Position numbers and translations under genes: made by a program. This document shows, one piece after another, positions 1-64,000 of a stretch of DNA of 64,000 nt. The notes beneath the pieces were generated by a model. The model had not been told where the DNA came from. It was given only the letters and a program-made list of their open reading frames with translations, and did not search any database. Location: contig NZ_CP129672.1 in NCBI RefSeq assembly GCF_030505195.1, forward strand, positions 682,001-746,000, given 5' to 3'. Each line of letters begins with the position of its first letter. The first letter of the stretch is position 1. The stretch comes from Comamonas testosteroni (GTDB lineage Bacteria > Pseudomonadota > Gammaproteobacteria > Burkholderiales > Burkholderiaceae_C).

Positions 1-579
1 GATTTGCGATGCGATAGAGGCATTTGTGCCCTGGCTGCTGGCGATATTGCGGCCCAGGTTGGCCGCGTCCATGCGCCGGGCATAGCCCTGCTGCTCCACC
101 GCTTTCATGGCGGTATTCGCCGCGCCGGCCTTGGCTTTGGCCGCGCCAATGTCCAAAGCTCCGGCCATGGCCATCACCTTGCCGCTGGCGGGGTTCACCC
201 CCGAGCGCTCCATGGCGCGCATCGTGGCTCCGCGCTGGGCAGCGATACTGGTTTCCACGTCGGCGCTCGCGCTGGCAGCCTCGGCCGCGCGACGCTCCGG
301 AGTGTCATAGGCCTGGGCATCTGCTACCAGCTTCTGCTCGAGCGGGCGATAGGTGCTGGTGTAGTCCTCGTAGCCTGCCTGGGCCACCTTGTTCTGCAGG
401 TTCTGGGCTTCCAGCTGCGAACGGGATACCTGGTCGGCAATAGCCGTGGCCGTTGCGCGTTCATCAGCCGTCTCGCCGTAGATCTGCTTTGCCCAGTCCA
501 ATTGTTCCCTGGACAGCTGCGCCTGCATCAGGGCGGCCGCGTTGGCCCCGGAGTTATCAACCTTGGTGCTCTTTCCCAT
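1..579 (-). CDS. Internal virion protein-like (partial, runs off left edge)
   Basis: The frame is open from an ATG at 579 to the window edge (193 codons, no stop), so the C-terminus is missing. An AAAGGA ribosome site lies just upstream, six bases after the stop of the acetyltransferase-like gene. The visible part is Ala/Gln-rich and almost wholly helical, with no enzymatic motif. Size, composition and place after the tail genes resemble the smallest internal-core (gp14-like) proteins of podoviruses, which help eject DNA through the cell envelope. That role is inferred from context; another structural protein is possible. Confidence 0.6.
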   Translation of the reverse strand, partial: MGKSTKVDNSGANAAALMQAQLSREQLDWAKQIYGETADERATATAIADQVSRSQLEAQNLQNKVAQAGYEDYTSTYRPLEQKLVADAQAYDTPERRAAEAASASADVETSIAAQRGATMRAMERSGVNPASGKVMAMAGALDIGAAKAKAGAANTAMKAVEQQGYARRMDAANLGRNIASSQGTNASIASQI

Positions 580-582
580 TGC

Positions 583-1200
583 TCAGTCCTTTCCGGCGCG
601 CTGCGCCCGCTCCTGGCCGCAGCCAATCCGTTTCGAGAATCCCGTGTGGGTGATCTGCCCACCCACAAACCGCGCCAGGCGCCCGGCATTGTTGGCCTCG
701 CGCGAATGGCAGCTCATCTGCACGCGCCCCAGGTGCTCCAGCACCCGCTCGGCATAGCGCCACAAATGAACCACCGTCAGGCCGCCGCGCGCGCCCTGCT
801 CTATAAACAGCATGTCGTCACAGGCCACCGGCTCGCCAGTATTCAGGTCCTGATAGAGGTTCAGCCAAACGCTGCCCAGCAGCACGCCGTCGCGGCGCAC
901 GGTCAGAATCAGCAGCTGTCCGGAGCGCTCAATCTGGCGCAGCTCATCCCACTGCACTTTGGCCGGCACGCCATGGGGCAAGGTTTCCTCGAGGAACCGC
1001 AGGCGCTGCGCGGCCAGCTCGCCGGCGGCCGGATCCGGTCCCAGCTGCTCGGCCTGGAACACCAGGTCGCCGCGCCGCTCCACCGCCACCGCGCCCACGG
1101 ACAGATCCGGCAGGCACTCGGCCACCACCTCGCGCGCCACATCGACGGTCAAGGGCTGTCCGATACGTTTGGCCAGGGCCACAGCAAGCAATCCACGCAT
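583..1200 (-). CDS. GNAT-like acetyltransferase in the tail region
   Basis: The product has 205 residues. The start at 1200 is chosen because GGAGA lies about 8 bases upstream; an in-frame start at 1263 has no such site and would overlap the promoter motif at 1235-1271. The second half has the order typical of phage GNAT proteins: a strand with an acidic pair (CDDMLFIEQ), an RGG turn, a long helix, then a strand and a late Gly-Phe (residues about 190). The acetyl-CoA loop is weak (ARGGLTVV), so activity is uncertain. The substrate is unknown. GNAT-fold proteins occur among the structural genes of several podoviruses. Confidence 0.55.
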   Translation of the reverse strand: MRGLLAVALAKRIGQPLTVDVAREVVAECLPDLSVGAVAVERRGDLVFQAEQLGPDPAAGELAAQRLRFLEETLPHGVPAKVQWDELRQIERSGQLLILTVRRDGVLLGSVWLNLYQDLNTGEPVACDDMLFIEQGARGGLTVVHLWRYAERVLEHLGRVQMSCHSREANNAGRLARFVGGQITHTGFSKRIGCGQERAQRAGKD

Positions 1201-1234
1201 TGGTTCTCCAGCGCCAGCAAATCCGGCAGGGCAA

Positions 1235-1271
1235 ATGAAACGACGGCCCAGCACAAGATTCAAGGGGGTAT
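1235..1271 (-). promoter_or_regulatory. Late-promoter motif, copy A
   Basis: Read on the minus strand: TTGAAT (1258-1263), a 17-base spacer ending GTCG, then TTTCAT (1235-1240), with ACCCCC directly upstream of the -35. It lies about 35 bases before the acetyltransferase start. The same layout recurs at 18287 and 34467, always just before a minus-strand late gene. Confidence 0.6.
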
Positions 1272-1558
1272 CAGAAGACTGCCCAGAACACCGCTATGCA
1301 TGCAGCCATAGGCACAAGAGCATCCAGCACACTGCCCTTACTCCAGGCGCGCGAATCAAACCCACCCCACCAGGGCATGCCCGTGCGATGCCCTCCAGCA
1401 AATGCCTGAATCCATCGGTACTCGGCCTGGGTGTGCTCGCGCGCCAGCCACCAGCTGCAGGCCAGCGCGCCACCCAACCACCAGTTACCCACCGCCAGGC
1501 CGACTAGGGCCTGTGCCAGCAGGGCGATCAGGGCGTGAATCAGTGGCGTCCAGTCCAT
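1271..1558 (-). CDS. Small membrane protein, unknown
   Basis: The product has 95 residues. The ATG at 1558 is preceded by AAGGAG with 9-base spacing and sits one base after the stop of the upstream gene; an upstream ATG at 1576 is less well placed. There are two hydrophobic stretches: a long one near residues 7-38, perhaps two passes, and one at the C-terminus (AACIAVFWAVF). No known domain is visible. A second holin or a virion membrane component is possible, but a clear holin gene exists at 24.3 kb, so I leave the role open. Confidence 0.6.
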   Translation of the reverse strand: MDWTPLIHALIALLAQALVGLAVGNWWLGGALACSWWLAREHTQAEYRWIQAFAGGHRTGMPWWGGFDSRAWSKGSVLDALVPMAACIAVFWAVF

Positions 1559-1559
1559 A

Positions 1560-1994
1560 TCAGGCGACTCCTTCAACTATTTGCTGAGGAGGTGCATCGA
1601 GTTGCTGCTGCAGCGCGGCAATCGTGGCCTTCTGCGCCTCAATCACCTGCTCTTGCTGGGTGGTCAGCGAAGTTGCCGCCTCCAGCTGTGCACGCTGGTC
1701 GGCCAAGGCCTGCGTTGCATCAGCAAGCGCGGCTTGAGCCTGGTCCAGCTGTGACTGGCGTTCGGCCAGCGAGGCTTTCAAGGCCTCGACCTGAGCCAGA
1801 GCTGCAACAGTGGCCGCACCCAGTACATGGTCCAGATCCTGGCCAGTGATCGGCAGAGGCTCGCTAATCGATGCGCCGGGCAGGATGGTGTTGCCATCCA
1901 GGATTTCAGTAATGGTCTGGTGCTGGGCACCGATCGTCCCGTCATCACGGTGCAGGATCTGGGTCCAATAGGGGCGCGTGCGCTTGGTAAGCAT
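1560..1994 (-). CDS. Coiled-coil tail-region protein
   Basis: The product has 144 residues. The ATG at 1994 (MLTKRTRPYW) has AAGGAA upstream; the 30 in-frame residues further upstream overlap the tail fibre gene. The N-terminal third is mixed and aromatic (a WTQILHRDDG stretch). Residues about 55-135 form a long Ala/Gln/Leu heptad-type coiled coil. It directly follows the tail fibre gene, so it may be a fibre chaperone or a minor fibre subunit; the sequence does not decide which. Confidence 0.65.
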   Translation of the reverse strand: MLTKRTRPYWTQILHRDDGTIGAQHQTITEILDGNTILPGASISEPLPITGQDLDHVLGAATVAALAQVEALKASLAERQSQLDQAQAALADATQALADQRAQLEAATSLTTQQEQVIEAQKATIAALQQQLDAPPQQIVEGVA

Positions 1995-2004
1995 GTGAAT
2001 TCCT

Positions 2005-3849
2005 TCAGGAGACAGTGGTCGAGGTGTTGAGGATTTGCCAGACCGAGCCATTGCTGCGGCAGCGCTTGGAGCCGCCCGTGGCATTGGTCACATCGATTTC
2101 ATAGCCGTTGAAGGCCGAGGCACTGGGCAGAGTGGTCAGCGTGTATTGGCCAACCCGTAGCGGCCCAGAAGCCGCCAGGCTGCCGCCCACGAACAGGTCA
2201 CCCGCGATGCCAACACCTCCAGAGACACGTAAGGCCCCGGTCGTGGAGCTGGTGCTCGCGGTCGTGTTGGTGATGTTGAGCCAGCCTTCAATCTGGTTCT
2301 GGGTGTCTCCGCTGAGCCGAAAGCCCCACTTCGTCGCGAATGTGCCGGTGTACGTGCCCCGGAACAGGTGGGCGGTATCTACCGTGCCTGCACTGTTGGT
2401 GACGGCAGAGCGCACACCCTCCACTGTGCTGATGGTGTTGCCCACATTGTTGTTCTGCACAAAGCCAATCACCCCGATGGAGTTGGTTACGGACCCGGTG
2501 CCCGTGTGATTGCAGTAGCAGTACGCGCCGTAAGCGAAGTTCAGAGCAGTGGTTTTGCCGGCGCTATCTGTCGCCTGCGCATGCACCCCACGCAGCTCAG
2601 TCGCCTCCCCCGCATTCCCCATTGTTGTCGCGCTTCGGGCTTCAATAAGCGAGCCCATGACTGTGACTGCAAACGAGCCTTTGTCCTGTGCCGTCATATC
2701 GCCGGTTGCGCGCAACCAGCCGCCACGGTAGGTATGCGAGGCCGTCAGCGCGCCTGGGCCAGTGCTGATATCAACCGAGATGCCTCGCACATCCACATTG
2801 GGGTCCATTCCAGATGTACCGGCAGCCAGCAACACATTCGAGCTGGCGGTGGCGCTTCCCAGTGCCAGGCGGTTGGACCAGATGCCGAGCGACAGAAAGG
2901 ACGCGACCGATACCCCGGCATAGGACACACCAATGGCGCCCGCAGGCTTATAGAAGCCAGTGGACTGATCTGCAGAGAAGCACAGTGACGGTGCGGCCAC
3001 GGTGCCTGCATCGATCAGGATACGCTCGGCAGACGTGCTGCTGGTGAGTATCTGATCCCACAGCGTCCAGACGCCGTTATCGCTGCGCGTGCGCGTCCAG
3101 ATTTTGGGGAGCGCCCCGCTGCTGTAGCTGGAGACGACCTGGCGCACGCGTACAGATCCGCCGCTCGATCCGCCCGCGTCGTACACCGCCATACCGAAGG
3201 CACCGCCACCCAAACCCGCAGGCTTGTTCAGAATGGTCGCACTGACGGAACTGGCGCCACAAACATAGTTGCCGGGCGCCGTCAGGTCGTTGAGGTTGGC
3301 ATTACTGGCGATAGGCGTGGCGGCAATATTCTGCTTGGCATCAAGTGCCCCCTGAACGGCACTGCTGATAGGGGCCTTGGTCATGACGTTTCCCGACGGC
3401 GTGCCATCGGCAGCGATGCTCAGATGCGCAATGCCGGCCGTAACCAGCTGCAGGACATTGGCCCCCGGCATATTGATGCCAGTGTCCTCATCTGCAGTCG
3501 CGCGCAGGCTAGGTGCAGCCACGGTCCCAGCTGCAAACTTCCCTTTACCCGCCGTATCGCGCACCGTCGCGTAGCTATTGACAAGCTCTGCCGCCTGAGC
3601 GGCCAGGTCACGGATATAGCTTTGCGTGGGCATCACCGCATAGCTCTGGTTCGCGGCCGTCGGCCCCTTGTAGTTGGGGCTGACGCGCAGGCTGGTGCCG
3701 CTCACGATGGACGTGATTTCATATACCTGCGAATCAGGGCCCAGGAAGGTCTCACCAATAGACACCGCATCCACCCATGCGGTGCCTGTTCCGGTGATAA
3801 CGTTACTGTTGTTGGTCACCGTGACGGTGCCCGTTCTGTACCATGCCAT
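2005..3849 (-). CDS. Tail fibre protein
   Basis: The product has 614 residues, with ATG at 3849 and AAGGA upstream. The N-terminus (MAWYRTGTVTVTNNSNVITG, then a GTAW turn) is a virion-attachment type seen in many tail fibres. Two copies of a GTVAAPSL..AD..TG repeat lie near residues 108 and 285. A knob-like segment ending GVWTLWDQI lies near residue 265. The rest is Thr/Ser/Gly/Asn-rich beta-helix-like sequence, and the C-terminus has a short SNGSVWQI motif. It should bind the host receptor. No intramolecular chaperone domain is obvious. Confidence 0.85.
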   Translation of the reverse strand: MAWYRTGTVTVTNNSNVITGTGTAWVDAVSIGETFLGPDSQVYEITSIVSGTSLRVSPNYKGPTAANQSYAVMPTQSYIRDLAAQAAELVNSYATVRDTAGKGKFAAGTVAAPSLRATADEDTGINMPGANVLQLVTAGIAHLSIAADGTPSGNVMTKAPISSAVQGALDAKQNIAATPIASNANLNDLTAPGNYVCGASSVSATILNKPAGLGGGAFGMAVYDAGGSSGGSVRVRQVVSSYSSGALPKIWTRTRSDNGVWTLWDQILTSSTSAERILIDAGTVAAPSLCFSADQSTGFYKPAGAIGVSYAGVSVASFLSLGIWSNRLALGSATASSNVLLAAGTSGMDPNVDVRGISVDISTGPGALTASHTYRGGWLRATGDMTAQDKGSFAVTVMGSLIEARSATTMGNAGEATELRGVHAQATDSAGKTTALNFAYGAYCYCNHTGTGSVTNSIGVIGFVQNNNVGNTISTVEGVRSAVTNSAGTVDTAHLFRGTYTGTFATKWGFRLSGDTQNQIEGWLNITNTTASTSSTTGALRVSGGVGIAGDLFVGGSLAASGPLRVGQYTLTTLPSASAFNGYEIDVTNATGGSKRCRSNGSVWQILNTSTTVS

Positions 3850-3866
3850 TTAGCAGTCCTTCATGG

Positions 3867-6740
3867 TTATCTCTTGATCGAGATGGTGGTGATCTTGATG
3901 TTGTTCAGCGAGCGCTGACCTTCGGGCGAATTGCGCGAAATCGGTGGCATGTTCACGAGCACGCGCGTAGCCCCCAGGGGTACGGCGTACAGAGGGGTGA
4001 TGACGTAGTTGCCTATCCCTTGAAAGACCTCAACGGACGTAGACCCCATGTAAGAGCCATTGGCGTAAAACAGCAGCTCTACGCGGGCATAGGCCCCCGG
4101 ATAAACAACGTTCACAAGCTGGCTGTCTTCTCCGCTGCCTCTATAGGCATTCAGATACAAGCCATCGCCGCCAATGTTGTTCAACCACTCCAGGTAGATG
4201 ATGTTTTGATACGCAGCAGAGACTGCGAAGTCATCGAGCGTTCTGCTGGTGGAGACAAAAAACGCAACGCTTCCAATCCAACGTGGAGCTACCGCAGTGA
4301 TCGCTCCACTCCTAATCTGCAAGGTGTCAATGACATCGACCTGCTGGACCGTCATCACACCGCCAACGACCCTGAAAGCTGGCGTGTAGATGTCCCCTTC
4401 GGCGGTAACTTGAAAGTATTTGCTGTTGTTGGCATTACCGATCAGCAGCCCGTTTGGCCCCAGGTGGAAGCCACTTTGCCCGGCTGCAGGCCACCCATAG
4501 CCCGTAAAGGCGCCGCCGTTGATCTGCCCTCTGATGTTGAGCTCGTTGAAATAAGCCTGTCCGTTGGCACGAATCGCCCAGCCCAAGCCGCCCGGCCCAT
4601 AGACGTTGTTCCAGTTGCTGGAATGCAGTTCATTGCTGGCAATCGTGATACCCCCCACCTGCCCTGCCCATGCGTACACAGTGCCGCGCACGATGACGCC
4701 CGAGAACTCGGCCATGCCGTCCGGGCGCAGCATCCAGCCACTCGAACCTGCCACGTAGTTGCTCGACTTCAGGCTGCCGCCGATCACGCCATCCCCGGCC
4801 GTGAGTTGACTGGCACTTATAGCCGTGGCTTGAATCTTGTCCGCCAGCAAGGTGCCGAAGCGCCCGAAGAGCACCGTCACGTTGTTGATGTAGGCAGCAT
4901 CCATATAGACACCGGCCGGAACCACCACCCCATTGATGGTCTGCGCCGTGGTCTGCACCGAGAAAGGCTTGACATTGCTCACCCCCACTGGCGAGCCGCT
5001 GGGCGCCGCGATCCAGAACGAATTCGCCATCACGCCATAGTCGATGCGTGGACCGGACTCCTCAGAAGAGGTACCCGAGATGGCAACGCCGCCCACCACC
5101 AGCTGGCCGCCCTGCGAAAGCTGCATGCGCAGCGAGTACAGGGCGCCCAGGTATCCAGTCTGGTCCGTGCGAACGGACTTTTCTTCGGCAATAGCAGCAG
5201 ACACCTCCCCGAGATCACCATCGATCCGCGCAGCCAAATGCTCCCGCGCCGAGGCTTCAGCAGCGATCTCTGTAGCCCGCACCTTCGACTCTTGGGACAA
5301 CGCCGCAGCTTGCTCATCCACCGTGGCCGCAAGCTCGGTGCGGGCCGTGGCTTCAGCAGACAGCCCCTCCTCCACCTTGGCTGTGAGCTCTGTACGGGCA
5401 AACGCCAGCGCAGTGTCGGCCACATTGCGCGTCTGCTCGCCACTCAGGATGTCGCGCAACAAGGCCTCAGCGGACTTCTGCGCATCGCGCTCGGCCTTCT
5501 TGACGGCAATCACCGTCGCCGTGATGGCTGGCGCATCGATGGCGCTCAGCTGAATCTCAGCGCTGTTCATGCGCTCATTGAGCAAGCCCTGATCCGCTTC
5601 ATACTCAGCCCGCGTGACACGCAGCGCGATCTGACCATTGAGCGCATCCAGATTGCTCTCGGCGGCAGTGAGGCGCACCATGGCGCCCTGCAGCTCCAAG
5701 GCGCTGGCCTTCTGAGATAGCTGGCCGTTGATGCTGTCGAGCTGTTGAGTGACTTCGACAATGCGGGCATCCAGGCCCTCATAGAGAATCAAGTCTGCAG
5801 GCGACAGGGTGGCATTGGCGATTGCACCATCCACATAGGCAGTGGTGGCCTTGAGCACCAACTGCCCCTGCACCGCATCGAGCAGCACCTGAAGCGTTGT
5901 CACATGCTCGTTGGTCTGCTCCAGGCCATAAATCTTGACCTGGCCCGTTGCCGGATCGACATACACGCCGGCATCAGTGATGCGCTCGAGCGCCTTGTCG
6001 GCGGCCAGTGCCGCCTCCAGCAATCCCTCGGCCATCTGGTTGATGTTGCTGCGCACGGACTGATTGAGCGCATCCTGCTGCTGAGCCGCTGAAACCAGGC
6101 TGCGCCCAAGCGGGCCATCCTCCTTGTCCAAAAGGTCTATGCGACTTCCCAGATGTTCATAGAGCTGGCTTTCAGTGATTTTCCCCTGCAGCGCATCCAG
6201 CAACTTGGAAACGTCTTGGCCAGTTTCAACCCCAAGACCATTGACTCCACCAGCGGGCGCAACCGATAGCACACCATCCGCGCTCAGCCACTTGATCCAC
6301 AGCCGCCATTTAGTAGCTGGATTGGTGGAATAGCTCGCAACGATCCCGGCAAACCTCATGAGCTCTACTGCTTGGTCAAAAGTTGGCAGCTGCGAATCAG
6401 GCTGGTGGATGACGCCATACACCACCGTCATTCCATGGCCGTGCCCTTGTGTATAGGCTGGCGCATCGTGCTCAATGACGATGTTTGAAATTGCAGAATT
6501 TGCAACAAAACCCGTTGGAGTCGGTGGGGGAGTCAAGTCTGGCTGATACTCTCCCGCACCACCGGGCACCAGGCCGCCACCCGCCGCCGGCTTGGCAATC
6601 CCGGAATCAATCAAATCCCTGGCCGTCAGTGCCCGGCCATTGCCGGCGCGGCCCATCAGCACGCGCAGCTCCTCGGTCACGCGCTGGTTCCAGTTCGGCG
6701 CGTTCGTGCTGGGTAAATCCTTGCGGGGGGTGGTAGCCAT
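3867..6740 (-). CDS. Large tail protein with central coiled coil and J-like C-terminus
   Basis: The product has 957 residues and its start overlaps the previous stop (ATGA). The N-terminal 85 residues are Pro/Gly-rich. Residues about 85-170 look like a small beta domain, 175-520 are mostly helical with heptads, and 520-800 resemble the C-terminal region of phage J-type tip proteins (YSLRMQLSQGGQLVVGGVAI, a FWIAAPSG turn, then LLADKIQATAISASQLTAG). It probably forms an extended fibre or central tail spike beside the fibre gene. Enzymatic motifs are absent. Confidence 0.75.
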   Translation of the reverse strand: MATTPRKDLPSTNAPNWNQRVTEELRVLMGRAGNGRALTARDLIDSGIAKPAAGGGLVPGGAGEYQPDLTPPPTPTGFVANSAISNIVIEHDAPAYTQGHGHGMTVVYGVIHQPDSQLPTFDQAVELMRFAGIVASYSTNPATKWRLWIKWLSADGVLSVAPAGGVNGLGVETGQDVSKLLDALQGKITESQLYEHLGSRIDLLDKEDGPLGRSLVSAAQQQDALNQSVRSNINQMAEGLLEAALAADKALERITDAGVYVDPATGQVKIYGLEQTNEHVTTLQVLLDAVQGQLVLKATTAYVDGAIANATLSPADLILYEGLDARIVEVTQQLDSINGQLSQKASALELQGAMVRLTAAESNLDALNGQIALRVTRAEYEADQGLLNERMNSAEIQLSAIDAPAITATVIAVKKAERDAQKSAEALLRDILSGEQTRNVADTALAFARTELTAKVEEGLSAEATARTELAATVDEQAAALSQESKVRATEIAAEASAREHLAARIDGDLGEVSAAIAEEKSVRTDQTGYLGALYSLRMQLSQGGQLVVGGVAISGTSSEESGPRIDYGVMANSFWIAAPSGSPVGVSNVKPFSVQTTAQTINGVVVPAGVYMDAAYINNVTVLFGRFGTLLADKIQATAISASQLTAGDGVIGGSLKSSNYVAGSSGWMLRPDGMAEFSGVIVRGTVYAWAGQVGGITIASNELHSSNWNNVYGPGGLGWAIRANGQAYFNELNIRGQINGGAFTGYGWPAAGQSGFHLGPNGLLIGNANNSKYFQVTAEGDIYTPAFRVVGGVMTVQQVDVIDTLQIRSGAITAVAPRWIGSVAFFVSTSRTLDDFAVSAAYQNIIYLEWLNNIGGDGLYLNAYRGSGEDSQLVNVVYPGAYARVELLFYANGSYMGSTSVEVFQGIGNYVITPLYAVPLGATRVLVNMPPISRNSPEGQRSLNNIKITTISIKR

Positions 6741-8419
6741 CAGCGCAGCTCCTCCACCGCCTGGGCCAGGGCCACGCCCTGCACCGCCTGCTGGCCCGAC
6801 AGATCGATCTGCCAGGCCCGCGCAGGGATGGGCGGCAAGCGGAAGGCTTCAGGCCCGGGCGCCGACAGCGTGAACTGCACCCCGCTGCTATTGCCCGAGC
6901 TCACCGCCACACAGCGCGGGCCGAAGGTTGCGATATGCGCAGCCACCTCGCGCGCACTCAGCTCCAGGGCATTGAGCTTAATCGTCACCGGGTAGCCGTC
7001 TGCCACCACCTTGCACCAGCCAAAGCTGGCCGGCGCCGGCATGGCAAACACCTTGGACACAAAGCGTGCGCTCATCAGCGCCGCGCCCGCATCCCATTTG
7101 CGCACCTTGGTGCCATCCAGCACATACAGTGCATCCTGCAGCCGGTCCAGGTAGAGCGCGTCATAGCCTTTTTCCAGGTAGAAGATGCCCGAGGGGTTGA
7201 TCGGATCCACCAGAAAGCCGCGCCGCACGCCGCCGGCGTCGGTATAAAAGCCCAGAAACAGGCCTTCATACAGGCCCGCCACCATGCCGGCTGGGTTCAT
7301 GGCCTGCCAGTCATCGCGCGTCAGAAGCCCGTTCGTGATCAGCTTGGCGCCGCCGGCGCCGTAGTAGGCCAGGCCATCCGGTGCCGGCCAGGCCACGCCA
7401 TGGCCAAAGCTCACCACCGCCAGCGGTGCCAGGCAGGCCTGCCCCACCTCCAGCGGCTGCTCGTCCAGGCTATCGGGCGAAGTCCCGGCCACCAATACAG
7501 GGTCGGCCGTGGTCAGCACCAGCAACCGCTGCCCGAAGGTGGCCAGCGCCAGCGGCTTGGCATCCGGCGGCAAAGTCTCATAGGCCATAGGCCAGGCATA
7601 GGGCTTGTAAGCCTCGCAATAGCGCACCGCATTGCCGCTGATGCCCGCCATCATCCCGTTCCACATGGCCGTCAGGTACGACAGGTCCTGGGGCGGCTCC
7701 AGCCACTCCACCGTCTCCAGCACCTCGCCCAGCGTGCGCCTGTCATCTGTGGTGCTCGCCACGCCTGCAGCAATCTCGCGCAGAAAGAAGAATTCAGCGG
7801 TCCCTGTTGTTCCGGTCTGAGTGCGGTAGATCCGCACGCGATTGATGGCAAACGCACCAGAAGGTGGCCCGAGAATGGCCGAGATATTGACCGTCGCATC
7901 GATGGGCACCGTCAGCGCGGCCGACACAGGCCCTGGCGCGCTCTCCTCGCCCTTGTCCGTCACAAAGGTGTAGACGTAGTAACGCACTTCGGTTTCCGCG
8001 CTACTACCTCCTGACACTTGAAGGATGGGCGCTGCAGTGGGCGCGGGCACCCCCAGCTTGCGCCAGGCCGCCGGATAGGTGCCACCGGCCAGCGCAATCG
8101 TGTTGTCCGTCCACTTGGGGGAGCCATCGCCCGAGTAATAGGTTCGCTCGGTCGTGTCGTCGGCAACCATGCCGCGCACGGCATGCACAATGCCCGTCCA
8201 GGACATCCAGTACCGCCCATCCTCGGCCACATCGCGGCCAAAGCGGTAAATGGTCTTGCGGCCGGCCGGCACCGTCGCCACATCCAGCGGATCGCGCCAG
8301 GGCCGGAAGTCGCCGCGCCCCGGCTTCTGGTTCCACGAAACCGTGCCCACCGTCTCCGGCAGCAGCTTGGGGTGCGGCGCATTCACGGCGCCAGAGAAAC
8401 CAGAAACCGTAACCTTCAT
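6740..8419 (-). CDS. Tail nozzle-like structural protein
   Basis: The product has 559 residues. The ATG at 8419 has GAGGGG upstream; a GTG at 8425 is a weaker alternative. It is beta-rich with no enzymatic motif. An immunoglobulin-like stretch near residues 140-190 (VRYYVYTFVTDKGEES) is followed by repeated strands with conserved GLAYYGAGGAKLI and GIFYLEKGYDALY segments. Size and place between two small adaptors and the fibre genes match the tail-tube B/nozzle position in podoviruses. Identity by position, not by a named family. Confidence 0.6.
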   Translation of the reverse strand: MKVTVSGFSGAVNAPHPKLLPETVGTVSWNQKPGRGDFRPWRDPLDVATVPAGRKTIYRFGRDVAEDGRYWMSWTGIVHAVRGMVADDTTERTYYSGDGSPKWTDNTIALAGGTYPAAWRKLGVPAPTAAPILQVSGGSSAETEVRYYVYTFVTDKGEESAPGPVSAALTVPIDATVNISAILGPPSGAFAINRVRIYRTQTGTTGTAEFFFLREIAAGVASTTDDRRTLGEVLETVEWLEPPQDLSYLTAMWNGMMAGISGNAVRYCEAYKPYAWPMAYETLPPDAKPLALATFGQRLLVLTTADPVLVAGTSPDSLDEQPLEVGQACLAPLAVVSFGHGVAWPAPDGLAYYGAGGAKLITNGLLTRDDWQAMNPAGMVAGLYEGLFLGFYTDAGGVRRGFLVDPINPSGIFYLEKGYDALYLDRLQDALYVLDGTKVRKWDAGAALMSARFVSKVFAMPAPASFGWCKVVADGYPVTIKLNALELSAREVAAHIATFGPRCVAVSSGNSSGVQFTLSAPGPEAFRLPPIPARAWQIDLSGQQAVQGVALAQAVEELR

Positions 8420-8428
8420 CACCACCCC

Positions 8429-8989
8429 TCAGAAATACGGGCGCACGCGCGGCCGCACCGCAGCCCGACCACGCCACACCTCGACATTGATGGTTTCGCA
8501 GCGCGTGTTGAAGTCGCCGCGCAGCACGGGATCCCCGCGCAGGCGCGCCACGGCGCCGAGGGCAATCACTTCGCTGTATTGATCAAACACCGCGTCGTCG
8601 ATGCCCATGGACATATCGCCCGGCTTGAGCGTCACATCCAGCACCAGGGCCAGATCCACTGCTACCGGGCGATGCAGTCCCACCCTACGCGCGTCCGGTG
8701 TCATCAGGTACTGGCCGTGGCCCTGGCCCTGACGCCACAGAACCAGAGATCCATGCCCCAACAGCTCTGCCCCCTCCACCCGCACCAGAGTGGTCTGCTC
8801 GGGCAGCGGGATGGCGTATTCAGACTGACCTTCCACCGTGGTGATCGGCTCCAGCGTCATGCGCCAGGCGCGTGTGCGGTGGCAGAAGTCCTGGGCCGCG
8901 CGGCGCAGCTGGTGCACCACGGTAGGCTCGGGCGTGCCCAGCTCCACTGCCGGCAGCACGTCGGGGAAGAAGTCGGCCCAATCGCGCAT
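8429..8989 (-). CDS. Head-tail connector-type protein
   Basis: The product has 186 residues. Its ATG at 8989 overlaps the stop of the upstream gene (TGATG). It begins with a DWADFFPDVLP segment and a helical LRRAAQDFCHRTRAW stretch followed by beta strands, a pattern common to small podoviral adaptor proteins that sit under the portal. The last 25 residues are Arg-rich. The role rests on size, order and the N-terminal pattern. Confidence 0.6.
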   Translation of the reverse strand: MRDWADFFPDVLPAVELGTPEPTVVHQLRRAAQDFCHRTRAWRMTLEPITTVEGQSEYAIPLPEQTTLVRVEGAELLGHGSLVLWRQGQGHGQYLMTPDARRVGLHRPVAVDLALVLDVTLKPGDMSMGIDDAVFDQYSEVIALGAVARLRGDPVLRGDFNTRCETINVEVWRGRAAVRPRVRPYF

Positions 8990-9705
8990 CACTGGCCCAC
9001 CGGCACCGTCGCGGCACTGCTGCCCTGGCGGAAGTTCGGATTGCCCACCGACACGGGAGCGGCGGACAGCGTGGCCTTCAGGTCAATCCCCAGCGCCGTA
9101 GCAAACGCTGCGTAATGCGCCTGGGCTCGCGCGCCGTTGCCTGCATAGTCAGCATCCTTGAGATACACGCGGTACAGCATGTAATCCAGCAGGGAGTTGG
9201 CGTATATGTCCGCCACCGAGATATTGCCCACCACTGCCGTGTAATCAGACCCGGCATCCGGCTCCGCAATATCCGTGGGCGTGGCCGAATAATTGATCTC
9301 CAGCTTGGCCGCAATCGTGGCCGGCGGGTACACCCAGAAGGCCTTGGGCTCGCGCGGGTCGTACATGAAATGCACGATCTCCGCCGCGCCCGCAATGTTG
9401 TGCCAGTTGGGCATCTGCGCATCCAGAATCTCGCGGCTGCAGATACGCACGGCGCGCTTGCTGGAAGCGGTGGAATTGCGCTGCACATCGATCAGCTTGG
9501 CACCATCGGCCGGCAGCGCCTGCTTGGTACCCGCTACGCAATCGATCACCGCGCTCTTGTTGAAGGCATCAGGGCGGTGCAGCATGATTTCACGCTGACC
9601 ATCATTGAGGTAGCGCACCCACTCACCCACCGGCCAGCGGATCGAGGTGGTGTCCTGCGTGGTCACCACGCCGCGCTGAACTACTTCTTTGGCTGCAATG
9701 GGCAT
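8989..9705 (-). CDS. Phage adaptor protein
   Basis: The product has 238 residues, with a perfect AAGGAG upstream of the ATG at 9705. Features include WPVGEWVRYLNDGQREI near residue 24, YDPREPKAFWVYPP near residue 117, and a helical C-terminal half with NSLLDYMLYRVYLKDADYA. This pattern belongs to a family of podoviral adaptor proteins encoded downstream of the N4-gp56-type capsid. It probably forms the ring joining portal and tail. The last 30 residues are Ala/Ser/Pro-rich and likely disordered. Confidence 0.7.
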   Translation of the reverse strand: MPIAAKEVVQRGVVTTQDTTSIRWPVGEWVRYLNDGQREIMLHRPDAFNKSAVIDCVAGTKQALPADGAKLIDVQRNSTASSKRAVRICSREILDAQMPNWHNIAGAAEIVHFMYDPREPKAFWVYPPATIAAKLEINYSATPTDIAEPDAGSDYTAVVGNISVADIYANSLLDYMLYRVYLKDADYAGNGARAQAHYAAFATALGIDLKATLSAAPVSVGNPNFRQGSSAATVPVGQ

Positions 9706-9708
9706 GGA

Positions 9709-10338
9709 TTACTCCTTGGAGCCTGCGCGCAGGGCGGCCGCCAGTTGGTCGCGCAGCTCGCCCACCTTCACGCTGTTGCCCTTGGGCAGATTGATTTCGT
9801 TGGACTCGGCAAACGCGCGGATCTGAGCCGCCGTCCATTCGCTGATGTCGATGGTTTCGCCCGCTTCGTTGGCAAACACATAGGGCGACTCGCTGGCGCT
9901 CTCATCCGTACTGGTGCTTTGGCCCTCGCCAGAGGCCTGCTCCAAAGGCTTGTCGGCGCCATCGCCAGCGCCTGAATCGCCGGAGCCAGAGGCGGACGCG
10001 GGGACAGAGGCAGCTGCTGCTTGGTTCAGCTCCTGTACCTGGCGCTTCAGCGCTTCAATCCGGCTGGATTGGTCGGCCACCACCTTCTGCAGCTCTTCGG
10101 CATCAGCGGGAACGGTTGCGCCAATGCTGGCCGTCAGTTGCTGGGCGACAGTGCCGCCCTGTTCGACAGGCTCATACAGGCGATAGGCCTCGGAGATGGA
10201 CAGCAGTCGCGCGGCGGCTTTTTCGTGCTGCACCTCAGCCACCACGTCCTTCTTGTCGTTGGGCTTGAACTGAATGGATTGGCCGTAGAGCTCCACGGTC
10301 GTGGACTCCTTGCGGCGGTATGCGTGGATGGCGGTCAT
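9709..10338 (-). CDS. Head-region protein with C-terminal HeH/SAP-like motif
   Basis: The product has 209 residues, with AAGGAG before the ATG at 10338. Residues 1-60 form a small folded domain, 75-105 a coiled coil, and 105-150 a Ser/Gly/Ala-rich acidic linker. Residues about 165-205 (ISEWTAAQIRAFAESNEI, then LPKGNSVKVGELRDQL) resemble the helix-extended-helix/SAP-like motif found in small head-completion proteins. Possibly a head decoration or DNA-contacting completion protein. No exact family is claimed. Confidence 0.55.
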   Translation of the reverse strand: MTAIHAYRRKESTTVELYGQSIQFKPNDKKDVVAEVQHEKAAARLLSISEAYRLYEPVEQGGTVAQQLTASIGATVPADAEELQKVVADQSSRIEALKRQVQELNQAAAASVPASASGSGDSGAGDGADKPLEQASGEGQSTSTDESASESPYVFANEAGETIDISEWTAAQIRAFAESNEINLPKGNSVKVGELRDQLAAALRAGSKE

Positions 10339-10423
10339 GTGGCACTCCTTGCCGGTTCAATAAAGAAAGGGCCGCGCGCACGGCGCAGCCCCTTTACACA
10401 CTCATTGCCTGGGGCTGCGCGGC

Positions 10424-10873
10424 TCAATAACGCATGCGGACCAGTGCCAGCACTTGCTTGCCGGCGGTGGCAGAAGTCGCGGCCGCTGTGGTCACCTTCA
10501 AACCCAGCTTGCGCACGGTGTCGCGGTTGGCGAATGCCAGCGCAGCCGAGTTGGCCGTGGCAGTGGAGCCCGCCGTACCCACGCCGGGCTTGAGGCCCGT
10601 GTCGTAGACCGTAGCCAGGTCAGTGCCGGCTGCATTGATCACGCCCAGCGAGAAAGCCAGCGTGGGGGCCGCGTTGCTGTCCAGCTGGGGCGCCACCACG
10701 TCCACCGCCACCAGTTGCACGTTGGGGGGAATGTCCAGCAGCTCCAGCAGATCGTTGGCAACGAGAGCCGCAGCAGGCAGAGTCAGGTCGACGGCCACCG
10801 TCAGCACGCTGGCGTCAAAGGGTTGCGGCACAGCCTTCTTGCCGGTCGCAACATCGGATTGATATTTAGGCAT
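10424..10873 (-). CDS. Capsid-associated (decoration-type) protein
   Basis: The product has 149 residues, with AGGAG upstream of the ATG at 10873. It is Ala/Thr/Val-rich and beta-type, with no Trp and only one or two aromatic residues in the second half. It sits immediately after the major capsid gene, the usual place for a decoration or head-fibre protein in phages with N4-gp56-type capsids. Function by position only. Confidence 0.6.
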   Translation of the reverse strand: MPKYQSDVATGKKAVPQPFDASVLTVAVDLTLPAAALVANDLLELLDIPPNVQLVAVDVVAPQLDSNAAPTLAFSLGVINAAGTDLATVYDTGLKPGVGTAGSTATANSAALAFANRDTVRKLGLKVTTAAATSATAGKQVLALVRMRY

Positions 10874-10943
10874 TTGAAGCTCCTATGTCTGATGAGAGAA
10901 AGGGCTTGTGAAGCCACGGCCCACGGCGCGGGCCGCGGGCTCA

Positions 10944-12068
10944 TCAGGCATTGGGGTCAGTGTTAGCGGTGTCCAGCGCCATCACGCCGAAGTCGCGTTG
11001 GACGTTGCCGTCCTTGGACTTGTAGGTGGCCTTCTTCACGCCCATAATCGCGTGGGTGCCGATGGCAACGCTGTTGCCGTGATCCTTGGACACCTCGGTC
11101 CAGCGGAAGCGCGTGCCGGTCTCGTTGTCGCCGTAGGCGATCAGCGCGGCCTGGGCGCCCAGGAACAGCGCGCGCGCGGCGTTCACATTGCCACCCGCGC
11201 CGTAGTCGTTGAAGCGGATCACGTTGCGGTGCTTGTGCAGCACCACATCGTTGTACATGCCCAGCGTGCCCTGGAAGATGGGGTTCTTGTTGCCCTCGGC
11301 TGCCGCGGCTGCCTTCTGGATGTCCAGCCAGCCACCGGTGCCCGCATCCTGGCGCATCGCGTCGGCCTGGTAGGTGTGCATCAGGCAGATGTAGTGACTA
11401 CCGCCCTCGATGGAGACGGGAATCATCGACAGCTCGTCGGTACCGTCGCCACCCATGGTTTCAGCCTTGGCCACGGCCTTGTCGATCAGGCGCAGCTTGA
11501 AGGTGTCGCCAGCAGTCAGCGAGGCCTTGGACGTGGCCGCGCCGCCAAACAGGATGTGCTGGCTGTCGGGTGCCGTCAGGGGATTGATCTGGAAGAAGGG
11601 ATTGCTGGCAGACCAGACAAAGCCCGAGCCATGGCCGCGCGAGCCGGACAGGTAGATGAAGTACAGCTCATCCTGCAGGCGCTTCCACCAGTCTGTCGCC
11701 GCGCGCTTGGCATCGCTGCGCAGGTCGCGCAGGGTGCGCTTCTTGGTCATGCGCGAGCCCAGATCCGCGCCGCCGCGCACCTGGTCGATGCGCAGTCGGT
11801 CGGTGTAGTACTTGAGCGGCGCTTCCTTGCCTTCCAGGGTTTCGTCACCGATGACGGGCTCCTGGTTGATGGGCATCAGCAGGTCAACGGTTACTTCGTC
11901 ACCGGCACCTTGCTGAAGATCATCGATTCGCTGGATGGGCAGACGCGAATCCTTGCCATTGCCCACGAACTTGCGAGACCAATAGCTTTCCTTGTTGATG
12001 GCCACGGCCATCAGAGAGGCCCACTTCTTGACGGCTTGCGGGTCGTTGACGCCGATCAAAGTACGCAT
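10944..12068 (-). CDS. Major capsid protein, N4-gp56 type
   Basis: The product has 374 residues. The ATG at 12068 (MRTLIGVNDPQAVKKW) has AGGAG upstream; an in-frame extension to 12215 is unlikely. Typical segments of this HK97-fold family are present: the KRTLRDLRSDAKRAATDWW helix near residue 115, a LSGSRGHG loop, and C-terminal GAQAALIAYGDNETGTRFRW and KDHGNSVAIGTHAIMGVKK. It lies after the scaffold and CsrA-like genes. It assembles the prohead shell. Confidence 0.9.
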   Translation of the reverse strand: MRTLIGVNDPQAVKKWASLMAVAINKESYWSRKFVGNGKDSRLPIQRIDDLQQGAGDEVTVDLLMPINQEPVIGDETLEGKEAPLKYYTDRLRIDQVRGGADLGSRMTKKRTLRDLRSDAKRAATDWWKRLQDELYFIYLSGSRGHGSGFVWSASNPFFQINPLTAPDSQHILFGGAATSKASLTAGDTFKLRLIDKAVAKAETMGGDGTDELSMIPVSIEGGSHYICLMHTYQADAMRQDAGTGGWLDIQKAAAAAEGNKNPIFQGTLGMYNDVVLHKHRNVIRFNDYGAGGNVNAARALFLGAQAALIAYGDNETGTRFRWTEVSKDHGNSVAIGTHAIMGVKKATYKSKDGNVQRDFGVMALDTANTDPNA

Positions 12069-12155
12069 AACGCAACTCCTGCCCTTGCGAGCACTGAGCG
12101 CGTCTTGCGCTTGAACCGGGCAACTGCCCCCGGCGGCGATCTGCTGCATGAAGAT

Positions 12156-12208
12156 GGCGCCAACAAAGGCGCCGCAGCTAGGAAAAAAGAATAATCCTGA
12201 ATTCCAGG
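12156..12208 (-). promoter_or_regulatory. Hairpins in the leader of the capsid gene
   Basis: The 143-base gap before the capsid gene holds, in minus-strand order, a short CCTG..CAGG hairpin (12208-12196), a T-rich run, then a GC hairpin GGCGCC-6-GGCGCC (12173-12156). This may be an attenuator or a processing signal that raises capsid mRNA. No promoter of the late type is visible here. Confidence 0.35.
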
Positions 12209-12211
12209 AAA

Positions 12212-12436
12212 TCAAGTACCCATGGGGGCGTGGCGCCGCGTATGCAGCGGCTTGTGGCCCCGGGGCTCATCACCCCTTGCATGCGTGGGCTTGTCCACCA
12301 CCACGTCGTCTTCCAGATGCAGGCTCAACTCAGCGCGTTGGCCCGTGCGTTGGCGCAGCGTAACCACCACGCGGCCGCCGTCGAAAGACAGACTCTCGCC
12401 TGCCTTGATCTGTCGTATGAGTCTGCGTCCGGACAT
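12212..12436 (-). CDS. CsrA-like small protein in the head operon
   Basis: The product has 74 residues and its start overlaps the scaffold stop (ATGA), so translation is coupled. Residues about 5-50 follow the CsrA/RsmA pattern: RLIRQIKAGESL, then GGRVVVTL, a Gly turn, ELSLHL and DVVVDKP, matching the five-strand order and the G-E-S/T-L turn of CsrA. The two canonical RNA-contact arginines are not clearly conserved. The C-terminal 24 residues are basic (RGDEPRGHK) and extra. Role unknown; an RNA-binding control of capsid/scaffold ratio is inference. It could also be an unrelated small beta-barrel. Confidence 0.5.
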   Translation of the reverse strand: MSGRRLIRQIKAGESLSFDGGRVVVTLRQRTGQRAELSLHLEDDVVVDKPTHARGDEPRGHKPLHTRRHAPMGT

Positions 12437-13398
12437 CAGGCCCCCAGGTAGCGTTCTTGTTGATCGGCCGTCATGCGGGCCAGGGCTTTTTCCAGCGCCG
12501 TGCCCTCCAGACCATCCAGATGGGCAAACTCGCTGCCCACCGAAGCGTCGGCTGCAGCAGGCACCCCGGCCAGCGTGGGCGGCAGTGTCGAGCGGTCAAC
12601 AGCAGCCGGCTTGCGCGTGGCTGGGGGATTCGGGGAAGTACTTGGCGCAGCAGCCGGAGCAGGAGGCGCGGCCTGAGACTTGCCAAAGCGGCGCAGCATC
12701 AGCGCCTGTGCTTCGGCCAGCGCGTCGCGCGAAGCGGCCATGTTGCCCGCCGCATCAGTCAGGCCACGGTCTACCGCATCCTGAGCAAACAGGCGAATAG
12801 CGCGGTCGAACTGCTCGCCTGCCTCACCCTCCAGGTCGATGCCCGCAGCCTTCAGCTCCTTCTGTGCCGCGCCCAGGTGCTGGTGATACTCGGTAAACAT
12901 GGCGTCCTGCTGCATCTGGGTGCGCGCCATGTCCACCGCAGCCGCGCGCGACAGATCGTCCAGCTTGTCCTGCACACGCGACTCCACCTCTTGGTAAGCC
13001 TCCTGGTCAATCTCGCCATCCAGCAGCTGCTGCAGCGCCGTAGCCTTTTCAGCGCGCAGAGTCTTGCGCTGCTCGTCCGCATCAGCAGGCGTCACAGGCT
13101 GCATCGCTGCAGGGGCTGGCGCGTCCGCGTCATCGTCAGCCGCGCCTGCTTCGCTGGCGTCAGGGGCCGCGCCGGCAGCCGTGTCATCGGCCCCAGGGTC
13201 AGCATCTTCTGCAGGCTTGTTGGCTGCTGCGGCCGCGCTCTCGTCTTCATCATCAGCAGCGGCAGCAGTAGCCGCGCCGGCTTCACCAGACTCACCCTCA
13301 GGGACCTGCAGATCCTGGTCGTCTTCTGCCAGGTCGCGCACAGCTTCGCGCTCTGCTTCGCTCAGGCCTGCGAGGTCTTCTTCGGTAAACATGGACAT
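12436..13398 (-). CDS. Scaffolding protein
   Basis: The product has 320 residues, with AAGGAG upstream of the ATG. Residues 1-100 are acidic and Ala/Asp/Glu-rich, 105-240 are helical and coiled-coil-like, and 240-290 are a Pro/Ala linker. The C-terminal 30 residues are helical (ALEKALARMTADQQERYLG). This layout and the place between portal and capsid fit an internal scaffold that directs prohead assembly. No protease gene is evident nearby, so the scaffold probably exits intact. Confidence 0.8.
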   Translation of the reverse strand: MSMFTEEDLAGLSEAEREAVRDLAEDDQDLQVPEGESGEAGAATAAAADDEDESAAAAANKPAEDADPGADDTAAGAAPDASEAGAADDDADAPAPAAMQPVTPADADEQRKTLRAEKATALQQLLDGEIDQEAYQEVESRVQDKLDDLSRAAAVDMARTQMQQDAMFTEYHQHLGAAQKELKAAGIDLEGEAGEQFDRAIRLFAQDAVDRGLTDAAGNMAASRDALAEAQALMLRRFGKSQAAPPAPAAAPSTSPNPPATRKPAAVDRSTLPPTLAGVPAAADASVGSEFAHLDGLEGTALEKALARMTADQQERYLGA

Positions 13399-13408
13399 AA
13401 GGGCTCCT

Positions 13409-15670
13409 TTATTCGGTGGGGACCGGTTGGATGACTGGTTGGGTCAGTGGTTGGGGTTGGGGCTGAGCCAAGGGCATGGCGTCAGCAGGCGCGGGGAGAT
13501 TGATGCCGTCATCAGCCAGGCCGGCCGAAGCGGTGATTTCGTCGGCAGCAGGCGCGAGGCCGGGCTGGGCGCTCACGATCTGGGCTCCTTCCAGCGCGGC
13601 CAGCATGGCCTGCACCTTCTTCAGGATGTCGTCCACGCCCAGTTTTTTGATCTGCGCTTGCGCCAGCTCGATCTCGGTCTGCATCTTGGAAAGCTGCGTT
13701 CGCGCTGTCTCGCTGGCCAGCTGTTCGGCTTCGGCTTGCTTGGCCTGTGCATCCTGCTCGGCCTGCATCTCTTCCGGAGAGGGCGGCTTGCTAGGGTCGC
13801 GCTGACCGTTGATCTTGCGAATGCGCGCCACCCACTCTTCCTTGCCCGGGATGTCAGCGCTCTCGACCACCAGATCCAGCACTGACAGCACCACCTGTGG
13901 TGCATAAGTGGCAATCTGCCCCAGCAGTCCGAACATCTGCTCCAGTGCGGCCTGGGCCATGGAGGAGCGGTAATCCTGGGCATCCACGATGAAATCCGCT
14001 TCGCGTGCCGTGATGTCGTTGAGGATCTTGCCCGTGGCCGGGTCCTCTTGGTTGATCGTCATCCACTCGATGGGGCGCTGGCCCTCACCCACGATCCGGA
14101 TCACCTTTTCCTCGGTATAGAACTGCTCGATGTGGCTCAGGCGCAGCTGGCCGGCCTGACGAATGGCCAGCAGCAGGTTGTCGAAAAACTCGCTGGTGGT
14201 GAGTGAGCCTTGATCCTGCTTGGCCAGAATCGCACGCCCGCTGTTCGCATTCGTATCGCGCCCCAGGTTCTCATCGGTCACGCCGCCAGCGTTGCGGATC
14301 AGCTGCGCATCCTGAGCCGCCAGCTCCACATTGGCCTGGAAGTCGCCCATGTTGCTGTCGAACTTCAACTCCTTCAGGGGGTTCTTGATGATGATGCCGT
14401 CAGGTCGCGCCGCTTCATCCCGCAGATCATCCCAATCGTCCACCGCCCCCTTCTCGGCAATGATGCGATTCACGCTCAGGGCATACAGGGCTTTGGAACG
14501 GCGCTTGTTCAGGTCGTCCTGAATGTCGCGCATGCCGCGCCAGGCACCATAGGCCAGACCGTCGCGTGCACGGCGATAGCCCCAGATGGGCACCATCAAA
14601 AAGCGGTTGTGCTTGAACGGGCTGGCCATATCCAGGCAGGGCGCGTCCTTGGTGCACAGCATCAGGCGCATGCGAAATTTCACAGCCTCATACAGGCGAG
14701 CGCGGCCCTGGGCCTGCTCGAAGGCGTGGCGCGAATCGGCCGGGTTGAACACTTTGCCCGCGAAAGGGCCGTCCGCAAATACAGGCACCCGCTCGGGGAT
14801 GCGGTACCAGCACTCCAGCAGTTCCACCGACCGGCGGCTGCTGTTGTCGTAGTAGCCAGCACGGGACATATAGGCCGCGCGCGCTCCGTAGATGCTGCTG
14901 GCCGTGCCCCATTCCGTCTCGCTGGCGCTGGTCAGGCGCTCGCCCAGGTACCAGATACCGTCCGGGTCCACATCGTCGTGCCGTCCAGCCTGAGACAGCA
15001 GGTGATCGCGGCTGTCGGGCAGCAGGGCCACGGCATAGTCCAGGTCCACCACGCGGCGGCGAAACAGATAGCGCGCGTCCACGTTGTAGTCGATGTTGCG
15101 GCTATGACTGTCCCTGTAGACGTTGCGCCAGTCCTCCCAGCCTGAATAGATCAGCTCGGCCTCGGGGTCGCGATTGGCCCCCTCCTCCAGCCAGCTCACG
15201 CCCGCCGTCACCGCCTGGCGGAAGGCACGGCTGCGATGCCACTGGGTCATGTTCACGTCGTCCGTGTACTTGATCAGTTTGGTCTTGACCTCAGCCATGG
15301 CCTCGTCATCGCGCTCACGGGGCAGCACCTTATAGTCCTTGCGCATGCGCTTCTCGGTACCGCAGATCCATTCAATGGTCTGCCGGCCCTCATTGAAGAC
15401 CACCGGCGCCTGGCCGCGCTCCATCAGCGCCTGAGCATCCTCGGGCTTCCATTGCAGATGATCCTGATAGTCCTCATCGATCTGCATCTGCTGGCGTTCC
15501 TCGCCCTGGCGCTCGCTCTCGTACTTCAGCAGCTCCATCAGCGTGAGGTGCCGTTGCCTGGTCAGTTCGTCATTGCCCGCAGCCGCGCGCTCGGCGGGCT
15601 GCTCTTGATCGGCGTTAGTCGAGGAATCTGCTGCTCGAGCACTGGTGGGAATGTCGCGCACTTCAAACAT
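13409..15670 (-). CDS. Portal protein, P22-like long form
   Basis: The product has 753 residues. The ATG at 15670 overlaps the preceding stop (ATGA); a GTG one codon upstream is less likely. Features of long portals are visible: EGRQTIEWICGTEKR near residue 95, DSHSRNIDYNVDARYLF near residue 187, FKHNRFLMVPIWGYRRARDG near residue 355, and a helical barrel-type C-terminus with coiled coil (residues 625-690). The Pro/Gln tail (residues 725-753) is likely disordered. It forms the dodecameric DNA entry vertex together with TerL. Confidence 0.88.
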   Translation of the reverse strand: MFEVRDIPTSARAADSSTNADQEQPAERAAAGNDELTRQRHLTLMELLKYESERQGEERQQMQIDEDYQDHLQWKPEDAQALMERGQAPVVFNEGRQTIEWICGTEKRMRKDYKVLPRERDDEAMAEVKTKLIKYTDDVNMTQWHRSRAFRQAVTAGVSWLEEGANRDPEAELIYSGWEDWRNVYRDSHSRNIDYNVDARYLFRRRVVDLDYAVALLPDSRDHLLSQAGRHDDVDPDGIWYLGERLTSASETEWGTASSIYGARAAYMSRAGYYDNSSRRSVELLECWYRIPERVPVFADGPFAGKVFNPADSRHAFEQAQGRARLYEAVKFRMRLMLCTKDAPCLDMASPFKHNRFLMVPIWGYRRARDGLAYGAWRGMRDIQDDLNKRRSKALYALSVNRIIAEKGAVDDWDDLRDEAARPDGIIIKNPLKELKFDSNMGDFQANVELAAQDAQLIRNAGGVTDENLGRDTNANSGRAILAKQDQGSLTTSEFFDNLLLAIRQAGQLRLSHIEQFYTEEKVIRIVGEGQRPIEWMTINQEDPATGKILNDITAREADFIVDAQDYRSSMAQAALEQMFGLLGQIATYAPQVVLSVLDLVVESADIPGKEEWVARIRKINGQRDPSKPPSPEEMQAEQDAQAKQAEAEQLASETARTQLSKMQTEIELAQAQIKKLGVDDILKKVQAMLAALEGAQIVSAQPGLAPAADEITASAGLADDGINLPAPADAMPLAQPQPQPLTQPVIQPVPTE

Positions 15671-16152
15671 CACAGCACCTCGCTATGCAGATCCTTGCCA
15701 TAGGCCCGGGCGGTGACTTCGATGCCCATGCGGTGGCGCTTGACCTCCAGGCTGGGCGGCTGCTCCAGTGGCATATCCACCAGGTCGGGCATGCCCTCGC
15801 AGATGATGTCCAGCATGCGGCGGATGCTGCTGCGGTCCGTCATCGTGAAGCCCATGGTTTCGGCGGCCAGCGCCGCGGTCTTGATGAACTGCGGCGTGGG
15901 GTTGCCCTTGGCATCCACATAGGCATAGGCATTGCGCTGGGGAATCACATAGGAGCCCGTCTCCATGCGCCGGAAAGCCGGAAACAGCACCATGCAGGGC
16001 TCAGGGTCCCCGTCCGCTGTCTCGTCGCCAGCGGCGCGCAGGTCCAGCCATTGAAAGCTGCAGACCACATCGCCAAGAACGCGCTGGCGCCAGGCGCGCT
16101 CGCCGCCCAGCTCGACCATGGGAGTGCCGCGTGGGCCGAGAATTGAGGTCAT
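15670..16152 (-). CDS. Conserved phage protein between portal and TerL
   Basis: The product has 160 residues and overlaps both neighbours by ATGA junctions. It contains PCMVLFPAFRRMETGSYVIP near residue 53 and a C-terminal KRHRMGIEVTARAYGKDL. I do not recognise the family. Its fixed place between terminase and portal suggests a role in packaging or portal assembly. Confidence 0.65.
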   Translation of the reverse strand: MTSILGPRGTPMVELGGERAWRQRVLGDVVCSFQWLDLRAAGDETADGDPEPCMVLFPAFRRMETGSYVIPQRNAYAYVDAKGNPTPQFIKTAALAAETMGFTMTDRSSIRRMLDIICEGMPDLVDMPLEQPPSLEVKRHRMGIEVTARAYGKDLHSEVL

Positions 16153-17597
16153 GTCACCCTCCAGGACAGTTTGCGCCGCGCTTGACCGGCGGCACGGGGT
16201 TTGACGGTGGCCAGACCTAGCCCCGTCACAATGAGATAGCGCGTCGCGTCCATGGCGTGGTCGTCCTTCTTGACGATCTGCCCTTTGTCGTCGCGCCGGT
16301 AAATACGGTATTCGTTGAGCCAGTCGTGCATGGACTTGAAGACCTTCAGGCGGCCCGTGCTCATGCGCTCCCAGACTTGGTACAGGCCCGACTCCACGCC
16401 GTTGTGCGCGGGGGTCAACTGCAGGCCCAGGTTCACGTAGTCATTCAGCAACTGCTCGCCGTCGCGCTGGCTGCGGCCGCGCGATGCCGGGTCGATGGCA
16501 CCCGGTATCCAATCGCCGCGCGCCTTGATCGATGCCGCATGCACCGATGGCTCGGCCTGGCCGCGATAGTGGTTGCTGTAGAGGTACACAATGTCCGAGT
16601 CGCGGTCGTGCGCGCCCCAGACGGCAGCCGTGCGGTTCCAGCCCACATCCATGCCGTAGGCCCGGGGCCAGAAATCAGGGATCTGGAAGTCCGGCACCAC
16701 GATGTCACTCTCGGGCACCGGGTAGATCGCGCCCGCACCCAGGGCTGGCACACCCTTGGTCCGCGCATCGCGCTGGTGGGGCATCAGTCGGGACAGCAAC
16801 TTTGCCTTGGCCTCTTCGGTCAGGTGGGGCACATCGTCCCAGCCGCACTGCACCACCGCGCGGCCGATCACCTTGCCCTCGGGATCGGGCGATGTCAGCT
16901 GCTGCACCAAAGCTGTCAGGCCGGACAGCGGCGTGAATGTCAGCATGGAGATGCCCTCGCGCGTCATCAGACGCACCTGGCCCTCCTCGTAAACGTCCTC
17001 GGGGCATTCCTCGTCGGCCCAGAAGATGTCCAGCTCGAAGCCCTGGAAAATCTCGCGTCCCTGCACATAGCTGCGCATCCACAGCTCCGACTCGCCACCG
17101 CTCTCGTGCCGAATCATCGCGCGCTCGACTGCGCCCTTCACATGGGAGCGCGCCACGATGCCCGTGATCGAATCGCCAGGAATCAGCCCGGTACCGAAGT
17201 TCTCCGGCTTGTCCGTGGTGGACCCCAACAGCTTGAGCTGCAGAATGTCGCGCGTTGTCTCGTGGGTATCGCCAGAGATCAGAGCGCGCACGGGCTTGGT
17301 GAAGCGATGGCCTGCCCACCACCAGGGGTAGCGTCCCGTCAGGTGGTAGGCCAGCTCGGTACCGGCGGCCATGGTCTTGCCCACACGGTTGCCGGCCATG
17401 AAAACCCGCTCGCTGCAGGTTGCGCCCAGCTCGAAGAACTCCACATGGCGGGGATAGAGCGCACGGCGCAATGCCCCGGTATCCGGGAACATGGTTTCGA
17501 GCATGCGAGTACGCCGGCGGCGCTCGAGCTCGTCCAGCAGACCGCCCAGCTCGATGCGCTGCTCTGGGGTGAGGTGCAGAACGGAGTCAGCCAGCAT
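16149..17597 (-). CDS. Terminase large subunit
   Basis: The product has 482 residues. The ATG at 17597 has GGAGGG upstream and overlaps the small subunit by 11 bases; a GTG at 17603 is an alternative. The ATPase Walker A is GNRVGKT (69-75) and Walker B is IFWADEE near 192. The RNase H-like nuclease domain carries an Asp in GMDVGWN near 316 and the late acidic pair in DHAMDATRY near 449. It cuts concatemers and drives packaging through the portal. Confidence 0.95.
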   Translation of the reverse strand: MLADSVLHLTPEQRIELGGLLDELERRRRTRMLETMFPDTGALRRALYPRHVEFFELGATCSERVFMAGNRVGKTMAAGTELAYHLTGRYPWWWAGHRFTKPVRALISGDTHETTRDILQLKLLGSTTDKPENFGTGLIPGDSITGIVARSHVKGAVERAMIRHESGGESELWMRSYVQGREIFQGFELDIFWADEECPEDVYEEGQVRLMTREGISMLTFTPLSGLTALVQQLTSPDPEGKVIGRAVVQCGWDDVPHLTEEAKAKLLSRLMPHQRDARTKGVPALGAGAIYPVPESDIVVPDFQIPDFWPRAYGMDVGWNRTAAVWGAHDRDSDIVYLYSNHYRGQAEPSVHAASIKARGDWIPGAIDPASRGRSQRDGEQLLNDYVNLGLQLTPAHNGVESGLYQVWERMSTGRLKVFKSMHDWLNEYRIYRRDDKGQIVKKDDHAMDATRYLIVTGLGLATVKPRAAGQARRKLSWRVT

Positions 17598-18267
17598 CGC
17601 CACCCTCCGTTGGGCCCACCGGCACGATGCTGGCTACAGAGACGCCCAGCTTTGCCAGGCGCTGCAGCAAAGCGTCATCGCTCATCACCTTGTGGTCGAC
17701 AGTCCCCTCGACCTGCACCTTGTCGCCATAGACGCGCGGCTTGAGCTTGGCGGCAATCCACTTGCGCGCATCCACGCGCAGCTTGTTGCGGGCCACCGCC
17801 GTCTTGTCAAAGGCCACGGCAATCGTCTCGCCCGTGCTCATGTCCGTGATCGGTGCGTATTCGCATTCGTCCGATATCGCCACGATTTCGTCGGCCAGCT
17901 TGTCCGAGCGATCCTCGCGCGCACGTGCGTACATCTCGGCGCGTGAGCTGTCGGCGTTGATCCAGTCCAGCATCGTCGTATAGGCAAACTCGTGCTGACG
18001 GCAGAAATCGGCCATGTGGCCGCCTTCCAGAACGAATGCTAGGAACTGGTCAAGCGCACCAACACCCGACGACCATTTCTGAAATGGCGTCAGGGGTTTG
18101 GCTGCTTTCTTGGGCGGGGTGGTCTTGGTGGCCGCAGGCAGCTTCTTGCTGGAAGCCGGGGCCTTGAATGAGGCAGTACGGGCGCGCGTTAAGATGGGCT
18201 TCGTGGCCGTCTTGGCGTTTGGATCAGGTGACGCGCGCTTCTTGTTCAAGTCATGTATGGTGCTCAC
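17587..18267 (-). CDS. Terminase small subunit
   Basis: The product has 226 residues and starts at a GTG (18267); GAAGG lies next to it and no in-frame ATG is nearby. Residues 1-60 are a basic Lys/Ala/Pro tail. A helix-turn-helix-like stretch near 85-110 (FCRQHEFAYTTMLDWI) precedes a terminase-type segment (RDKLADEIVAISDE-like) and VDARKWIAAKLKPRVYGD near 165-180, the hallmark of this family. It recognises the packaging site and recruits the large subunit. Confidence 0.85.
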   Translation of the reverse strand: MSTIHDLNKKRASPDPNAKTATKPILTRARTASFKAPASSKKLPAATKTTPPKKAAKPLTPFQKWSSGVGALDQFLAFVLEGGHMADFCRQHEFAYTTMLDWINADSSRAEMYARAREDRSDKLADEIVAISDECEYAPITDMSTGETIAVAFDKTAVARNKLRVDARKWIAAKLKPRVYGDKVQVEGTVDHKVMSDDALLQRLAKLGVSVASIVPVGPTEGGDAG

Positions 18268-18286
18268 CCTTCATTGGGCGGGGGCA

Positions 18287-18323
18287 ATGAAACGACAAGA
18301 TGAATAAGAAAGCAATGGGGTCT
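18287..18323 (-). promoter_or_regulatory. Late-promoter motif, copy C
   Basis: On the minus strand: TTGCTT (18310-18315), 17-base spacer ending GTCG, TTTCAT (18287-18292), with ACCCC upstream. It lies about 20 bases before the terminase start, so the leader would be very short. It is the weakest -35 of the three copies. Confidence 0.55.
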
Positions 18324-19067
18324 GAACACGCTAATACACACCAATAGTCATTCGCTGCTCAATCTTCGGAGCAACAAATGTGGGCGTTACACGTACGGAA
18401 ATGTCAGTGCTACGATCTAGTCAACGTCAGGATGACGCCTGGGATGGATTTCGCCAATCTTCTGCCTACAGCAAGGCTCAGAGAGAACACATCGCAGATC
18501 AAGGGAAGAAGTACAACTCGGCACAAACAGTGCTAAACCAGACGATGGTGTTGCGGTGTGCATTGTGGATCTTGCCAAATCTTGACAACAAGAGTTCAGA
18601 AGAGATGTGATGTGGCTACTCCAGCAGTACCTGCGAAAATACACAGCCATGAACGGCTTCGGACATGAACCATATGAGGTCATTGTTGCTGAGACCACAA
18701 GTCGCCGTTGCAGAACATTGAGGCGACGATGATACAGTCCCGAATACCTTGAATTTTGATCTTAGCACTTCAGCAGTCAACCGTTTTTCACTGTATCCAT
18801 GACCATTGCACATCCAACTTAAATCCGCCATGCTAAGAGTTAGCTGTGACCAGTCACATAGAGGGATGCAATTTATGGAGTTCAAGCTCCTACAACGCGT
18901 CTCGGCGCAACAAGCTACCGCTCTAAATGGATCGCCACACTCGCGTTGATATCGACCGATCCTATTTCATTATGTACTGTACTAAAGATTGCCTGTTAAT
19001 AATTAGTAAATCTATCAGGCATTTCAGTCCGCGCAGAAAAAAAAAATTGATAAAAATCAGCTGAATA
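18324..19067. other. AT-richer stretch without a confident gene
   Basis: About 740 bases between the late promoter and the 1,108-residue cargo gene. Only short frames with poor codon bias exist (for example 18380-18610 on plus and 18616-18885 on minus); none has a good ribosome site or recognisable domain. The last 100 bases are AT-rich. A possible plus promoter is TTGATA (18946-18951) with a TTATGT-type -10 at about 18970. This is probably the left flank of the cargo insertion. Confidence 0.45.
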
Positions 19068-22000
19068 ATGCCAACACATAGCCTTTCCCCAATTAACGAA
19101 TCCCAATTTCTGAAAATTGTCAATGACGACAGTGTAAAACGAACCTATGTAATTTTCTCATCCGTAGACATCGAGCCCGGAAAATTCATGTTTTGGCGGG
19201 TTATGGCCACTATTAGCGGCAGTAAAATATTCCTTAACGATGAAAATAATGGATGGTACGTTCATGGAATCCCAACTCTTGGCGCCAACGTAGAAGAGTC
19301 AACGCAAGCACTTCTTGAGATCATAAAAAAAACTGAGCCACAAGAGGTAATTTTGCTAGGGCCATCGATGGGCGGCTATGCAGCAATGCTGTATGGATGT
19401 CTTTTGAAGCCAATGTTACCAGGGATAAAAATTCGCTGCCTTTCTTTCGGTGGTGAATTTTTACTTTACGAACGTGAAACGCGAAGCAAACTACTGTCAA
19501 AGAAGCCGCCAAATCCAAAATATGCAGATTTACGACCATTATTAAAAAGCTCCGAACTGGCCGTCACACATGTATTTGGCGACACCGATTTGGTTGATCT
19601 TTACCAAGCTTCTTTAATTTCCACATACAGCAATATTATAACAATCGCAGTAAATAATGCGCCGCATGCAGTTTCAACATTTATCGGACAGAATTTCAAT
19701 CTTATTGAATTCATAAGATCTTTCGGTGAAAATGGGGCACCAATCAATATTCCTTGCTCCGTTGAATATAAAAAAAATGGATTCTGTGAAAGCCTTTTCA
19801 ATGGTCATATTGCATTATTAGACAATGACATAGAAACGGCTCTCGACAAATTAAAATTTGCGGCCTCCCTCTGGCCCACGCATTCGGTCACACGGCACAA
19901 GTACGGAATTGCTCTCTATCAAGCAGGAGAAATAGAGGATGCATTATTCGAGCAAGAATCCGCTTTACAACTTTGCCCATCCCTAGATCACGCCCACTAC
20001 CACCTAGGCCTTCTACTGACCAAGCTCGGCAGAAAGAGTGAGGCTATCTCAGCTTACCAAGAATGCGTAAGAATTCAGCCGCGACATTTTTCTGCACGAT
20101 TTGCACTTACGGAGCTTCTAATTCAAATGGAAGCATTCCGATATGGCTTTGATCATATTAGTTACATTCTAAACCATGATCCGAACAATAAGCGAGCCAT
20201 ATCGCTGCTTGAAATCTTAAGTGCTAAATCACCAAAAATAATGGAAAACAAAAAAAGCCCACCCGAAATATCCTTGATAGCACAGTTCAGCTTCGACAAA
20301 ACACAAGGTCTCCCACTCTCGGAACGAGAAATTTTCAGAAGTGACACAACTTCATCACTAATAAAATCCAGAACTGCAATATTGCATCATCTTAAGCCAT
20401 GCTTAAGCGAAAGCGAGACTCTGATCCAAAGCGAATCAAGGCGCGGGAATTGGATTAATGTTGCAGCGTTAGGACGCTACATTACGGCTTCTTGGCCCTT
20501 GAAAGCACGCGGTTACCTTGCCCAATTTGATGGGATGTTTAATCTGGGTCTTCGAAAAGATGCATTAGACTCTATAGATCTCGCCGAAAAAACAATCGGT
20601 CTTGCGCCACTCGTGACACACAGAAAAATGCGTGCGCAAAATTATATGCGACACTGGACATTGGCGGTAAGCTCATTCTTCGCAGACCCTCTTGCTTCCA
20701 AAGACGAAAGATGTCTGCGGGAGGCATTCTCTGCAAGTGTGCAGATGATGGACTTTAATGCTTCTATGGAAATATTAGAGTTTGCGAGAACACATGAAAG
20801 TCTATTCAATGAATTAAGCAAAGAGCTCGCTCGCTGTGTCTCAGAAAGCTCTGTCGCATTTGAAAATTGGCACTTCTACGAAAATAATAGTGCAGAAACC
20901 GCGTTAGAACAAGCAGTATCAAATAACGATTATCGTGCTATTGAAGTAGGCTACTGGGAAATTTTCAGATCCGGCCGTCGAGATACATCTTTCTTTGATG
21001 CTGCAACTCAGCCACTTCCATATGAGTCTGGCTATGACAATAGAGTTTTCTTTTTCCGGCATGCAGCATATTTTGCACATCCTACAAACCTTGACTATGC
21101 AAAGAAGCTTGCGAGGTGTTTTTTACATTGGCGACTAATCGATGAAGCCCACCAATTGCTAGAAAATCACGTACGGGATGGTGCTAATGACAGTGAGTAT
21201 CTTGTGCTCAGGTGCAGAGCACGAGACTCAGTAAAAGGTGCGTCAACCACACCCCTTATGAACTTGCACTGGGATCAAATTTCTTCCAATTCATTTGCAA
21301 CGTTTGACGCAATACGTCAGGCGAATCTAGCGGTTTGGAATGGAAATACAGAGCTTGCATCGCTAGCAAAATCAGCTATTTCTCGCTATAGCACTAGCCA
21401 AGCAGCAATCGAACTCCTGCAACTCTCTCAACCTCCAAAAATTAGTTCATCTATCCGAATGCCTAAAGTTGCTTTATGCATTTCCGGCCAACTTAGAGCA
21501 TTTGAAGAAAACTGCAGCCATATTCAAAAAAATATTGTAGCACCCTTAAAGGCTGATGTATTCATTCACACCTGGGATCAACAACCTAGCTCCCCACCCG
21601 AACTTAGAATAATCCAACGTTTCATCGGCAACGAACTGACTCAAGCACTGCCATCACACCTTCGCCATATCTCTGCATTTCGTAAACGCTTTCCGACCGC
21701 CACACAAAAGCTCACAGAACCCACTTTCACTGAAGTGACAAATGACAGGATTTCATCCCTCATAAAGTGCAAAAAAATTTCCATCGAGTCAGAGAAAATA
21801 TTTCTTGATCGCGTAAATCTTGATAAAGCGATATTACACCAAGGCAAGCCCAATCAGGCAAAGATGTTTTACAAGATACACGCCTGCAACAACCTACGTC
21901 TTGCAACTGAACTAGAAACAAACGAAGACTATGATGTCGTTATTCGCATGCGTCCAGATCTTCGAATTAGATTTCCAGAAATCGCACAATTCATATCGGC

Positions 22001-22394
22001 ATGTGCAGCAAACCCTAACCTAGTCTACGTAAATAGCACACATGGAGATGGAATCAGCGATCTATTCGCCATAGCATCTGGAAGTGCTATGAACGCATAC
22101 TCCTCCGTCTGGAAATTTCTAATTAAGTACAAAAAATTCGATTATATTCCGGGATTTTCCAATCGACCCGCAGAAACTTTACTCGGACAACACCTTATGG
22201 CTTCAGGCTTGGATGTCCGTATTTTGCCAACTGAGGAAATTACGTTACTTTCCAATACCCCAATAGAATCAATTGATATAACAAACGAACTGAATTTAGA
22301 TTCTGAAAAATATGGAGATACATCGGAAGTAGAAAATTTCATTTCCGCCTACAAAATTTGGCGCACGCAAAATCTTAAATTTCAACTATCATGA
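19068..22394 (+). CDS. Hydrolase-TPR-glycosyltransferase cargo protein
   Basis: The product has 1,108 residues. Residues about 25-215 form an alpha/beta-hydrolase-like domain: the nucleophile elbow GPSMGG (Ser100), Asp172 or Asp174 in FGDTDLVD, and His200 in NAPH complete a plausible triad. Residues 235-390 hold tetratricopeptide-like repeats, with further helical repeats up to about 790. From about 799 a glycosyltransferase-like domain starts with VALCISGQLRAFEENC, DVFIHTWD and later VVIRMRPDLRIRF. Codon use is AT-rich, unlike the phage, so it was acquired separately. Likely role: modification of a surface polysaccharide after lysogeny (inference). No ribosome site is obvious. Confidence 0.75.
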   Translation: MPTHSLSPINESQFLKIVNDDSVKRTYVIFSSVDIEPGKFMFWRVMATISGSKIFLNDENNGWYVHGIPTLGANVEESTQALLEIIKKTEPQEVILLGPSMGGYAAMLYGCLLKPMLPGIKIRCLSFGGEFLLYERETRSKLLSKKPPNPKYADLRPLLKSSELAVTHVFGDTDLVDLYQASLISTYSNIITIAVNNAPHAVSTFIGQNFNLIEFIRSFGENGAPINIPCSVEYKKNGFCESLFNGHIALLDNDIETALDKLKFAASLWPTHSVTRHKYGIALYQAGEIEDALFEQESALQLCPSLDHAHYHLGLLLTKLGRKSEAISAYQECVRIQPRHFSARFALTELLIQMEAFRYGFDHISYILNHDPNNKRAISLLEILSAKSPKIMENKKSPPEISLIAQFSFDKTQGLPLSEREIFRSDTTSSLIKSRTAILHHLKPCLSESETLIQSESRRGNWINVAALGRYITASWPLKARGYLAQFDGMFNLGLRKDALDSIDLAEKTIGLAPLVTHRKMRAQNYMRHWTLAVSSFFADPLASKDERCLREAFSASVQMMDFNASMEILEFARTHESLFNELSKELARCVSESSVAFENWHFYENNSAETALEQAVSNNDYRAIEVGYWEIFRSGRRDTSFFDAATQPLPYESGYDNRVFFFRHAAYFAHPTNLDYAKKLARCFLHWRLIDEAHQLLENHVRDGANDSEYLVLRCRARDSVKGASTTPLMNLHWDQISSNSFATFDAIRQANLAVWNGNTELASLAKSAISRYSTSQAAIELLQLSQPPKISSSIRMPKVALCISGQLRAFEENCSHIQKNIVAPLKADVFIHTWDQQPSSPPELRIIQRFIGNELTQALPSHLRHISAFRKRFPTATQKLTEPTFTEVTNDRISSLIKCKKISIESEKIFLDRVNLDKAILHQGKPNQAKMFYKIHACNNLRLATELETNEDYDVVIRMRPDLRIRFPEIAQFISACAANPNLVYVNSTHGDGISDLFAIASGSAMNAYSSVWKFLIKYKKFDYIPGFSNRPAETLLGQHLMASGLDVRILPTEEITLLSNTPIESIDITNELNLDSEKYGDTSEVENFISAYKIWRTQNLKFQLS

Positions 22395-22576
22395 AAAATT
22401 TAAAAAATAATCTATATCCTATTTTGATCGAGGCCGATGAAGCAAATGAACTTTGCATACGCGAAGGCTGGTATATTTCCGATGGGAAGTCGATCTCACT
22501 TTACAGTGATGGCTCCCCATTTGGAAGTGAGTTAGAAGCGTTAAATCACATTGAAACCTTAGCACTCAATACATAA
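22391..22576 (+). CDS. Small protein coupled to the cargo gene
   Basis: The product has 61 residues, and its ATG overlaps the stop of the big gene (ATGA), so it is translated with it. It is acidic, and AT-rich like its partner. It contains EANELCIREGWYISDG. No domain is recognised; a partner or regulator of the big protein is possible. Confidence 0.6.
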   Translation: MKNLKNNLYPILIEADEANELCIREGWYISDGKSISLYSDGSPFGSELEALNHIETLALNT

Positions 22577-22588
22577 CAACAGAACTTA

Positions 22589-22620
22589 GAGGCATTTCCT
22601 AAAAATAACGGAATTGCCTC
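22589..22620 (+). terminator. Hairpin after the cargo genes
   Basis: GAGGCA-t-TTCC pairs with GGAA-t-TGCCTC (one T/T mismatch) around a 10-base A-rich loop. No T tract follows, so termination would be weak; it marks the right edge of the low-GC insert. A separate 7-base palindrome GTCACTG/CAGTGAC lies at 22713-22727. Confidence 0.4.
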
Positions 22621-22800
22621 ATCTAGTGTTCGGCACTTATTCAATCGCAGTGCATTAAGGCGGGTCACTACATCGACAAATTGGCCATCAGTTCGGATGA
22701 CCGATTACATGTGTCACTGGCAGTGACTGTCTTATACCTCTCCGAGGACAAGTGGACTGCTCCGCCCATCACGAGGGAAAGACCTGGTGGATCGTTCGGC

Positions 22801-23202
22801 TCAGAAAGCTGAAATGCGCTCGCCCAGAATCACAGACAGTTCGCGCATCACATCGAGCTGGCGGCGCATGCAGGCCTGCTCATCGGGGTCCAGCTGGCGA
22901 AACAAGGCATTGCGCAGAATGAACTCGTCCAGCCTGGTGATTCGGATGTCCAGCTCCTGCTTCTCATCCAGCACGCGCTGCTGATGGGGCGGCAACGCGC
23001 CCACGCTGGAATTGCCACCATTGATGCAGTGTTCCAGCATCGCCTTGGCCTGGCCGAAGTGCAGTAGGTTCGTGCCCGTGGGGTTCATGCCAGCGTGTGG
23101 CGAGCGGGTGAAGGTGATGCCACAGTCAGGCGCAAAGTCAGTCGGCAGAGGCCAGGATAGGAAGCGGCCGACCATCTGTTCGGTGATTGCAATTTTGCTC
23201 AT
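22801..23202 (-). CDS. Two-part phage protein after the lysis genes
   Basis: The product has 133 residues, with AAGGAA upstream. Residues 1-60 (VGRFLSWPLPTDF, HAGMNPTGTNLLHFGQAKAML) are a widespread short phage module. Residues 70-133 (DIRITRLDEFILRNALFRQL, MRRQLDVMRELSVILGERI) match another common phage helical module that usually stands alone. This looks like a fusion of the two. Function unknown. It is the last gene of the lysis unit. Confidence 0.6.
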   Translation of the reverse strand: MSKIAITEQMVGRFLSWPLPTDFAPDCGITFTRSPHAGMNPTGTNLLHFGQAKAMLEHCINGGNSSVGALPPHQQRVLDEKQELDIRITRLDEFILRNALFRQLDPDEQACMRRQLDVMRELSVILGERISAF

Positions 23203-23690
23203 TGGTTTTCCTTGGTTTGGGGAATCACTGGCCAGGCTGCGCGGCAGGTTGCTGCATCAGCTGCGTGGCCATCAGCTCGGATTGCCAGCTCCGTGTATCG
23301 CTGGCTGCACTGTCCGAATACTTTTCCGAGGGCTCTGGCGTACTCGATGAGGGCGGCGGGGGAAGCGTCAGCAAGTCGCTGCTCGGCATCGGACAGTTGC
23401 TGGCGCAGGCCGTCACGCTCACGGCGAGCGCGATCAGCAGCAGCCTGCAAAGCGGCCTGCTTCTGGATGGCGTCATTCAAGGCTCCTTGGTATTTGTCAT
23501 TGACCGCGCGTTCGACGGCCAGCACGCGCCGGGCGGCGGTCGTGCGCTCATCAGCGATCTGCTCGCGGTATTGGCTGGCCTGCAGGCGCGCGTCGGCCAG
23601 GTCCGCACCTAGACGGGCCTCCTGAAAGTACCAGACGCCGGTACCAGCGAGTGCAGCCGCAACGATGTGAGTAATTGCCCTCACTGTCAT
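23199..23690 (-). CDS. i-spanin (Rz-like)
   Basis: The product has 163 residues. The ATG at 23690 overlaps the endolysin stop. It has one N-terminal membrane segment (residues about 5-22), then a long periplasmic coiled coil with many Arg/Gln/Ala heptads (35-105), and a short C-terminal domain with two Cys residues. It should bridge to the outer-membrane partner encoded inside it and fuse the two membranes at lysis. Confidence 0.85.
   Translation of the reverse strand: MTVRAITHIVAAALAGTGVWYFQEARLGADLADARLQASQYREQIADERTTAARRVLAVERAVNDKYQGALNDAIQKQAALQAAADRARRERDGLRQQLSDAEQRLADASPAALIEYARALGKVFGQCSQRYTELAIRADGHAADAATCRAAWPVIPQTKENQ
23225..23476 (-). CDS. o-spanin (Rz1-like lipoprotein), nested in Rz
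   Basis: The product has 83 residues in another frame entirely within the i-spanin gene, as in lambda. A basic start, hydrophobic stretch and lipobox V21-T22-A23-C24 predict an outer-membrane lipoprotein; Cys24 would be lipid-modified. It is followed by a Pro-rich segment (LPPPPSSSTPEP), typical of Rz1. Confidence 0.85.
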   Translation of the reverse strand: MTPSRSRPLCRLLLIALAVSVTACASNCPMPSSDLLTLPPPPSSSTPEPSEKYSDSAASDTRSWQSELMATQLMQQPAAQPGQ

Positions 23691-24298
23691 GGCAGTACCC
23701 CGGCCATGAAGTGGCCATCCCGGCCCCAGCTCGAGCACAGCTCGGCCGTCGTGCCGCGCCGATCCACCAGCCCGGCCAGCACGGCGCTCTTGCCGTTGAC
23801 CGTGCCGCGCACCCATTTGGGCATCTGGGCGCAGGCACCATCCAGATCCCCGGCATTGGCCAGGGCCCGCATCGTGCTGCCGGCCACTTGCGCCTCGCCC
23901 AAGTTGTAGATCATGTCGATGAGGCTGGCCTGCACCCACACGTTGTAGGTGCTCCAGTGGCGGAACATGCGCTTCGCCGCGGCCTCTGCAGCCAAGTACA
24001 TTGGCAGCTCAAGCCGCATGCAGTCTGTCTTGGTGTAGTAACGCCCAGCCACGACCTCCGGGCCCGTTACCCCATTGCAGACAGTCAGCGGCTGACCCTT
24101 GCCCACCTTGTCCACGTAGGGAGTGCCGATGTGTCGGCCGCTGCTCTCGTAATAGGCGCCAATGTCCATAGCGAGCAGCACCGCCTCGGATGGCTGGGGC
24201 TCCCCAGGCGGCAGCATGCTGGCAGCGCCAGCCCCCAGAAGCATGATGGTCAGCGCGGTCTGCACCAGGCGTTGTTTGAGGATGGAAGGCATGCTCAT
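23687..24298 (-). CDS. SAR endolysin, GH24 lysozyme
   Basis: The product has 203 residues and its start overlaps the holin stop (ATGA). An N-terminal weak membrane anchor (residues 12-29, Ala/Gly-rich) is the signal-arrest-release type. The lysozyme domain resembles the phage 21 endolysin: Glu51, Asp63 and a Thr in TVCNGVTG are the likely catalytic residues, followed by YYTKTDCMRLE and the IYNLG helix. The Glu-Asp gap is longer than in T4 lysozyme. It cleaves peptidoglycan once released from the membrane. Confidence 0.88.
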   Translation of the reverse strand: MSMPSILKQRLVQTALTIMLLGAGAASMLPPGEPQPSEAVLLAMDIGAYYESSGRHIGTPYVDKVGKGQPLTVCNGVTGPEVVAGRYYTKTDCMRLELPMYLAAEAAAKRMFRHWSTYNVWVQASLIDMIYNLGEAQVAGSTMRALANAGDLDGACAQMPKWVRGTVNGKSAVLAGLVDRRGTTAELCSSWGRDGHFMAGVLP

Positions 24299-24597
24299 GG
24301 CGCGCCGTCCTTTCCGCAGGCCTCGCGGGCCCGCTGCTGCAGACGCTGGCGCTCCTGGTCGCGGAGATAGTCACGCCGCCATTTCCAGATCAGGAAAGAG
24401 GCCTGCAGCGCCACAAACGCAATGGAAGCAAGCACCAGCCAGTCACTCAGCGGCAGGCCTGCAAGGCGAAAGCTCACTGCAGTGCCTGCGCCAGGTGTTG
24501 CCTGGTAGGCAGCGCCAGCAATGTCCTGTTTTTGCTCTGCACTCAGATGCTGGTGAATCCCCAGCAGGCCCAGCCATGCAGTAAGGATTTTCTTCAT
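24295..24597 (-). CDS. Holin
   Basis: The product has 100 residues. The ATG at 24597 has AGGAGGGG upstream; the longer in-frame extension lacks support. One clear membrane segment (residues about 50-68, WLVLASIAFVALQASFLIW) follows an amphipathic N-terminal half and is followed by a basic Arg-rich tail. It is the first gene of holin, endolysin, Rz/Rz1. With a SAR endolysin it would act as a pinholin-type timer. Confidence 0.75.
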   Translation of the reverse strand: MKKILTAWLGLLGIHQHLSAEQKQDIAGAAYQATPGAGTAVSFRLAGLPLSDWLVLASIAFVALQASFLIWKWRRDYLRDQERQRLQQRAREACGKDGAP

Positions 24598-24674
24598 GCT
24601 GCAGCCCCTCCTGTATGAGAGGTTGCGGCATGTCCGTATGCGGCCGGCGCCGTTGTGTGTGTGATGGGCATCGA

Positions 24675-24741
24675 GGTTCCTTGGTAGGAACCGCACGCCC
24701 CGGGCAGTGAGTGTGTGGGCGCATTATCTTCACGCCCACAC
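24675..24741 (-). promoter_or_regulatory. Two hairpins between the giant gene and the holin
   Basis: A perfect 9-base inverted repeat GTGTGGGCG/CGCCCACAC (24713-24721, 24733-24741) and a 6-base one GGTTCC/GGAACC (24675-24680, 24687-24692) fill the gap. Neither has a T tract. They may modulate read-through from the late operon into the lysis genes. Confidence 0.45.
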
Positions 24742-24747
24742 CTCGGA

Positions 24748-27700
24748 TCAAGGGGCTGTGGTGCCCCCTTGCGCTTCCGCTAAAGATTGACGCACGCTCG
24801 CGCGAATCGACTTCGGGGCAGCTGCTGCAACCCGCTCGGCCTTGGTCTGGCGCATCTTGATCACCCGCTGACGTACTGAGCGCCTGTCGATGAATAGAGG
24901 GCTCTCCGGGTTTCGACGATTCCAGGCCTGCTGGCGCTCACGAATCTCGGCCTGGCGCTTCACGTCCTTGTCATAGACGGCCTGAGCCATGTCTGCAGTC
25001 AGGCGCTCCTTCATGGCACGGTTCTGCCCGATCAGGTTCTGCTCGGTAGCCGTGGCCTCCTGAGTCTCTGCCACAGACTTGGGCTGGAACCCGACAGCCT
25101 TTGCCACGGCCTCGCCCAACGTCACATCGATGACCTTGCGGCCCTTGCTGTCCTTGTAGACCCCGCTGTCGGCCATGTCGTAGCCCTTGGCCAAGTTGCG
25201 CACGGCGGTGGGCGATACCTCAAGAGCAGCGCCAGCAATATCCCCCGTGAGCGCCTTGCGGGCGCCTGTGGCGGCACGCTGGATCAAGTCGCCCGCCGGG
25301 CCGATGATCTCCAGCATGTCCCGGCTGTGGTCGCGCTTCTCTAGGAACAGGCCGGTACCGGGGATAAGGTTGCCCATGCCCAGGCGGCCAGAAATGTCCA
25401 CCGGCGCGCCAGGCAGACCCGACACACCCTGCTCGATGAAATCAGCCAGCTCCTTGCCCAACACCTCCTGCATCAACTGCTTGCGCCACTGCTTGACGCT
25501 CATGCTGTAGCCCATCAGCTGCCCGCCGGCATCGATCAGGTCCTCGATGTCTTCAGCGAACGGCAGACCGCCGGCGCCGCCCATCAGCATCAGCATGGCG
25601 ATTGACCAGCCCACGGCGCGGCGGCCAGCTGCTCGCTCTGGGCTTCCTGCTGGGCCCTGTGTCCACATGCGCTGCATCAGCTCCAGGTAGGACACGCTAT
25701 ATGTCTTAAAGGCAAACATAGTGCCCCCGATGGTTCCCCGTGCCCATTGCGGTTTCACAGCCTTGGAATAGACGAACTGGGTATCCAGCACCGCTTTGCG
25801 CGCGAATGCAGAAGGGTTCTGAATGCCCTGCTCCTTCGCCAAGCGGTAAGAGGCAATGAAGGTGCTGCGGCGGTTGAACTGCTCGGCCAGGGCGAAGGGC
25901 TGGCCCCATGCCACCTTGGTACGCTCCCATGCATTCGCTGCAGTTGCTCGAGCATTCCCTGCAGCCGTCCCATCACCGGCGCGCAGCGCACCCGCACCGC
26001 GGGCCTGCGACATCAGCTGGTGGATTTCCTGCGGGCTGACCACGCCATCGTCTTCGGCAGACTGCAGGGCCTTGGCAAGGTCGGCCTCGTACTGGAAGCC
26101 CTTGGTTCCCATGTCCTTGAGCGCGCGGGCCAGTTGCGCCCCGGCCTTCTTCATGCCGCCGTACTGGCTCAGCCATGGCAGCGTCACCTGGAAAGGCTGG
26201 GTCATGTTCACAAATGCCGAAGCCAGCGAGCCGCCCAGGTACTGGGCAAACAGCATGCCGCGCACGGCCTGCCCCTCCTCCTGGGGATCCTGGATGTAGC
26301 TGCGCAAGCCCATAGCCAGGTCGCGCAGTTCGCCCTGCTGCTGCGGGATGGCAGCAATGGCCTTTTCCATCCGTCCTGCATTCAGCCCTTGCGCACCTGC
26401 CCGTGCGTTTGAGTAGACAAAGTTCGCCACGACACGGCCCACGTCTTGGCTGTAGCCCGCCGTACCCTTGCGATGGATCAGGCGCTTGAGCGCGCTGTGA
26501 TTGTTCTTGGTGATCTTCAGGTACTCCTGAAACGCTTTGTCCTGGGCTTCATTGCCCTGGGACTTCAGACCCAGCATTTCTCCGAACTGCTCCAGCGTCT
26601 CGGGAGTCACACCGGCGAATAGCTTGAACGTCTGTTCCGTCATGGTTCCCTGTTCCACCTTGGCGCCAGGGAAGGTCAGGCGGAAGTCGCGCGCAGCTGT
26701 GTTCGCCTCGCGAATCGTCTCGTACATGCCGAAATACTGGCGCTCGCCGGCGGCGTCCACCACATCCACGAAGTAGCGGCCGAAGCGCGACAGCGGTGCA
26801 TAGCCGGCCTGCTGCAGGTCGGTCGCCATATCCAGGCGGCGACGCACATCCTGCTGCATCTCCGCCAGGCGGTCCCGGTTGTCGGGGTTGGCTTTGGAGT
26901 CCTGCTCCAAGGTGTCCAGCAGCAGCTGGGCCGCGCTATCCATGGACGGCTGCTCGAGCACGGCATCACGCATGGCGACGTACTCATCGCCCAGGGTCCG
27001 CATCATGTCGGCGCGGGCCGTCATGTCGATGGAGCGATCAATGGCCGCGCGCGCTTCCCGGTACAGACTGATCTGATCCGGGGTCGCGCCAAACTGAGAC
27101 TGCAGCTCTTTATCACTCCATACAACGCCAGCCTTGAGAATCTTGCTCTCAAAGCGGGAGTTGATGTTCTTTTCAAACTGGGCCACGGGCAGGCCTTGCC
27201 ACATGGCAAGCACGCCTGCGTCGATCCGGTTGGCCTTCAGCAGCATGGCTGCCTTGTTGTGCACGCCCAGGTTCGCGTACTTCTTGGTCAGATCCTCCAC
27301 CAGGGTGGCCTGGCCGTTGATGTCGCGCCCCCACAGCAGCGTTCCCTCAAACAGAGGGCGGGCCACGGCCTTGTTGTCAGCAGCAGATACCGGGCGCTTG
27401 CGGTTCTTGCCCAGGATGTCCCCCATGCTGTCGACTCGAGGCAGGATGCGCGGCGCTTGGTCGGCGGCATCGTTGGCGAGCATGCTCACATCGTCAATGT
27501 TCTGCTGGGCGGATTCGTAGACGGGTTTGAAAAACGGGTTGCGCTCGGCCAGGTGGCGCATGGTCCCCACGGTCTTGTCCCACATGGAGACTTTGCCGGG
27601 GTGGCTCAGGATGCTGTCGATCTGGGAAAGCGCGCTGTCCTTGATGTCGGCCAGGCGCGAACGGCTGAAGAGCGGGCCGTCTTCTAGTGAGCCTGGGCCA

Positions 27701-30700
27701 GCATTTCCTTGATCTTCGCCAGCGCGGCCTCGGTGTCCTTCTGCAAAGATTCGATCTCGGAGTCGGTCAGCCGGTTCGTAGCGCGCGAGATAGCGGGCTT
27801 CCGACTCGGTGAGCGAGTCGAAGCCGTAGCCGGTGGCGGCGCGGAATTCGTTTTCGAGGTCACCATGTTTTTGCCGGAGAGATGCCAGAGATTCTGCAGA
27901 GGGATGAATTTTTGCACTGTACTGCTTGCCGGTCAATGCAATGACCCCGGCCACGGTCCCGCCACCTTCCCGAATATGGCTGGCCAGCGCCGCGAACGTG
28001 CCGCCCTGGGTGAGAGTGTCGTCCACAAGCAAGTAGGGCTTGGCTTCCACCTTGCCGGCGAAGTCCACGGGCGCAAAGATGCGATCCAGCCCGTCCATGC
28101 CAGTGCGGTGAGCACGATTGGCCTGCACAATGGCTCCAGAAGTGGACAGCCCCAGACGCTGGGCCAGCACCCCGGCTGCTGCCACAGGGATTCTGTTGCG
28201 CCCTGTGGCCTCCTCGGCCGCAACTGGTACCACCACGGGCTTGGTATCCCCAATCGCTGCACGCACCTTAGCCACCAGCTCGGGATTCACGATGTCTTGG
28301 GCCAGGCGAAAGGCAGCCTCAATATCCCCGGCCTTGGCGGCGGCATAGTCAGGATGCGAGGAGGCAGTGCCCAGTGTGCTGCCAATGATCGCGTCTGGCA
28401 TGCTGGTCGCGCTGGTGCGGCTGAATGCGATGTCACTCGCCATTCCAGCGCCAGCACCGCGCTCCACCCAGCCACGGGCAGGCAGGATATAGGAGCGGAT
28501 GATCTCGTCGTCAGTTACCTCGCTATTTTTGAACCTTGCCACATGCTGGCGCAGCCAAGAGCGGATCGCAGCCACTGCACGGCGAACAAACCCCATCTCG
28601 GGGCGGCTCTGAGCCCACTCGGCCAGCACCTCCTCTGCAGCCTGCAGACGGTGCTCGGGTGTCATGGCATTCCAAATCTGGTCCGCCGTCGCATCACCCA
28701 GCGCAACGTCTCCGAGCTTCTTCTTATCCAGCAGGCCATAGTCGACCGCCTTTTTGCGCACATCACCACGGCGCACAGCCACGATCTGCTCGAGCACGCT
28801 GTCCAGTCCGGCACCGAACACGCCGCGCAGGCCATGGTGGCCCAGCGCCTCATGCATCAGCACCCGGGCCACATCCTTGTCGGTGTGCAGCTGACTGGCC
28901 AGCAGATAGGCCTTGCCGCCGTAGTAGAAGCCCTCCGGGTCGCCATCAGCGCCTCCACTGCGCTGTGCCTGGTCGGCCCGGCGCGCGGCTGCCGGGATTG
29001 CAGGATCGGCCATGTCGTACACCACTGTGACCTCGGGGCCGTTGGCCCAGCCCGCACGAATGGCATCTACAGTCTTCTGTACCGCACTCACTGCTTGAGC
29101 CCTGGCCTCGGCCACGGGCTGGCCGTCATCCATGGCCTGCAGAAAGCCCTCCACATCAAAATCAGCACCAGCAGCTTGTTCGGACTCCTGGCGGCGGAAT
29201 CGGATGTCCGCTTTCTCGGGGTCAAAGTTGCCGTTGTTCCCTGTCGCGCTCTTGATTTGCTCGGGATCAAAGGCGATATAGACGCGGTGTCGCACACCAT
29301 CGGACTGCACACGACCACCACCAATATGGGTGATTCCGTCAAAGCCCATCGCGCGCAGACCGCTCTGCATGACCTCGGCCCCCTCCCACTTGGGCAATCC
29401 CTCATCGCTCAACGCTTCCTCTGCAGCTCGATACCAAGACTCGTTTGTCTCGCCGCTATCGTGGTGGATCTCGGCGTCCGGGAACTGCTTACGCCAAGTC
29501 GCCGGATCAGCCTTAGCATCCATATCAAGAGGATTCTTAATCGACAGATAAACAGGGTAGACGGTCGGCGTAACTCCCTTCCCCTTGCTGGTGTAGCTAC
29601 TTGCCACCTCTGGATCGGCGGTGAAGTAGCCGCCCATCCCCATAAGGCCGTAGTTCGATGCATAGGTATCGAACATGCTGAAGGCCTGTCCGTCCTCGCT
29701 GGCGCTCGTGCCGTGGTACATCACCATCGGGCGCTTGTCTTCTCCGACAACCTTGCTGCGGCCAAACCAATGCTTAAAGGCTGGAGTGTCCGTTGCCAAA
29801 GTTGGCTTTGAGGCTTCTGCTGCTTTTTCAGCGGTGTGGCGATGCTCGGTCGCGCGCATGCCATCCACTTCGCGCACCAACTGGCGATGGGCATCCTCTG
29901 CCTTGAGCAACTGCAACCGGTTGGCAGTGCCCCCCTTTACGGCGGCACGCAATTGCTTGACCTTGGCCCATGCCTCATTCTTCTGGCGCTCTCGATTCTC
30001 GATCTGCCCTTGGGCCAGTTCCTGTGCCGGAGTCAGATCCTGCTTGCTCGGCTTGATCGCGCGCTTGGCCCCTGCCTCCTTGGCAGCCCTGGCCTCCTTC
30101 ATGCGTTGCGGTACCGACTTGGGCGCAGCCACGGGGGCAGCAGGCCCGGCGCCCACGCTGGTGGTGCTACTGGGGAATTCGTGGGCCGCCTCCAGCAGTT
30201 GCTCGATAGGCGCATCCAGGCGGATCGTCTTCACATCCTTGCCCTGCTCGCGCGCTGCCATCCACTGGTGGTGGCCGTCCAGCACATGGCCGTCTTGGGA
30301 AACCAGAATGGAGCGGTCGCCGCCCTCGTAGCCCAGCGCCTTTTGCACCTTCTCGCGCGAAAACTCGGCCTGCGTGGGCTTCAGACTCGCGGCAGGCACG
30401 GTTTCCTCCTGGTGCGCGATACCCCTGGCGTTCATGAAATTGACCATGGCGCCACGGTGCTCGGCCTTGATCTGCGGCATCTGGGCACGAGGCACGGCCT
30501 TGGTGCCCGAGTCCGGGGCAAATGCGGCCCACCCGTTGCCAAGGTCTTCGCCCTCGATTGTCTTTTCTTCGGATTCCTTTTGCTGTTGGGCGGCTGCAGC
30601 TTCTGAATTCATAGCACTCAGCACCTTTTCGCGGTTGCCAGCGCTCATCTTTTCCCAGGATTTACCCTCCAGGTTCTGACGGATGACCTTTGCCATCTTG

Positions 30701-32808
30701 GGCACGGCCGCCAGCACGGCGCGCTGCGCATCGGGCTGCATGGCATCCCATAGAGCGCCTGCGTCCTGGTCGGCCAGCGCCACCTGCTGGCGCTGGGCAT
30801 TGCCCTCACGGGCGATTTCCTCAGCCTTGGCCGTTGCCTCCTGAACGGCCGGCGCTGTTGCCTTGGGGCTGGCGGGTGCGGCGGGTGCTGGGGTGTCCGT
30901 GGTCTGCACCTGACGCACCACATAGCCGCCCTCCACCTTCACGGGCTCCCATCCAGCGCCAGCCGCCTGAGCCGCTTTCACTGCTGGCAGCTTGACCGTG
31001 AAGGGCTTGCCCTGTTTGTTCAGGATGTCCGGGGCGGCCTGGGCCACGCGCGCGGCGCGGTCTTGCTGCGCGGCCAGCTGTGCCTGTGCGTTACCTTCGC
31101 CTTCAACCTGGTCGACCTGCGCCCGGGCTGCCGCCGCTTCCTGTTGCGCCTGCTGGATGTTTTTCAGCCGACGCTGCTCGTTCGCTTCTTGAATGTCTGC
31201 CGGGCCACCCTTGGATGCATGCTCGGGCAGCTCCGTGGGGTTGGGGCGGTATTGACGTCCAGCCCAATCGGCGGCACGTGCCTCCGCTTCTGTAGCCTGG
31301 TTCTGCAGATCCGCCATGCGCTGGGCGGGCGAGAGCAGATCCAGCTCCTGCTGCAAAGCCGTGCGCTGGGCCAGGGACTCGTTGGTCCAGCCCTGGCTGC
31401 GCCCCATCTGGGCCAGGAAGTCCAGATGCTCCTGGATTTGGCCGACGCGGGCCTCGGGGGAAATCTCCCCCGTCTCCATGTCTGCGCCTTCAGTGGGCTG
31501 GGCTGACTGTTGCTGTTCTTGCGTCTCCGCGGCTGTTGTCAAGGGGGCTGCCTGCTGAGTCACTGCGGACAGGTTGGCCGCGCGTGACAGCGCGCCGCGC
31601 TCTGGCACGACCTGCACCGGGGCGCCCAAGCCCTCGCGGCTCAAGGCCACCTCGTCCAGCAGGCCAATGGGAGGCACGCCATTACGCTGCAGTGCATCCA
31701 TGTCCATGGTGGGGCTGACGTTGTTCTGTCCCGTGCGGTCGGCCTGCAACTGCGCCAGCAGGGCCAGCTGATCAGGCGAAGCTGTGCCATTTGATACAGA
31801 GTCGATAGCGGCTTGTGCCTGCTCCACAGTCAGCTGAGGCTGATTGATGGCTGAATCCAGGGCGTTATCCGTGACGGGCGCATGCCCACCGGTAAGCAGC
31901 GAAGTGCCCGCCCCCGTCATACCCCCCAGCGCAGCGCCCATACCGGCGGCAGCTGCCACCCCCTTGGATGGGTCGATGCTCGGATCAAAGGGAACAGCAG
32001 CGCGCTGGCCCTCGTATTGGGTAACACCCTCCTCCACGGCCTCCTGGGCGGCTTCGCTCAGGCCGGTTTTGGCTGCTCGCGCAGCAGCACCACCACCGAA
32101 CCCTTTTGCCCCCGCCAGCAGCTTTTCAGCACCGAAGGCACCACCAGCCCCCCCCACCAGGGCCGGAATCACGCTGGCTTGGCGCGCTGCGGCAGTGGCC
32201 TCTTCTTCCGTTGCTCCTGCTTTGATAGCCAGGTCATAGGCGGTACCTGCGGCATCACCGCCAGCCATGGCAGCGCCAGCGGCAACACCACCGGCCCGGC
32301 CGGCGCGCTCGATACCCTTGGCTCCCAGGCCTGCTGTACGGGCAGCCATGCCCGCCCCCTTGACCGCAGCACCGGGCCCCACGAAGGAACCTGCCGCCTG
32401 AGCAGCAGCCAGCAGAGGGTTCTCGGCAATGTAGCGGCCCACAGCCCCCAGCTCACCCATCACCCCGTCGGCCTTATCCACCCCTTCACGGAATTTCTTC
32501 TTTGACGCCTTGACCACATCGCTCTGGGACTCTTCACCGGCCTGGATGATGTTCTTGTCAATCCAGCCCGATACCGCATTGCCCGGCTTGATGAAGTTGG
32601 CAGCAGACGACAGACCACCGGCGGCCGCGTTGGCAACCTCGATCACCGTGTCATTCGCCACGGCCAGCAGGCCGCGACTCTTGGGGGCGTCAGCCGCCGG
32701 AGCAGGTTGCTCATCCTGAGGGTCATACATCCCGCTGAAGAACCCATCAGGGATGTCCTTCAGCGTTACCGATTCATAGGAGAGCTTCGGAGTCTTCTTG
32801 CTTGCCAT
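24748..32808 (-). CDS. Giant polyvalent virion protein (PLxRFG type)
   Basis: The product has 2,686 residues, with AAGGAA before the ATG. Modules in order: Ala/Gly-rich membrane-active-looking segment (about 100-300); Gln/Ala coiled coil (about 430-650); ParB-like segment GHVLDGHHQWMAA (about 843); ADP-ribosyltransferase-like module MVMYHGTS with GGYFTADPEVASSY (about 1010-1150); metallopeptidase motif HEALGHH (about 1319); phosphoribosyltransferase-like motif VDDTLTQGG (about 1598); PLSRFG motif (about 2006); a long helical C-terminus with a hydrophobic stretch near 2400. Such proteins are packed in the head and delivered with the DNA (family knowledge). This delivery and any enzymatic action here are inference. 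Confidence 0.8.
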   Translation of the reverse strand: MASKKTPKLSYESVTLKDIPDGFFSGMYDPQDEQPAPAADAPKSRGLLAVANDTVIEVANAAAGGLSSAANFIKPGNAVSGWIDKNIIQAGEESQSDVVKASKKKFREGVDKADGVMGELGAVGRYIAENPLLAAAQAAGSFVGPGAAVKGAGMAARTAGLGAKGIERAGRAGGVAAGAAMAGGDAAGTAYDLAIKAGATEEEATAAARQASVIPALVGGAGGAFGAEKLLAGAKGFGGGAAARAAKTGLSEAAQEAVEEGVTQYEGQRAAVPFDPSIDPSKGVAAAAGMGAALGGMTGAGTSLLTGGHAPVTDNALDSAINQPQLTVEQAQAAIDSVSNGTASPDQLALLAQLQADRTGQNNVSPTMDMDALQRNGVPPIGLLDEVALSREGLGAPVQVVPERGALSRAANLSAVTQQAAPLTTAAETQEQQQSAQPTEGADMETGEISPEARVGQIQEHLDFLAQMGRSQGWTNESLAQRTALQQELDLLSPAQRMADLQNQATEAEARAADWAGRQYRPNPTELPEHASKGGPADIQEANEQRRLKNIQQAQQEAAAARAQVDQVEGEGNAQAQLAAQQDRAARVAQAAPDILNKQGKPFTVKLPAVKAAQAAGAGWEPVKVEGGYVVRQVQTTDTPAPAAPASPKATAPAVQEATAKAEEIAREGNAQRQQVALADQDAGALWDAMQPDAQRAVLAAVPKMAKVIRQNLEGKSWEKMSAGNREKVLSAMNSEAAAAQQQKESEEKTIEGEDLGNGWAAFAPDSGTKAVPRAQMPQIKAEHRGAMVNFMNARGIAHQEETVPAASLKPTQAEFSREKVQKALGYEGGDRSILVSQDGHVLDGHHQWMAAREQGKDVKTIRLDAPIEQLLEAAHEFPSSTTSVGAGPAAPVAAPKSVPQRMKEARAAKEAGAKRAIKPSKQDLTPAQELAQGQIENRERQKNEAWAKVKQLRAAVKGGTANRLQLLKAEDAHRQLVREVDGMRATEHRHTAEKAAEASKPTLATDTPAFKHWFGRSKVVGEDKRPMVMYHGTSASEDGQAFSMFDTYASNYGLMGMGGYFTADPEVASSYTSKGKGVTPTVYPVYLSIKNPLDMDAKADPATWRKQFPDAEIHHDSGETNESWYRAAEEALSDEGLPKWEGAEVMQSGLRAMGFDGITHIGGGRVQSDGVRHRVYIAFDPEQIKSATGNNGNFDPEKADIRFRRQESEQAAGADFDVEGFLQAMDDGQPVAEARAQAVSAVQKTVDAIRAGWANGPEVTVVYDMADPAIPAAARRADQAQRSGGADGDPEGFYYGGKAYLLASQLHTDKDVARVLMHEALGHHGLRGVFGAGLDSVLEQIVAVRRGDVRKKAVDYGLLDKKKLGDVALGDATADQIWNAMTPEHRLQAAEEVLAEWAQSRPEMGFVRRAVAAIRSWLRQHVARFKNSEVTDDEIIRSYILPARGWVERGAGAGMASDIAFSRTSATSMPDAIIGSTLGTASSHPDYAAAKAGDIEAAFRLAQDIVNPELVAKVRAAIGDTKPVVVPVAAEEATGRNRIPVAAAGVLAQRLGLSTSGAIVQANRAHRTGMDGLDRIFAPVDFAGKVEAKPYLLVDDTLTQGGTFAALASHIREGGGTVAGVIALTGKQYSAKIHPSAESLASLRQKHGDLENEFRAATGYGFDSLTESEARYLARYEPADRLRDRIFAEGHRGRAGEDQGNAGPGSLEDGPLFSRSRLADIKDSALSQIDSILSHPGKVSMWDKTVGTMRHLAERNPFFKPVYESAQQNIDDVSMLANDAADQAPRILPRVDSMGDILGKNRKRPVSAADNKAVARPLFEGTLLWGRDINGQATLVEDLTKKYANLGVHNKAAMLLKANRIDAGVLAMWQGLPVAQFEKNINSRFESKILKAGVVWSDKELQSQFGATPDQISLYREARAAIDRSIDMTARADMMRTLGDEYVAMRDAVLEQPSMDSAAQLLLDTLEQDSKANPDNRDRLAEMQQDVRRRLDMATDLQQAGYAPLSRFGRYFVDVVDAAGERQYFGMYETIREANTAARDFRLTFPGAKVEQGTMTEQTFKLFAGVTPETLEQFGEMLGLKSQGNEAQDKAFQEYLKITKNNHSALKRLIHRKGTAGYSQDVGRVVANFVYSNARAGAQGLNAGRMEKAIAAIPQQQGELRDLAMGLRSYIQDPQEEGQAVRGMLFAQYLGGSLASAFVNMTQPFQVTLPWLSQYGGMKKAGAQLARALKDMGTKGFQYEADLAKALQSAEDDGVVSPQEIHQLMSQARGAGALRAGDGTAAGNARATAANAWERTKVAWGQPFALAEQFNRRSTFIASYRLAKEQGIQNPSAFARKAVLDTQFVYSKAVKPQWARGTIGGTMFAFKTYSVSYLELMQRMWTQGPAGSPERAAGRRAVGWSIAMLMLMGGAGGLPFAEDIEDLIDAGGQLMGYSMSVKQWRKQLMQEVLGKELADFIEQGVSGLPGAPVDISGRLGMGNLIPGTGLFLEKRDHSRDMLEIIGPAGDLIQRAATGARKALTGDIAGAALEVSPTAVRNLAKGYDMADSGVYKDSKGRKVIDVTLGEAVAKAVGFQPKSVAETQEATATEQNLIGQNRAMKERLTADMAQAVYDKDVKRQAEIRERQQAWNRRNPESPLFIDRRSVRQRVIKMRQTKAERVAAAAPKSIRASVRQSLAEAQGGTTAP

Positions 32809-32817
32809 CTTGATTCC

Positions 32818-34416
32818 TTATTGGTCACGAGCGGCCGTGCCGCGTTTGAGGGCTTCTGCCCCGGCTCCGATCTGTCGCCTCTGAGCGGCGCGCTCGGCTT
32901 CGCGTTCGGCGTCTCGCGCTTCCTTTTCCTGGCGCTCCCGTCGCTTCATCTCGCTCAACTCGGCTTGGTGAGCTGCAATGGCCTTGGGGTTGGAGTTGTC
33001 CAAAAACTGCTGATAAGCCGCTCGACTAGCAGCCTCCTGTTCACGGCCGTCCCCGACCGAGGAGGCAACAGAGAAACGGACTGCGTCCTTAACCTGGGCA
33101 TTCGGCCCCTTCATTGCAGTAGGTGTGGCTATGGCTGGCTTTGTGGAAGACTTTTCTGCGGCCTTCTCAGGGGACGGGAAGCCCATTCGCTCCAACTGCT
33201 GAGGGTTCAGCCCCTTGGCGATGACTTGCTTATATGTGTCCGCATAGGCAGCGGGGTCGTCTTTGACGGAATTCAACGCACTCGAAACAGCAGATGCAGC
33301 CAAGCGCTGCTGATTGCCATTGACTGCTGCCCGGCGCATTGCTTCAAAATCATTCTGGGCATACTGGGCAACCTGCTGCTGGGTCATTGGCTTTCCTTCG
33401 GCAGCAGCAGCATCCGCAGCTTTGGCGGCGCGGTTGTACGCCTCTCCCATGGCCTGCTTAGGATCAAAGCCATAGAGAAGATCGATCTCCGGAGCGCCTC
33501 CTGCGGCCTTGCCGGATGCTTTGCCGGCAGCGATAGCCAGTTGCTGGCTCCGATGACTGATGTCCGCATTGAGCCTGCGCTCATTCAGCGCGTAATTGCG
33601 GTCGTCGTTCGCCTGGGCGCGCTGGGCCTGGGAGTTGCGGTGCAGCATGTCCAGGTAATGCGATGTGTCAAGACTCTTCCAGTGGGGAGACACCAGGGCG
33701 TTCAGTGCCTCCTGGGTGTTATCCACTGGCTGGCCCAGCAGAGCCTTCGTGCCGTCTGCGCCCAGTGTGTAGAACTGCACCTTGCCGTCTTTGCCGGTAT
33801 CGAAGCCCACCTTCGCACCGCCGAACAAGCCGGATTCGCTGGCAAATGAGCTCAGGCCTTGGGCTCCACCGCCAAGCGCAGCACGTAGCCTGCTGTCGGC
33901 GTCCTTGGCGACGGCGGCCCTCTGTGCCTCATTGAACTGCAGGTCAGCAAACTGGCCTTGCTTGATGTTGCGCTCGACTTCAAGGGCCTTGTCGGCCAGG
34001 CCAGCGCCACGATACGCCGCCACCACCCGCTGATTCATTGCCTCGGGCTTGGCGTAATCGGCCTGGGCCTGCTGGGCTTCCGCAGCGGTGGAGAAAGATT
34101 TGTTGACCCCTGGCGCAACCATGCGGAAGGTTTGCGGCACTGGCTGACCAGTGCTGCCCTGGGTCAATGCCGCAGGTACCGGAGGGCCCGCGCTCTGATC
34201 GCCCAAAGGGCCGTCCATGACTTCAGCAGGGGCCTGGGCCTGCTTGAGGGACTGATTCAGCGAGTCCGCTTCGGCTTGCTGCTTGCGCCAGACCTCGCGC
34301 TGCTCATTTCTGAACTGCTGGTCTTGATCGTCCCGCTTGCGCTGGTCTTCGACGTCACGCTGCTTCAGATAGCCGGTACCGGCCCCCGCCAGGAATGCAA
34401 TGATTGGGCTTGCCAT
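32818..34416 (-). CDS. Internal virion protein-like, helical
   Basis: The product has 532 residues. The ATG at 34416 has AGGGGAA upstream; ten further in-frame residues upstream are unlikely. It begins with a short hydrophobic Ala/Gly segment, then is mostly charged helix (residues 15-60 and 480-532) with Ala/Gln-rich domains between. No enzyme motif is visible. It sits 10 bases before the giant protein gene and shares its promoter, the arrangement of gp15/gp16-type ejection proteins. Confidence 0.6.
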   Translation of the reverse strand: MASPIIAFLAGAGTGYLKQRDVEDQRKRDDQDQQFRNEQREVWRKQQAEADSLNQSLKQAQAPAEVMDGPLGDQSAGPPVPAALTQGSTGQPVPQTFRMVAPGVNKSFSTAAEAQQAQADYAKPEAMNQRVVAAYRGAGLADKALEVERNIKQGQFADLQFNEAQRAAVAKDADSRLRAALGGGAQGLSSFASESGLFGGAKVGFDTGKDGKVQFYTLGADGTKALLGQPVDNTQEALNALVSPHWKSLDTSHYLDMLHRNSQAQRAQANDDRNYALNERRLNADISHRSQQLAIAAGKASGKAAGGAPEIDLLYGFDPKQAMGEAYNRAAKAADAAAAEGKPMTQQQVAQYAQNDFEAMRRAAVNGNQQRLAASAVSSALNSVKDDPAAYADTYKQVIAKGLNPQQLERMGFPSPEKAAEKSSTKPAIATPTAMKGPNAQVKDAVRFSVASSVGDGREQEAASRAAYQQFLDNSNPKAIAAHQAELSEMKRRERQEKEARDAEREAERAAQRRQIGAGAEALKRGTAARDQ

Positions 34417-34466
34417 GTGTTCCCCTGCCATACCGCAGGCGCACACAAACGGCCTCGGCGCGCGCT

Positions 34467-34503
34467 ATGAAACGACAGTGCCGAGGTGATTTCAAGGGGG
34501 TAT
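34467..34503 (-). promoter_or_regulatory. Late-promoter motif, copy B
   Basis: On the minus strand: TTGAAA (34490-34495), 17-base spacer ending GTCG, TTTCAT (34467-34472), with ACCCCC upstream. It lies about 50 bases before the 532-residue internal protein. A GGAATTC-ag-GAATTCC palindrome (34504-34519) sits just upstream and may be an activator site. Confidence 0.65.
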
Positions 34504-34524
34504 GGAATTCAGGAATTCCACGGG

Positions 34525-34935
34525 TCACAGACGCCAGCGAGCCACTTCTTCCGCCCGTCGGCGGGTTTCCCGATGCGCCTCGCCATATCCAGACGCGTTC
34601 TTCTGGAGCTGGTCAATGTTGAAACTCGCCTTCTCAATAGCTCCCAAGTAGTACTGCTCCACCCAGTCATGGTCGAAGATCGTGCGCCCCTGAGATGTGC
34701 CTTTCTCGAAGATGTCATGTGGGCTTTTGGGGTCAACAACGATGCACGCAACTTGCACGCCCCGCTCCTTGAGCAATCGCTCCACTCGCCTCGCCTCATC
34801 GCTGCACGCGAAACAGATGCGGTCCCCATCCTTGACGCTCTCTACCAAAGAGGTAGTGCGGCCAGTCCGGCGTGCCGACTGCATGTAAATCCTGATTGAG
34901 CCCAAGACTGCTGCGCCGATTCCAAAATGATCCAT
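34525..34935 (-). CDS. Conserved phage protein
   Basis: The product has 136 residues. The start MDHFGIGAAVLGS at 34935 is preferred over the in-frame extension, which overlaps the 63-residue gene at 34964; the ribosome site is weak. It has a conserved GRTTSLVESVKDGDRI segment and a C-terminal GRTIFDHDWVEQYY, a pattern seen in phage proteins of unknown function with a nucleotide-binding-like alternation of strands and helices but no Walker motif. Confidence 0.6.
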   Translation of the reverse strand: MDHFGIGAAVLGSIRIYMQSARRTGRTTSLVESVKDGDRICFACSDEARRVERLLKERGVQVACIVVDPKSPHDIFEKGTSQGRTIFDHDWVEQYYLGAIEKASFNIDQLQKNASGYGEAHRETRRRAEEVARWRL

Positions 34936-34963
34936 GTCATTTATCTTTCTGTTGCAACGGAGT

Positions 34964-35155
34964 TCAACGTGTGCGAGCACGGGTGCCGGGCAAGCTGAAT
35001 GGCAGCGCCCTGCCGTGCTTGGCGCCGGCCTTGCGGCGGGAGTCAGGCTCCGGACTGTCCGGAGCATGGCGCGAGCGATACAGCACATCAAATGCATTGC
35101 CCCGGCTGCGAGGGGTTCCGTCTGGCCATGGGGTATTGGATTGGGGTTGATTCAT
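34964..35155 (-). CDS. Small basic phage protein
   Basis: The product has 63 residues. The ATG at 35155 overlaps the upstream stop (ATGA). It contains PWPDGTPRSRGNAFDVL, a motif I have seen in short proteins of Burkholderiales phages; function unknown. The C-terminal half is Arg/Lys-rich and likely unstructured. Confidence 0.6.
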   Translation of the reverse strand: MNQPQSNTPWPDGTPRSRGNAFDVLYRSRHAPDSPEPDSRRKAGAKHGRALPFSLPGTRARTR

Positions 35156-35346
35156 CAGAGCGCCTTTTTGCAATGGTTCAGAAGAAAGCGCAGCGTTAGC
35201 GTGTCCTCACGCGGCGCAAGTTGATCGTTCTCGTTCACTTCGCGGACAACGGCCTCAGGATTGGCGCCCTGCTCGATGCGGCGGACCTCCACAACCTTTC
35301 CAGACGGGAGAATGAAGCGCTTGTAGATATGGGGGGAGCTGGCCAT
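35155..35346 (-). CDS. Small phage protein
   Basis: The product has 63 residues. The start MASSPHIYKRF at 35346 overlaps the stop of the HNH-like gene. It contains YKRFILPSGKVVEVRRIEQG, a small beta unit. Unknown function. It is part of a run of ATGA-coupled genes. Confidence 0.55.
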   Translation of the reverse strand: MASSPHIYKRFILPSGKVVEVRRIEQGANPEAVVREVNENDQLAPREDTLTLRFLLNHCKKAL

Positions 35347-35942
35347 CAGTTTGTTTTTCTTGGGGATTCCTGCCACAGCGGCAGCTTCTTGGGCCACAGC
35401 CCAGCTTTCAGGATTTGTTCGCGGGTAAAGCGGCCGGCTTCAATGCCGTATTCGCGGTGAGCCTCGCGGCCTCCGTGCTCGAGCAGTCGATAGTTGTCAT
35501 AGGCAACATGGCAGCCCTCGATTCCTGGGCGGCTGCAGCAAAGTGGGAACCCCGTGCGGTCGTCTGTCTTCAGGCCCAAGCCCTTGCCGTAGTTGAGATG
35601 GGCATGCTGGCTATAGCCGCTGATGCCGCACCAAAAGCAAGGCAGCTCGGCCACCAGACGGCGGTAGGGCTCGCTCTCGATGGCGTGCTCTTTCAACACA
35701 GCTATGCCAGTCGTCCCAGCTCCGTGCTCCATGGTGACGTTCTCGGGCAATAGGTCTGCTGTTGCAAGGGCGCTCTCGATCTGACGGGCAGCGCGATCGG
35801 CTAAGCGTTGCTCTCGGCTGTCAGCCTGGCCGGGCTCGTAGTGGTGACCCTCATCCTGGTCATCACGGAGCCCAGCGCCAGCCCAGCCGCCGCGAGACTT
35901 GAAGCCTTTACCGGGCTTGAGGGGCGCGCGACGCATCAGCAT
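35346..35942 (-). CDS. HNH-like nuclease (YbcO/Ref type)
   Basis: The product has 198 residues. The ATG at 35942 has a perfect GGAGGT 8 bases upstream. The C-terminal half has a zinc/HNH-like pattern: CFWCG near 122, AHLNYGKGLGLKTDD near 133, PLCCSRPGIEGCH near 152. This matches phage YbcO/Ref-type endonucleases used in recombination or DNA processing. The N-terminal 90 residues are charged and variable. Confidence 0.7.
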   Translation of the reverse strand: MLMRRAPLKPGKGFKSRGGWAGAGLRDDQDEGHHYEPGQADSREQRLADRAARQIESALATADLLPENVTMEHGAGTTGIAVLKEHAIESEPYRRLVAELPCFWCGISGYSQHAHLNYGKGLGLKTDDRTGFPLCCSRPGIEGCHVAYDNYRLLEHGGREAHREYGIEAGRFTREQILKAGLWPKKLPLWQESPRKTN

Positions 35943-36271
35943 GGCAGCACCTCCAAGGTGCGGGCATCCAGAAATGCAGCCAGCCGCCTTCCATCCGGAG
36001 CGGTAATGCAAACGCCGAAGGTCTTTCCCCAGTCGAAGCGCTCATAGCGCACCTGATACACACCGTATCGACCTACAAAGCGTTCCTGCAATATGCAGCG
36101 CGCCCTTTCCAGCGAGCAACACCCAAGGGCGAGCTGAATCCCTGACACTGCGGCATGCAAGAATGAATAGAGTTCCACCAGCACGCTGTTTTGCTTTCGC
36201 GCTACAGCGGCGGTTCGGCGGTTGAAGCGAGTGCGGACCAAGGTCCGTTTTTTGCGGACGATCAGTACCAT
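35936..36271 (-). CDS. Hypothetical phage protein
   Basis: The product has 111 residues. Its start overlaps the upstream gene by 10 bases and its stop overlaps the next start. It is Arg-rich at the N-terminus (KKRTLVRTRFNRR) and then a small mixed domain with FDWGKTFGVCITAPDGRRL. No family recognised. Confidence 0.5.
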   Translation of the reverse strand: MVLIVRKKRTLVRTRFNRRTAAVARKQNSVLVELYSFLHAAVSGIQLALGCCSLERARCILQERFVGRYGVYQVRYERFDWGKTFGVCITAPDGRRLAAFLDARTLEVLPC

Positions 36272-36519
36272 GCACGCCCCCAGTCCTCTACGGGCACCAG
36301 AAAACCGTAGTCGTTACAAACGTAGACAGTGCGAGCGCCAGCCTGCACCCGGTTGCAGCAGCGGTTCTCCATCCAGCGCTCAATGAGGTAGCGGCCGTCC
36401 GCCAGGCGCTCATACTCCGGCCACACCAGCCGGGTGACGCGCGAGGCGCTGGGGGGCTTGCGTTCGCCAGCCAGCGGCACGACCTTGCCAAAGAAGGCGG
36501 GGTTCAAAGGCTGGATCAT
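36262..36519 (-). CDS. Hypothetical phage protein
   Basis: The product has 85 residues, with an ATGA overlap with the preceding stop. It contains RLVWPEYERLADGRYLIERW and a CC..RTVYVCNDYGF segment, so metal binding is possible. Unknown function. Confidence 0.55.
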   Translation of the reverse strand: MIQPLNPAFFGKVVPLAGERKPPSASRVTRLVWPEYERLADGRYLIERWMENRCCNRVQAGARTVYVCNDYGFLVPVEDWGRAWY

Positions 36520-37076
36520 TTGACCAACCTCACTTCCAGGCCCAGCAGAGCCTTCATCAGATGGCGCTTGAGCTTGAATTCGGGAGTCAGCACGCCCTTC
36601 ACGTCCTCGATGACCTCGGCGCCCTCTTCCATGTAGACGAAATCGGCCACATAGCGAATGGCCGGTTTGACCCGGCTCGCGTCGGAATACTTCACGGCGG
36701 GCACCAGCTCATAGGCCACCTGGCGGCGCAGCTCGCTGATTTCTCCCGCGCGCAGCTGCATGCACAGATGCCCCCAGCGGCGTGCCTCGGCCCTGCTGTC
36801 GAACTTCACCCCATCAGGGGTGACGGTCTTCTTGTTGCCGTACTTGGCTCCACCGGCTCCAGATCGCTTGGTCGCAGCTTGAACCCCAGGCGCTTGAGCT
36901 CCGCTCGCACGGCTTCCCGCATTCCCGGCCACAGGCCGTGCCCACGTGTCACGGATTCCTCTTCCAACTCCAAAGCCCTTTGCCTTGAGTAGTGCCACCA
37001 TCCCGGCGTCATTGCCAGCTGCACGAGATGGTCCCTGGCTTCCAGGTAGTGCGGTGGTTGATCGTTTCGCATTCAT
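36516..37076 (-). CDS. DUF1064-type nuclease-like protein with an overlapping N-terminal frame
   Basis: The product has 186 residues as an open frame. Residues about 78-186 (KYGNKKTVTPDGVKFDSRAE, then YVADFVYMEEGAEVIEDVKG) are the DUF1064 fold, a PD-(D/E)XK-like endonuclease family (Asp and Glu-x-x-Asp-x-Lys visible). Residues 1-75 have poor codon bias because another, better-coded frame (36806-37072) overlaps them. The family normally starts just before KYGNKK, so the true start is unclear. AGGAGG lies 7 bases before the ATG at 37076. Confidence 0.65.
   Translation of the reverse strand: MNAKRSTTALPGSQGPSRAAGNDAGMVALLKAKGFGVGRGIRDTWARPVAGNAGSRASGAQAPGVQAATKRSGAGGAKYGNKKTVTPDGVKFDSRAEARRWGHLCMQLRAGEISELRRQVAYELVPAVKYSDASRVKPAIRYVADFVYMEEGAEVIEDVKGVLTPEFKLKRHLMKALLGLEVRLVK
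36806..37072 (-). CDS. Small phage protein overlapping the DUF1064 frame
   Basis: The product has 88 residues. Its ATG lies 4 bases after the other ATG at 37076. Codons have the high third-base GC of real phage genes here (about 20 of the first 29), while the overlapping frame does not (about 10 of 24). The text (LVQLAMTPGWWHYSRQRALELE, GLWPGMREAVRAEL) resembles a common short phage protein. The last 13 residues are the shadow of the DUF1064 start. Confidence 0.6.
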   Translation of the reverse strand: MRNDQPPHYLEARDHLVQLAMTPGWWHYSRQRALELEEESVTRGHGLWPGMREAVRAELKRLGFKLRPSDLEPVEPSTATRRPSPLMG

Positions 37077-37636
37077 CACCTGCCCTCCTGCTGCCGGTTC
37101 AGGCCCAGGGCCTCCATCGCTGCCATACGGCTGTGGCGCGTCACCGTTTGGTCGCCATGGTTGATGCGCGCGACGATCTTTCGAGCCCAGTCCTTGCTAT
37201 CGCCCTTGAGCTCGACCGGTACGTCCAGCAGGCGCTCTACCTTGGGTGCAGGCAGCGCCAGCAGGCCGTTCTCCTCAAAGTAGGTCTTGCGTGGCGTCAG
37301 GGCTTCGCAGGCCTTCACGAATTGCGGCAGGCTGGGTGGGAACTCGGGGCTCTCGCGCTGGGCATTCCGAGAGGCCGTCTCGATTACGTCATCCGCGAAT
37401 TCAGCCAGGGCGGCATCCCAGACCAGTTGCGCCGCCCGCATGCCCTTGTCCTCGCGGCGTTCGTTGAGCTCCCCTGTGCTGAACTTGGCCAGGAAGGCTG
37501 TGCCGTAGGCGCTTTGCAGCACCACGAACAGCTTGCGGGTGCGGATGGATGCCTCCGGGCGCTGGGCCTGGCCCTGCTGCTCGGCGCCCTGCAGGGCGTG
37601 CTGCGCCAGGTCTGCAATCTCGTAGCTGCGGTTCAT
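37076..37636 (-). CDS. Replication protein P-like (helicase loader)
   Basis: The product has 186 residues and overlaps the initiator stop by ATGA. The pattern KLFVVLQSAYGTAFLAKF, then a helical segment and PSLPQFVKACEAL near 105-117, matches phage replication P/helicase-loader proteins that pair with an O-like initiator, which is the gene immediately upstream. It should recruit host DnaB to the phage origin. Confidence 0.65.
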   Translation of the reverse strand: MNRSYEIADLAQHALQGAEQQGQAQRPEASIRTRKLFVVLQSAYGTAFLAKFSTGELNERREDKGMRAAQLVWDAALAEFADDVIETASRNAQRESPEFPPSLPQFVKACEALTPRKTYFEENGLLALPAPKVERLLDVPVELKGDSKDWARKIVARINHGDQTVTRHSRMAAMEALGLNRQQEGR

Positions 37637-38640
37637 AGCTCGATCCCGTCAAAAATGGCTTTGCCGGCGCCAGCAAACTTGTGGCTCGCGGCCGGGGCCA
37701 GGGATGGGGGCGGTGTGCTCGCGCCGGTATTCTGCTGGGTGGCCCACTTCTGGGCATGGCTCAGCAGCAGGCCCACGGGATGCAGCTGATCGCAGATGAA
37801 CTTCTCTTCGACACGGCGCACGTAGTGCACTGCGATACGGGGCGCCCGCTCCGCTCCCACCTTGTCGATGAACTTGATGATTTGCCCTGCAACGGACTCG
37901 TTCCACAGGGGCCAGTCCTTGTAGCGGCCCTGGTAGGCAATCGCATAGGCCACCCAAGTTTTGTGGCTCTTGGTGCTCTCGCCCGGATAGCGCAGCTCAC
38001 CGGGGATGACATGGGTCACGCCGTTGGGCGCTTTCACCATCATCGGCTTGATCTCTTTGGGTTCCTTGGCCTCCTTCGGCTTCTTCGGCTCCTTCCCCTT
38101 CGCAGCCTTGGCGCCAGCCTTGGCTGCAATAGAGGGAGTCTCTGTAGGAGTCTTATGTGGAGTCTCTGTACCATTAACGGACTGCGTTTGGCGCAGTTCG
38201 TCGAGCGACGAATCAGCAGCCCCCGGACTGCTTTTGGCGTCACTCCCCAATTGCGGATTTGTGTTTTCCCGAACTGCGTTTTCGTCGTTCGGGGAATGCG
38301 CTTTTGTTTGTGCCTCGGTCCAGGCGTCAAAAGCAGCGTCCACGGCCTCCAGATTCAGGCGGTAATAGACCCGGTGCTCCAGGCGGCGGTGTGTTTCGAC
38401 CAAAAAGCCAGCCTCGCGCAGTTGTTTGCGCGCGGTGACCTGCTCACGGTAGGACAGGCCTGTCTCTTCGCTGAACTGCTCAGAGCTCTTGTGCGTGCCC
38501 AGATCGCTCTCGCCGCGCTGGCTCCAGTAGTGCAGCTGTGCGAACAGAATGGCCACGTTCACGGAGCCGAAGAAGCGCGCCAGGCGCGGGTAATAGGCAA
38601 CGGGATGGCCGACATTGGTCAGGGATGCGGAAAGGCTCAT
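37633..38640 (-). CDS. Phage replication initiator (O/DnaD-like)
   Basis: The product has 335 residues. The start MSLSASLTNVGHP at 38640 overlaps the stop of a 23-residue frame. A winged-helix-like segment occupies residues about 15-110 (NVAILFAQLHYWSQRGES, SSEQFSEETGLSYREQVTARK). Residues 125-215 are a Lys/Pro/Ala linker. The C-terminal domain (THVIPGELRYPGESTKSHK onward) is helical and Trp-rich, as in replication initiators with a DnaD-like tail. The origin could lie in its gene, as in lambda. Confidence 0.65.
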   Translation of the reverse strand: MSLSASLTNVGHPVAYYPRLARFFGSVNVAILFAQLHYWSQRGESDLGTHKSSEQFSEETGLSYREQVTARKQLREAGFLVETHRRLEHRVYYRLNLEAVDAAFDAWTEAQTKAHSPNDENAVRENTNPQLGSDAKSSPGAADSSLDELRQTQSVNGTETPHKTPTETPSIAAKAGAKAAKGKEPKKPKEAKEPKEIKPMMVKAPNGVTHVIPGELRYPGESTKSHKTWVAYAIAYQGRYKDWPLWNESVAGQIIKFIDKVGAERAPRIAVHYVRRVEEKFICDQLHPVGLLLSHAQKWATQQNTGASTPPPSLAPAASHKFAGAGKAIFDGIEL

Positions 38641-38708
38641 GTGCTGGCGCTGCCTTCCTGCGCCAGCCGCGCCTTGTGTGTGCTGGGGTTGGTGTGTTGC
38701 TTCGCCAT
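38637..38708 (-). CDS. 23-residue coupled mini-gene
   Basis: The frame MAKQHTNPSTHKARLAQEG runs from an ATG overlapping the upstream stop to a TGA overlapping the initiator start. The initiator's own AGGAAGG is about 14 bases away, so reading this mini-frame would place the ribosome at its start codon. It is probably a translational bridge; the peptide itself may have no function. Confidence 0.4.
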   Translation of the reverse strand: MAKQHTNPSTHKARLAQEGSAST

Positions 38709-39388
38709 CAGGCAACCCCCTCGCTGATCAGGCGCTCGACAATCCATGCCTCGCCAGCGGTAGTAAACAGGGGCTGCGAATAGCCAAGCTCCGTTTGCTT
38801 CAGCTCGCCGTAGCCCTTGTCGATCACCCACTGCTTGAAAACGCGAGCGCGCTTCACGCCCATGGCATAGATGCCCAGCTCGTCCAGATGCTTGTTCAGC
38901 TTGATGGCAGACATGCCCAGCTTCTGGGCAATCTGCGTGGCGGTCATCAGCGTGGTTCGCTCAACCACCTTGTCGAAGAAGTGCACCTTGGGTACGGCCT
39001 GCGCCAGCTGAGCAACGGCGATCTGCTCGCCTTCCTTCGCGTCCGCCCAGGCGCGTGCTGCGGCCACCGGATCTGCAAAGTTTGGAAGTGCGGGGCTCTG
39101 CCGGGCCTCCAGCGCTTGCCAGCGGTCAATAACTCGGGCGCGGTGCTCGTCGCTATAGCCAGAGACGACCAGATGCGTGTCACGCTCAATCAGGTCGTAG
39201 ACATCAATCGGACGACCGCCGGTTACCTCGCGGCGGGTTTTACGACTTGATCGCAAAAGCCCCTTGCTGAACAAGCGCAAGACGGTGGCAACCACATCGT
39301 TATGGCGTGCCTCGACCAAATCTGCAATCTCGCGGCTGCTCATCGTCAGCGGCACGGCCACTGGTGAAAGTGTCGGATTCAGATTCAT
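38708..39388 (-). CDS. Rha-type regulator/antirepressor with KilA-C-like domain
   Basis: The product has 226 residues. Residues 15-95 (MSSREIADLVEARHNDVVATV, YDLIERDTHLVVSGYSDEHRARVI) are the Rha/pRha module. Residues 140-226 (TATQIAQKLGMSAIKLNKHLDEL, FTTAGEAWIVERL) are a KilA-C/antirepressor DNA-binding domain. Such proteins control the lytic-lysogenic switch. It is the third gene from the leftward early promoter. Confidence 0.75.
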   Translation of the reverse strand: MNLNPTLSPVAVPLTMSSREIADLVEARHNDVVATVLRLFSKGLLRSSRKTRREVTGGRPIDVYDLIERDTHLVVSGYSDEHRARVIDRWQALEARQSPALPNFADPVAAARAWADAKEGEQIAVAQLAQAVPKVHFFDKVVERTTLMTATQIAQKLGMSAIKLNKHLDELGIYAMGVKRARVFKQWVIDKGYGELKQTELGYSQPLFTTAGEAWIVERLISEGVA

Positions 39389-39828
39389 CGACCACGCCCT
39401 CCGAATTCGGGGGCCTGAATGTGGCCTACCAGCGCCAGCAGTCCCTGGCTATGCTCATCCTCATGAAGCATCCTCTCTGCAACCATCTGTCGGTAAGGCT
39501 TTTGCCACTCCAGCACATAGACGGCATCGCGAAGGCGCGCGGAAGTGTCGGTCTGCAGCAGTGCGCAGCTTCGGCGAAACCGGTGAAAGGTCACTTCATC
39601 GACCTTCGTCTTCAGTTCATGGGTTACTTTGCCCAAGGGTCCAGCAATGCCGCGGGCAAACATGGGCGTGTGCTCATCTCCGATCAGATGAGCAATGGCG
39701 TGATCCAAGACCTCTTGAGCGTCTTCGGGCGGCAGGCCCTTGAGCGCGTCCAGAACAGCAGCAAGCGCCGTGTTCTGAGCCTTGGACAGGTGCGGGAGTT
39801 GCGCGATGCGCTTGGTGGAATCAGTCAT
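39385..39828 (-). CDS. Hypothetical helical protein
   Basis: The product has 147 residues. It overlaps the Cro-like stop at its start and the Rha gene at its end (ATGA). It is helical and charged (LSKAQNTALAAVLDALKGL, HRFRRSCALLQTDTSARLRDA). No domain recognised. Its place between Cro and Rha suggests a regulatory or early accessory role. Confidence 0.5.
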   Translation of the reverse strand: MTDSTKRIAQLPHLSKAQNTALAAVLDALKGLPPEDAQEVLDHAIAHLIGDEHTPMFARGIAGPLGKVTHELKTKVDEVTFHRFRRSCALLQTDTSARLRDAVYVLEWQKPYRQMVAERMLHEDEHSQGLLALVGHIQAPEFGGRGR

Positions 39829-40078
39829 TGCCGCCCACCTCCTTTTCTTGGGTGGATGGCTGAGCCAGCTCAGGCAGTGGCTTGTCTGAGTAGATGTGAT
39901 CGAACGTGAGTTCTAGGCCGTGACTGGCAGCGAGAGAAATCAGCCGGCGGGCGACTTCTGGCGAGACGGTCTGCCCTTTTTCGTAGTGCCCGATGTTCCC
40001 CTGGGTGCATCCAAGGCCATCGGCCAGCGCTTGCTGGGTCAATCCCAAGCGCTCCCGGATCGATTTGAGGTTGTGCAT
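39821..40078 (-). CDS. Cro-like regulator
   Basis: The product has 85 residues with a helix-turn-helix at 4-55 (IRERLGLTQQALADGLGCTQ, GNIGHYEKG, ARRLISLAASHGL). It is divergent from the CI-like gene and first in the lytic operon. The predicted -10 (CATAAT) is only about 7 bases upstream of the ATG, so the message may be leaderless. It should bind the AGTCnGACT operators. Confidence 0.75.
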   Translation of the reverse strand: MHNLKSIRERLGLTQQALADGLGCTQGNIGHYEKGQTVSPEVARRLISLAASHGLELTFDHIYSDKPLPELAQPSTQEKEVGGND

Positions 40079-40084
40079 CCCTCA

Positions 40085-40123
40085 ATTATGAGTCCGACTG
40101 ATAACTAAATCAACAGTCGGACT
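40085..40123 (-). promoter_or_regulatory. Leftward early promoter with two operators
   Basis: On the minus strand: TTGATT (40108-40113), 17 bases, CATAAT (40085-40090). One AGTCnGACT palindrome (40115-40123) lies just upstream of the -35 and another (40091-40099) abuts the -10. The two together form a perfect 10-base inverted repeat with arms at 40091-40100 and 40114-40123. Confidence 0.75.
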
Positions 40124-40163
40124 GTTTTGAATTAATGAGCCCCACTAATACCCTAAGTTGCTT

Positions 40164-40712
40164 ATGCCAGCACTTCCTTTGACTCCAGAGCAGAAAGCAG
40201 ACGCTGCGCGCCTGAAACAACTGTTCCAGCGTTGGAAAGCTGACCGGCGCGCTCAAGGGCTGCAATCCAGCCAGGACACATTCAGCGATCAAGTAGGTTT
40301 CGGACAGAGCGCCGTCAGCCAATACCTAAACGGCAAGATCCCTTTGAACCCTGCTGCAGCTGCAAAATTCAGCAAAGCACTTGGGTGCCAGATCAGCGAT
40401 TTCAGCGCCACCATCGCCGCAGCTGCGAGTGAAATTGGTGAGGCTGTTTTGCAGCCTGGCCAAGAAGCCGGCCGATCCGGCGGCATGGACATCACAGAGC
40501 TTTCAAAACTGGAAATGCAGTTGGTTCTGATGTTCCGTGAGCTGCACGACCAGGCCAAGGATGAAGTGATCAGCTTGACGAACCAGTTGCATAACTCCGT
40601 TATGCCCGTAAGGTCTGCAGCTAACCCCTACCCTGGTGTGCCTGCCCCCAAGCAAAAATTGCCCCCCGCGCCAAGGGCCAGCCGCAAGAAGACCGAGAGC
40701 GCAGAGCACTGA
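40164..40712 (+). CDS. CI-like repressor
   Basis: The product has 182 residues. ATG at 40164 is preferred over a TTG at 40158. Helix-turn-helix at residues about 15-75 (DAARLKQLFQRWKADRRAQG, TFSDQVGFGQSAVSQYLNG). The C-terminal half is helical and has no S24 peptidase Ser-Lys, so it cannot self-cleave as lambda CI does; induction must work another way, perhaps through the Rha-type or XRE protein. It faces Cro across the shared operators. Confidence 0.75.
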   Translation: MPALPLTPEQKADAARLKQLFQRWKADRRAQGLQSSQDTFSDQVGFGQSAVSQYLNGKIPLNPAAAAKFSKALGCQISDFSATIAAAASEIGEAVLQPGQEAGRSGGMDITELSKLEMQLVLMFRELHDQAKDEVISLTNQLHNSVMPVRSAANPYPGVPAPKQKLPPAPRASRKKTESAEH

Positions 40713-40718
40713 GGTGCA

Positions 40719-40964
40719 TTAGGTTACGGGGCGGCCCTTGCCCAAGATGTGGTCGGGAATCTCGTCAAACTTGTAGACGGGAATCAAGACACTGCAGCGG
40801 CTCTTAATCAGCGCGCCCAGGGCAACCATATCTGCCAGCTGTTCGGCAGTCAGTTGGTCAGCCAGCTTCGCCACCGTCGCGGCATACACCTCCGGCACAT
40901 ATCGCACACGGGGGTGTTTTTCCTTGTACGCCTCAATCTGGTCGAGCAACTCTTTCGCGTCCAT
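40719..40964 (-). CDS. Hypothetical phage protein
   Basis: The product has 81 residues, with AGGAG 7 bases upstream of the ATG. It overlaps the C-terminus of the XRE gene by 32 bases, so the two are coexpressed. It is helical (VAKLADQLTAEQLADMVALG) with a C-terminal FDEIPDHILGKGRP. Unknown. Confidence 0.55.
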   Translation of the reverse strand: MDAKELLDQIEAYKEKHPRVRYVPEVYAATVAKLADQLTAEQLADMVALGALIKSRCSVLIPVYKFDEIPDHILGKGRPVT

Positions 40965-41253
40965 TCTCTCTCTCCTGTTGTGATCGCACGGGCCTGCATT
41001 GGCCCCTCATCAAATCCTGAACCGTCACCTGCTTGAACGGCTCGCCAAACAGCAACGAATGAGCGCATGTGCAATACATCGTTGCCAATTCCCCAAGCTG
41101 CCGCGCCGTGGGCCAACTTGCCCCCGTCTCCCATTTCGACACGGCCTGGCGGGTCACACCCAGCGCGTGAGCCGTGAAGTCTTGCGATAGCTTGGCGGCG
41201 ATGCGCGCCCTCTTAAGGCGACTTCCGAACAGCATGTTTGAATCGGTGTTCAT
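40933..41253 (-). CDS. XRE-family transcription regulator
   Basis: The product has 106 residues; the ATG at 41253 is weakly supported by a ribosome site and a second Met lies six codons later. Helix-turn-helix at about 10-70 (LKRARIAAKLSQDFTAHALG, VTRQAVSKWETG, SWPTARQLGELATMY). The remainder (FKQVTVQDLMRG) is short and basic at the end. Its own promoter lies upstream next to GTTGCGCAAC repeats. It may cross-regulate the immunity region. Confidence 0.75.
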   Translation of the reverse strand: MNTDSNMLFGSRLKRARIAAKLSQDFTAHALGVTRQAVSKWETGASWPTARQLGELATMYCTCAHSLLFGEPFKQVTVQDLMRGQCRPVRSQQERENGRERVARPD

Positions 41254-41275
41254 TAGCGTTACTGGTTTTTTATAC

Positions 41276-41304
41276 AGTATTGCACAGTGCTTTGAGCGCT
41301 GCAA
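41276..41304 (-). promoter_or_regulatory. Promoter of the XRE gene
   Basis: On the minus strand: TTGCAG (41299-41304), 17 bases, AATACT (41276-41281), about 23 bases before the ATG. It lies beside the GTTGCGCAAC array, which is on the upstream side of the -35. Confidence 0.5.
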
Positions 41305-41356
41305 CTGCAACTTTGGGTTGCGCAACGCACAGTTGCGCAACCGTGGGTTGCGCCCA
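41302..41356. repeat. Iterated GTTGCGCAAC palindromes, 15-base period
   Basis: Two perfect copies of the palindrome GTTGCGCAAC (41317-41326, 41332-41341) with degenerate copies at the same 15-base spacing on each side (41302 and 41347). Palindromes at a regular period next to a regulator's -35 suggest an operator array, perhaps for the adjacent XRE protein. Confidence 0.6.
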
Positions 41357-41417
41357 CCAAAAGCCGTTTGTAAACAACAACTTGTTTAGGTCACAAAAAA
41401 AATTGCCAGATTTAATT

Positions 41418-41456
41418 AGTCCGACTGTTGTGTTTTTTATGATTCCGACTAATAAT
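41418..41456 (+). promoter_or_regulatory. Rightward early promoter with CI/Cro-type operators
   Basis: TTGTGT (41428-41433), 17 bases, AATAAT (41451-41456). AGTCCGACT (41418-41426) is just upstream of the -35 and a related site ATTCCGACT (41442-41450) abuts the -10. Geometry and 24-base operator spacing are the same as in the leftward promoter at 40085-40123. It should drive the plus-strand operon and be repressed in the lysogen. Confidence 0.7.
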
Positions 41457-41919
41457 TTATTCAACGACAGCGATTCGATGTCGCGCACCACAAAAGCGTG
41501 GCGCTCCGTTCTTCCGGGCCGGCCGGGTTACCAAACGGGAAAGCGGCGAGATCGGCCGCACTTCCAAGAGACACGTAAGTGCAAGGGGGTGAAAGGATCA
41601 CTCACACAAGGCTAGTAGCGCTCTGCCCCCGGATGGGATCAGGCAACGCGAACGAGATGTGGCACCAGCAGAAGAAGGTGCCGACGCTGAGAGTCCAGAC
41701 CCTGGGACGGTACGGGGGTGAGGCAGACGGGATGCCAAGAAAAAAAACCTGTTGAGGTGTTTCGGGATACCAAGACAAGCAAAGCCCGGCCGCAAGGCTG
41801 ACAGGTCGGAAAGAAACGGCCAGACCCAACAAATCTCCAAGCTCTTTCACCAGAGAGCGCTTGACTTCTTTAAGCCGATAGCAGGGCGGCCCTCCCCTGC
41901 AGATAGAAAGACTCTCTCC
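41457..41919 (+). promoter_or_regulatory. Long untranslated leader of the rightward operon
   Basis: About 460 bases with no supported gene; a 45-codon frame at 41478 lacks a ribosome site and codon bias. It holds several hairpins, among them CGACA/TGTCG (41465-41483) and GCGGC-7-GCCGC (41543-41559), and a purine-rich stretch. Length and place suggest a cis-acting antitermination or regulatory RNA, which would suit an operon full of internal terminators. Confidence 0.45.
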
Positions 41920-42531
41920 ATGAACGCAGCTCAAGCCATCATCAACAAGCTCTCCGAATACGACTTCGTGATCGCTATCGACACTTCCGGTTCCATGGGC
42001 GAGCCCGTCAAGCGCGGCTCGAGCACCACTCGCTGGCAAGCCGTGCAGGAATCGGCGATGGCCATGATCCGCGATGCCCAGCAAATCGATCAAGACGGCC
42101 TGGGCCTGGTTCTGTTCGGTAGCAAGGTTGAATCCTTCGACGGCGTGACAGCTGACAAGGCTCGCGAAGTGTTCGCCTCTCACGGCCCTCGCGGCACCAC
42201 CCCCTTGGCTCAAGCCCTGGATGCGGCATTTGCGCTGGCGGGCAAGTCCGACAAGAAGGACATGATCATCGTCTTCACCGACGGCGTGCCCGACGACAAG
42301 GCTGCTGCTGCCCAGCGCATCATTCAACAGGCGAACAGTCAAGCCAACGATAACGACTGCACTGTGCTGTTCATCCAGGTGGGTGACGATGCCGATGCAA
42401 CGGCCTACCTGAAATCGCTGGACGACGACCTGAAGGGCGCCAAGTTCGACATCGTGGATGTCAAGACCGTGGCCGAAGCTGATGCGTTCGCCTCCACGGC
42501 CGAGCTGGTGGCCGCTGCCATCGAAGACTGA
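41920..42531 (+). CDS. von Willebrand factor A domain protein
   Basis: The product has 203 residues, all one vWA domain: the metal-site motif DTSGSMG (Asp21, Ser23, Ser25), Thr93/94 in RGTTPL, and Asp121 in VFTDG. No signal peptide, so cytoplasmic. The start at 41920 is the first good codon after the leader; its ribosome site is weak. As first gene of the early operon it may bind or remodel a host target; vWA proteins often act with AAA+ ATPases, but none is encoded here. Confidence 0.8.
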   Translation: MNAAQAIINKLSEYDFVIAIDTSGSMGEPVKRGSSTTRWQAVQESAMAMIRDAQQIDQDGLGLVLFGSKVESFDGVTADKAREVFASHGPRGTTPLAQALDAAFALAGKSDKKDMIIVFTDGVPDDKAAAAQRIIQQANSQANDNDCTVLFIQVGDDADATAYLKSLDDDLKGAKFDIVDVKTVAEADAFASTAELVAAAIED

Positions 42532-42650
42532 TGGTCGACCTGATCCTGCTGATCTTTGTGCTGGCGGTGTTCGCCGCCGGCTTCTGGTGCGGGAAGAAGT
42601 ACCGCACTGTGGCTGCAATGAAGTCGGCCATTGCGGCTTGGTTCAAGTAA
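42531..42650 (+). CDS. Small single-pass membrane protein
   Basis: The product has 39 residues, ATG overlapping the vWA stop (TGATG). Residues 2-19 are a membrane helix (VDLILLIFVLAVFAAGFW), followed by CGKKYRTV and a short amphipathic tail. Coupling to the vWA gene suggests the two work together, perhaps to bring the vWA protein to the membrane. Confidence 0.6.
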   Translation: MVDLILLIFVLAVFAAGFWCGKKYRTVAAMKSAIAAWFK

Positions 42651-43102
42651 GCAGCTACACGCCCACCCGGAGCGGATCCGGGGTTTCAAGTCTGTCCAAT
42701 GTCGGGCAATGGCTTGAAGAGGAGTTCTCAATGTGAGCGTTTAGCCAGCATGCGGCCTGCATGTGCCTTCCCCCGCAGGGCTTTAGCGGGGCCATCACGC
42801 AGGTGGACTGGACACGGTTCGACTCCGTGGGCTACACCGATGCGCCTTGCGCGCTAGGTCTAGGCGGCCCAGTCCATCGCCGTGATGGTGCCGGGGGTCG
42901 GCTCCCCGGTTCTTACAAACCAGGCCTGCAAGGCCCGGCTGGAATACTGCAAGAGGGTAATTGCACCGGTCTTAGGTGCCCATCATGACCACCCCGGGAA
43001 AGTAGCGGGGGCTATCTGGCGTGACTGCTCGAGCAGGTACGGCAGTTCAGGAATGGGCCTGAGCTGACGGCAATTACGAGCTTGGCGAGAGTAGTCACAC
43101 CA
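42651..43102 (+). ncRNA. Candidate structured RNA region
   Basis: No gene is supported in these 450 bases. Nested inverted repeats are dense: GGTGGACTGG/CCAGTCCATC (42802-42811, 42869-42878) encloses CACGG-TTCGACT-CCGTG (42813-42829), which looks like a tRNA T-arm; CCGGGG-7-CCCCGG (42891-42909); GCACC-7-GGTGC (42963-42979); TCTGGcGTGACT/AGTCACaCCAGA (43015-43026, 43093-43104) encloses GCTCG/CGAGC and a 9-base hairpin at 43043-43066. It ends in a strong terminator. A tRNA scan by eye does not give a full cloverleaf. Confidence 0.5.
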
Positions 43103-43191
43103 GATGGCGCAGCACCTTTTATTAACCCAAGTGCGCATTTCTTCTGCCTGACCCTCATCGGGCAGAAGGAAGCTGCGCCATCGCCTTTTTT
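43103..43191 (+). terminator. Strong nested terminator
   Basis: GATGGCGCAGC (43103-43113) pairs perfectly with GCTGCGCCATC (43172-43182). Inside is a second hairpin, CTTCTGCC/GGCAGAAG (43141-43148, 43161-43168). A TTTTTT run follows within two bases. This is a good Rho-independent terminator for the vWA/RNA part of the operon. Confidence 0.75.
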
Positions 43192-43272
43192 GCCGGGCCT
43201 GGGGCCTATCTCCTCCCTCCCTCTCTGAACCATTCCCCAGGCAGACCCGAAAGGTCACCGGCTCTTTATTCA

Positions 43273-43302
43273 AGCCCGCAGCAATCGCTCGCGGGCTTTT
43301 TC
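43273..43302 (+). terminator. Hairpin-RBS unit 1 (before the exonuclease)
   Basis: AGCCCGC-11-GCGGGCT followed by TTTTTC, then AGGAG before the exonuclease TTG start at 43323. First of seven similar units in this operon. Confidence 0.7.
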
Positions 43303-43322
43303 TTTGCCAACAGGAGACTCCC

Positions 43323-43892
43323 TTGATCCTCAAAGCCCCTCATATCGTGCTCGATCTGGAAACCCGCAGCACCAAGCCGAATGCCATCGTCGCGTCTATC
43401 GGCGCGGTAGCCATCGGCCCAGACCTGCAACTGCTGACCAGCGAATTCCACATCCCACTGGCTCAACACCTGCAGTTCCCGCGTCATGAAGACACAGAAA
43501 CCATGCGTTGGTGGGCCCAGCAGTCTCGTGAAGCCCGCGAAGCCTCAATCATGGCCGCACAAACAACACTGCCAGGCCAAGCGCTGCGCGACTTCGCAGC
43601 CTGGGTTAACAGCGTTGCTGACCCCAAAACGGTGAAGGTCTGGGGCAATGGTTCCGTCTTCGACAACGTGATCCTGCGCAGCCTCTACGACACGTACGAC
43701 CAGCCACCGCCCTGGGAATTGTTCTTTGACCGCGACATGCGAACCATCCTGGACCTGCACCCCGCCGCCAAGGATGTGGGCGAGTTTGTTGGGGTGAAGC
43801 ACATCGCCGTCGATGACGCGCGCCACGAAGCAAAGCAGTTGGCAAAGGCGCTGACCCTGCACCAAAGCCTCACCAACAAGGGGGAGCTGTGA
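43323..43892 (+). CDS. DEDDh 3'-5' exonuclease
   Basis: The product has 189 residues. It starts with TTG: AGGAG lies 7 bases upstream and no ATG fits. The exonuclease motifs are intact: Asp11-Leu-Glu13 (VLDLETRS), Asp114 in SVFDNVIL, and His160...Asp165 in KHIAVDDARHEA. This is a small single-domain RNase T/ExoX-like enzyme, close to phage 3'-5' exoribonucleases. It may degrade nucleic acid ends during early phage replication or disarm host RNA. Confidence 0.8.
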   Translation: MILKAPHIVLDLETRSTKPNAIVASIGAVAIGPDLQLLTSEFHIPLAQHLQFPRHEDTETMRWWAQQSREAREASIMAAQTTLPGQALRDFAAWVNSVADPKTVKVWGNGSVFDNVILRSLYDTYDQPPPWELFFDRDMRTILDLHPAAKDVGEFVGVKHIAVDDARHEAKQLAKALTLHQSLTNKGEL

Positions 43893-43978
43893 AATGGCCG
43901 CGCATCTCCACCATCGCCCTCGTGCTGCTGATAGCGGCCCTGCTGCTGATCGCCCCGGCCCTGGAACAAAGCTACTGA
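43889..43978 (+). CDS. 29-residue membrane peptide
   Basis: GTG start overlapping the exonuclease stop (GTGA). The frame VKWPRISTIALVLLIAALLL has almost all G/C third bases, so it is coding rather than the overlapping ATG frame in this stretch. It is basic at the start, then one membrane helix. Confidence 0.45.
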   Translation: MKWPRISTIALVLLIAALLLIAPALEQSY

Positions 43979-44073
43979 TTGCCCTTCAGTGGGCGCTGAC
44001 CCTGTTCGGCCTCTTCTGCCTGATCGGCGCGGCCGTGGTGATCGCCCAGACGCCTGATGCCTGGCCCATGTGA
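43894..44073 (+). CDS. Small membrane protein, start uncertain
   Basis: The product has 59 residues from the ATG at 43894 (GGGGAG 7 bases upstream). The first 25 codons have poor bias, as the 29-residue frame overlaps them. The C-terminal half, a membrane helix (LIALQWALTLFGLFCLIGAA, VVIA) and TPDAWPM tail, is well coded. It either starts inside or is joined to the first frame by a frameshift. Confidence 0.4.
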   Translation: MAAHLHHRPRAADSGPAADRPGPGTKLLIALQWALTLFGLFCLIGAAVVIAQTPDAWPM

Positions 44074-44136
44074 GCGCGATCGAATCAATTTTGATAGCTG
44101 CTCGCGCTTGCAGCATATGCGGTAGAGGTCATTTCA

Positions 44137-44475
44137 ATGCGTTTTCAAGATCCCTTTGAATTCTTGAGAGTCTTCGGCTCCGGAGCAACCGCCGCGCGGC
44201 TGGGTCAGGCCATCGGCGTATCCCCAAAGGTCGCAGCCCGCATGGCAAAGCAGAACGGCCACACACCGCTGCTTTGTGAAAAGCCCATCCCAGGCCTGGA
44301 GCACTTGCCCGGGCTTCCTGCCTTTGCAGTCACAAGCCGCACCCGTGCAGGCGGCACTGTCCACCAGATCGACTGCACGACATCCGGCGACAGCCCCGGC
44401 TATCGCTCTCTGCTCATCCACCGCAGTGCGCTGCATTGCGATGACGACCCTCAAGAGGATGAAACCAATGTCTAA
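44137..44475 (+). CDS. Hypothetical phage protein
   Basis: The product has 112 residues; GAGGT lies upstream. Residues 1-45 (FEFLRVFGSGATAARLGQAI, GVSPKVAARMAKQNG) look like a small helical DNA-binding-type unit; the rest is irregular. A Comamonadaceae-type repeat (TTTTGATAGCTGCT, 44087-44110) precedes it. Confidence 0.5.
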   Translation: MRFQDPFEFLRVFGSGATAARLGQAIGVSPKVAARMAKQNGHTPLLCEKPIPGLEHLPGLPAFAVTSRTRAGGTVHQIDCTTSGDSPGYRSLLIHRSALHCDDDPQEDETNV

Positions 44476-44686
44476 GCACCTTTGCGCAATCGCGCTGGCC
44501 GCCTGCTCTGTGCTCTTGCTGCTGTTCTGGGTCACTGGCCCTGCCCAGGCAGATGAAGAGCCCACCGAATCCCCATCCACCGCCCGCGCAGTCCACATGG
44601 CTGCGCGCGATGCCTTCGCCTGCCCCGGCATGCACGCCGAGTGGCTGGATGAAAAGACCGTTCAATGCCTGAAAGTGACTCAATGA
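44468..44686 (+). CDS. Small exported protein
   Basis: The product has 72 residues and overlaps the previous gene by 8 bases. A Sec signal peptide is clear: basic start, LCAIALAACSVLLLLFWVTG, and a likely cut after AQA (about residue 28). The mature part is acidic with two Cys residues (FACPGMH, VQCLKV), which could form a disulfide. Periplasmic; possibly alters surface or exclusion of other phages (inference). Confidence 0.6.
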   Translation: MSKHLCAIALAACSVLLLLFWVTGPAQADEEPTESPSTARAVHMAARDAFACPGMHAEWLDEKTVQCLKVTQ

Positions 44687-44970
44687 GCAGATCCCCCAGC
44701 GAAGCCAGCCGCGACTTCACCGTGCGCGGCTGGCAAGTCCTCTCCCCTGCAGAGCGTGCCGAGCGCGAAGCCCAGCAGCATCAGCCGGACAGCGACAGCT
44801 ACACGCCACCCTCGGATTGCTATGACGGCGAGGAGCTGAAGCGCACACCGGGCATCCCAGATTCCCGATTCCGCGCCTTTGAGCTGCCCAGCCGGGCCCA
44901 TGGACAGCTGAACTACCCCAACGGCACGCGAGTCCCTTTCCCTGAACCCGCTAACGAAACCGCCCGCTGA
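44683..44970 (+). CDS. Hypothetical phage protein
   Basis: The product has 95 residues, ATGA overlap with the exported protein. It is Ser/Pro/Arg-rich and probably disordered (GWQVLSPAERAEREAQQHQ, LPSRAHGQLNYPNGTRV). The stop codon lies inside the loop of the following hairpin. Unknown. Confidence 0.5.
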   Translation: MSRSPSEASRDFTVRGWQVLSPAERAEREAQQHQPDSDSYTPPSDCYDGEELKRTPGIPDSRFRAFELPSRAHGQLNYPNGTRVPFPEPANETAR

Positions 44971-44984
44971 TAAGCGGGTTTCGC
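44961..44984 (+). terminator. Hairpin-RBS unit 2 (before rdgC)
   Basis: CCCGC-TGATAA-GCGGG (44963-44978), where the loop contains the stop of the upstream gene. CGAAA/TTTCG extends the stem across a bulge. A T run and GGAG follow before the ATG at 45001. Confidence 0.65.
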
Positions 44985-45000
44985 ATTTTTTGGAGCTCAA

Positions 45001-46194
45001 ATGTTCAAGAACATGATCATTTACCGCTATGCCGAGAGCTGGCAAGCCGACCTGCAGGAGCTGGAGGATGCCCTGCGAAAGACAGTCTTCGAGGAATGCG
45101 GCGCCACCCAAGAGCGCTCCGTGGGCTGGGTGCCGCCGCGCGGAGAGGAGCACGGCCCGCTGGTCGAATCCGTGGCCGGTCAATTGGTAATGCGCTTCAT
45201 GACCGAGGCCAAGGTGCTGCCGGCCAGCGTGCTCAATCGCAAGGTCAACGAGAAAGCCGAGCACATCGAAAAGACCGAAGGCCGCAAGCCCGGCAAGAAG
45301 GAAAAGAAGGATCTCAAGGACGAGGCCAAGCTGGACCTGCTGCCCGTGGCCTTCACCAAGCAGGGCAGCATGTGGGTCTGGATCGACCCGCAGGCGCGCA
45401 CGCTGGTGCTCGATACCAGCGCCCAGGGCCGCGCTGATGAGGTGGTCACGCTGCTGGTCGAAGGCCTGCCAGGCTTCGCCCTGGCTCTGCTGGATACCCA
45501 GACCAGCCCACAGGCGGCCATGGCGCATTGGCTGATGACGCAGGAGCCGCCCGCCGGCTTCACCGCCGACCGCGAAACGGAGCTGAAGGCTGCGGACGAG
45601 TCCAAGGCTGTGGTGCGCTACGCCCGTCACCCGCTGGATATTGATGAAGTCCGCCAGCACATCGAGCACGGGAAGCTGCCCACCAAGCTGGCAATGACCT
45701 GGGACGACCGCGTGAGCTTTGTGTTGACCGAAGGCCTGCAGATCAAGAACATCACGCTGCTGGATGCAGTCATGGACGGCAACAGCAAGGATGACAGCGG
45801 ATTTGATACCGATGTAGCCATTGCCACCGGTGAGCTGTCGCGCCTGATCCCCGATCTGATCGAGGTCCTGGGTGGAGAAGGCCGCACCGCGCTGGGCGAC
45901 GGACTGCCTGCATCGCTTCAGAACGCGCCCGCTGCGGAAACCCCGCCTGCTCGCACTGCCAGGGCCGCACCCGCCCCGCACTGCGAAGCTGCTGGCGATG
46001 GTCCGGACCCGCTTTATGCCGAAGCCGTGGAGCTGGTGCGCAAGGACCGGAAGCCCAGCATTTCCTATGTGCAGCGCAAGCTGTTGATTGGCTACAACCG
46101 CGCCGCCGCTTTGCTGGAGCGCATGCAGGTCGAGGGACTGGTGTCGCGCATGGATGCCAGCGGCAAGCGCACCCTCTTGGAGCCGACCACCTAG
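45001..46194 (+). CDS. rdgC: RdgC fused to an FtsK gamma domain
   Basis: The product has 397 residues. Residues 1-305 are RdgC: MFKNMIIYRYAESW at the start, ERSVGWVPPRG near 40, a LPASVLNRKVNEKAEHIEK helix near 73, GFALALLDTQTSP near 157, and IKNITLLDAVMD near 246. An Ala/Pro linker (306-335) leads to residues 336-397 (DPLYAEAVELVRKDRKPSIS, YVQRKLLIGYNRAAALLERM, VEGLVS), the winged-helix gamma domain of FtsK, which in FtsK reads KOPS and activates XerD. RdgC rings bind duplex DNA and limit RecA. The fusion is uninterrupted. It may load RdgC at oriented sites; this is inference. Confidence 0.88.
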   Translation: MFKNMIIYRYAESWQADLQELEDALRKTVFEECGATQERSVGWVPPRGEEHGPLVESVAGQLVMRFMTEAKVLPASVLNRKVNEKAEHIEKTEGRKPGKKEKKDLKDEAKLDLLPVAFTKQGSMWVWIDPQARTLVLDTSAQGRADEVVTLLVEGLPGFALALLDTQTSPQAAMAHWLMTQEPPAGFTADRETELKAADESKAVVRYARHPLDIDEVRQHIEHGKLPTKLAMTWDDRVSFVLTEGLQIKNITLLDAVMDGNSKDDSGFDTDVAIATGELSRLIPDLIEVLGGEGRTALGDGLPASLQNAPAAETPPARTARAAPAPHCEAAGDGPDPLYAEAVELVRKDRKPSISYVQRKLLIGYNRAAALLERMQVEGLVSRMDASGKRTLLEPTT

Positions 46195-46270
46195 GCGCCC
46201 AGCGCCAGCAGCTGCAAGCCTATTCATAGATCTTCATGAATTGGGCTTTTTGTCTGCATCAATGAATCAC

Positions 46271-46294
46271 AGCCCGCCACTGAGCGGGCTTTTT
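46271..46294 (+). terminator. Hairpin-RBS unit 3 (before the C5 methyltransferase)
   Basis: AGCCCGC-CACTGA-GCGGGCT, TTTTGCTTTC, GGAG, ATG at 46310. The loop CACTGA is the same as in unit 5. Confidence 0.75.
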
Positions 46295-46309
46295 GCTTTC
46301 TGGAGCCCT

Positions 46310-48106
46310 ATGCTTACCCCTCAATTTGTGCTGGCCCTGGCTGCCAAGCTGGTCATTGACTTGTTTGCCGGTGGCGGTGGAGCCAGCACAGGCATTGAGC
46401 AGGCCATCGGCCGCCCGGTTGATGATGCGATCAACCATGATGCCGACGCCATCGGCATGCATACAGTCAATCACCCTCAGACGCGCCACCATCGCGCAGA
46501 CATCCGTGAAGTTTGCCCGCGCACTGTCACAGGCGGCCGGCCGGTGGGCCTGCTGCACGCTTCGCCGGACTGCACGCATCACAGCCAGGCACTCGGCGGG
46601 CAGCCTCGCTCGACCGAGATCCGGTCTCTTGCTTGGATTGTGGTTCGCTGGGCTGGGGTCACCAAGCCCGATGTAATCACGCTGGAGAATGTCGAGCAGA
46701 TGCTGCAATGGTCGCGTCTGATCGCCAAGCGCGACCCAGCTACAGGCCGAGTAATCACGCTGGACAAGATCAAGGACGCCAAAGGCAAAACGACCTACCG
46801 CGTGGCAGATCCGGGCGAGCGTGTTCCGCGTCATAACCAGTTTCTCGTGCCCGACAAGAAGCAACTGGGAAAGACCTGGAATCGCTTTGTGCAGAGTCTC
46901 CGGGATCTAGGCTACAAGGTGGAATGGCGCGTGATCTGCAATGCAGACCTTGGCTGCCACAGCACCCGGACCAGGCTCTACATGATCGCCCGCCGCGACG
47001 GTCTGCCCATCGTCTGGCCCGAGAAGACCCATGCCAAGAAGCCCGTAGGCGCGCTCAAGCCGCATGCGCCTGCCGCTGATTGCATCGACTGGAGCATTCC
47101 CGGTACCAGCATATTCGGCCGCAAGAAGGATCTGGCCGAGGCCACGATGCGCCGCATTGCCCATGGCATGCAAAAGTATGTGATCGGCAGTAAGGATCCA
47201 TTCATCGCCCCTGCTGCAGCAAACGCGGCCTTCATTACCAAATTCAACACCGGCTCTGTCGGCGTGGATCTGCGCGAGCCCGTGCCCACGGTGACGGCTG
47301 GCGGCAACCCGGTCCGACCCGGTACCGGCACAACGATAGGCCTGATTGCTGCCTCGTTGGTTCAGATGGGCTACGGCGAGCGAGAAGGCCAAGAGCCGCG
47401 CGCTCTGGATCTGCGGCAGGCTTTGGGTACCGTGGTTGCTGGCGGCAACAAGTTCGCAACGGCTTCAGCCTACCTTGTACAAGCGGGACATGGTGAGGGC
47501 ACCGGCGCGACAAAGCGCCGCAGCCACGGCACCAACGACATCAGGGGACCCATCGGCACGATCACTGCCAGCGGTGGGGGCCAGAGTCTTGCGACTGCCT
47601 TCATGGTTCAGGCTAATGGCGGGTTCAACACCACGCCGGCAAGGGATCTGCGAGAAGGCATGTCCACGGTCACGACGAGCGGCAGCCAGCAGCAGCTGAT
47701 TACCGCCAAGCTGGAGCAGCAGAGCCTGAGCCCCGAGCATGAGGCAGGCGCCCTGCGATGCGCTGCATTCCTGATGCGGTACCACGGCAGCGGCGGGCAA
47801 TGGGCAGACTTGCGCGATCCGATGACGACGGTAACCACGCATGACCGCCTGGCACTGGTGACCGTCTGGCTCAAGGGCGAGCCCTGGGTAATCGTAGACA
47901 TCACGCTGCGCATGCTGGTGCCGCGCGAGCTTTACAACGCTCAGGACTTCCCACCGGACTACATCATCGACCGCACGGCCGCAGGCAAGCCCTTGACGAA
48001 AACAGCCCAAGTGAAGATGGCAGGCAACAGTGTTAGCCCCCTACCCATGCGAAAAATCGTCAGCCTCAACTACAGCGAAGCAGGCCAGCTCCGAAAAGTC
48101 GCCTGA
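46310..48106 (+). CDS. C5-cytosine DNA methyltransferase with tandem DLR repeats
   Basis: The product has 598 residues. ATG at 46310 follows GGAG; the longer in-frame extension overlaps the hairpin unit. Motifs: SAM loop DLFAGGGGAS (17-26), catalytic Cys88 in SPDCTHHS (the usual Pro-Cys is here Pro-Asp-Cys), ENVEQ (126-130), CHSTRTRLYMIARRDG near 220, and GNSVSP near 578. Between motifs VIII and IX, five repeats DLRxxxxTVTxGG-like lie near residues 319, 367, 410, 446 and 501. They fill the target-recognition region. It probably methylates phage DNA against host restriction. Confidence 0.88.
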   Translation: MLTPQFVLALAAKLVIDLFAGGGGASTGIEQAIGRPVDDAINHDADAIGMHTVNHPQTRHHRADIREVCPRTVTGGRPVGLLHASPDCTHHSQALGGQPRSTEIRSLAWIVVRWAGVTKPDVITLENVEQMLQWSRLIAKRDPATGRVITLDKIKDAKGKTTYRVADPGERVPRHNQFLVPDKKQLGKTWNRFVQSLRDLGYKVEWRVICNADLGCHSTRTRLYMIARRDGLPIVWPEKTHAKKPVGALKPHAPAADCIDWSIPGTSIFGRKKDLAEATMRRIAHGMQKYVIGSKDPFIAPAAANAAFITKFNTGSVGVDLREPVPTVTAGGNPVRPGTGTTIGLIAASLVQMGYGEREGQEPRALDLRQALGTVVAGGNKFATASAYLVQAGHGEGTGATKRRSHGTNDIRGPIGTITASGGGQSLATAFMVQANGGFNTTPARDLREGMSTVTTSGSQQQLITAKLEQQSLSPEHEAGALRCAAFLMRYHGSGGQWADLRDPMTTVTTHDRLALVTVWLKGEPWVIVDITLRMLVPRELYNAQDFPPDYIIDRTAAGKPLTKTAQVKMAGNSVSPLPMRKIVSLNYSEAGQLRKVA

Positions 48107-48119
48107 CCACCAACACCCC

Positions 48120-48140
48120 AGCCCGCAGCCGCGGGCTTTT
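48120..48140 (+). terminator. Hairpin-RBS unit 4
   Basis: AGCCCGC-4-GCGGGCT, TTTTCTCATTCT, GGGAG, then the ATG at 48159. Confidence 0.7.
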
Positions 48141-48158
48141 CTCATTCTGGGAGCCACT

Positions 48159-48488
48159 ATGCGATTCATTCCGCGCTTTCTACGCCGCAAACCTCAAGAG
48201 CAGAAGCCCGCACCTCGCTACTCCAGCGGCGCTGCCCCCTCACCCGCTCCTGCGAACGACGTGAGCAACCCGCTGCACCCACTGAGCCCGTTCAACGCTA
48301 GCAGCCCGTTGATGAGCTCTCTGTATCACGCACACCATGCCGCGCCCTCTCCATCTCCTGCGCCGTCACCAAGCCCATCCCATGACTGGGGCTCCTGTGG
48401 TGGTAGCAGCGCCAGCAGTTCAAGTTGGGACTCAGGGAGCTCTAGTTGTTCCAGTGATTCCAGCAGCAGCTCAAGCAGCTATGACTAA
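48159..48488 (+). CDS. Ser/Pro-rich low-complexity protein
   Basis: The product has 109 residues. The N-terminus (MRFIPRFLRRKPQEQ) is basic and amphipathic. The middle is Pro/Ala/Ser-rich, and the last 30 residues are nearly all Ser/Asp/Cys/Gly (CGGSSASSSSWDSGSSS). Similar Ser-rich tails occur in phage proteins of unknown role. GGGAG 6 bases upstream supports the start. Confidence 0.55.
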   Translation: MRFIPRFLRRKPQEQKPAPRYSSGAAPSPAPANDVSNPLHPLSPFNASSPLMSSLYHAHHAAPSPSPAPSPSPSHDWGSCGGSSASSSSWDSGSSSCSSDSSSSSSSYD

Positions 48489-48513
48489 ACAGCAGACTCT
48501 GGGAGCCACCCAC

Positions 48514-49920
48514 ATGCAGAACATCGTCACTCTGGGCGAGATCAATGACGCCCTGAAAATCGCTGCAGTCACCGCAGCACAGCTCGCAGATATGGGATTC
48601 GCCGCCCTAGCGAACAAGCCCATATGCGAAGGCCTGCCGCCCGAAGAGTCGCGCCGCCTGCGCAATGCAAAGCTGTACCCGGCTGAATCCATCGGCCAGA
48701 TCCGCGTAGCCCTTGCACAGCGCTTTGCAGAGCCCGCAACCGCAGCCGATGTCCCAGCCTCTGGAGCAGCTGCGCTGAGCGAATACCTGAAAACCTGCGA
48801 GCAGCACGCGATCGTGCCGGATGTCGGCGGTGCGTTTGCCTCGGCATTCGCAGCTGGCCTCAACCTTGCTGCGTCCCAGGCAGCGCAGCCAGAAGCGACA
48901 GCAGCCATAAAGACACTGCAGAACCTTGGGTACACATATCACGGCGCCGAGCTGTGGAAGCCACCTATCGGCAAGGTTCCTGATTTCGACCTGATCGACA
49001 GCCTGCGCAATCGCATCTCAGAGTTGGAGGCTTCCCAGGCAGCGCCCGCAGCCGTGGCAGTGCCTGATGAGCGCGCGGCGTTTGAGCGCGAACTGATCGA
49101 CAACCATCACTACGTCCCCTCTGACTTCTCCTTTAAAGACGGGTTCTATGGGGGAGACGATGACTACATCCAGTTTGGCTGGGATGTGTGGAAAGCCCGA
49201 GCCGCGCTTGCCGCCACCCCGGCAGCCAACTCGGTGGAATTACACCAAATTAAAACTGCCGCGCCAGTGGTGCTGCCTGAGCCTGATGCAGCCATCAGCG
49301 AAATTATGGAGCTGGTAGAGAAGGCATCCGTCCAAAGGGCCTCGATGGCAGTCCTGATTTATACGGAACAACCGAAGGAGTTTTCGGACAAAGCCGCCGC
49401 TCAAGAGCGGGACACTGTGAAGTTGATCAAAACCAAGCTGCGCGCCCTGCTGGCTGGAGCATCTGCACCGGCGGCGCAGGCTGAGCCTGTAGCGTGGCTT
49501 TACACGCACAAGCTGGGGAGCGTCCAAGCATTTACCACTGAGCCACCGCCAGGGCTGAAAGCACAGTGCCAGCCGCTCTACACAACACCCCAGGCGCAGG
49601 CAGACGCGCGGGATGCGGGAATCACATGGCCCAAGGCGCGCGATGTGGGTCGTTTTGATGACATGAGCCCCGGCGACTCCATCCGCGTGGGCCTAGACAA
49701 CGACAACGACGTATACGTGAGCGTCTGCGGCGGCGGAGGGGTGGGCTCTGTGGAGTTCTGCAATCCGGGCGGCGGTGGCGGCGGTAAATCGAGCCGTACT
49801 CGCCTGGCGCTGCTGGCTTTGATGGTAGCCATGGAGGCCGACAACGCCGAAGACCCTTCCCGAGACTGGTGGGCTCGGAGCGCCGCCCAGGCAGCCCAGC
49901 AGGGAGGTGACAAGCAATGA
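48514..49920 (+). CDS. Mosaic accessory phage protein
   Basis: The product has 468 residues. ATG at 48514 has GGGAG 8 bases upstream; ATG at 48481 lacks one. Residues 1-90 are helical and include PPEESRRLRNAKLYPAESIG. A segment with FGWDVWKARAAL near 235 is found in many phage accessory proteins and often recombines. Gly-rich CGGGGVGSVEF lies near 410, and the C-terminal 50 residues are hydrophobic then acidic. It seems a mosaic; function unknown. Confidence 0.55.
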   Translation: MQNIVTLGEINDALKIAAVTAAQLADMGFAALANKPICEGLPPEESRRLRNAKLYPAESIGQIRVALAQRFAEPATAADVPASGAAALSEYLKTCEQHAIVPDVGGAFASAFAAGLNLAASQAAQPEATAAIKTLQNLGYTYHGAELWKPPIGKVPDFDLIDSLRNRISELEASQAAPAAVAVPDERAAFERELIDNHHYVPSDFSFKDGFYGGDDDYIQFGWDVWKARAALAATPAANSVELHQIKTAAPVVLPEPDAAISEIMELVEKASVQRASMAVLIYTEQPKEFSDKAAAQERDTVKLIKTKLRALLAGASAPAAQAEPVAWLYTHKLGSVQAFTTEPPPGLKAQCQPLYTTPQAQADARDAGITWPKARDVGRFDDMSPGDSIRVGLDNDNDVYVSVCGGGGVGSVEFCNPGGGGGGKSSRTRLALLALMVAMEADNAEDPSRDWWARSAAQAAQQGGDKQ

Positions 49921-50435
49921 GCATTCCCGCAGTTCTCGACGCCTGCTGCGGCAGCCGAATGATGTGGTTCGACAAGCAAGACGCTCGCGCCATGTTCGTT
50001 GACCAGCGCAGCGAAACCATCACCGTGACTGATAACTCTCGGGGCAATGCATCTGGCCAGCGCGTTCTGCGAGTCGAACCTGACTTCCTCATGGACTTTC
50101 GCGCTCTGACCTTTCCTGATGGTGCATTCAAGCTTGTGGCCTTCGATCCGCCCCACCTCGTCCATGCCGGGCCGCGCTCGTGGCTGGCAGCCAAGTACGG
50201 AAAGCTGGGGACAGACTGGCGTGAAGACTTGCGCCAAGGATTTGCCGAGTGCTTCCGCGTGTTGGAGCCGGGAGGCACCTTGGTGTTCAAGTGGAACGAA
50301 ACGCAAGTCAAGGTGAAGGAAGTTTTGGCGCTCACGCCGGAAAAGCCATTGTTCGGGCAAGTTAGCGGGCGCTCAGGAATGACGCACTGGCTCGTCTTTA
50401 TGAAGGCAGCCCAGCAGACACAAGGGGGCGAGTGA
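49917..50435 (+). CDS. SAM-dependent methyltransferase (DPPH type)
   Basis: The product has 172 residues, ATGA overlap with the previous stop. SAM motif LDACCGSRMMWFDK (7-20) with two Cys; catalytic FDPPHL (76-81); RVLEPGGTLVFKWNE near 117. The DPPH motif and short size fit phage N4/N6-type DNA methyltransferases without a target-recognition domain. Likely an adenine or cytosine-N4 modification of phage DNA. Confidence 0.75.
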   Translation: MSIPAVLDACCGSRMMWFDKQDARAMFVDQRSETITVTDNSRGNASGQRVLRVEPDFLMDFRALTFPDGAFKLVAFDPPHLVHAGPRSWLAAKYGKLGTDWREDLRQGFAECFRVLEPGGTLVFKWNETQVKVKEVLALTPEKPLFGQVSGRSGMTHWLVFMKAAQQTQGGE

Positions 50436-51019
50436 TGTTCTTCGACCTGCCCTCAGACAAAACGTGTATCCATCCGGGGCACAACCCGCCGACAGGCCTC
50501 TACATCCCGCCAGGAAAGGGATACCGCCATGTCTGCCCCGGCTGCAAGACGGTCAAAGCCGTCATCCCTACGGACTACTCGCTCGCACGGCGCGCACCCG
50601 TTGAGCAGTCGACGGTTCAGGGCTGGAAGCTGGTTCCCATTGAGCCGACAGAAGCCCAGCTTGCAACTGTTCGCAGCCAGAAAAGCCATCCGTGTGCACC
50701 AGATCGCTGGGACTCAAACAACCGGCGTATCTACATGCGAATGCTGGCCGCAGCGCCAACACCACCAGGGCAGGAGTCCCAACCCCTGACAGATGGCGAA
50801 ATCATTGCCGCGCAAGAGGCTCTTATCGAGGCCAAAGATGCGCGTTACCGATCGCGCATTGGTTTGCAGTGTATGCACTGCAAGAAAGGCACGTATCGCG
50901 CTGATGGAAACGGGTACTACGACTTTCACCGTTGCGACCAGTGCCGTTATGTGCCCATGTGGAACGCAGACGGCACGGAATTCGGCATTCAGGAGAAGCC
51001 AAATGGCCCGTCCATCTAA
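50435..51019 (+). CDS. Zinc-ribbon phage protein
   Basis: The product has 194 residues; ATG at 50435 overlaps the upstream stop. The N-terminus CIHPGHNPPTGLYIPPGKGY then HVCPGC is a conserved phage zinc-binding unit. A Pro-rich linker follows. The C-terminus has two more CxxC pairs (CMHCKKG, CDQCRY). Unknown function; probably nucleic-acid binding. Confidence 0.6.
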   Translation: MFFDLPSDKTCIHPGHNPPTGLYIPPGKGYRHVCPGCKTVKAVIPTDYSLARRAPVEQSTVQGWKLVPIEPTEAQLATVRSQKSHPCAPDRWDSNNRRIYMRMLAAAPTPPGQESQPLTDGEIIAAQEALIEAKDARYRSRIGLQCMHCKKGTYRADGNGYYDFHRCDQCRYVPMWNADGTEFGIQEKPNGPSI

Positions 51020-51083
51020 ACGAGAGATACGCCGCGCTCGCCAAGAGAAGCAGCAAAACCGCAACCCCGAGCCCCGCCACTGA
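51003..51083 (+). CDS. 26-residue basic peptide
   Basis: The frame MARPSKREIRRARQEKQQN has AGGAG 8 bases upstream and overlaps the previous gene by 17 bases. Its stop (TGA) is in the loop of the next hairpin unit, as in unit 2. Very basic, so nucleic-acid binding is possible. Confidence 0.45.
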   Translation: MARPSKREIRRARQEKQQNRNPEPRH

Positions 51084-51095
51084 GCGGGGTTCTTC
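51072..51095 (+). terminator. Hairpin-RBS unit 5 (before Gp37/68)
   Basis: CCCCGC-CACTGA-GCGGGG, TTCTTCATTTCT, GGAG, ATG at 51112. The loop contains the TGA stop of the 26-residue frame. Confidence 0.7.
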
Positions 51096-51111
51096 ATTTC
51101 TGGAGGGCCGC

Positions 51112-52080
51112 ATGGCCGAAAACACCAAGATAGAGTGGACAGACCACACGTTTAACCCCTGGGAAGGCTGCCAGAAGGTGGGCCCGGGCTGCGACCACTG
51201 CTATGCCGAGACGCGCAACGCGCGCTATGCCGGTGGTCAGGCCATCAACTGGGGGCCAGGCGCGCCGCGCCGCCGCACCAGCGCCAGCAACTGGAACAAG
51301 CCTCTGGCCTGGAACGCGAACCACGAGGCATTCTTTGCTGAGCACGGCCGTCGGCAGCGCGTCTTCTGCGCCTCCCTAGCCGATGTGTTCGACAACCAGG
51401 TGCCTGCCGAGTGGCGCGATGACCTCGCAACGCTCATTTTGGACACGCCAAATCTCGACTGGCTACTGCTGACAAAACGAATTGGCAACGCCGGGACCAT
51501 GCTGGGTGAAATGTTTCTCGATGGCACACCACCGAATGTGCGGATCGGTGCATCCATCGTGAACCAGCCCGAGGCTGACCGCGATATTTCAAAGCTACTA
51601 GCACTGGGCCTGCCCAACTTCCTGAGCATGGAGCCTTTGCTCGGGCCGGTGGACTTGGAGCGCGCCTGCGACTTGGCCGAAGAGCAAGTCTGCAAGGGAA
51701 CATGGAAAGAAATGGCTGACCCGCTCAAATGCGCTGCTGCCCTTCGCCGTGGAAGCGTGGCGCTGCTGGACTGGGTAATCGTCGGCGGTGAGTCCGGGCC
51801 TGGCGCGCGCCCGATGCACCCCGACTGGGCGCGCGCGCTGCGCGATCAGTGCCAGGCGGCAGGCGTGCCATTCTTGTTCAAGCAGTGGGGCGAATGGGCA
51901 CCGGCCCAGTTGGAGCGCTCCCCGTCTGGCGACAAGCTGGTAATCAAAGGCGCTGCCCCATTCACTGACAAACCAGAGTGGCACACCTTTGCAGACGGCC
52001 AGGAAATGGCCCGAATCGGCAAGAAGGCTGCAGGCCGCCTGCTCGACGGCCGCACCTGGGACGAGTTCCCACAGACCTGA
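51112..52080 (+). CDS. Phage Gp37/Gp68 family protein (radical-SAM-like)
   Basis: The product has 322 residues, starting MAENTKIEWTDHTFNPWEGC. Cys20, Cys27 and Cys30 (CQKVGPGCDHCYAE) make the three-Cys cluster of this family (DUF5131), likely for a 4Fe-4S site. Then FCASLADVFD near 85, LLTKRIGN near 125, GGESGPGARPMHPDWARALR near 235 and LFKQWGEW near 263 are all family hallmarks. The reaction is not known; a DNA-base modification or lesion repair is often guessed. Confidence 0.85.
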   Translation: MAENTKIEWTDHTFNPWEGCQKVGPGCDHCYAETRNARYAGGQAINWGPGAPRRRTSASNWNKPLAWNANHEAFFAEHGRRQRVFCASLADVFDNQVPAEWRDDLATLILDTPNLDWLLLTKRIGNAGTMLGEMFLDGTPPNVRIGASIVNQPEADRDISKLLALGLPNFLSMEPLLGPVDLERACDLAEEQVCKGTWKEMADPLKCAAALRRGSVALLDWVIVGGESGPGARPMHPDWARALRDQCQAAGVPFLFKQWGEWAPAQLERSPSGDKLVIKGAAPFTDKPEWHTFADGQEMARIGKKAAGRLLDGRTWDEFPQT

Positions 52081-52087
52081 CAACCAG

Positions 52088-52114
52088 CCCCGCCACCGTG
52101 CGGGGTTCTTTTTT
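52088..52114 (+). terminator. Hairpin-RBS unit 6
   Basis: CCCCGC-CACCGT-GCGGGG followed by a near-continuous T tract (TTCTTTTTT), GGAG, ATG at 52126. The best terminator-like member of the set. Confidence 0.75.
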
Positions 52115-52125
52115 GGAGCGCCGCA

Positions 52126-52371
52126 ATGCAGCAGTCTCTGACATTCAACGGAATCCCCGTTTTCTCTCACCCGCTGGCCGAGCGTGTTTCTCACCACTGG
52201 GAAGTCAAGAAGCACCCCACAAAGAAGCGCCGCCGCTCATGGCGGCCCGTGCGGATCGAAGAACGCACGCCCGTGGCCTACCAAACGCCCATGGGCATCT
52301 TCATGCACCCATCCCTCCTTGAAAAGCTCAAGCGCGAACTGGGCCAGTACACGACAGGAGCAACAACATGA
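52126..52371 (+). CDS. Small phage protein
   Basis: The product has 81 residues. It contains TFNGIPVFSHPLAERVSHHW, a basic stretch (KHPTKKRRRSWRP) and a helical C-terminus with MGIFMHPSLLEKLKREL. Unknown. Confidence 0.55.
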   Translation: MQQSLTFNGIPVFSHPLAERVSHHWEVKKHPTKKRRRSWRPVRIEERTPVAYQTPMGIFMHPSLLEKLKRELGQYTTGATT

Positions 52372-53216
52372 GCAAAGAGAGTGCACTGCTTTCCGAATGG
52401 ACTCACCAAGGCCTCTGCAACGACCTCGAAAGCCACTTGCGCGGCAACACCGACCGGATGGTTTTCCAGAACATCACCATGGGCCAGTTCCACGGCGGCA
52501 GGCCCGATGTTTTCACGGTCATGAAATCTTTTGCGAATTTCCGCGCCGACACTTACGAAATCAAGGTTTCGCGCTCTGATTTTCTGAGCGACGTAACAAG
52601 CGGGAAGTGGCGCAAGTATCTGGACCATTCGCACGCTGTCTGGTTCGCAGTCCCTGAAGGAATGATCAAGCCCAGCGAATTGCCAGATGGCACCGGATTG
52701 ACTGTGCGCAGCAGCAAGGGCTGGCGGTCGGTGCGCAAGCCGAAGCCACAGGCGATGGACACCCTGCCGCGTGATGCGTGGCTGCGCCTGGTGATGGATC
52801 TGCACCCCATAGGGTTCAACGGAGAGCCCAAGACTCCCCGAGCGGCGCCCAGCGCCTACAAGCTGGAAAAGATTGCGCGCCAGCGCATGGGCGAAGAACT
52901 GGCCGCGCTGATCGCCAAACCAGAGGAATACAGGGAGCGCGTGGAGCGCGCCCGACTTCTAGCCGACAGCGAATTGGCCAGCATGAAGGCCCGCAAGGAG
53001 GAAATGATGGCCGAGGTCAATGCAAAGCATGCCGAGCTCATTTCAATCCTTGGCCTGCCGCCCGGTGCATCGACCTATGTCATCAGTTCCGCGATACGCC
53101 ATTTGCGCGACGTAATCGACATGCGCGAGCTTCAGGAGGCAAAGGACAACCTGGACCGGCTCATGAAAAAGATCCTGGAGCGCATGCCTGAGAAGGCGGA
53201 AGCGCAAAAGCCGTGA
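52368..53216 (+). CDS. MmcB-like PD-(D/E)XK nuclease
   Basis: The product has 282 residues, ATGA overlap. Residues 1-110 are the nuclease domain: Pro46-Asp47 in RPDVFTVM, Glu64-x-Lys66 in YEIKVSRSDFLSD, then KWRKYLDHSHAVWFAVP. This matches MmcB-family DNA repair proteins. Residues 160-282 are a helical extension with coiled coil (EYRERVERARLLADSELA), longer than MmcB. Likely a DNA-end or repair endonuclease. Confidence 0.75.
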   Translation: MSKESALLSEWTHQGLCNDLESHLRGNTDRMVFQNITMGQFHGGRPDVFTVMKSFANFRADTYEIKVSRSDFLSDVTSGKWRKYLDHSHAVWFAVPEGMIKPSELPDGTGLTVRSSKGWRSVRKPKPQAMDTLPRDAWLRLVMDLHPIGFNGEPKTPRAAPSAYKLEKIARQRMGEELAALIAKPEEYRERVERARLLADSELASMKARKEEMMAEVNAKHAELISILGLPPGASTYVISSAIRHLRDVIDMRELQEAKDNLDRLMKKILERMPEKAEAQKP

Positions 53217-53419
53217 AGGCCAGCGCCAGCACCGTGGGCCTTCCAGAAGACAAAGCCTACATCTCCCACCACTTCAAGTGCGCTACCTGCATAGCCGCTG
53301 GGGCCGCGCCGGGAAAGCAGGCGCGCTGCACCGATGGCCAGCAACTCTGGGATGCCTATCTCAAAGCCTTTGAGGCTCACACACGTCAAAACTCAAAAGG
53401 AGCAAAGCCATGCAAATGA
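53213..53419 (+). CDS. Small Cys-containing phage protein
   Basis: The product has 68 residues from a GTG overlapping the previous stop. CATCIAAG and later CTDGQQLWDAYLKAFEAH are visible; the CxxC...C may bind zinc. Unknown. Confidence 0.55.
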   Translation: MKASASTVGLPEDKAYISHHFKCATCIAAGAAPGKQARCTDGQQLWDAYLKAFEAHTRQNSKGAKPCK

Positions 53420-53538
53420 GCCTTTTCGCAGTGCTCAAGGCCTGCCTCGTTACCTGCCCACATGACGTGGCGGCCGGAGGGTTCACAAGGCAATTCGTGC
53501 AACGAGTCTTGGGGAGCCAATGCCATGAGATTTCCTAG
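53410..53538 (+). CDS. 42-residue phage peptide
   Basis: ATG at 53410 has AGGAG 7 bases upstream (a second Met lies two codons later). The frame MQMSLFAVLKACLVTCPHD with three Cys residues ends at TAG 53538 and overlaps both neighbours. Low-confidence gene. Confidence 0.4.
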   Translation: MQMSLFAVLKACLVTCPHDVAAGGFTRQFVQRVLGSQCHEIS

Positions 53539-53749
53539 CAACTGCATCGTCTCTGCGCTGGTGGCCTGGCTGCTCAGCCCCGCTCATACACGAATCCGCT
53601 TCATACGCACATCGACACGACGCTGGCATTGCATCTGGGTACAGAACGGCCAGCGCTACGAGTTCTATGCACCCGGTCGCAGCAAGCTGCCTTATTGGCG
53701 CAACCTGGTCTATCTGGGCTGCATACGCCAGATCGGAGGACCAGCATGA
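53525..53749 (+). CDS. Small basic phage protein
   Basis: The product has 74 residues; GGGGAG 8 bases upstream. Hydrophobic start (CIVSALVAWLLSPA), then an Arg/Trp-rich part (RFIRTSTRRWHCIWVQNGQR, YEFYAPG). Could be membrane-anchored. Unknown. Confidence 0.5.
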   Translation: MRFPSNCIVSALVAWLLSPAHTRIRFIRTSTRRWHCIWVQNGQRYEFYAPGRSKLPYWRNLVYLGCIRQIGGPA

Positions 53750-53976
53750 ATCAACCACGACTCTCTCCTGCCATGCGGACCATGCTGCACAACGCAATCC
53801 ACGGCCGCCCGCTGGCCACCAGCCTGACCCGCAACAGCATCAGCATCAAAGGCAGCAGCACGCTACACGCCCTGCATCGCGCCGGAATGTTGGCAGGCAC
53901 TGACCACCAACCGACCCAGGCCGGCCGAGCCTACTTCGCACTCCCTGAAAAACAGAAAGCCCCGAGAGGGGCTTAA
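53746..53976 (+). CDS. Small phage protein
   Basis: The product has 76 residues, ATGA overlap. A helical start (LSPAMRTMLHNAIHGRP) is followed by a small winged-helix-like part (TLHALHRAGMLAGTDHQPTQ, AGRAYFAL). Possibly DNA-binding. Confidence 0.5.
   Translation: MNQPRLSPAMRTMLHNAIHGRPLATSLTRNSISIKGSSTLHALHRAGMLAGTDHQPTQAGRAYFALPEKQKAPRGA
53957..53974 (+). terminator. Hairpin unit 7 (before xis)
   Basis: AAGCCCC-GAGA-GGGGCTT, then AACTTTTGATAG and the xis ATG at 53991. Unlike the others it lacks the GGAG box. Confidence 0.6.
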
Positions 53977-53990
53977 CTTTTGATAGCACT

Positions 53991-54242
53991 ATGACTAAAG
54001 CCACAAACAATTTCACCTGCTCCGTCACAGAAGCGGCCGAGATTCTTCAGGTGCATAGTTCCACCATTGAAAAACTCATTGCCGGCGGCGTGCTGCCCGC
54101 CGGCCGCATTGGTCGCGCCTACGTGATGCGAACCAGTGATGTGCACCGCTATGCAGAAAAAGTCATCCTGGACCAGACTTCAGAGCGGCTTACCAAAGGT
54201 CATCGGCCAAGGTCGATCCGCGCAAGTTTGCGTATCGCATGA
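53991..54242 (+). CDS. xis: Excisionase-type DNA-binding protein
   Basis: The product has 83 residues with a MerR-like/excisionase HTH at 8-60 (SVTEAAEILQVHSSTIEKLI, GRIGRAYVMRTSDVHRYAEK). It is last in the rightward operon and convergent with the integrase, overlapping its 3' end by 53 bases. In the lysogen the operon is expected to be off, which would keep excision off. It should bend attL/attR and favour excision. Confidence 0.75.
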   Translation: MTKATNNFTCSVTEAAEILQVHSSTIEKLIAGGVLPAGRIGRAYVMRTSDVHRYAEKVILDQTSERLTKGHRPRSIRASLRIA

Positions 54243-55314
54243 GCATTCTGTGGCTCTTGTGGCCAGTAATTTTCATGATCTGCGTCTCGCTGAGCTTGGT
54301 GCGCTCAAACAGGCGACTCGTCGCCTCGTGGCGCAGGTCATGGAAGAGCAGCCCAGCCGCTCCGGCTTGCTCAAAAATATCCACGAAAAGGCGCGACAAG
54401 AAATCTGTCGTGTCATTCAGCTTCTTCGCTGACTCCTCCCCCTTCAGGAAGGGGAACACCAAGTCAGCAGGGTCGGCATCACTTGGCTGGAACGCGCGCA
54501 GTTCCGCTAGTGCCACGGACGACAGCGGGACTTGCCGCTTGTCCCCGTTTTTGGTCTTGTCCAGGAAAACTGTCTTTTGCGGCAGATCCACCTGGCTCCA
54601 GCGCAGCGTATACATTTCGCGCATCCGCATTGCAGTCTCCACTGCCAGCACTGTGATGCACTTCAACGCCACTTTGTCCCGCCGCCCCTCAAGCACGAGG
54701 GGCCGCTGTGTGCGGGGCAGCACTCCCGTGGCGATCACCCCCAAGATCTTTTCCCACTCTCCCGGCTCAAGCCGTCGGTCCCGTTCACTGTCTTTTCGCA
54801 GCACGCCGGCCACGGCCGCGTCAGCCTTGGTGTATTGGGCATAGCCACTCGGCAGCGAACGAAGTGCGTGGTCAGGCATCGTGAGGAAGCCTTTGCGCAT
54901 GCCCCAGTCCGTGGCGCGAGCGAGTGCGCCGACCTTCGCATGAATCGTAGTGGGCGCTACCTTATCAATGCGCTTCATCTTGGCGATCCATTGATCGACC
55001 CAAGCCGCATTGATTTCAGTCAAGCGCACCGTGCCGAGGACCGGCAGGATGGTTTTCAGCGACGCAATATCTTTGGGCGAGGGATGGGCCTCGCGCTCGT
55101 AATCGCCAACGAGGTCAGCGATGGTCAAAACCTGCTCTGTCTGTTGGTGCTCAAGAGGAACGATGCCGCGCGCCAGCAACGCCTCCAACTTGGCCGCATA
55201 TTCATCGCCTTCCGCCTCTGTGGAAAACGTGAGATACAGCGGCTTGTCCAGTACACCCTTCCTCTTGAAGATGTACTGCCACGATCCATTTGCGAACTGC
55301 TTCTTGCCTGCCAT
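54190..55314 (-). CDS. int: Tyrosine integrase
   Basis: The product has 374 residues. The catalytic domain has Arg near 230 (AVETAMRMREMYTLRW), Lys near 255 (TKNGDKRQVPL), HDLRHEATSR near 328, GHKS near 351 and the nucleophile Tyr in MRYANLRG near 360. The N-terminus (GKKQFANGSWQYIFKRKG) is a short arm-binding domain and residues about 65-160 the core-binding helices. It recombines attP with the tRNA-Val gene next door. Confidence 0.93.
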   Translation of the reverse strand: MAGKKQFANGSWQYIFKRKGVLDKPLYLTFSTEAEGDEYAAKLEALLARGIVPLEHQQTEQVLTIADLVGDYEREAHPSPKDIASLKTILPVLGTVRLTEINAAWVDQWIAKMKRIDKVAPTTIHAKVGALARATDWGMRKGFLTMPDHALRSLPSGYAQYTKADAAVAGVLRKDSERDRRLEPGEWEKILGVIATGVLPRTQRPLVLEGRRDKVALKCITVLAVETAMRMREMYTLRWSQVDLPQKTVFLDKTKNGDKRQVPLSSVALAELRAFQPSDADPADLVFPFLKGEESAKKLNDTTDFLSRLFVDIFEQAGAAGLLFHDLRHEATSRLFERTKLSETQIMKITGHKSHRMLMRYANLRGSTLADDLW

Positions 55315-55354
55315 CTAGCCTCCCGAAAAGGAGCGCCATACTAATCCCTGCAGA

Positions 55355-55416
55355 GTTGGTAGACAACGATTTTCGGTTGGTAGAGGCGGCTTGTGGCGGC
55401 TATTTGGGTTGGTAGA
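55355..55416 (+). repeat. Three GTTGGTAGA direct repeats (arm-type sites)
   Basis: GTTGGTAGA at 55355-55363, 55376-55384 and 55408-55416, between the integrase start and the tRNA. Direct repeats there are the usual arm-type binding sites of the integrase. The same word occurs in the tRNA-Val D-loop on the other strand, by chance or descent. Confidence 0.55.
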
Positions 55417-55429
55417 GAGGGCAAAGAAA

Positions 55430-55455
55430 AAGGGCTTAGATTTCTCTAAGCCCTT
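55430..55455 (-). terminator. tRNA-Val terminator
   Basis: Perfect 11-base stem AAGGGCTTAGA/TCTAAGCCCTT with a 4-base loop; on the minus strand it is followed by TTTTCTTTGC. It closes the hupB-tRNA unit. As it lies on the prophage side of the tRNA 3' end, the phage may have supplied it. Confidence 0.7.
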
Positions 55456-55474
55456 GATTTCTTTAGTTTTTTAG

Positions 55475-55520
55475 TGGTGGGTCCTGACGGTCTCGAACCG
55501 CCGACCTACTCCGTGTAAAG
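55475..55520. other. Attachment site region (attR side)
   Basis: The integrase gene ends its block beside the 3' half of the tRNA, the standard target for tyrosine integrases. The core should lie in the tRNA 3' half; the exact edge needs the left end, which is outside the window. Confidence 0.55.
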
Positions 55521-55550
55521 GAGCCGCTCTACCAACTGAGCTAAGGACCC
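55475..55550 (-). tRNA. tRNA-Val(TAC)
   Basis: The cloverleaf is complete: acceptor GGGTCCT/AGGACCC, D-loop AGTTGGTAGA, anticodon loop TTTACAC (TAC), T-arm GGCGG-TTCGAGA-CCGTC, encoded CCA at 55475-55477. It lies 14 bases after hupB on the same strand, and its 3' end faces the prophage. Confidence 0.95.
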
Positions 55551-55564
55551 ACTAAAACTGGTTG

Positions 55565-55837
55565 TCAGTTCAGAGCATCTTTCAATGCTTTGCCCGGACG
55601 GAATTTAGGCACCTTGGCCGCTTTGATCTTGATGGAATCGCCGGTGCGGGGATTACGACCGGTGCGAGCTGCACGCTTGCCAACAGCAAATGTGCCAAAA
55701 CCAACAAGCGATACTGTACCACCTTTTTTCAGTGTTTTCTTCACTGCGTCGATGGTGGAGTCCAGTGCACGCGCAGCTGCGGCCTTGGAAATATCGGCGT
55801 TGTTAGCGATGTGCTCAATCAGTTCGGTTTTATTCAC
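55565..55837 (-). CDS. hupB: HU DNA-binding protein, beta type
   Basis: The product has 90 residues and starts at GTG 55837 ([20 protein letters not shown]) after GAGAGG. The HU hallmark [20 protein letters not shown] (DNA-binding arm) is intact, followed by [15 protein letters not shown] host chromosomal gene; it condenses DNA and helps many phage recombinases. Confidence 0.93.
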
Positions 55838-56244
55838 AAGATGCCTCTCGAGAAATAAGTGAATGGAATGTCTCTGCAAACGCAAGTCTTGCGCAGCAAG
55901 AAACCAGTCGCGATGAAGACGGAAGCCAGCCTATCAGTTTTTTCGTATGGGCAAGCCCATTTTTACCTGAAGCCGCTGACATTTTTGACGCCAACTCGCG
56001 CTGCGCATTCCAGCGACAGAACCAGATTCTATGCGGTTTTTGAGCGGGTTCGGCCCTCCCAAGCGGCTTTTTTCAAGCTTCTTCCGTGTCGGCTTCACCG
56101 ATTGACAACAATTGACAAAATCTGCAGTCAGATCAAGTCATGCGAGGTGCCGCCGCAGAATCTTTTTGCGGTTTCGAAAGCGGCCCACCAAATAGCAAAA
56201 AGCGCTTGATGAACAAGCGCTTTCAAAGAGATTCGTGGCGGATT
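55838..56244. other. Intergenic stretch between hupB and pgsA
   Basis: About 400 bases without a supported gene. It contains two TTGACA words on the plus strand (56102, 56112) without good -10 partners, and the pgsA terminator at its right end. The hupB promoter should lie here, but I cannot place it with confidence. Confidence 0.5.
56199..56223 (-). terminator. Terminator of the uvrC-pgsA unit
   Basis: Perfect 10-base stem AAAGCGCTTG/CAAGCGCTTT, 5-base loop; on the minus strand it is followed by TTTTGCTATT. Confidence 0.75.
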
Positions 56245-56817
56245 TCAGAGCCTGGCACGAATTTCGGGCAATGCCTTTTGCAGGTAGTAGACCATGGACC
56301 AGACGGTCAGCACCGCTGCAATCCAGATCAACCACTGCCCCCAGACGCCGGTATCGATCACTCCAAACGCCACTCCGTCATAGAGCAAAAAGGGGATGGC
56401 CACCATCTGGGCCATGGTCTTGGCCTTGCCGATCATGTGCACGGCCACGCTCTTGCTGGCACCGATCTGAGCCATCCATTCACGCAGTGCCGAGATGGCG
56501 ATCTCGCGGCCGATGATGATCAGCGCCACGAACACATCGGCGCGTTGCAGATGAACCAGCACCAGCAGCGATGCACAGACCAGGAATTTGTCGGCAACGG
56601 GATCCAGAAAAGCACCGAATGCCGACGTCTGATTGAGCTTGCGCGCCAGATAGCCGTCAAACCAGTCGGTTGCGGCGAACACAATGAACATCACGGTGGC
56701 GATGAGATTGCGGGTCGCCTGATCCAGCGGCGCGTAAAACACCCCCACGATGAGCGGAATCGCCACGATCCGCGTAAGGGTCAGCACAGTAGGGATGGTG
56801 AAGAACATGGGTGTCAT
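56245..56817 (-). CDS. pgsA: CDP-diacylglycerol-glycerol-3-phosphate phosphatidyltransferase
   Basis: The product has 190 residues, several membrane helices. The CDP-alcohol transferase motif is exact: Asp54-Gly55, Ala58-Arg59, Gly68, Asp72, Asp76 (DGYLARKLNQ, GAFLDPVAD). It makes phosphatidylglycerophosphate for membrane phospholipid. It follows uvrC, probably in one unit. Confidence 0.93.
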   Translation of the reverse strand: MTPMFFTIPTVLTLTRIVAIPLIVGVFYAPLDQATRNLIATVMFIVFAATDWFDGYLARKLNQTSAFGAFLDPVADKFLVCASLLVLVHLQRADVFVALIIIGREIAISALREWMAQIGASKSVAVHMIGKAKTMAQMVAIPFLLYDGVAFGVIDTGVWGQWLIWIAAVLTVWSMVYYLQKALPEIRARL

Positions 56818-56868
56818 TGTGTCACGAGCACGCAGCGCCAGCGCAGATTCGCGCTCGCGCAGCCTGCA

Positions 56869-58821
56869 TCAATGCAGTGCCTTGTAGATTTCTTCGGCCA
56901 GCGTTGCGGAAATGCCCTCCACGGTCATCAGATCGTCCACGCTGGCATCGGCCACGCCGCGCACACCGCCAAAGCGCTGCAGCAATCGCGCCCGCTTCTT
57001 GGGCCCCACGCCGGCAATGTCTTCCAGGCTGCTGCTGCCCGTGCGCACCTTGGCGCGGGCCGCGCGCATGCCGGTGATGGCGAAACGGTGAGCCTCGTCG
57101 CGGATCTGCGCCACCAGCATCAGCGCCGCCGAGTCATGGCCCAGGTAGACCTTGTCGCGCCCATCGGCAAACACCAGCTCTTCGAGGCCGACCTTGCGGC
57201 CCTCGCCTTTTTCCACGCCCACGATGCGCGACAGATCGAGGCCCAGTTCCGTGAACACTTCGCGCGCCATGCTGACCTGGCCCTTGCCGCCGTCGACCAG
57301 CACCAGATCGGGCAGATGCGGCTGCTTGCCGCTCAGCTCGGCGCCGCCCGCCTCGCGCTGCGCCTCGGCCACGGGCTTGTAGCGGCGCGTGAGCACCTGG
57401 CGCATGGCCGCATAGTCGTCGCCGCCGGTGATGCCTTCGATATTGAAGCGGCGGTAATCGCTGCTCTGCATCTTGTGGTGATGAAACACCACGCAGGAGG
57501 CCTTGGTGCTTTCGCCGCTGGTGTGCGAGATATCGAAGCATTCGATGGTCAGCTCGTCGAGATTCTCGACCGGCAGGTCCAGCGCCTCGGCCAGCGCACG
57601 CGTGCGCGCCTGTTGCGAGCCTTCTTCGGCCAGCAGCCGGGCCAGCTGGATGTCGGCATTTTTCTGCGCCATCTCCAGCCAGATGCGGCGCTGCTCGCGC
57701 GGCTGCTGGACCACGGTGATGCGCACGCCGCTCTGCTCGGTCAGCAGCTCCACCAGTCGCTTTTCCACGGGGTGGCTGACGATGAGCGTGGGCGGCACCG
57801 CCACGCCGACATAGTGCTGGGAGATAAAGGCCTCCAGCACCAGCTCCTCCACGGCTCGCGCTTCGGCTGCAGCGTCCACCTCTTCCTCGCTGGAGTAGAC
57901 CGACGCGGCATCGCCCAGATTCGCCGGGAAGTAAGGCCTGTCGCCCAGGTGGCGGCCGCCGCGCACCATGGCCAGGTTCACGCAGGCACGGCCGCCCTGC
58001 ACACGCACGGCCAGGATGTCCACATCCTTGTCGTCCGTGGTTTCGATCGCCTGCTGGTGCAGCACGCGCGACAGCGCCGTGAGCTGGTTGCGCACCTCGG
58101 CCGCCTGCTCGAACTCCAGCCTGTCGGAATGCGCCATCATGCGCGCTTCGAGCTGCTGCAGCAGCTCGCTGGTTTCGCCGCGCAGCATGGCCTCGGCGTT
58201 GCGCACATCCAGCGCATAGGCCTCGGGCGATATCAGATCCACGCAGGGGCCGGTGCAGCGCTTGATCTGATAGAGCAGACAGGGGCGGCTGCGGTTGGCA
58301 AACACCGTGTCCTCGCAGGTGCGCAGCCGGAAGACTTTCTGCAGCAGCTGAATGCTCTCCTTGACCGCCCAGGCACTGGGATAGGGGCCGAAGTAGCGAT
58401 GCTTCTTGTCCACGGCGCCGCGGTAGTAGGCAATGCGCGGAAACTCCTGGAACGCAGGTTCGCCCTCCTTGCCGTCACGGTGGGCCACGCCGGTGATCTT
58501 GAGATAGGGATAGCTTTTGTCGTCCCTGAACAGGATGTTGTACTTGGGGTACAGCGTCTTGATGAGGTTGTTTTCCAGCAGCAGCGCCTCGGCTTCGGAG
58601 CGCACCACCGTGGTCTCCAGCCGCACGATCTTGCTGACCATATGGCCTATGCGCGTGCCGCCATGGTCTTTTTGAAAGTAGCTGGAAACGCGACGCTTGA
58701 GGTTGATGGCCTTGCCCACGTAGAGCAGGACTCCGGCAGCATCGAAATAGCGATAGACGCCGGGCAACGGCGGCAGCGCGGCCACCTGGGCCAGCAGTTC
58801 GGCGGAATGCGTGGAAGACAT
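56869..58821 (-). CDS. uvrC: Excinuclease ABC subunit C
   Basis: The product has 650 residues. ATG at 58821 ([13 protein letters not shown]) is the likely start. The GIY-YIG nuclease is at about 20-100 ([27 protein letters not shown]), a UVR motif near 230, the RNase H-like 3'-nuclease in the second half ([18 protein letters not shown]), and helix-hairpin-helix at the end ([18 protein letters not shown]). It cuts both sides of DNA lesions. Confidence 0.95.
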
Positions 58822-58902
58822 GGGCGCTATTGTCTGCGCATGTGGACCAATCCGGCAGCAAGCGGTGCAAACCGGCCAGCGGCTACAAAGCGTCAATAAA
58901 GA

Positions 58903-58980
58903 GAGCTACTAGCGCTTGTTGAGATTTAATTTCAGATAGTTTTATATCTGAAACCTTTATATAACAAGCGCTAGTAGCTC
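58903..58980. repeat. 18-base perfect inverted repeat with inner hairpin
   Basis: GAGCTACTAGCGCTTGTT (58903-58920) pairs perfectly with its complement at 58963-58980; inside is TTTCAGATA/TATCTGAAA (58930-58953). TTTTTT follows on the plus side. It lies between the uvrC start and the downstream Bug gene end, so it would serve the minus-strand gene's neighbour or be a mobile palindromic repeat of Comamonadaceae. Confidence 0.65.
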
Positions 58981-59026
58981 CTTTTTTAGAATCAATGGAT
59001 TCGAGACAATCCCTGCGCCCTGCCGC

Positions 59027-60013
59027 TTACTCGGCTTCGATCCTGGACGACTTCACCACCTGCGCCCAGTTGGCATATTCGGTCTTGACCATGGCCGCCA
59101 GTTGCTGCGGGCTCATATAGTCTGCCGTGGCGCCCTGCTCTTCGGCCTTTTTCTTGAAGGCGGGGTCCTGCACCACTTTCTTGATGTCGGCCGTCAGCTT
59201 GTCGATCACGGGCTGCGGCGTGGCCTTGGGCGCAAACACGGCAAACCAGGAGGTGGCGTTCACGCCCGGGTAGCCGGCTTCCGCCGTGGTGGGCACATTG
59301 GGCAGGCTGGGCAGGCGCTGCTTGCCCGTCACGGCCAGCACGCGCAGCTTGCCGCTTTGCACATGGGGCATGAAGGGAGGCGCGGTGCCGAAGGTCAGGT
59401 CCACCTGGCCGCCCAGCAGGTCCTGCAGCGCCGGCCCCGTGCCCTTGTAGGGCACGTGCACCATCTTCACGCCGGCCTGCTGCTCCAGCATGGCACCCGT
59501 CACATGCTGCAGCGAGCCGTTGCCCGACGAGGCGTAGTTGAGCTTGCCGGGGTTGGCCTTGGTGTAGCTCACCAGCTCGGCCAGCGTCTTCACCGGCAGC
59601 TCGGAGCGCACCACGATGATCTGCGGCGCCGACAACACATTGGCCACGGGGGCAAAGTCGCCTTGCTCCCAGCTTCTGGCCTTGGTCAGATGCGGGGAGA
59701 TGACGTGGTAGCCCGAGTACTGCATCAGCAGCGTGTAGCCGTCGGCATCGGCACGCTTGACCAGATTGGCGGCGATGGCGCCGTTGCCGCCGCCCTTGTT
59801 GTCCACCACCACCGATTGTCCGATCACCGGCGCCAGCGCCTGTGCGGCCATGCGGCCGGCCAGATCGGTGGTGCCACCTGCGGCTGCGGGCACGATCATC
59901 AGCACGGTTTTGCTGGGATAGCTGCCTTGGGCCATGGCCGGGGCGCTGGCAAGGCCGACCGCGGCAGCGGCCGTCGCAAGCATGAAATGAAGGCGTTGAC
60001 GTTGAACAGTCAT
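59027..60013 (-). CDS. Bug/TctC-family substrate-binding protein
   Basis: The product has 328 residues, AGGAG upstream. Signal peptide with cut after AMA (about residue 28). Family hallmarks: YPSKTVLMIVPAAAGGTTDL, VVDNKGGGNGAIAANLV, LNYASSGNGSLQHVTGAM, HVPYKGTGPALQDLLGGQVD. Periplasmic; binds a carboxylate, perhaps the substrate of the CoA-transferase/lyase pair next to it. No membrane partners are in the window. Confidence 0.9.
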   Translation of the reverse strand: MTVQRQRLHFMLATAAAAVGLASAPAMAQGSYPSKTVLMIVPAAAGGTTDLAGRMAAQALAPVIGQSVVVDNKGGGNGAIAANLVKRADADGYTLLMQYSGYHVISPHLTKARSWEQGDFAPVANVLSAPQIIVVRSELPVKTLAELVSYTKANPGKLNYASSGNGSLQHVTGAMLEQQAGVKMVHVPYKGTGPALQDLLGGQVDLTFGTAPPFMPHVQSGKLRVLAVTGKQRLPSLPNVPTTAEAGYPGVNATSWFAVFAPKATPQPVIDKLTADIKKVVQDPAFKKKAEEQGATADYMSPQQLAAMVKTEYANWAQVVKSSRIEAE

Positions 60014-60177
60014 GTTTGTCTCCTGATTGGAATGGGGACTTGCGCAGACAAGGGTGTACAGCGGGCATCTGTATTGGCCAGACACCATGCCTGGTCCGAA
60101 TTTGCGCAAGCCGTGGGGCGGTAAACCGCACCAGCTCCTTCCCCCGAAAGAGCCGATGCAGCGGGGCGAAAACCGTC

Positions 60178-61158
60178 TCAGGCCCTGGCCTGGGCGCGTT
60201 CCTTGATCTCGGCAAAATCCGCGGGCGGCTGGTGCAGATCCCAGCGCGCTCCGGCCTTGACGATCTGGCTGGGCGTCTCGTGGCCTATCAGTGCCGGCAG
60301 GCTGCGAGCAGCCGCCACGATGCGGGCCAGGTCTGTGCCGGTGTCATAGCCCATAAGCTGCAGCGCGTGCACGATCTCTTCGGTGCAGGCATTGCCCGAG
60401 GCACCTGGCGCATAGGGGCAGCCGCCCAGACCGCCAATCGAGGCGTCAAAGCGATCCGCACCCGCAGCAATGGAGGCCAGCACATTGGCCAGCGCCATGC
60501 CGCGCGTATTGTGGAAATGCAGGGTCAGCCCCAGCTGCTGCCAGCGCGACTTGAAGGCCAGGACCATGGAATGCACCTGGCTGGGATAGGCCATGCCCGT
60601 GGTGTCGCACAGCGTGATGCCCTGCACGCCCAGATCGGCAAAGCGCTGCACCCAGGCCAGCACTTCGGCCTCGGCCACATCGCCCTCCATGGGGCAGCCA
60701 AAGCAGCAGGAGAGCGACACGTTGACGGGCGTTGCCGCCTGCTGCGCCGTGGCGATCACCTGCCTGAGTGCCTCGAAGGACTGGCTGCGCTGCATGCGCA
60801 GATTGCAGAGGTTGTGCGTCTCGCTGACCGACATCACCAGATTGAGCTCGTCGGTCTGCGCCTCGATCGCACGCTCCGCGCCGCGCACATTGGGCACCAA
60901 AGCCGTGTAGACCGTGCCCGGCCAGCGTGCGATCTCGCGCATCACGATCTCGCCGTCGCGCAGGGCCGGGATGGCCTTGGGCGAGACAAAGGCCGTGACC
61001 TCGATCTTGGACAGACCCGCCTCGGACAGCGCGTTGACCAGCGCGATCTTGTCCTCGGTGGGCACAAAGGCCTGCTCCATCTGCAGACCGTCGCGCGTGC
61101 CCACTTCGTTCATGAAAATGCGGCGACCCGCACCATTCCAGACATTTGGCGTGCTCAT
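60178..61158 (-). CDS. Hydroxymethylglutaryl-CoA lyase-type enzyme
   Basis: The product has 326 residues, start overlapping the CoA-transferase stop (ATGA). Metal and catalytic pattern: NEVGTRDGLQ near 18, DTTGMAYPSQV near 197, LHFHNTRGMALANV near 225 with the His pair, GLGGCPYAPGASGNACTEEI near 258 with the active Cys. It splits a 3-hydroxyacyl-CoA to acetyl-CoA and a keto acid. The actual substrate is set by the partner and is unknown. Confidence 0.9.
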   Translation of the reverse strand: MSTPNVWNGAGRRIFMNEVGTRDGLQMEQAFVPTEDKIALVNALSEAGLSKIEVTAFVSPKAIPALRDGEIVMREIARWPGTVYTALVPNVRGAERAIEAQTDELNLVMSVSETHNLCNLRMQRSQSFEALRQVIATAQQAATPVNVSLSCCFGCPMEGDVAEAEVLAWVQRFADLGVQGITLCDTTGMAYPSQVHSMVLAFKSRWQQLGLTLHFHNTRGMALANVLASIAAGADRFDASIGGLGGCPYAPGASGNACTEEIVHALQLMGYDTGTDLARIVAAARSLPALIGHETPSQIVKAGARWDLHQPPADFAEIKERAQARA

Positions 61159-62387
61159 TGGATGATGCCTTTCTCGCGCAGCTGGGCGACCTGCTCGGCG
61201 CTCAGACCTATCTCGGCCAGCACGGCATCGGTGTCGTCGCCCACATGGGGGGCGCTGCTGCGCACCGTGCCCGGCGTCAGCGAAAGCTTGGGCACCACGC
61301 CAGGCACCTGCAGCTCGAAACCATCGCGGGTGCGCTGGGTCAGAATCATCTCGCGTGCCTGGTAATGCGGATCCTCGGCAATATCCTTGGCCGTGTAGAC
61401 CTTGCCGGCCGGCACGCGTGCTGCGCCCAGCTCGTCCATCACCGTCTGCACGCTGCGCGCCTGCGTCCAGGCGCCAATCGCGGCATCGATCTCGGCCACG
61501 CGCTGTACGCGGCCCGCGTTGTCTGCCAGATCGGGCGCATCGGCCAGATCCTGGCGGCCGATGGCCGCCATGAGCCTCTTGAAGATGGAGTCGCCATTGC
61601 CCGCCACCAGCACCCAGCCATCCTGGCAAGGGTAGGCATTCGAGGGCGCAATGCCCGGCAGCGCACTGCCGGCGGCCTCGCGCACGGCGCCAAAGGCGCT
61701 GTACTCGGGAATCAGACTTTCCATGATGTTGAACACGGCCTCATGCAGGGCCACGTCGATCACCTGGCCGGGGCCGCCGTTCACCTTGCGGTGGTACAGA
61801 GCCATCATCACGCCGATCACGCCGTGCAGGGCGGCCAGCGTATCGCCGATCGACACGCCCACGCGCACCGGCACCCGGCCCGGCTCGGCCGTCAGGTGGC
61901 GCAGCCCGCCCATGGCCTCGCCGATCACGCCAAAGCCCGGCAAATCGCGATAGGGGCCGGTCTGGCCATAGCCCGAAATGCGCAGGATCACCAGACCGGG
62001 GTTGATGGCATGCAGCTGCTCGGGCGACATGCCCCAGCCTTCCAGCGTACCGGGACGGAAGTTCTCGACCAGCACATCGGCTTCGGCAATCAGCTGACGC
62101 GCCACGGCCTGCGCCTCCTGCTGGCGCAGATCGAGAGCGACGGAGCGCTTGTTGCGCGACTGCACTTGCCACCAGACGGAGGTGCCTTCCTTGATCAAGC
62201 GCCAGTTGCGCAGCGGATCGCCCGCACCGGGCGCCTCGATCTTGATGACATCGGCACCAAACTCGCCCAGGGTCTTGCCGCAGAAGGGGCCGGCAATCAG
62301 CTGGCCCATTTCCACCACTTTCACGCCCTCCAGCGCGCGCGGCGTGGCAGTCTGTGTGGCGGGGTCTTGGATATTCATCGTCGTCAT
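61155..62387 (-). CDS. Family III (CaiB/BaiF) CoA-transferase
   Basis: The product has 410 residues; ATG at 62387. Hallmarks: LEGVKVVEMGQLIAGPFCGK, GADVIKIEAPGAGDPLR, NKRSVALDL, ISGYGQTGPYRDLPGFG and the catalytic Asp in SIGDTLAALHGVIG near residue 180. It transfers CoA between carboxylates, making the acyl-CoA that the lyase cuts. With the Bug protein and LysR gene it forms a small catabolic locus. Confidence 0.92.
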   Translation of the reverse strand: MTTMNIQDPATQTATPRALEGVKVVEMGQLIAGPFCGKTLGEFGADVIKIEAPGAGDPLRNWRLIKEGTSVWWQVQSRNKRSVALDLRQQEAQAVARQLIAEADVLVENFRPGTLEGWGMSPEQLHAINPGLVILRISGYGQTGPYRDLPGFGVIGEAMGGLRHLTAEPGRVPVRVGVSIGDTLAALHGVIGVMMALYHRKVNGGPGQVIDVALHEAVFNIMESLIPEYSAFGAVREAAGSALPGIAPSNAYPCQDGWVLVAGNGDSIFKRLMAAIGRQDLADAPDLADNAGRVQRVAEIDAAIGAWTQARSVQTVMDELGAARVPAGKVYTAKDIAEDPHYQAREMILTQRTRDGFELQVPGVVPKLSLTPGTVRSSAPHVGDDTDAVLAEIGLSAEQVAQLREKGIIQ

Positions 62388-62562
62388 GCGTTTGTCTCTT
62401 GTTGGTCTCTTGCTACCTGTCTTGCTGTGCCGCTTTGCGTTGACCAGCACCAGGCAAGGCGGCTTTTCAAGCATATTGCCCTTGAAGAGCAGTCCTGCAA
62501 AACGCTGAAATGCGAAGCTGCCATCGCATTTGGGCATAGCCAGGCGGGATAATGCATGCCTC
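62388..62562. promoter_or_regulatory. Divergent control region of the CoA-transferase and LysR genes
   Basis: The 175-base gap separates the CoA-transferase unit from lysR, the usual place of a LysR operator. I see no clear T-N11-A site or strong promoter by eye. Confidence 0.45.
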
Positions 62563-63477
62563 ATGAAACTGGACCCGATCACCCTGCGCCTGTTTGTGGC
62601 CGTGATGGAAGAAAACGCCATCGCGCGTGCCGCTGCACGCGAGCACATCGCCCCCTCGGCCGCCAGCCGGCGTCTGGCCGAGCTGGAGGATCAGCTGCAG
62701 CTTGAGCTGTTCACACGCAGCAACCGGGGCAGCCAGCCCACGGCCGCCGCCTACGCCCTGCTGAACATGGCGCGCGGCGTGCTCAACGAGCTGGACGGCA
62801 TCGCCACGCAGATGAAGGACTATGCCCAGGGCGGCGAGCAAGGCCTGCGCGGTCATGTGCGCGTGATGGCCAATATTTCCAGCATCACCCAGTTTCTGCC
62901 CGCCCAGCTGCAAAGCTTTCTGAGCCGGCACCCGCTGGTGGACGTGCGGCTGCAGGAGCGCGTGAGCACCGACATCGCGCGCGCCGTGGCCGACAACGAA
63001 GCCGACATCGGCCTGCTCAACAACGGCAGCTACGGCAGCAAGATCAGCCTGCGCCCCTATCGCCGGGACAGGCTGGCCGTGGTCATGCCCCAATCCCATC
63101 CGCTGGCCGGCGAGCACAGGCTGCGCCTGGAGCAGGTCATCGAGCATGATCTGATCGGCATGCATGCCGACAGCGCGCTCAACCATCTCATCACCCGCTC
63201 TGCCGCCGATCTGGGCCTGCAGCCGCGCCTGCGCATGAAGGTGACGGGCTATGACGCCCTGTGCCTGATGGTGGCCGCCGGCCTGGGCGTGGGCATTCTT
63301 CCCGAGGGCAGCGCCCATATCTACATGGGCGCCCTGCCCTTGCGCTGCATCCGCCTGGACGAAGCCTGGGCCGAGCGCCAACTCATGCTCTGCGTACGCT
63401 CCCAGGACGCACTCTCGCCCGTCGCACAACTGCTGGTCGAGCACCTGTGCCAGAGCGCCTCAACCGATAAAGACTGA
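62563..63477 (+). CDS. LysR-family regulator
   Basis: The product has 304 residues, ATG at 62563 (MKLDPITLRLFVAVMEE). N-terminal HTH at about 5-62 (AIARAAAREHIAPSAASRRL, AELEDQLQLELFTRS); effector domain in the rest (VRVMANISSITQFLPAQL, GLGVGILPEG). It is divergent from the CoA-transferase, so it probably controls that locus in response to its substrate. Confidence 0.92.
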   Translation: MKLDPITLRLFVAVMEENAIARAAAREHIAPSAASRRLAELEDQLQLELFTRSNRGSQPTAAAYALLNMARGVLNELDGIATQMKDYAQGGEQGLRGHVRVMANISSITQFLPAQLQSFLSRHPLVDVRLQERVSTDIARAVADNEADIGLLNNGSYGSKISLRPYRRDRLAVVMPQSHPLAGEHRLRLEQVIEHDLIGMHADSALNHLITRSAADLGLQPRLRMKVTGYDALCLMVAAGLGVGILPEGSAHIYMGALPLRCIRLDEAWAERQLMLCVRSQDALSPVAQLLVEHLCQSASTDKD

Positions 63478-63481
63478 ACCC

Positions 63482-64000
63482 ATGCCCGAATTCGCACCGT
63501 TGCCAGCCCCCGGCCAAGCGCCACAGCACCCATCACTGAGCTGGGACATCTTCTGCCAGGTCATAGACAACTTTGGCGACGTGGGGGTGTGCTGGCGCAC
63601 GGCCGCAGAACTGGCCGCACGCGGCCAGCGGGTACGCCTGTGGATGGACGATGCCAGCGCCCTGCAATGGATGGCCCCTCAGCCCTGGCCGCCGGGCCTG
63701 AGCGTGCATGCCTGGCCCGCGCAAGCGGCCGACCTGCCGGCATCGGTTGGCGACGTGGTCATCGAGGCCTTCGGCTGCGAGATTCCCGCAGCATTTGTGA
63801 GCGCCATTGCTGACAAGGCATCGAAGAGCAAGCCCCCGCTCTGGATCAATCTCGAATACCTCTCGGCAGAAGACTATGTGGAGCGCTGCCATCGCCTGCC
63901 CTCACGCATCATGAGCGGCCCCGCCTCCGGGCTGACACGCTGGTTCTTCTACCCTGGCTTTACGGCGTCAACCGGCTCGCTGGTACGCGAGCAGAACCTG
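63482..64000 (+). CDS. earP: EF-P arginine rhamnosyltransferase (partial)
   Basis: The first 173 codons are visible; the gene runs off the right edge. The start (SWDIFCQVIDNFGDVGVCWR) with the Asp-Asn-Phe-Gly-Asp turn is the dTDP-rhamnose/EF-P contact of EarP, and LSAEDYVERCHRLPS follows. It rhamnosylates Arg32 of elongation factor P; efp is expected downstream. Confidence 0.92.
   Translation, partial: MPEFAPLPAPGQAPQHPSLSWDIFCQVIDNFGDVGVCWRTAAELAARGQRVRLWMDDASALQWMAPQPWPPGLSVHAWPAQAADLPASVGDVVIEAFGCEIPAAFVSAIADKASKSKPPLWINLEYLSAEDYVERCHRLPSRIMSGPASGLTRWFFYPGFTASTGSLVREQNL

Follow-up and report, generated by a model that had tools for sequence, protein, structure and literature searches.

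An RdgC protein fused to an FtsK gamma domain in a Comamonas testosteroni prophage and in other mobile elements

Results

An RdgC–gamma fusion gene in a prophage at tRNA-Val

The window, by which we mean the entire 64,000-nucleotide stretch of Comamonas testosteroni DNA that was analysed (NZ_CP129672.1, positions 682,001 to 746,000), contains a gene in which RdgC is joined to the gamma domain of FtsK (Table 1). RdgC forms rings on duplex DNA and curbs RecA, and FtsK gamma reads oriented KOPS sequences and activates XerD. The gene sits in a 59-kb prophage integrated at tRNA-Val, a setting proposed in the first-pass annotation and borne out by an integrase beside the tRNA gene and a 78-bp flanking repeat, the two copies of which are perfect and 59,158 bp apart, with the second copy to the left of the window. 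The element integrates at tRNA-Val with an integrase of its own, and thus does not require gamma for integration at dif. Terminator-like hairpins occur in the window at 44963-44995, 46273-46305, 51073-51105, and 52089-52104. After each of the first three come a U-rich stretch and a TGGAG ribosome-binding site, and the hairpin start lies 37-39 bases from the next start codon. These hairpins may be boundaries of exchangeable single-gene modules; their z-scores are about -1.7, and matches to the stem pattern at three mismatches are not above chance (7 found and 5.3 expected). Eight RdgC matches were found in the host genome, with four extending over the full profile, and gamma was matched twice, in FtsK and in the fusion gene. 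Besides the four full-length copies, partial or broken rdgC matches at C1 3965916, 4916493-4917235, and 5317377 suggest several past rdgC-carrying elements in this genome.

Table 1 Features of the fusion gene and its prophage surroundings, in window positions.
Feature	Position	Strand	Basis or remark
3'-5' exonuclease, Rv2179c-like (PF16473), upstream neighbour	43323..43892	+	domain match
Terminator-like hairpin with U-run and TGGAG ribosome-binding site, immediately 5' of the fusion gene	44963..44995	+	folding z-score only -1.74
rdgC-gamma fusion gene, 397 aa	45001..46194	+	single ORF, both Pfam domains above cut-off
RdgC domain, residues 2-293	45004..45879	+	Pfam match; fold match to 2owy/2owl
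Ala/Pro-rich linker, residues 294-335	45880..46005	+	predicted structure
FtsK gamma winged helix, residues 336-393	46006..46179	+	Pfam match, structure superposition
DNA methyltransferase, downstream neighbour	46310..48106	+	start codon inspected
Second DNA methyltransferase	49917..50435	+	also a neighbour of the fusion gene
Prophage integrase	54190..55314	-	adjoins tRNA-Val
Right att repeat, 78 bp	55444..55521		identical copy at genome C1:678286
tRNA-Val, integration target	55475..55550	-	adjoined by the integrase

The fusion is real: its two domains are encoded in one uninterrupted frame of 397 residues, as the first-pass annotation had it, and each of the parts named there was recovered. 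The RdgC part is full length and exceeds the curated cut-offs of both Pfam PF04381 (E 9.6e-107, 357.1 bits against a cut-off of 25) and NF001463 (481.9 bits against 324), and the predicted monomer shows the RdgC fold of 2owy and 2owl. The Ala/Pro linker that separates it from the winged helix is disordered in the predicted structure, with pLDDT below 50 for residues 309-332. The C terminus is a true FtsK gamma, matching FtsK_gamma (PF09397) with an E-value of 4e-20 and 71.7 bits against a cut-off of 30.6, and in the predicted monomer it adopts the gamma winged-helix fold, superposing on the crystal structure of KOPS-bound FtsK gamma at 1.0 Å over 61 residues. The profile search found no match to the FtsK motor domain in the fusion, with FtsK-type matches confined to residues 330-396. 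Counted manually from the translation, residues Q358, R359, L362, N366, A370, E373, and Q376 of the fusion are equivalent to Q1288, R1289, R1292, N1296, R1300, E1303, and E1306 of Escherichia coli FtsK, and the E. coli numbering is used below.

The fusion occurs in phages and plasmids

Among the protein-search matches listed, 39 of 120 relatives carry gamma. The fusion is present in phages or plasmids of Comamonadaceae, Pseudomonas, Vibrio, and others, and the named phages that encode it include Pseudomonas PA8 and its relatives, Achromobacter CF418P1, Pararheinheimera KLER1-1, and many Vibrio phages. At least 80% of the window protein is covered in 50 of the 201 phage records and 20 of the 1353 plasmid records that match it, and at least 80% of the PA8 protein in 34 of the 1307 plasmid records matching that protein. 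The initial description of the fusion as a phage gene stands for the prophage and these phages, but the fusion is not confined to phages, being found on plasmids too, and it is recurrent. An extra gamma above the cut-off was detected in 10 of 41 Comamonas genomes, a count that does not imply an RdgC fusion in each. The 386-residue RdgC–gamma protein of CF418P1 is annotated as a DNA translocase, a label that the fusion explains, and for a P. aeruginosa plasmid the gamma end alone is listed, as DNA translocase FtsK, in a gene table that omits pseudogenes, such that the gene may be interrupted.

The genes around the fusion were inspected in several carriers. An ssb gene lies near the fusion in PA8, F1Pa, ST2-1pr, HY01, K251, and KLER1-1, an exonuclease or polymerase-exonuclease subunit gene in PA8, F1Pa, SHOU24, and the window, and methylase genes in KLER1-1, ST2-1pr, HY01, and the window. 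Exonuclease VIII is encoded near the KLER1-1 fusion, a RecE-like exonuclease with NinB/Orf near the Skulduggery fusion, ERF with an exonuclease near the copy on a B. vietnamiensis plasmid, a 3'-5' exonuclease ~1.5 kb from the P. aeruginosa plasmid copy, and helicases near the Acidovorax and Variovorax copies. Vibrio 51E28.1 has a DNA ligase as its sole recombination-type neighbour, and no clear recombination gene was seen near the fusion on plasmids L299 and L300. By and large, these neighbours would suit a protein that works within a recombination or replication module of the element itself.

RdgC and gamma appear to have been joined repeatedly

We gathered 538 RdgC proteins and kept the 535 with at least 250 RdgC residues, dropping three; 175 of those kept have gamma and 360 do not. 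On a 56-row RdgC tree, gamma status needs at least six changes, five of them forced by well-supported branches. Placing all fused rows in one clade was rejected on a quick tree of 32 fused and 21 unfused rows from which the long-branch rows L106, L109, and L116 had been removed (p-AU 2.1e-79, 895 log-likelihood units worse), which rejects a single origin by descent on the RdgC tree. In a careful tree of 52 rows, from which L071 was removed in addition, the Comamonadaceae, Pseudomonas, and Vibrio sets, so labelled by the search that returned each protein and checked as clades for these 52 rows, each form one clade with support of 100/99 or better. Every one of these clades contains fused and unfused rows (2 and 12 in Comamonadaceae, 12 and 5 in Pseudomonas, and 17 and 4 in Vibrio, respectively). 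The row nearest to the window protein is the gamma-less P0024, 89% identical over RdgC (support 100/94), and the RdgC part of PA8 is 89% identical to a gamma-less Pseudomonas RdgC. In P0012, a 91% identical relative, the gamma reading frame is lost after the linker and the RdgC domain is intact.

The kinship of the gammas was assessed by identity because a domain of ~60 residues cannot support a robust tree. By this measure alone, and with FtsK reference sets of uneven size (7 from Pseudomonas and 30-31 in the others), Comamonadaceae-set gammas have a median best identity of 62% to Comamonas FtsK versus 53% to Pseudomonas FtsK, Pseudomonas-set gammas 71% to Pseudomonas FtsK versus 51% to Comamonas FtsK, and Vibrio-set gammas 56% to a gammaproteobacterial FtsK sample, composed of the best matches to a Vibrio phage gamma rather than of named Vibrio FtsKs, versus 40% to Comamonas FtsK. 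Vibrio-set gammas are nearly as close to the Pseudomonas fusions (54%) as to their FtsK sample, and the gammas of CF418P1 and Pseudomonas Skulduggery are 61% and 66% identical to other fusions versus 58% to any sampled FtsK, so gamma may also have moved from one element to another. We read these patterns as pointing to at least three separate RdgC–gamma fusions. An ancient fusion followed by repeated loss, or the swapping of tails between elements, is formally conceivable, but is opposed in the three main sets by the median likeness of gamma, which is highest to FtsK of the corresponding group, albeit by a narrow margin in Vibrio.

Gamma is maintained while its KOPS-reading residues vary

Gamma is under purifying selection. 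Across the window gene and its nine close relatives L011-L019 (45 pairs), dN/dS is 0.07 for RdgC, 0.09 for gamma, and 0.29 for linker residues 296-331. Among 79 fusion gammas obtained by clustering at 80%, Q1288 is present in 79, R1289 and N1296 in 77 each, and the wing residues G1318 and R1320 in 100%, and the base-reading residues R1300 and E1303 are found in 61 and 68. The low dN/dS of gamma together with its conserved sites indicates that the domain is maintained.

In FtsK gamma, N1296, R1300, and E1303 are described as the KOPS residues (PMC2533119). E. coli FtsK with R1300A or E1303A alone is reported to be KOPS-defective with residual recognition and to support XerCD-dif recombination, and the R1300A/E1303A/E1306A combination was used as a KOPS-'blind' allele (PMC2680272). 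The window copy keeps N1296 and E1303 and has Ala at 1300 and Gln at 1306; it lacks the full set of KOPS residues and differs at two of the three blind-allele positions. Because of R1300A and E1306Q, it is doubtful that this copy reads KOPS as E. coli FtsK does, and general DNA binding by its gamma is likely. The reported XerD contacts of gamma are Q1288, R1289, R1292, I1293, G1294, and N1296, a subset of its DNA contacts; a change of R1289 has the largest effect on recombination among gamma residues, and nine gamma residues tethered to XerC suffice for stimulation of recombination (PMC5052618). Three of the four residues Q1288, R1289, R1292, and N1296 are kept in the window copy and R1292 is replaced by Leu, and contact with XerD, weakened at position 1292, is possible.

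The KOPS triad is complete in 74 of 98 FtsKs, 69 of 72 fusions in the Pseudomonas set, 23 of 38 in the Vibrio set, and 18 of 54 in the Comamonadaceae set. The gammas of the Pseudomonas fusions and many of the Vibrio fusions should read KOPS still. The XerD set (Q1288, R1289, K/R1292, and N1296) is complete in all 98 FtsKs and in 52 of 72, 32 of 38, and 16 of 54 fusions in the same order, and the 11 fusions outside the three sets have the KOPS triad in one case and the XerD set in ten. Among host FtsKs, position 1300 is Asn in 24 of 30 from Comamonas (L001 and L229-L257), that of the window's host included; these 24 are the only FtsKs without R1300, and the 68 other sampled FtsKs all have Arg. 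The Asn in the host FtsK implies that the genus may read KOPS differently, and a drift of KOPS recognition in Comamonas, with GGGNAGGG still polarised on the chromosome of the host studied here, is possible.

Gamma-bearing elements show no excess of KOPS sites

The density of KOPS GGGNAGGG was compared in 50 of 65 chosen records, those from viral contigs possibly being fragments, and did not differ between the 25 records with gamma and the 25 without it (1.26 versus 1.19 per 10 kb, p 0.42), nor did its polarity (0.87 versus 0.86). Elements that carry gamma are therefore not marked by an enrichment of KOPS. All 8 GGGNAGGG sites in the window, where shuffled sequence would predict 12.1, lie on the minus strand. 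The host chromosome arm (first 780 kb of C1) has 100 such sites on the minus strand and 29 on the plus strand, and the polarity of the window matches that of the arm and gives no evidence for a special role. The first-pass proposal that gamma reads KOPS is therefore weakened for this copy: N1296 and E1303 are kept, but R1300A, E1306Q, and the lack of a KOPS excess in gamma-bearing elements argue against it. If gamma does read KOPS, it is more likely to do so at sites on the host chromosome than at a special set on the element.

The first-pass annotation also suggested that the phage could place RdgC near dif and so steer recombination or the processing of the host chromosome early in infection. 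A dif-like site was sought with a pattern that found none in the 64-kb window and that also matches nothing in the host's own genome, which makes it invalid for this host and perhaps for betaproteobacterial relatives. Across 51 genomes and records, it matched only Azotobacter, the positive control (exact), and SHOU24 (3 mismatches). The Pseudomonas and Vibrio phage records had no dif-like site save that in SHOU24 by this pattern, which had no Vibrio positive control.

Discussion

Relation to known proteins

The fusion differs from RdgC (PF04381; 2owl, 2owy) by ~100 extra C-terminal residues, which make up the linker and gamma. Its gamma resembles FtsK gamma (PF09397; 2ve8, 2ve9, 5dcf) in its fold, wing, recognition-helix start, R1289, N1296, and E1303, but has no FtsK motor and is tethered to RdgC, and in the window copy it is further distinguished by R1292L, R1300A, and E1306Q. 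Database entries for such proteins already show both Pfam domains. In agreement with the earlier statement that no such fusion was known, we found no published RdgC–gamma fusion in the open-access papers searched. The small terminase of Bacillus phages Sam46 and Sam112 is a published precedent with a host-like gamma on a phage DNA-handling protein, but there the partner is different, gamma is N-terminal, and gamma is closest to that of Bacillus; the same source mentions phages that encode gamma in an ORF of its own, the role of which is unknown (PMC8190038). The recurrence of the RdgC–gamma fusion is its most surprising part. Lambda RexA is also a phage DNA-binding protein with an RdgC fold, but it is distant in sequence, and its description mentions no gamma (PMC11077077).

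Orphan gammas occur in other phages, including Vibrio 1.257.O, Rhodobacter RcKemmy (gp60), and Pseudomonas YMC11/07/P54 (gp72), in proteins of 105-444 residues that are too short for a motor, are not matched by the RdgC query, and have partners other than that in the fusion. RcKemmy gp60 (L117 3665-4999) contains two tandem gammas, the first without R1289 and N1296, and YMC11/07/P54 gp72 (L115 3554-4486) is a 310-residue gamma protein encoded near a RecT-like annealing protein and annotated as DNA translocase FtsK. Gamma-less Comamonadaceae RdgCs (L004 and L077-L094) often have an acidic tail with a terminal Pro-Phe (EDDDAPF, DEEEDPPF, DTAPEEAPF), which we take to resemble the C-terminal tip of SSB. 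A simple rule finds this tail at 20 of 28 family loci, in 44 of 81 gamma-less relatives listed, and at 7 of 36 gamma-less viral-contig loci, and in none of the 129 proteins of the Pseudomonas set or the 86 of the Vibrio set. Gamma occupies the position of the acidic tail, and gamma followed by the tail is seen in 5 of 39 fusions among the relatives listed.

Possible roles of gamma on RdgC

Other RdgCs are known to form rings and to inhibit RecA (as cited in PMC11077077), and by analogy the fusion could do both. Starting from the computed domains and folds, the selection on gamma, the recurrence on the RdgC tree, and the host-like gamma, we propose that gamma acts as a targeting tether for the RdgC ring, a reading to which we give a little less than an even chance. 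An RdgC dimer ring would carry the gamma of a host-type FtsK on two flexible tethers, and mobile elements would have built it repeatedly out of rdgC and ftsK genes of host type. Gamma would deliver the ring to, or hold it on, DNA or XerD-bound DNA that host FtsK would engage, with the ring restraining RecA-driven recombination at that DNA early in the DNA metabolism of the element. The Comamonas prophage copy probably discriminates KOPS less well, with much of the DNA-facing and XerD-contact surface kept. The equal KOPS density, the R1292L, R1300A, and E1306Q changes, and the scant recombination context of some carriers speak against a targeting tether. The tethered gamma could instead bind XerD at dif, activating or blocking dimer resolution and coupling RecA restraint to Xer recombination. 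We consider this somewhat unlikely. R1289, the residue of strongest effect, is kept in 171 of 175 fusions, nine gamma residues tethered to XerC stimulate recombination (PMC5052618), and R1300A leaves XerCD-dif recombination intact (PMC2680272). However, the residues that contact XerD all contact DNA as well, so conservation of R1289 cannot separate XerD docking from DNA binding, and R1292 is Leu in the window copy, the full XerD set is found in 16 of 54 Comamonadaceae-set fusions versus all sampled FtsKs, and among the tested Pseudomonas and Vibrio phage records only SHOU24 has a dif-like match.

The drift of R1300 and E1303, with the wing and helix-start residues holding, and the unremarkable KOPS content of the carriers would also be consistent with gamma as an extra non-specific winged helix that raises the affinity of RdgC for DNA or bridges DNA, with specificity for neither KOPS (GGGCAGGG) nor XerD. 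This is unlikely, given that separate RdgC lineages each have an FtsK-type gamma with a median closest to the FtsK of the matching group, and that 69 of 72 Pseudomonas-set fusions keep the KOPS triad. The resemblance of gamma to that of host FtsK would equally suit a decoy that competes with FtsK for KOPS or XerD and disturbs segregation to the element's benefit, but the fusion is also present on large plasmids and in an integrated prophage, where harm to segregation is costly, making a decoy very improbable. A chance joining that left gamma without a role would be in keeping with close gamma-less relatives such as P0024 and with the lost reading frame in P0012; the dN/dS of 0.09 and the repeated origin oppose it, and purifying selection largely refutes it, leaving it barely credible.

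No address is known for RdgC as an inhibitor of RecA, and the address-reading FtsK gamma usually comes attached to a motor. The recurrent fusion of the two suggests selection for placing recombination control at particular sites. The fusions also offer natural gamma variants for separating KOPS reading from XerD activation. More tentatively, and with the balance somewhat against it, the convergent joining of host RdgC to host FtsK gamma in mobile elements of different proteobacterial hosts may have produced an addressable anti-RecA factor that reads the host's orientation code or docks on XerD, its address drifting in lineages such as Comamonas. If true, these mobile elements would have tied recombination control to the host's chromosome-processing machinery.
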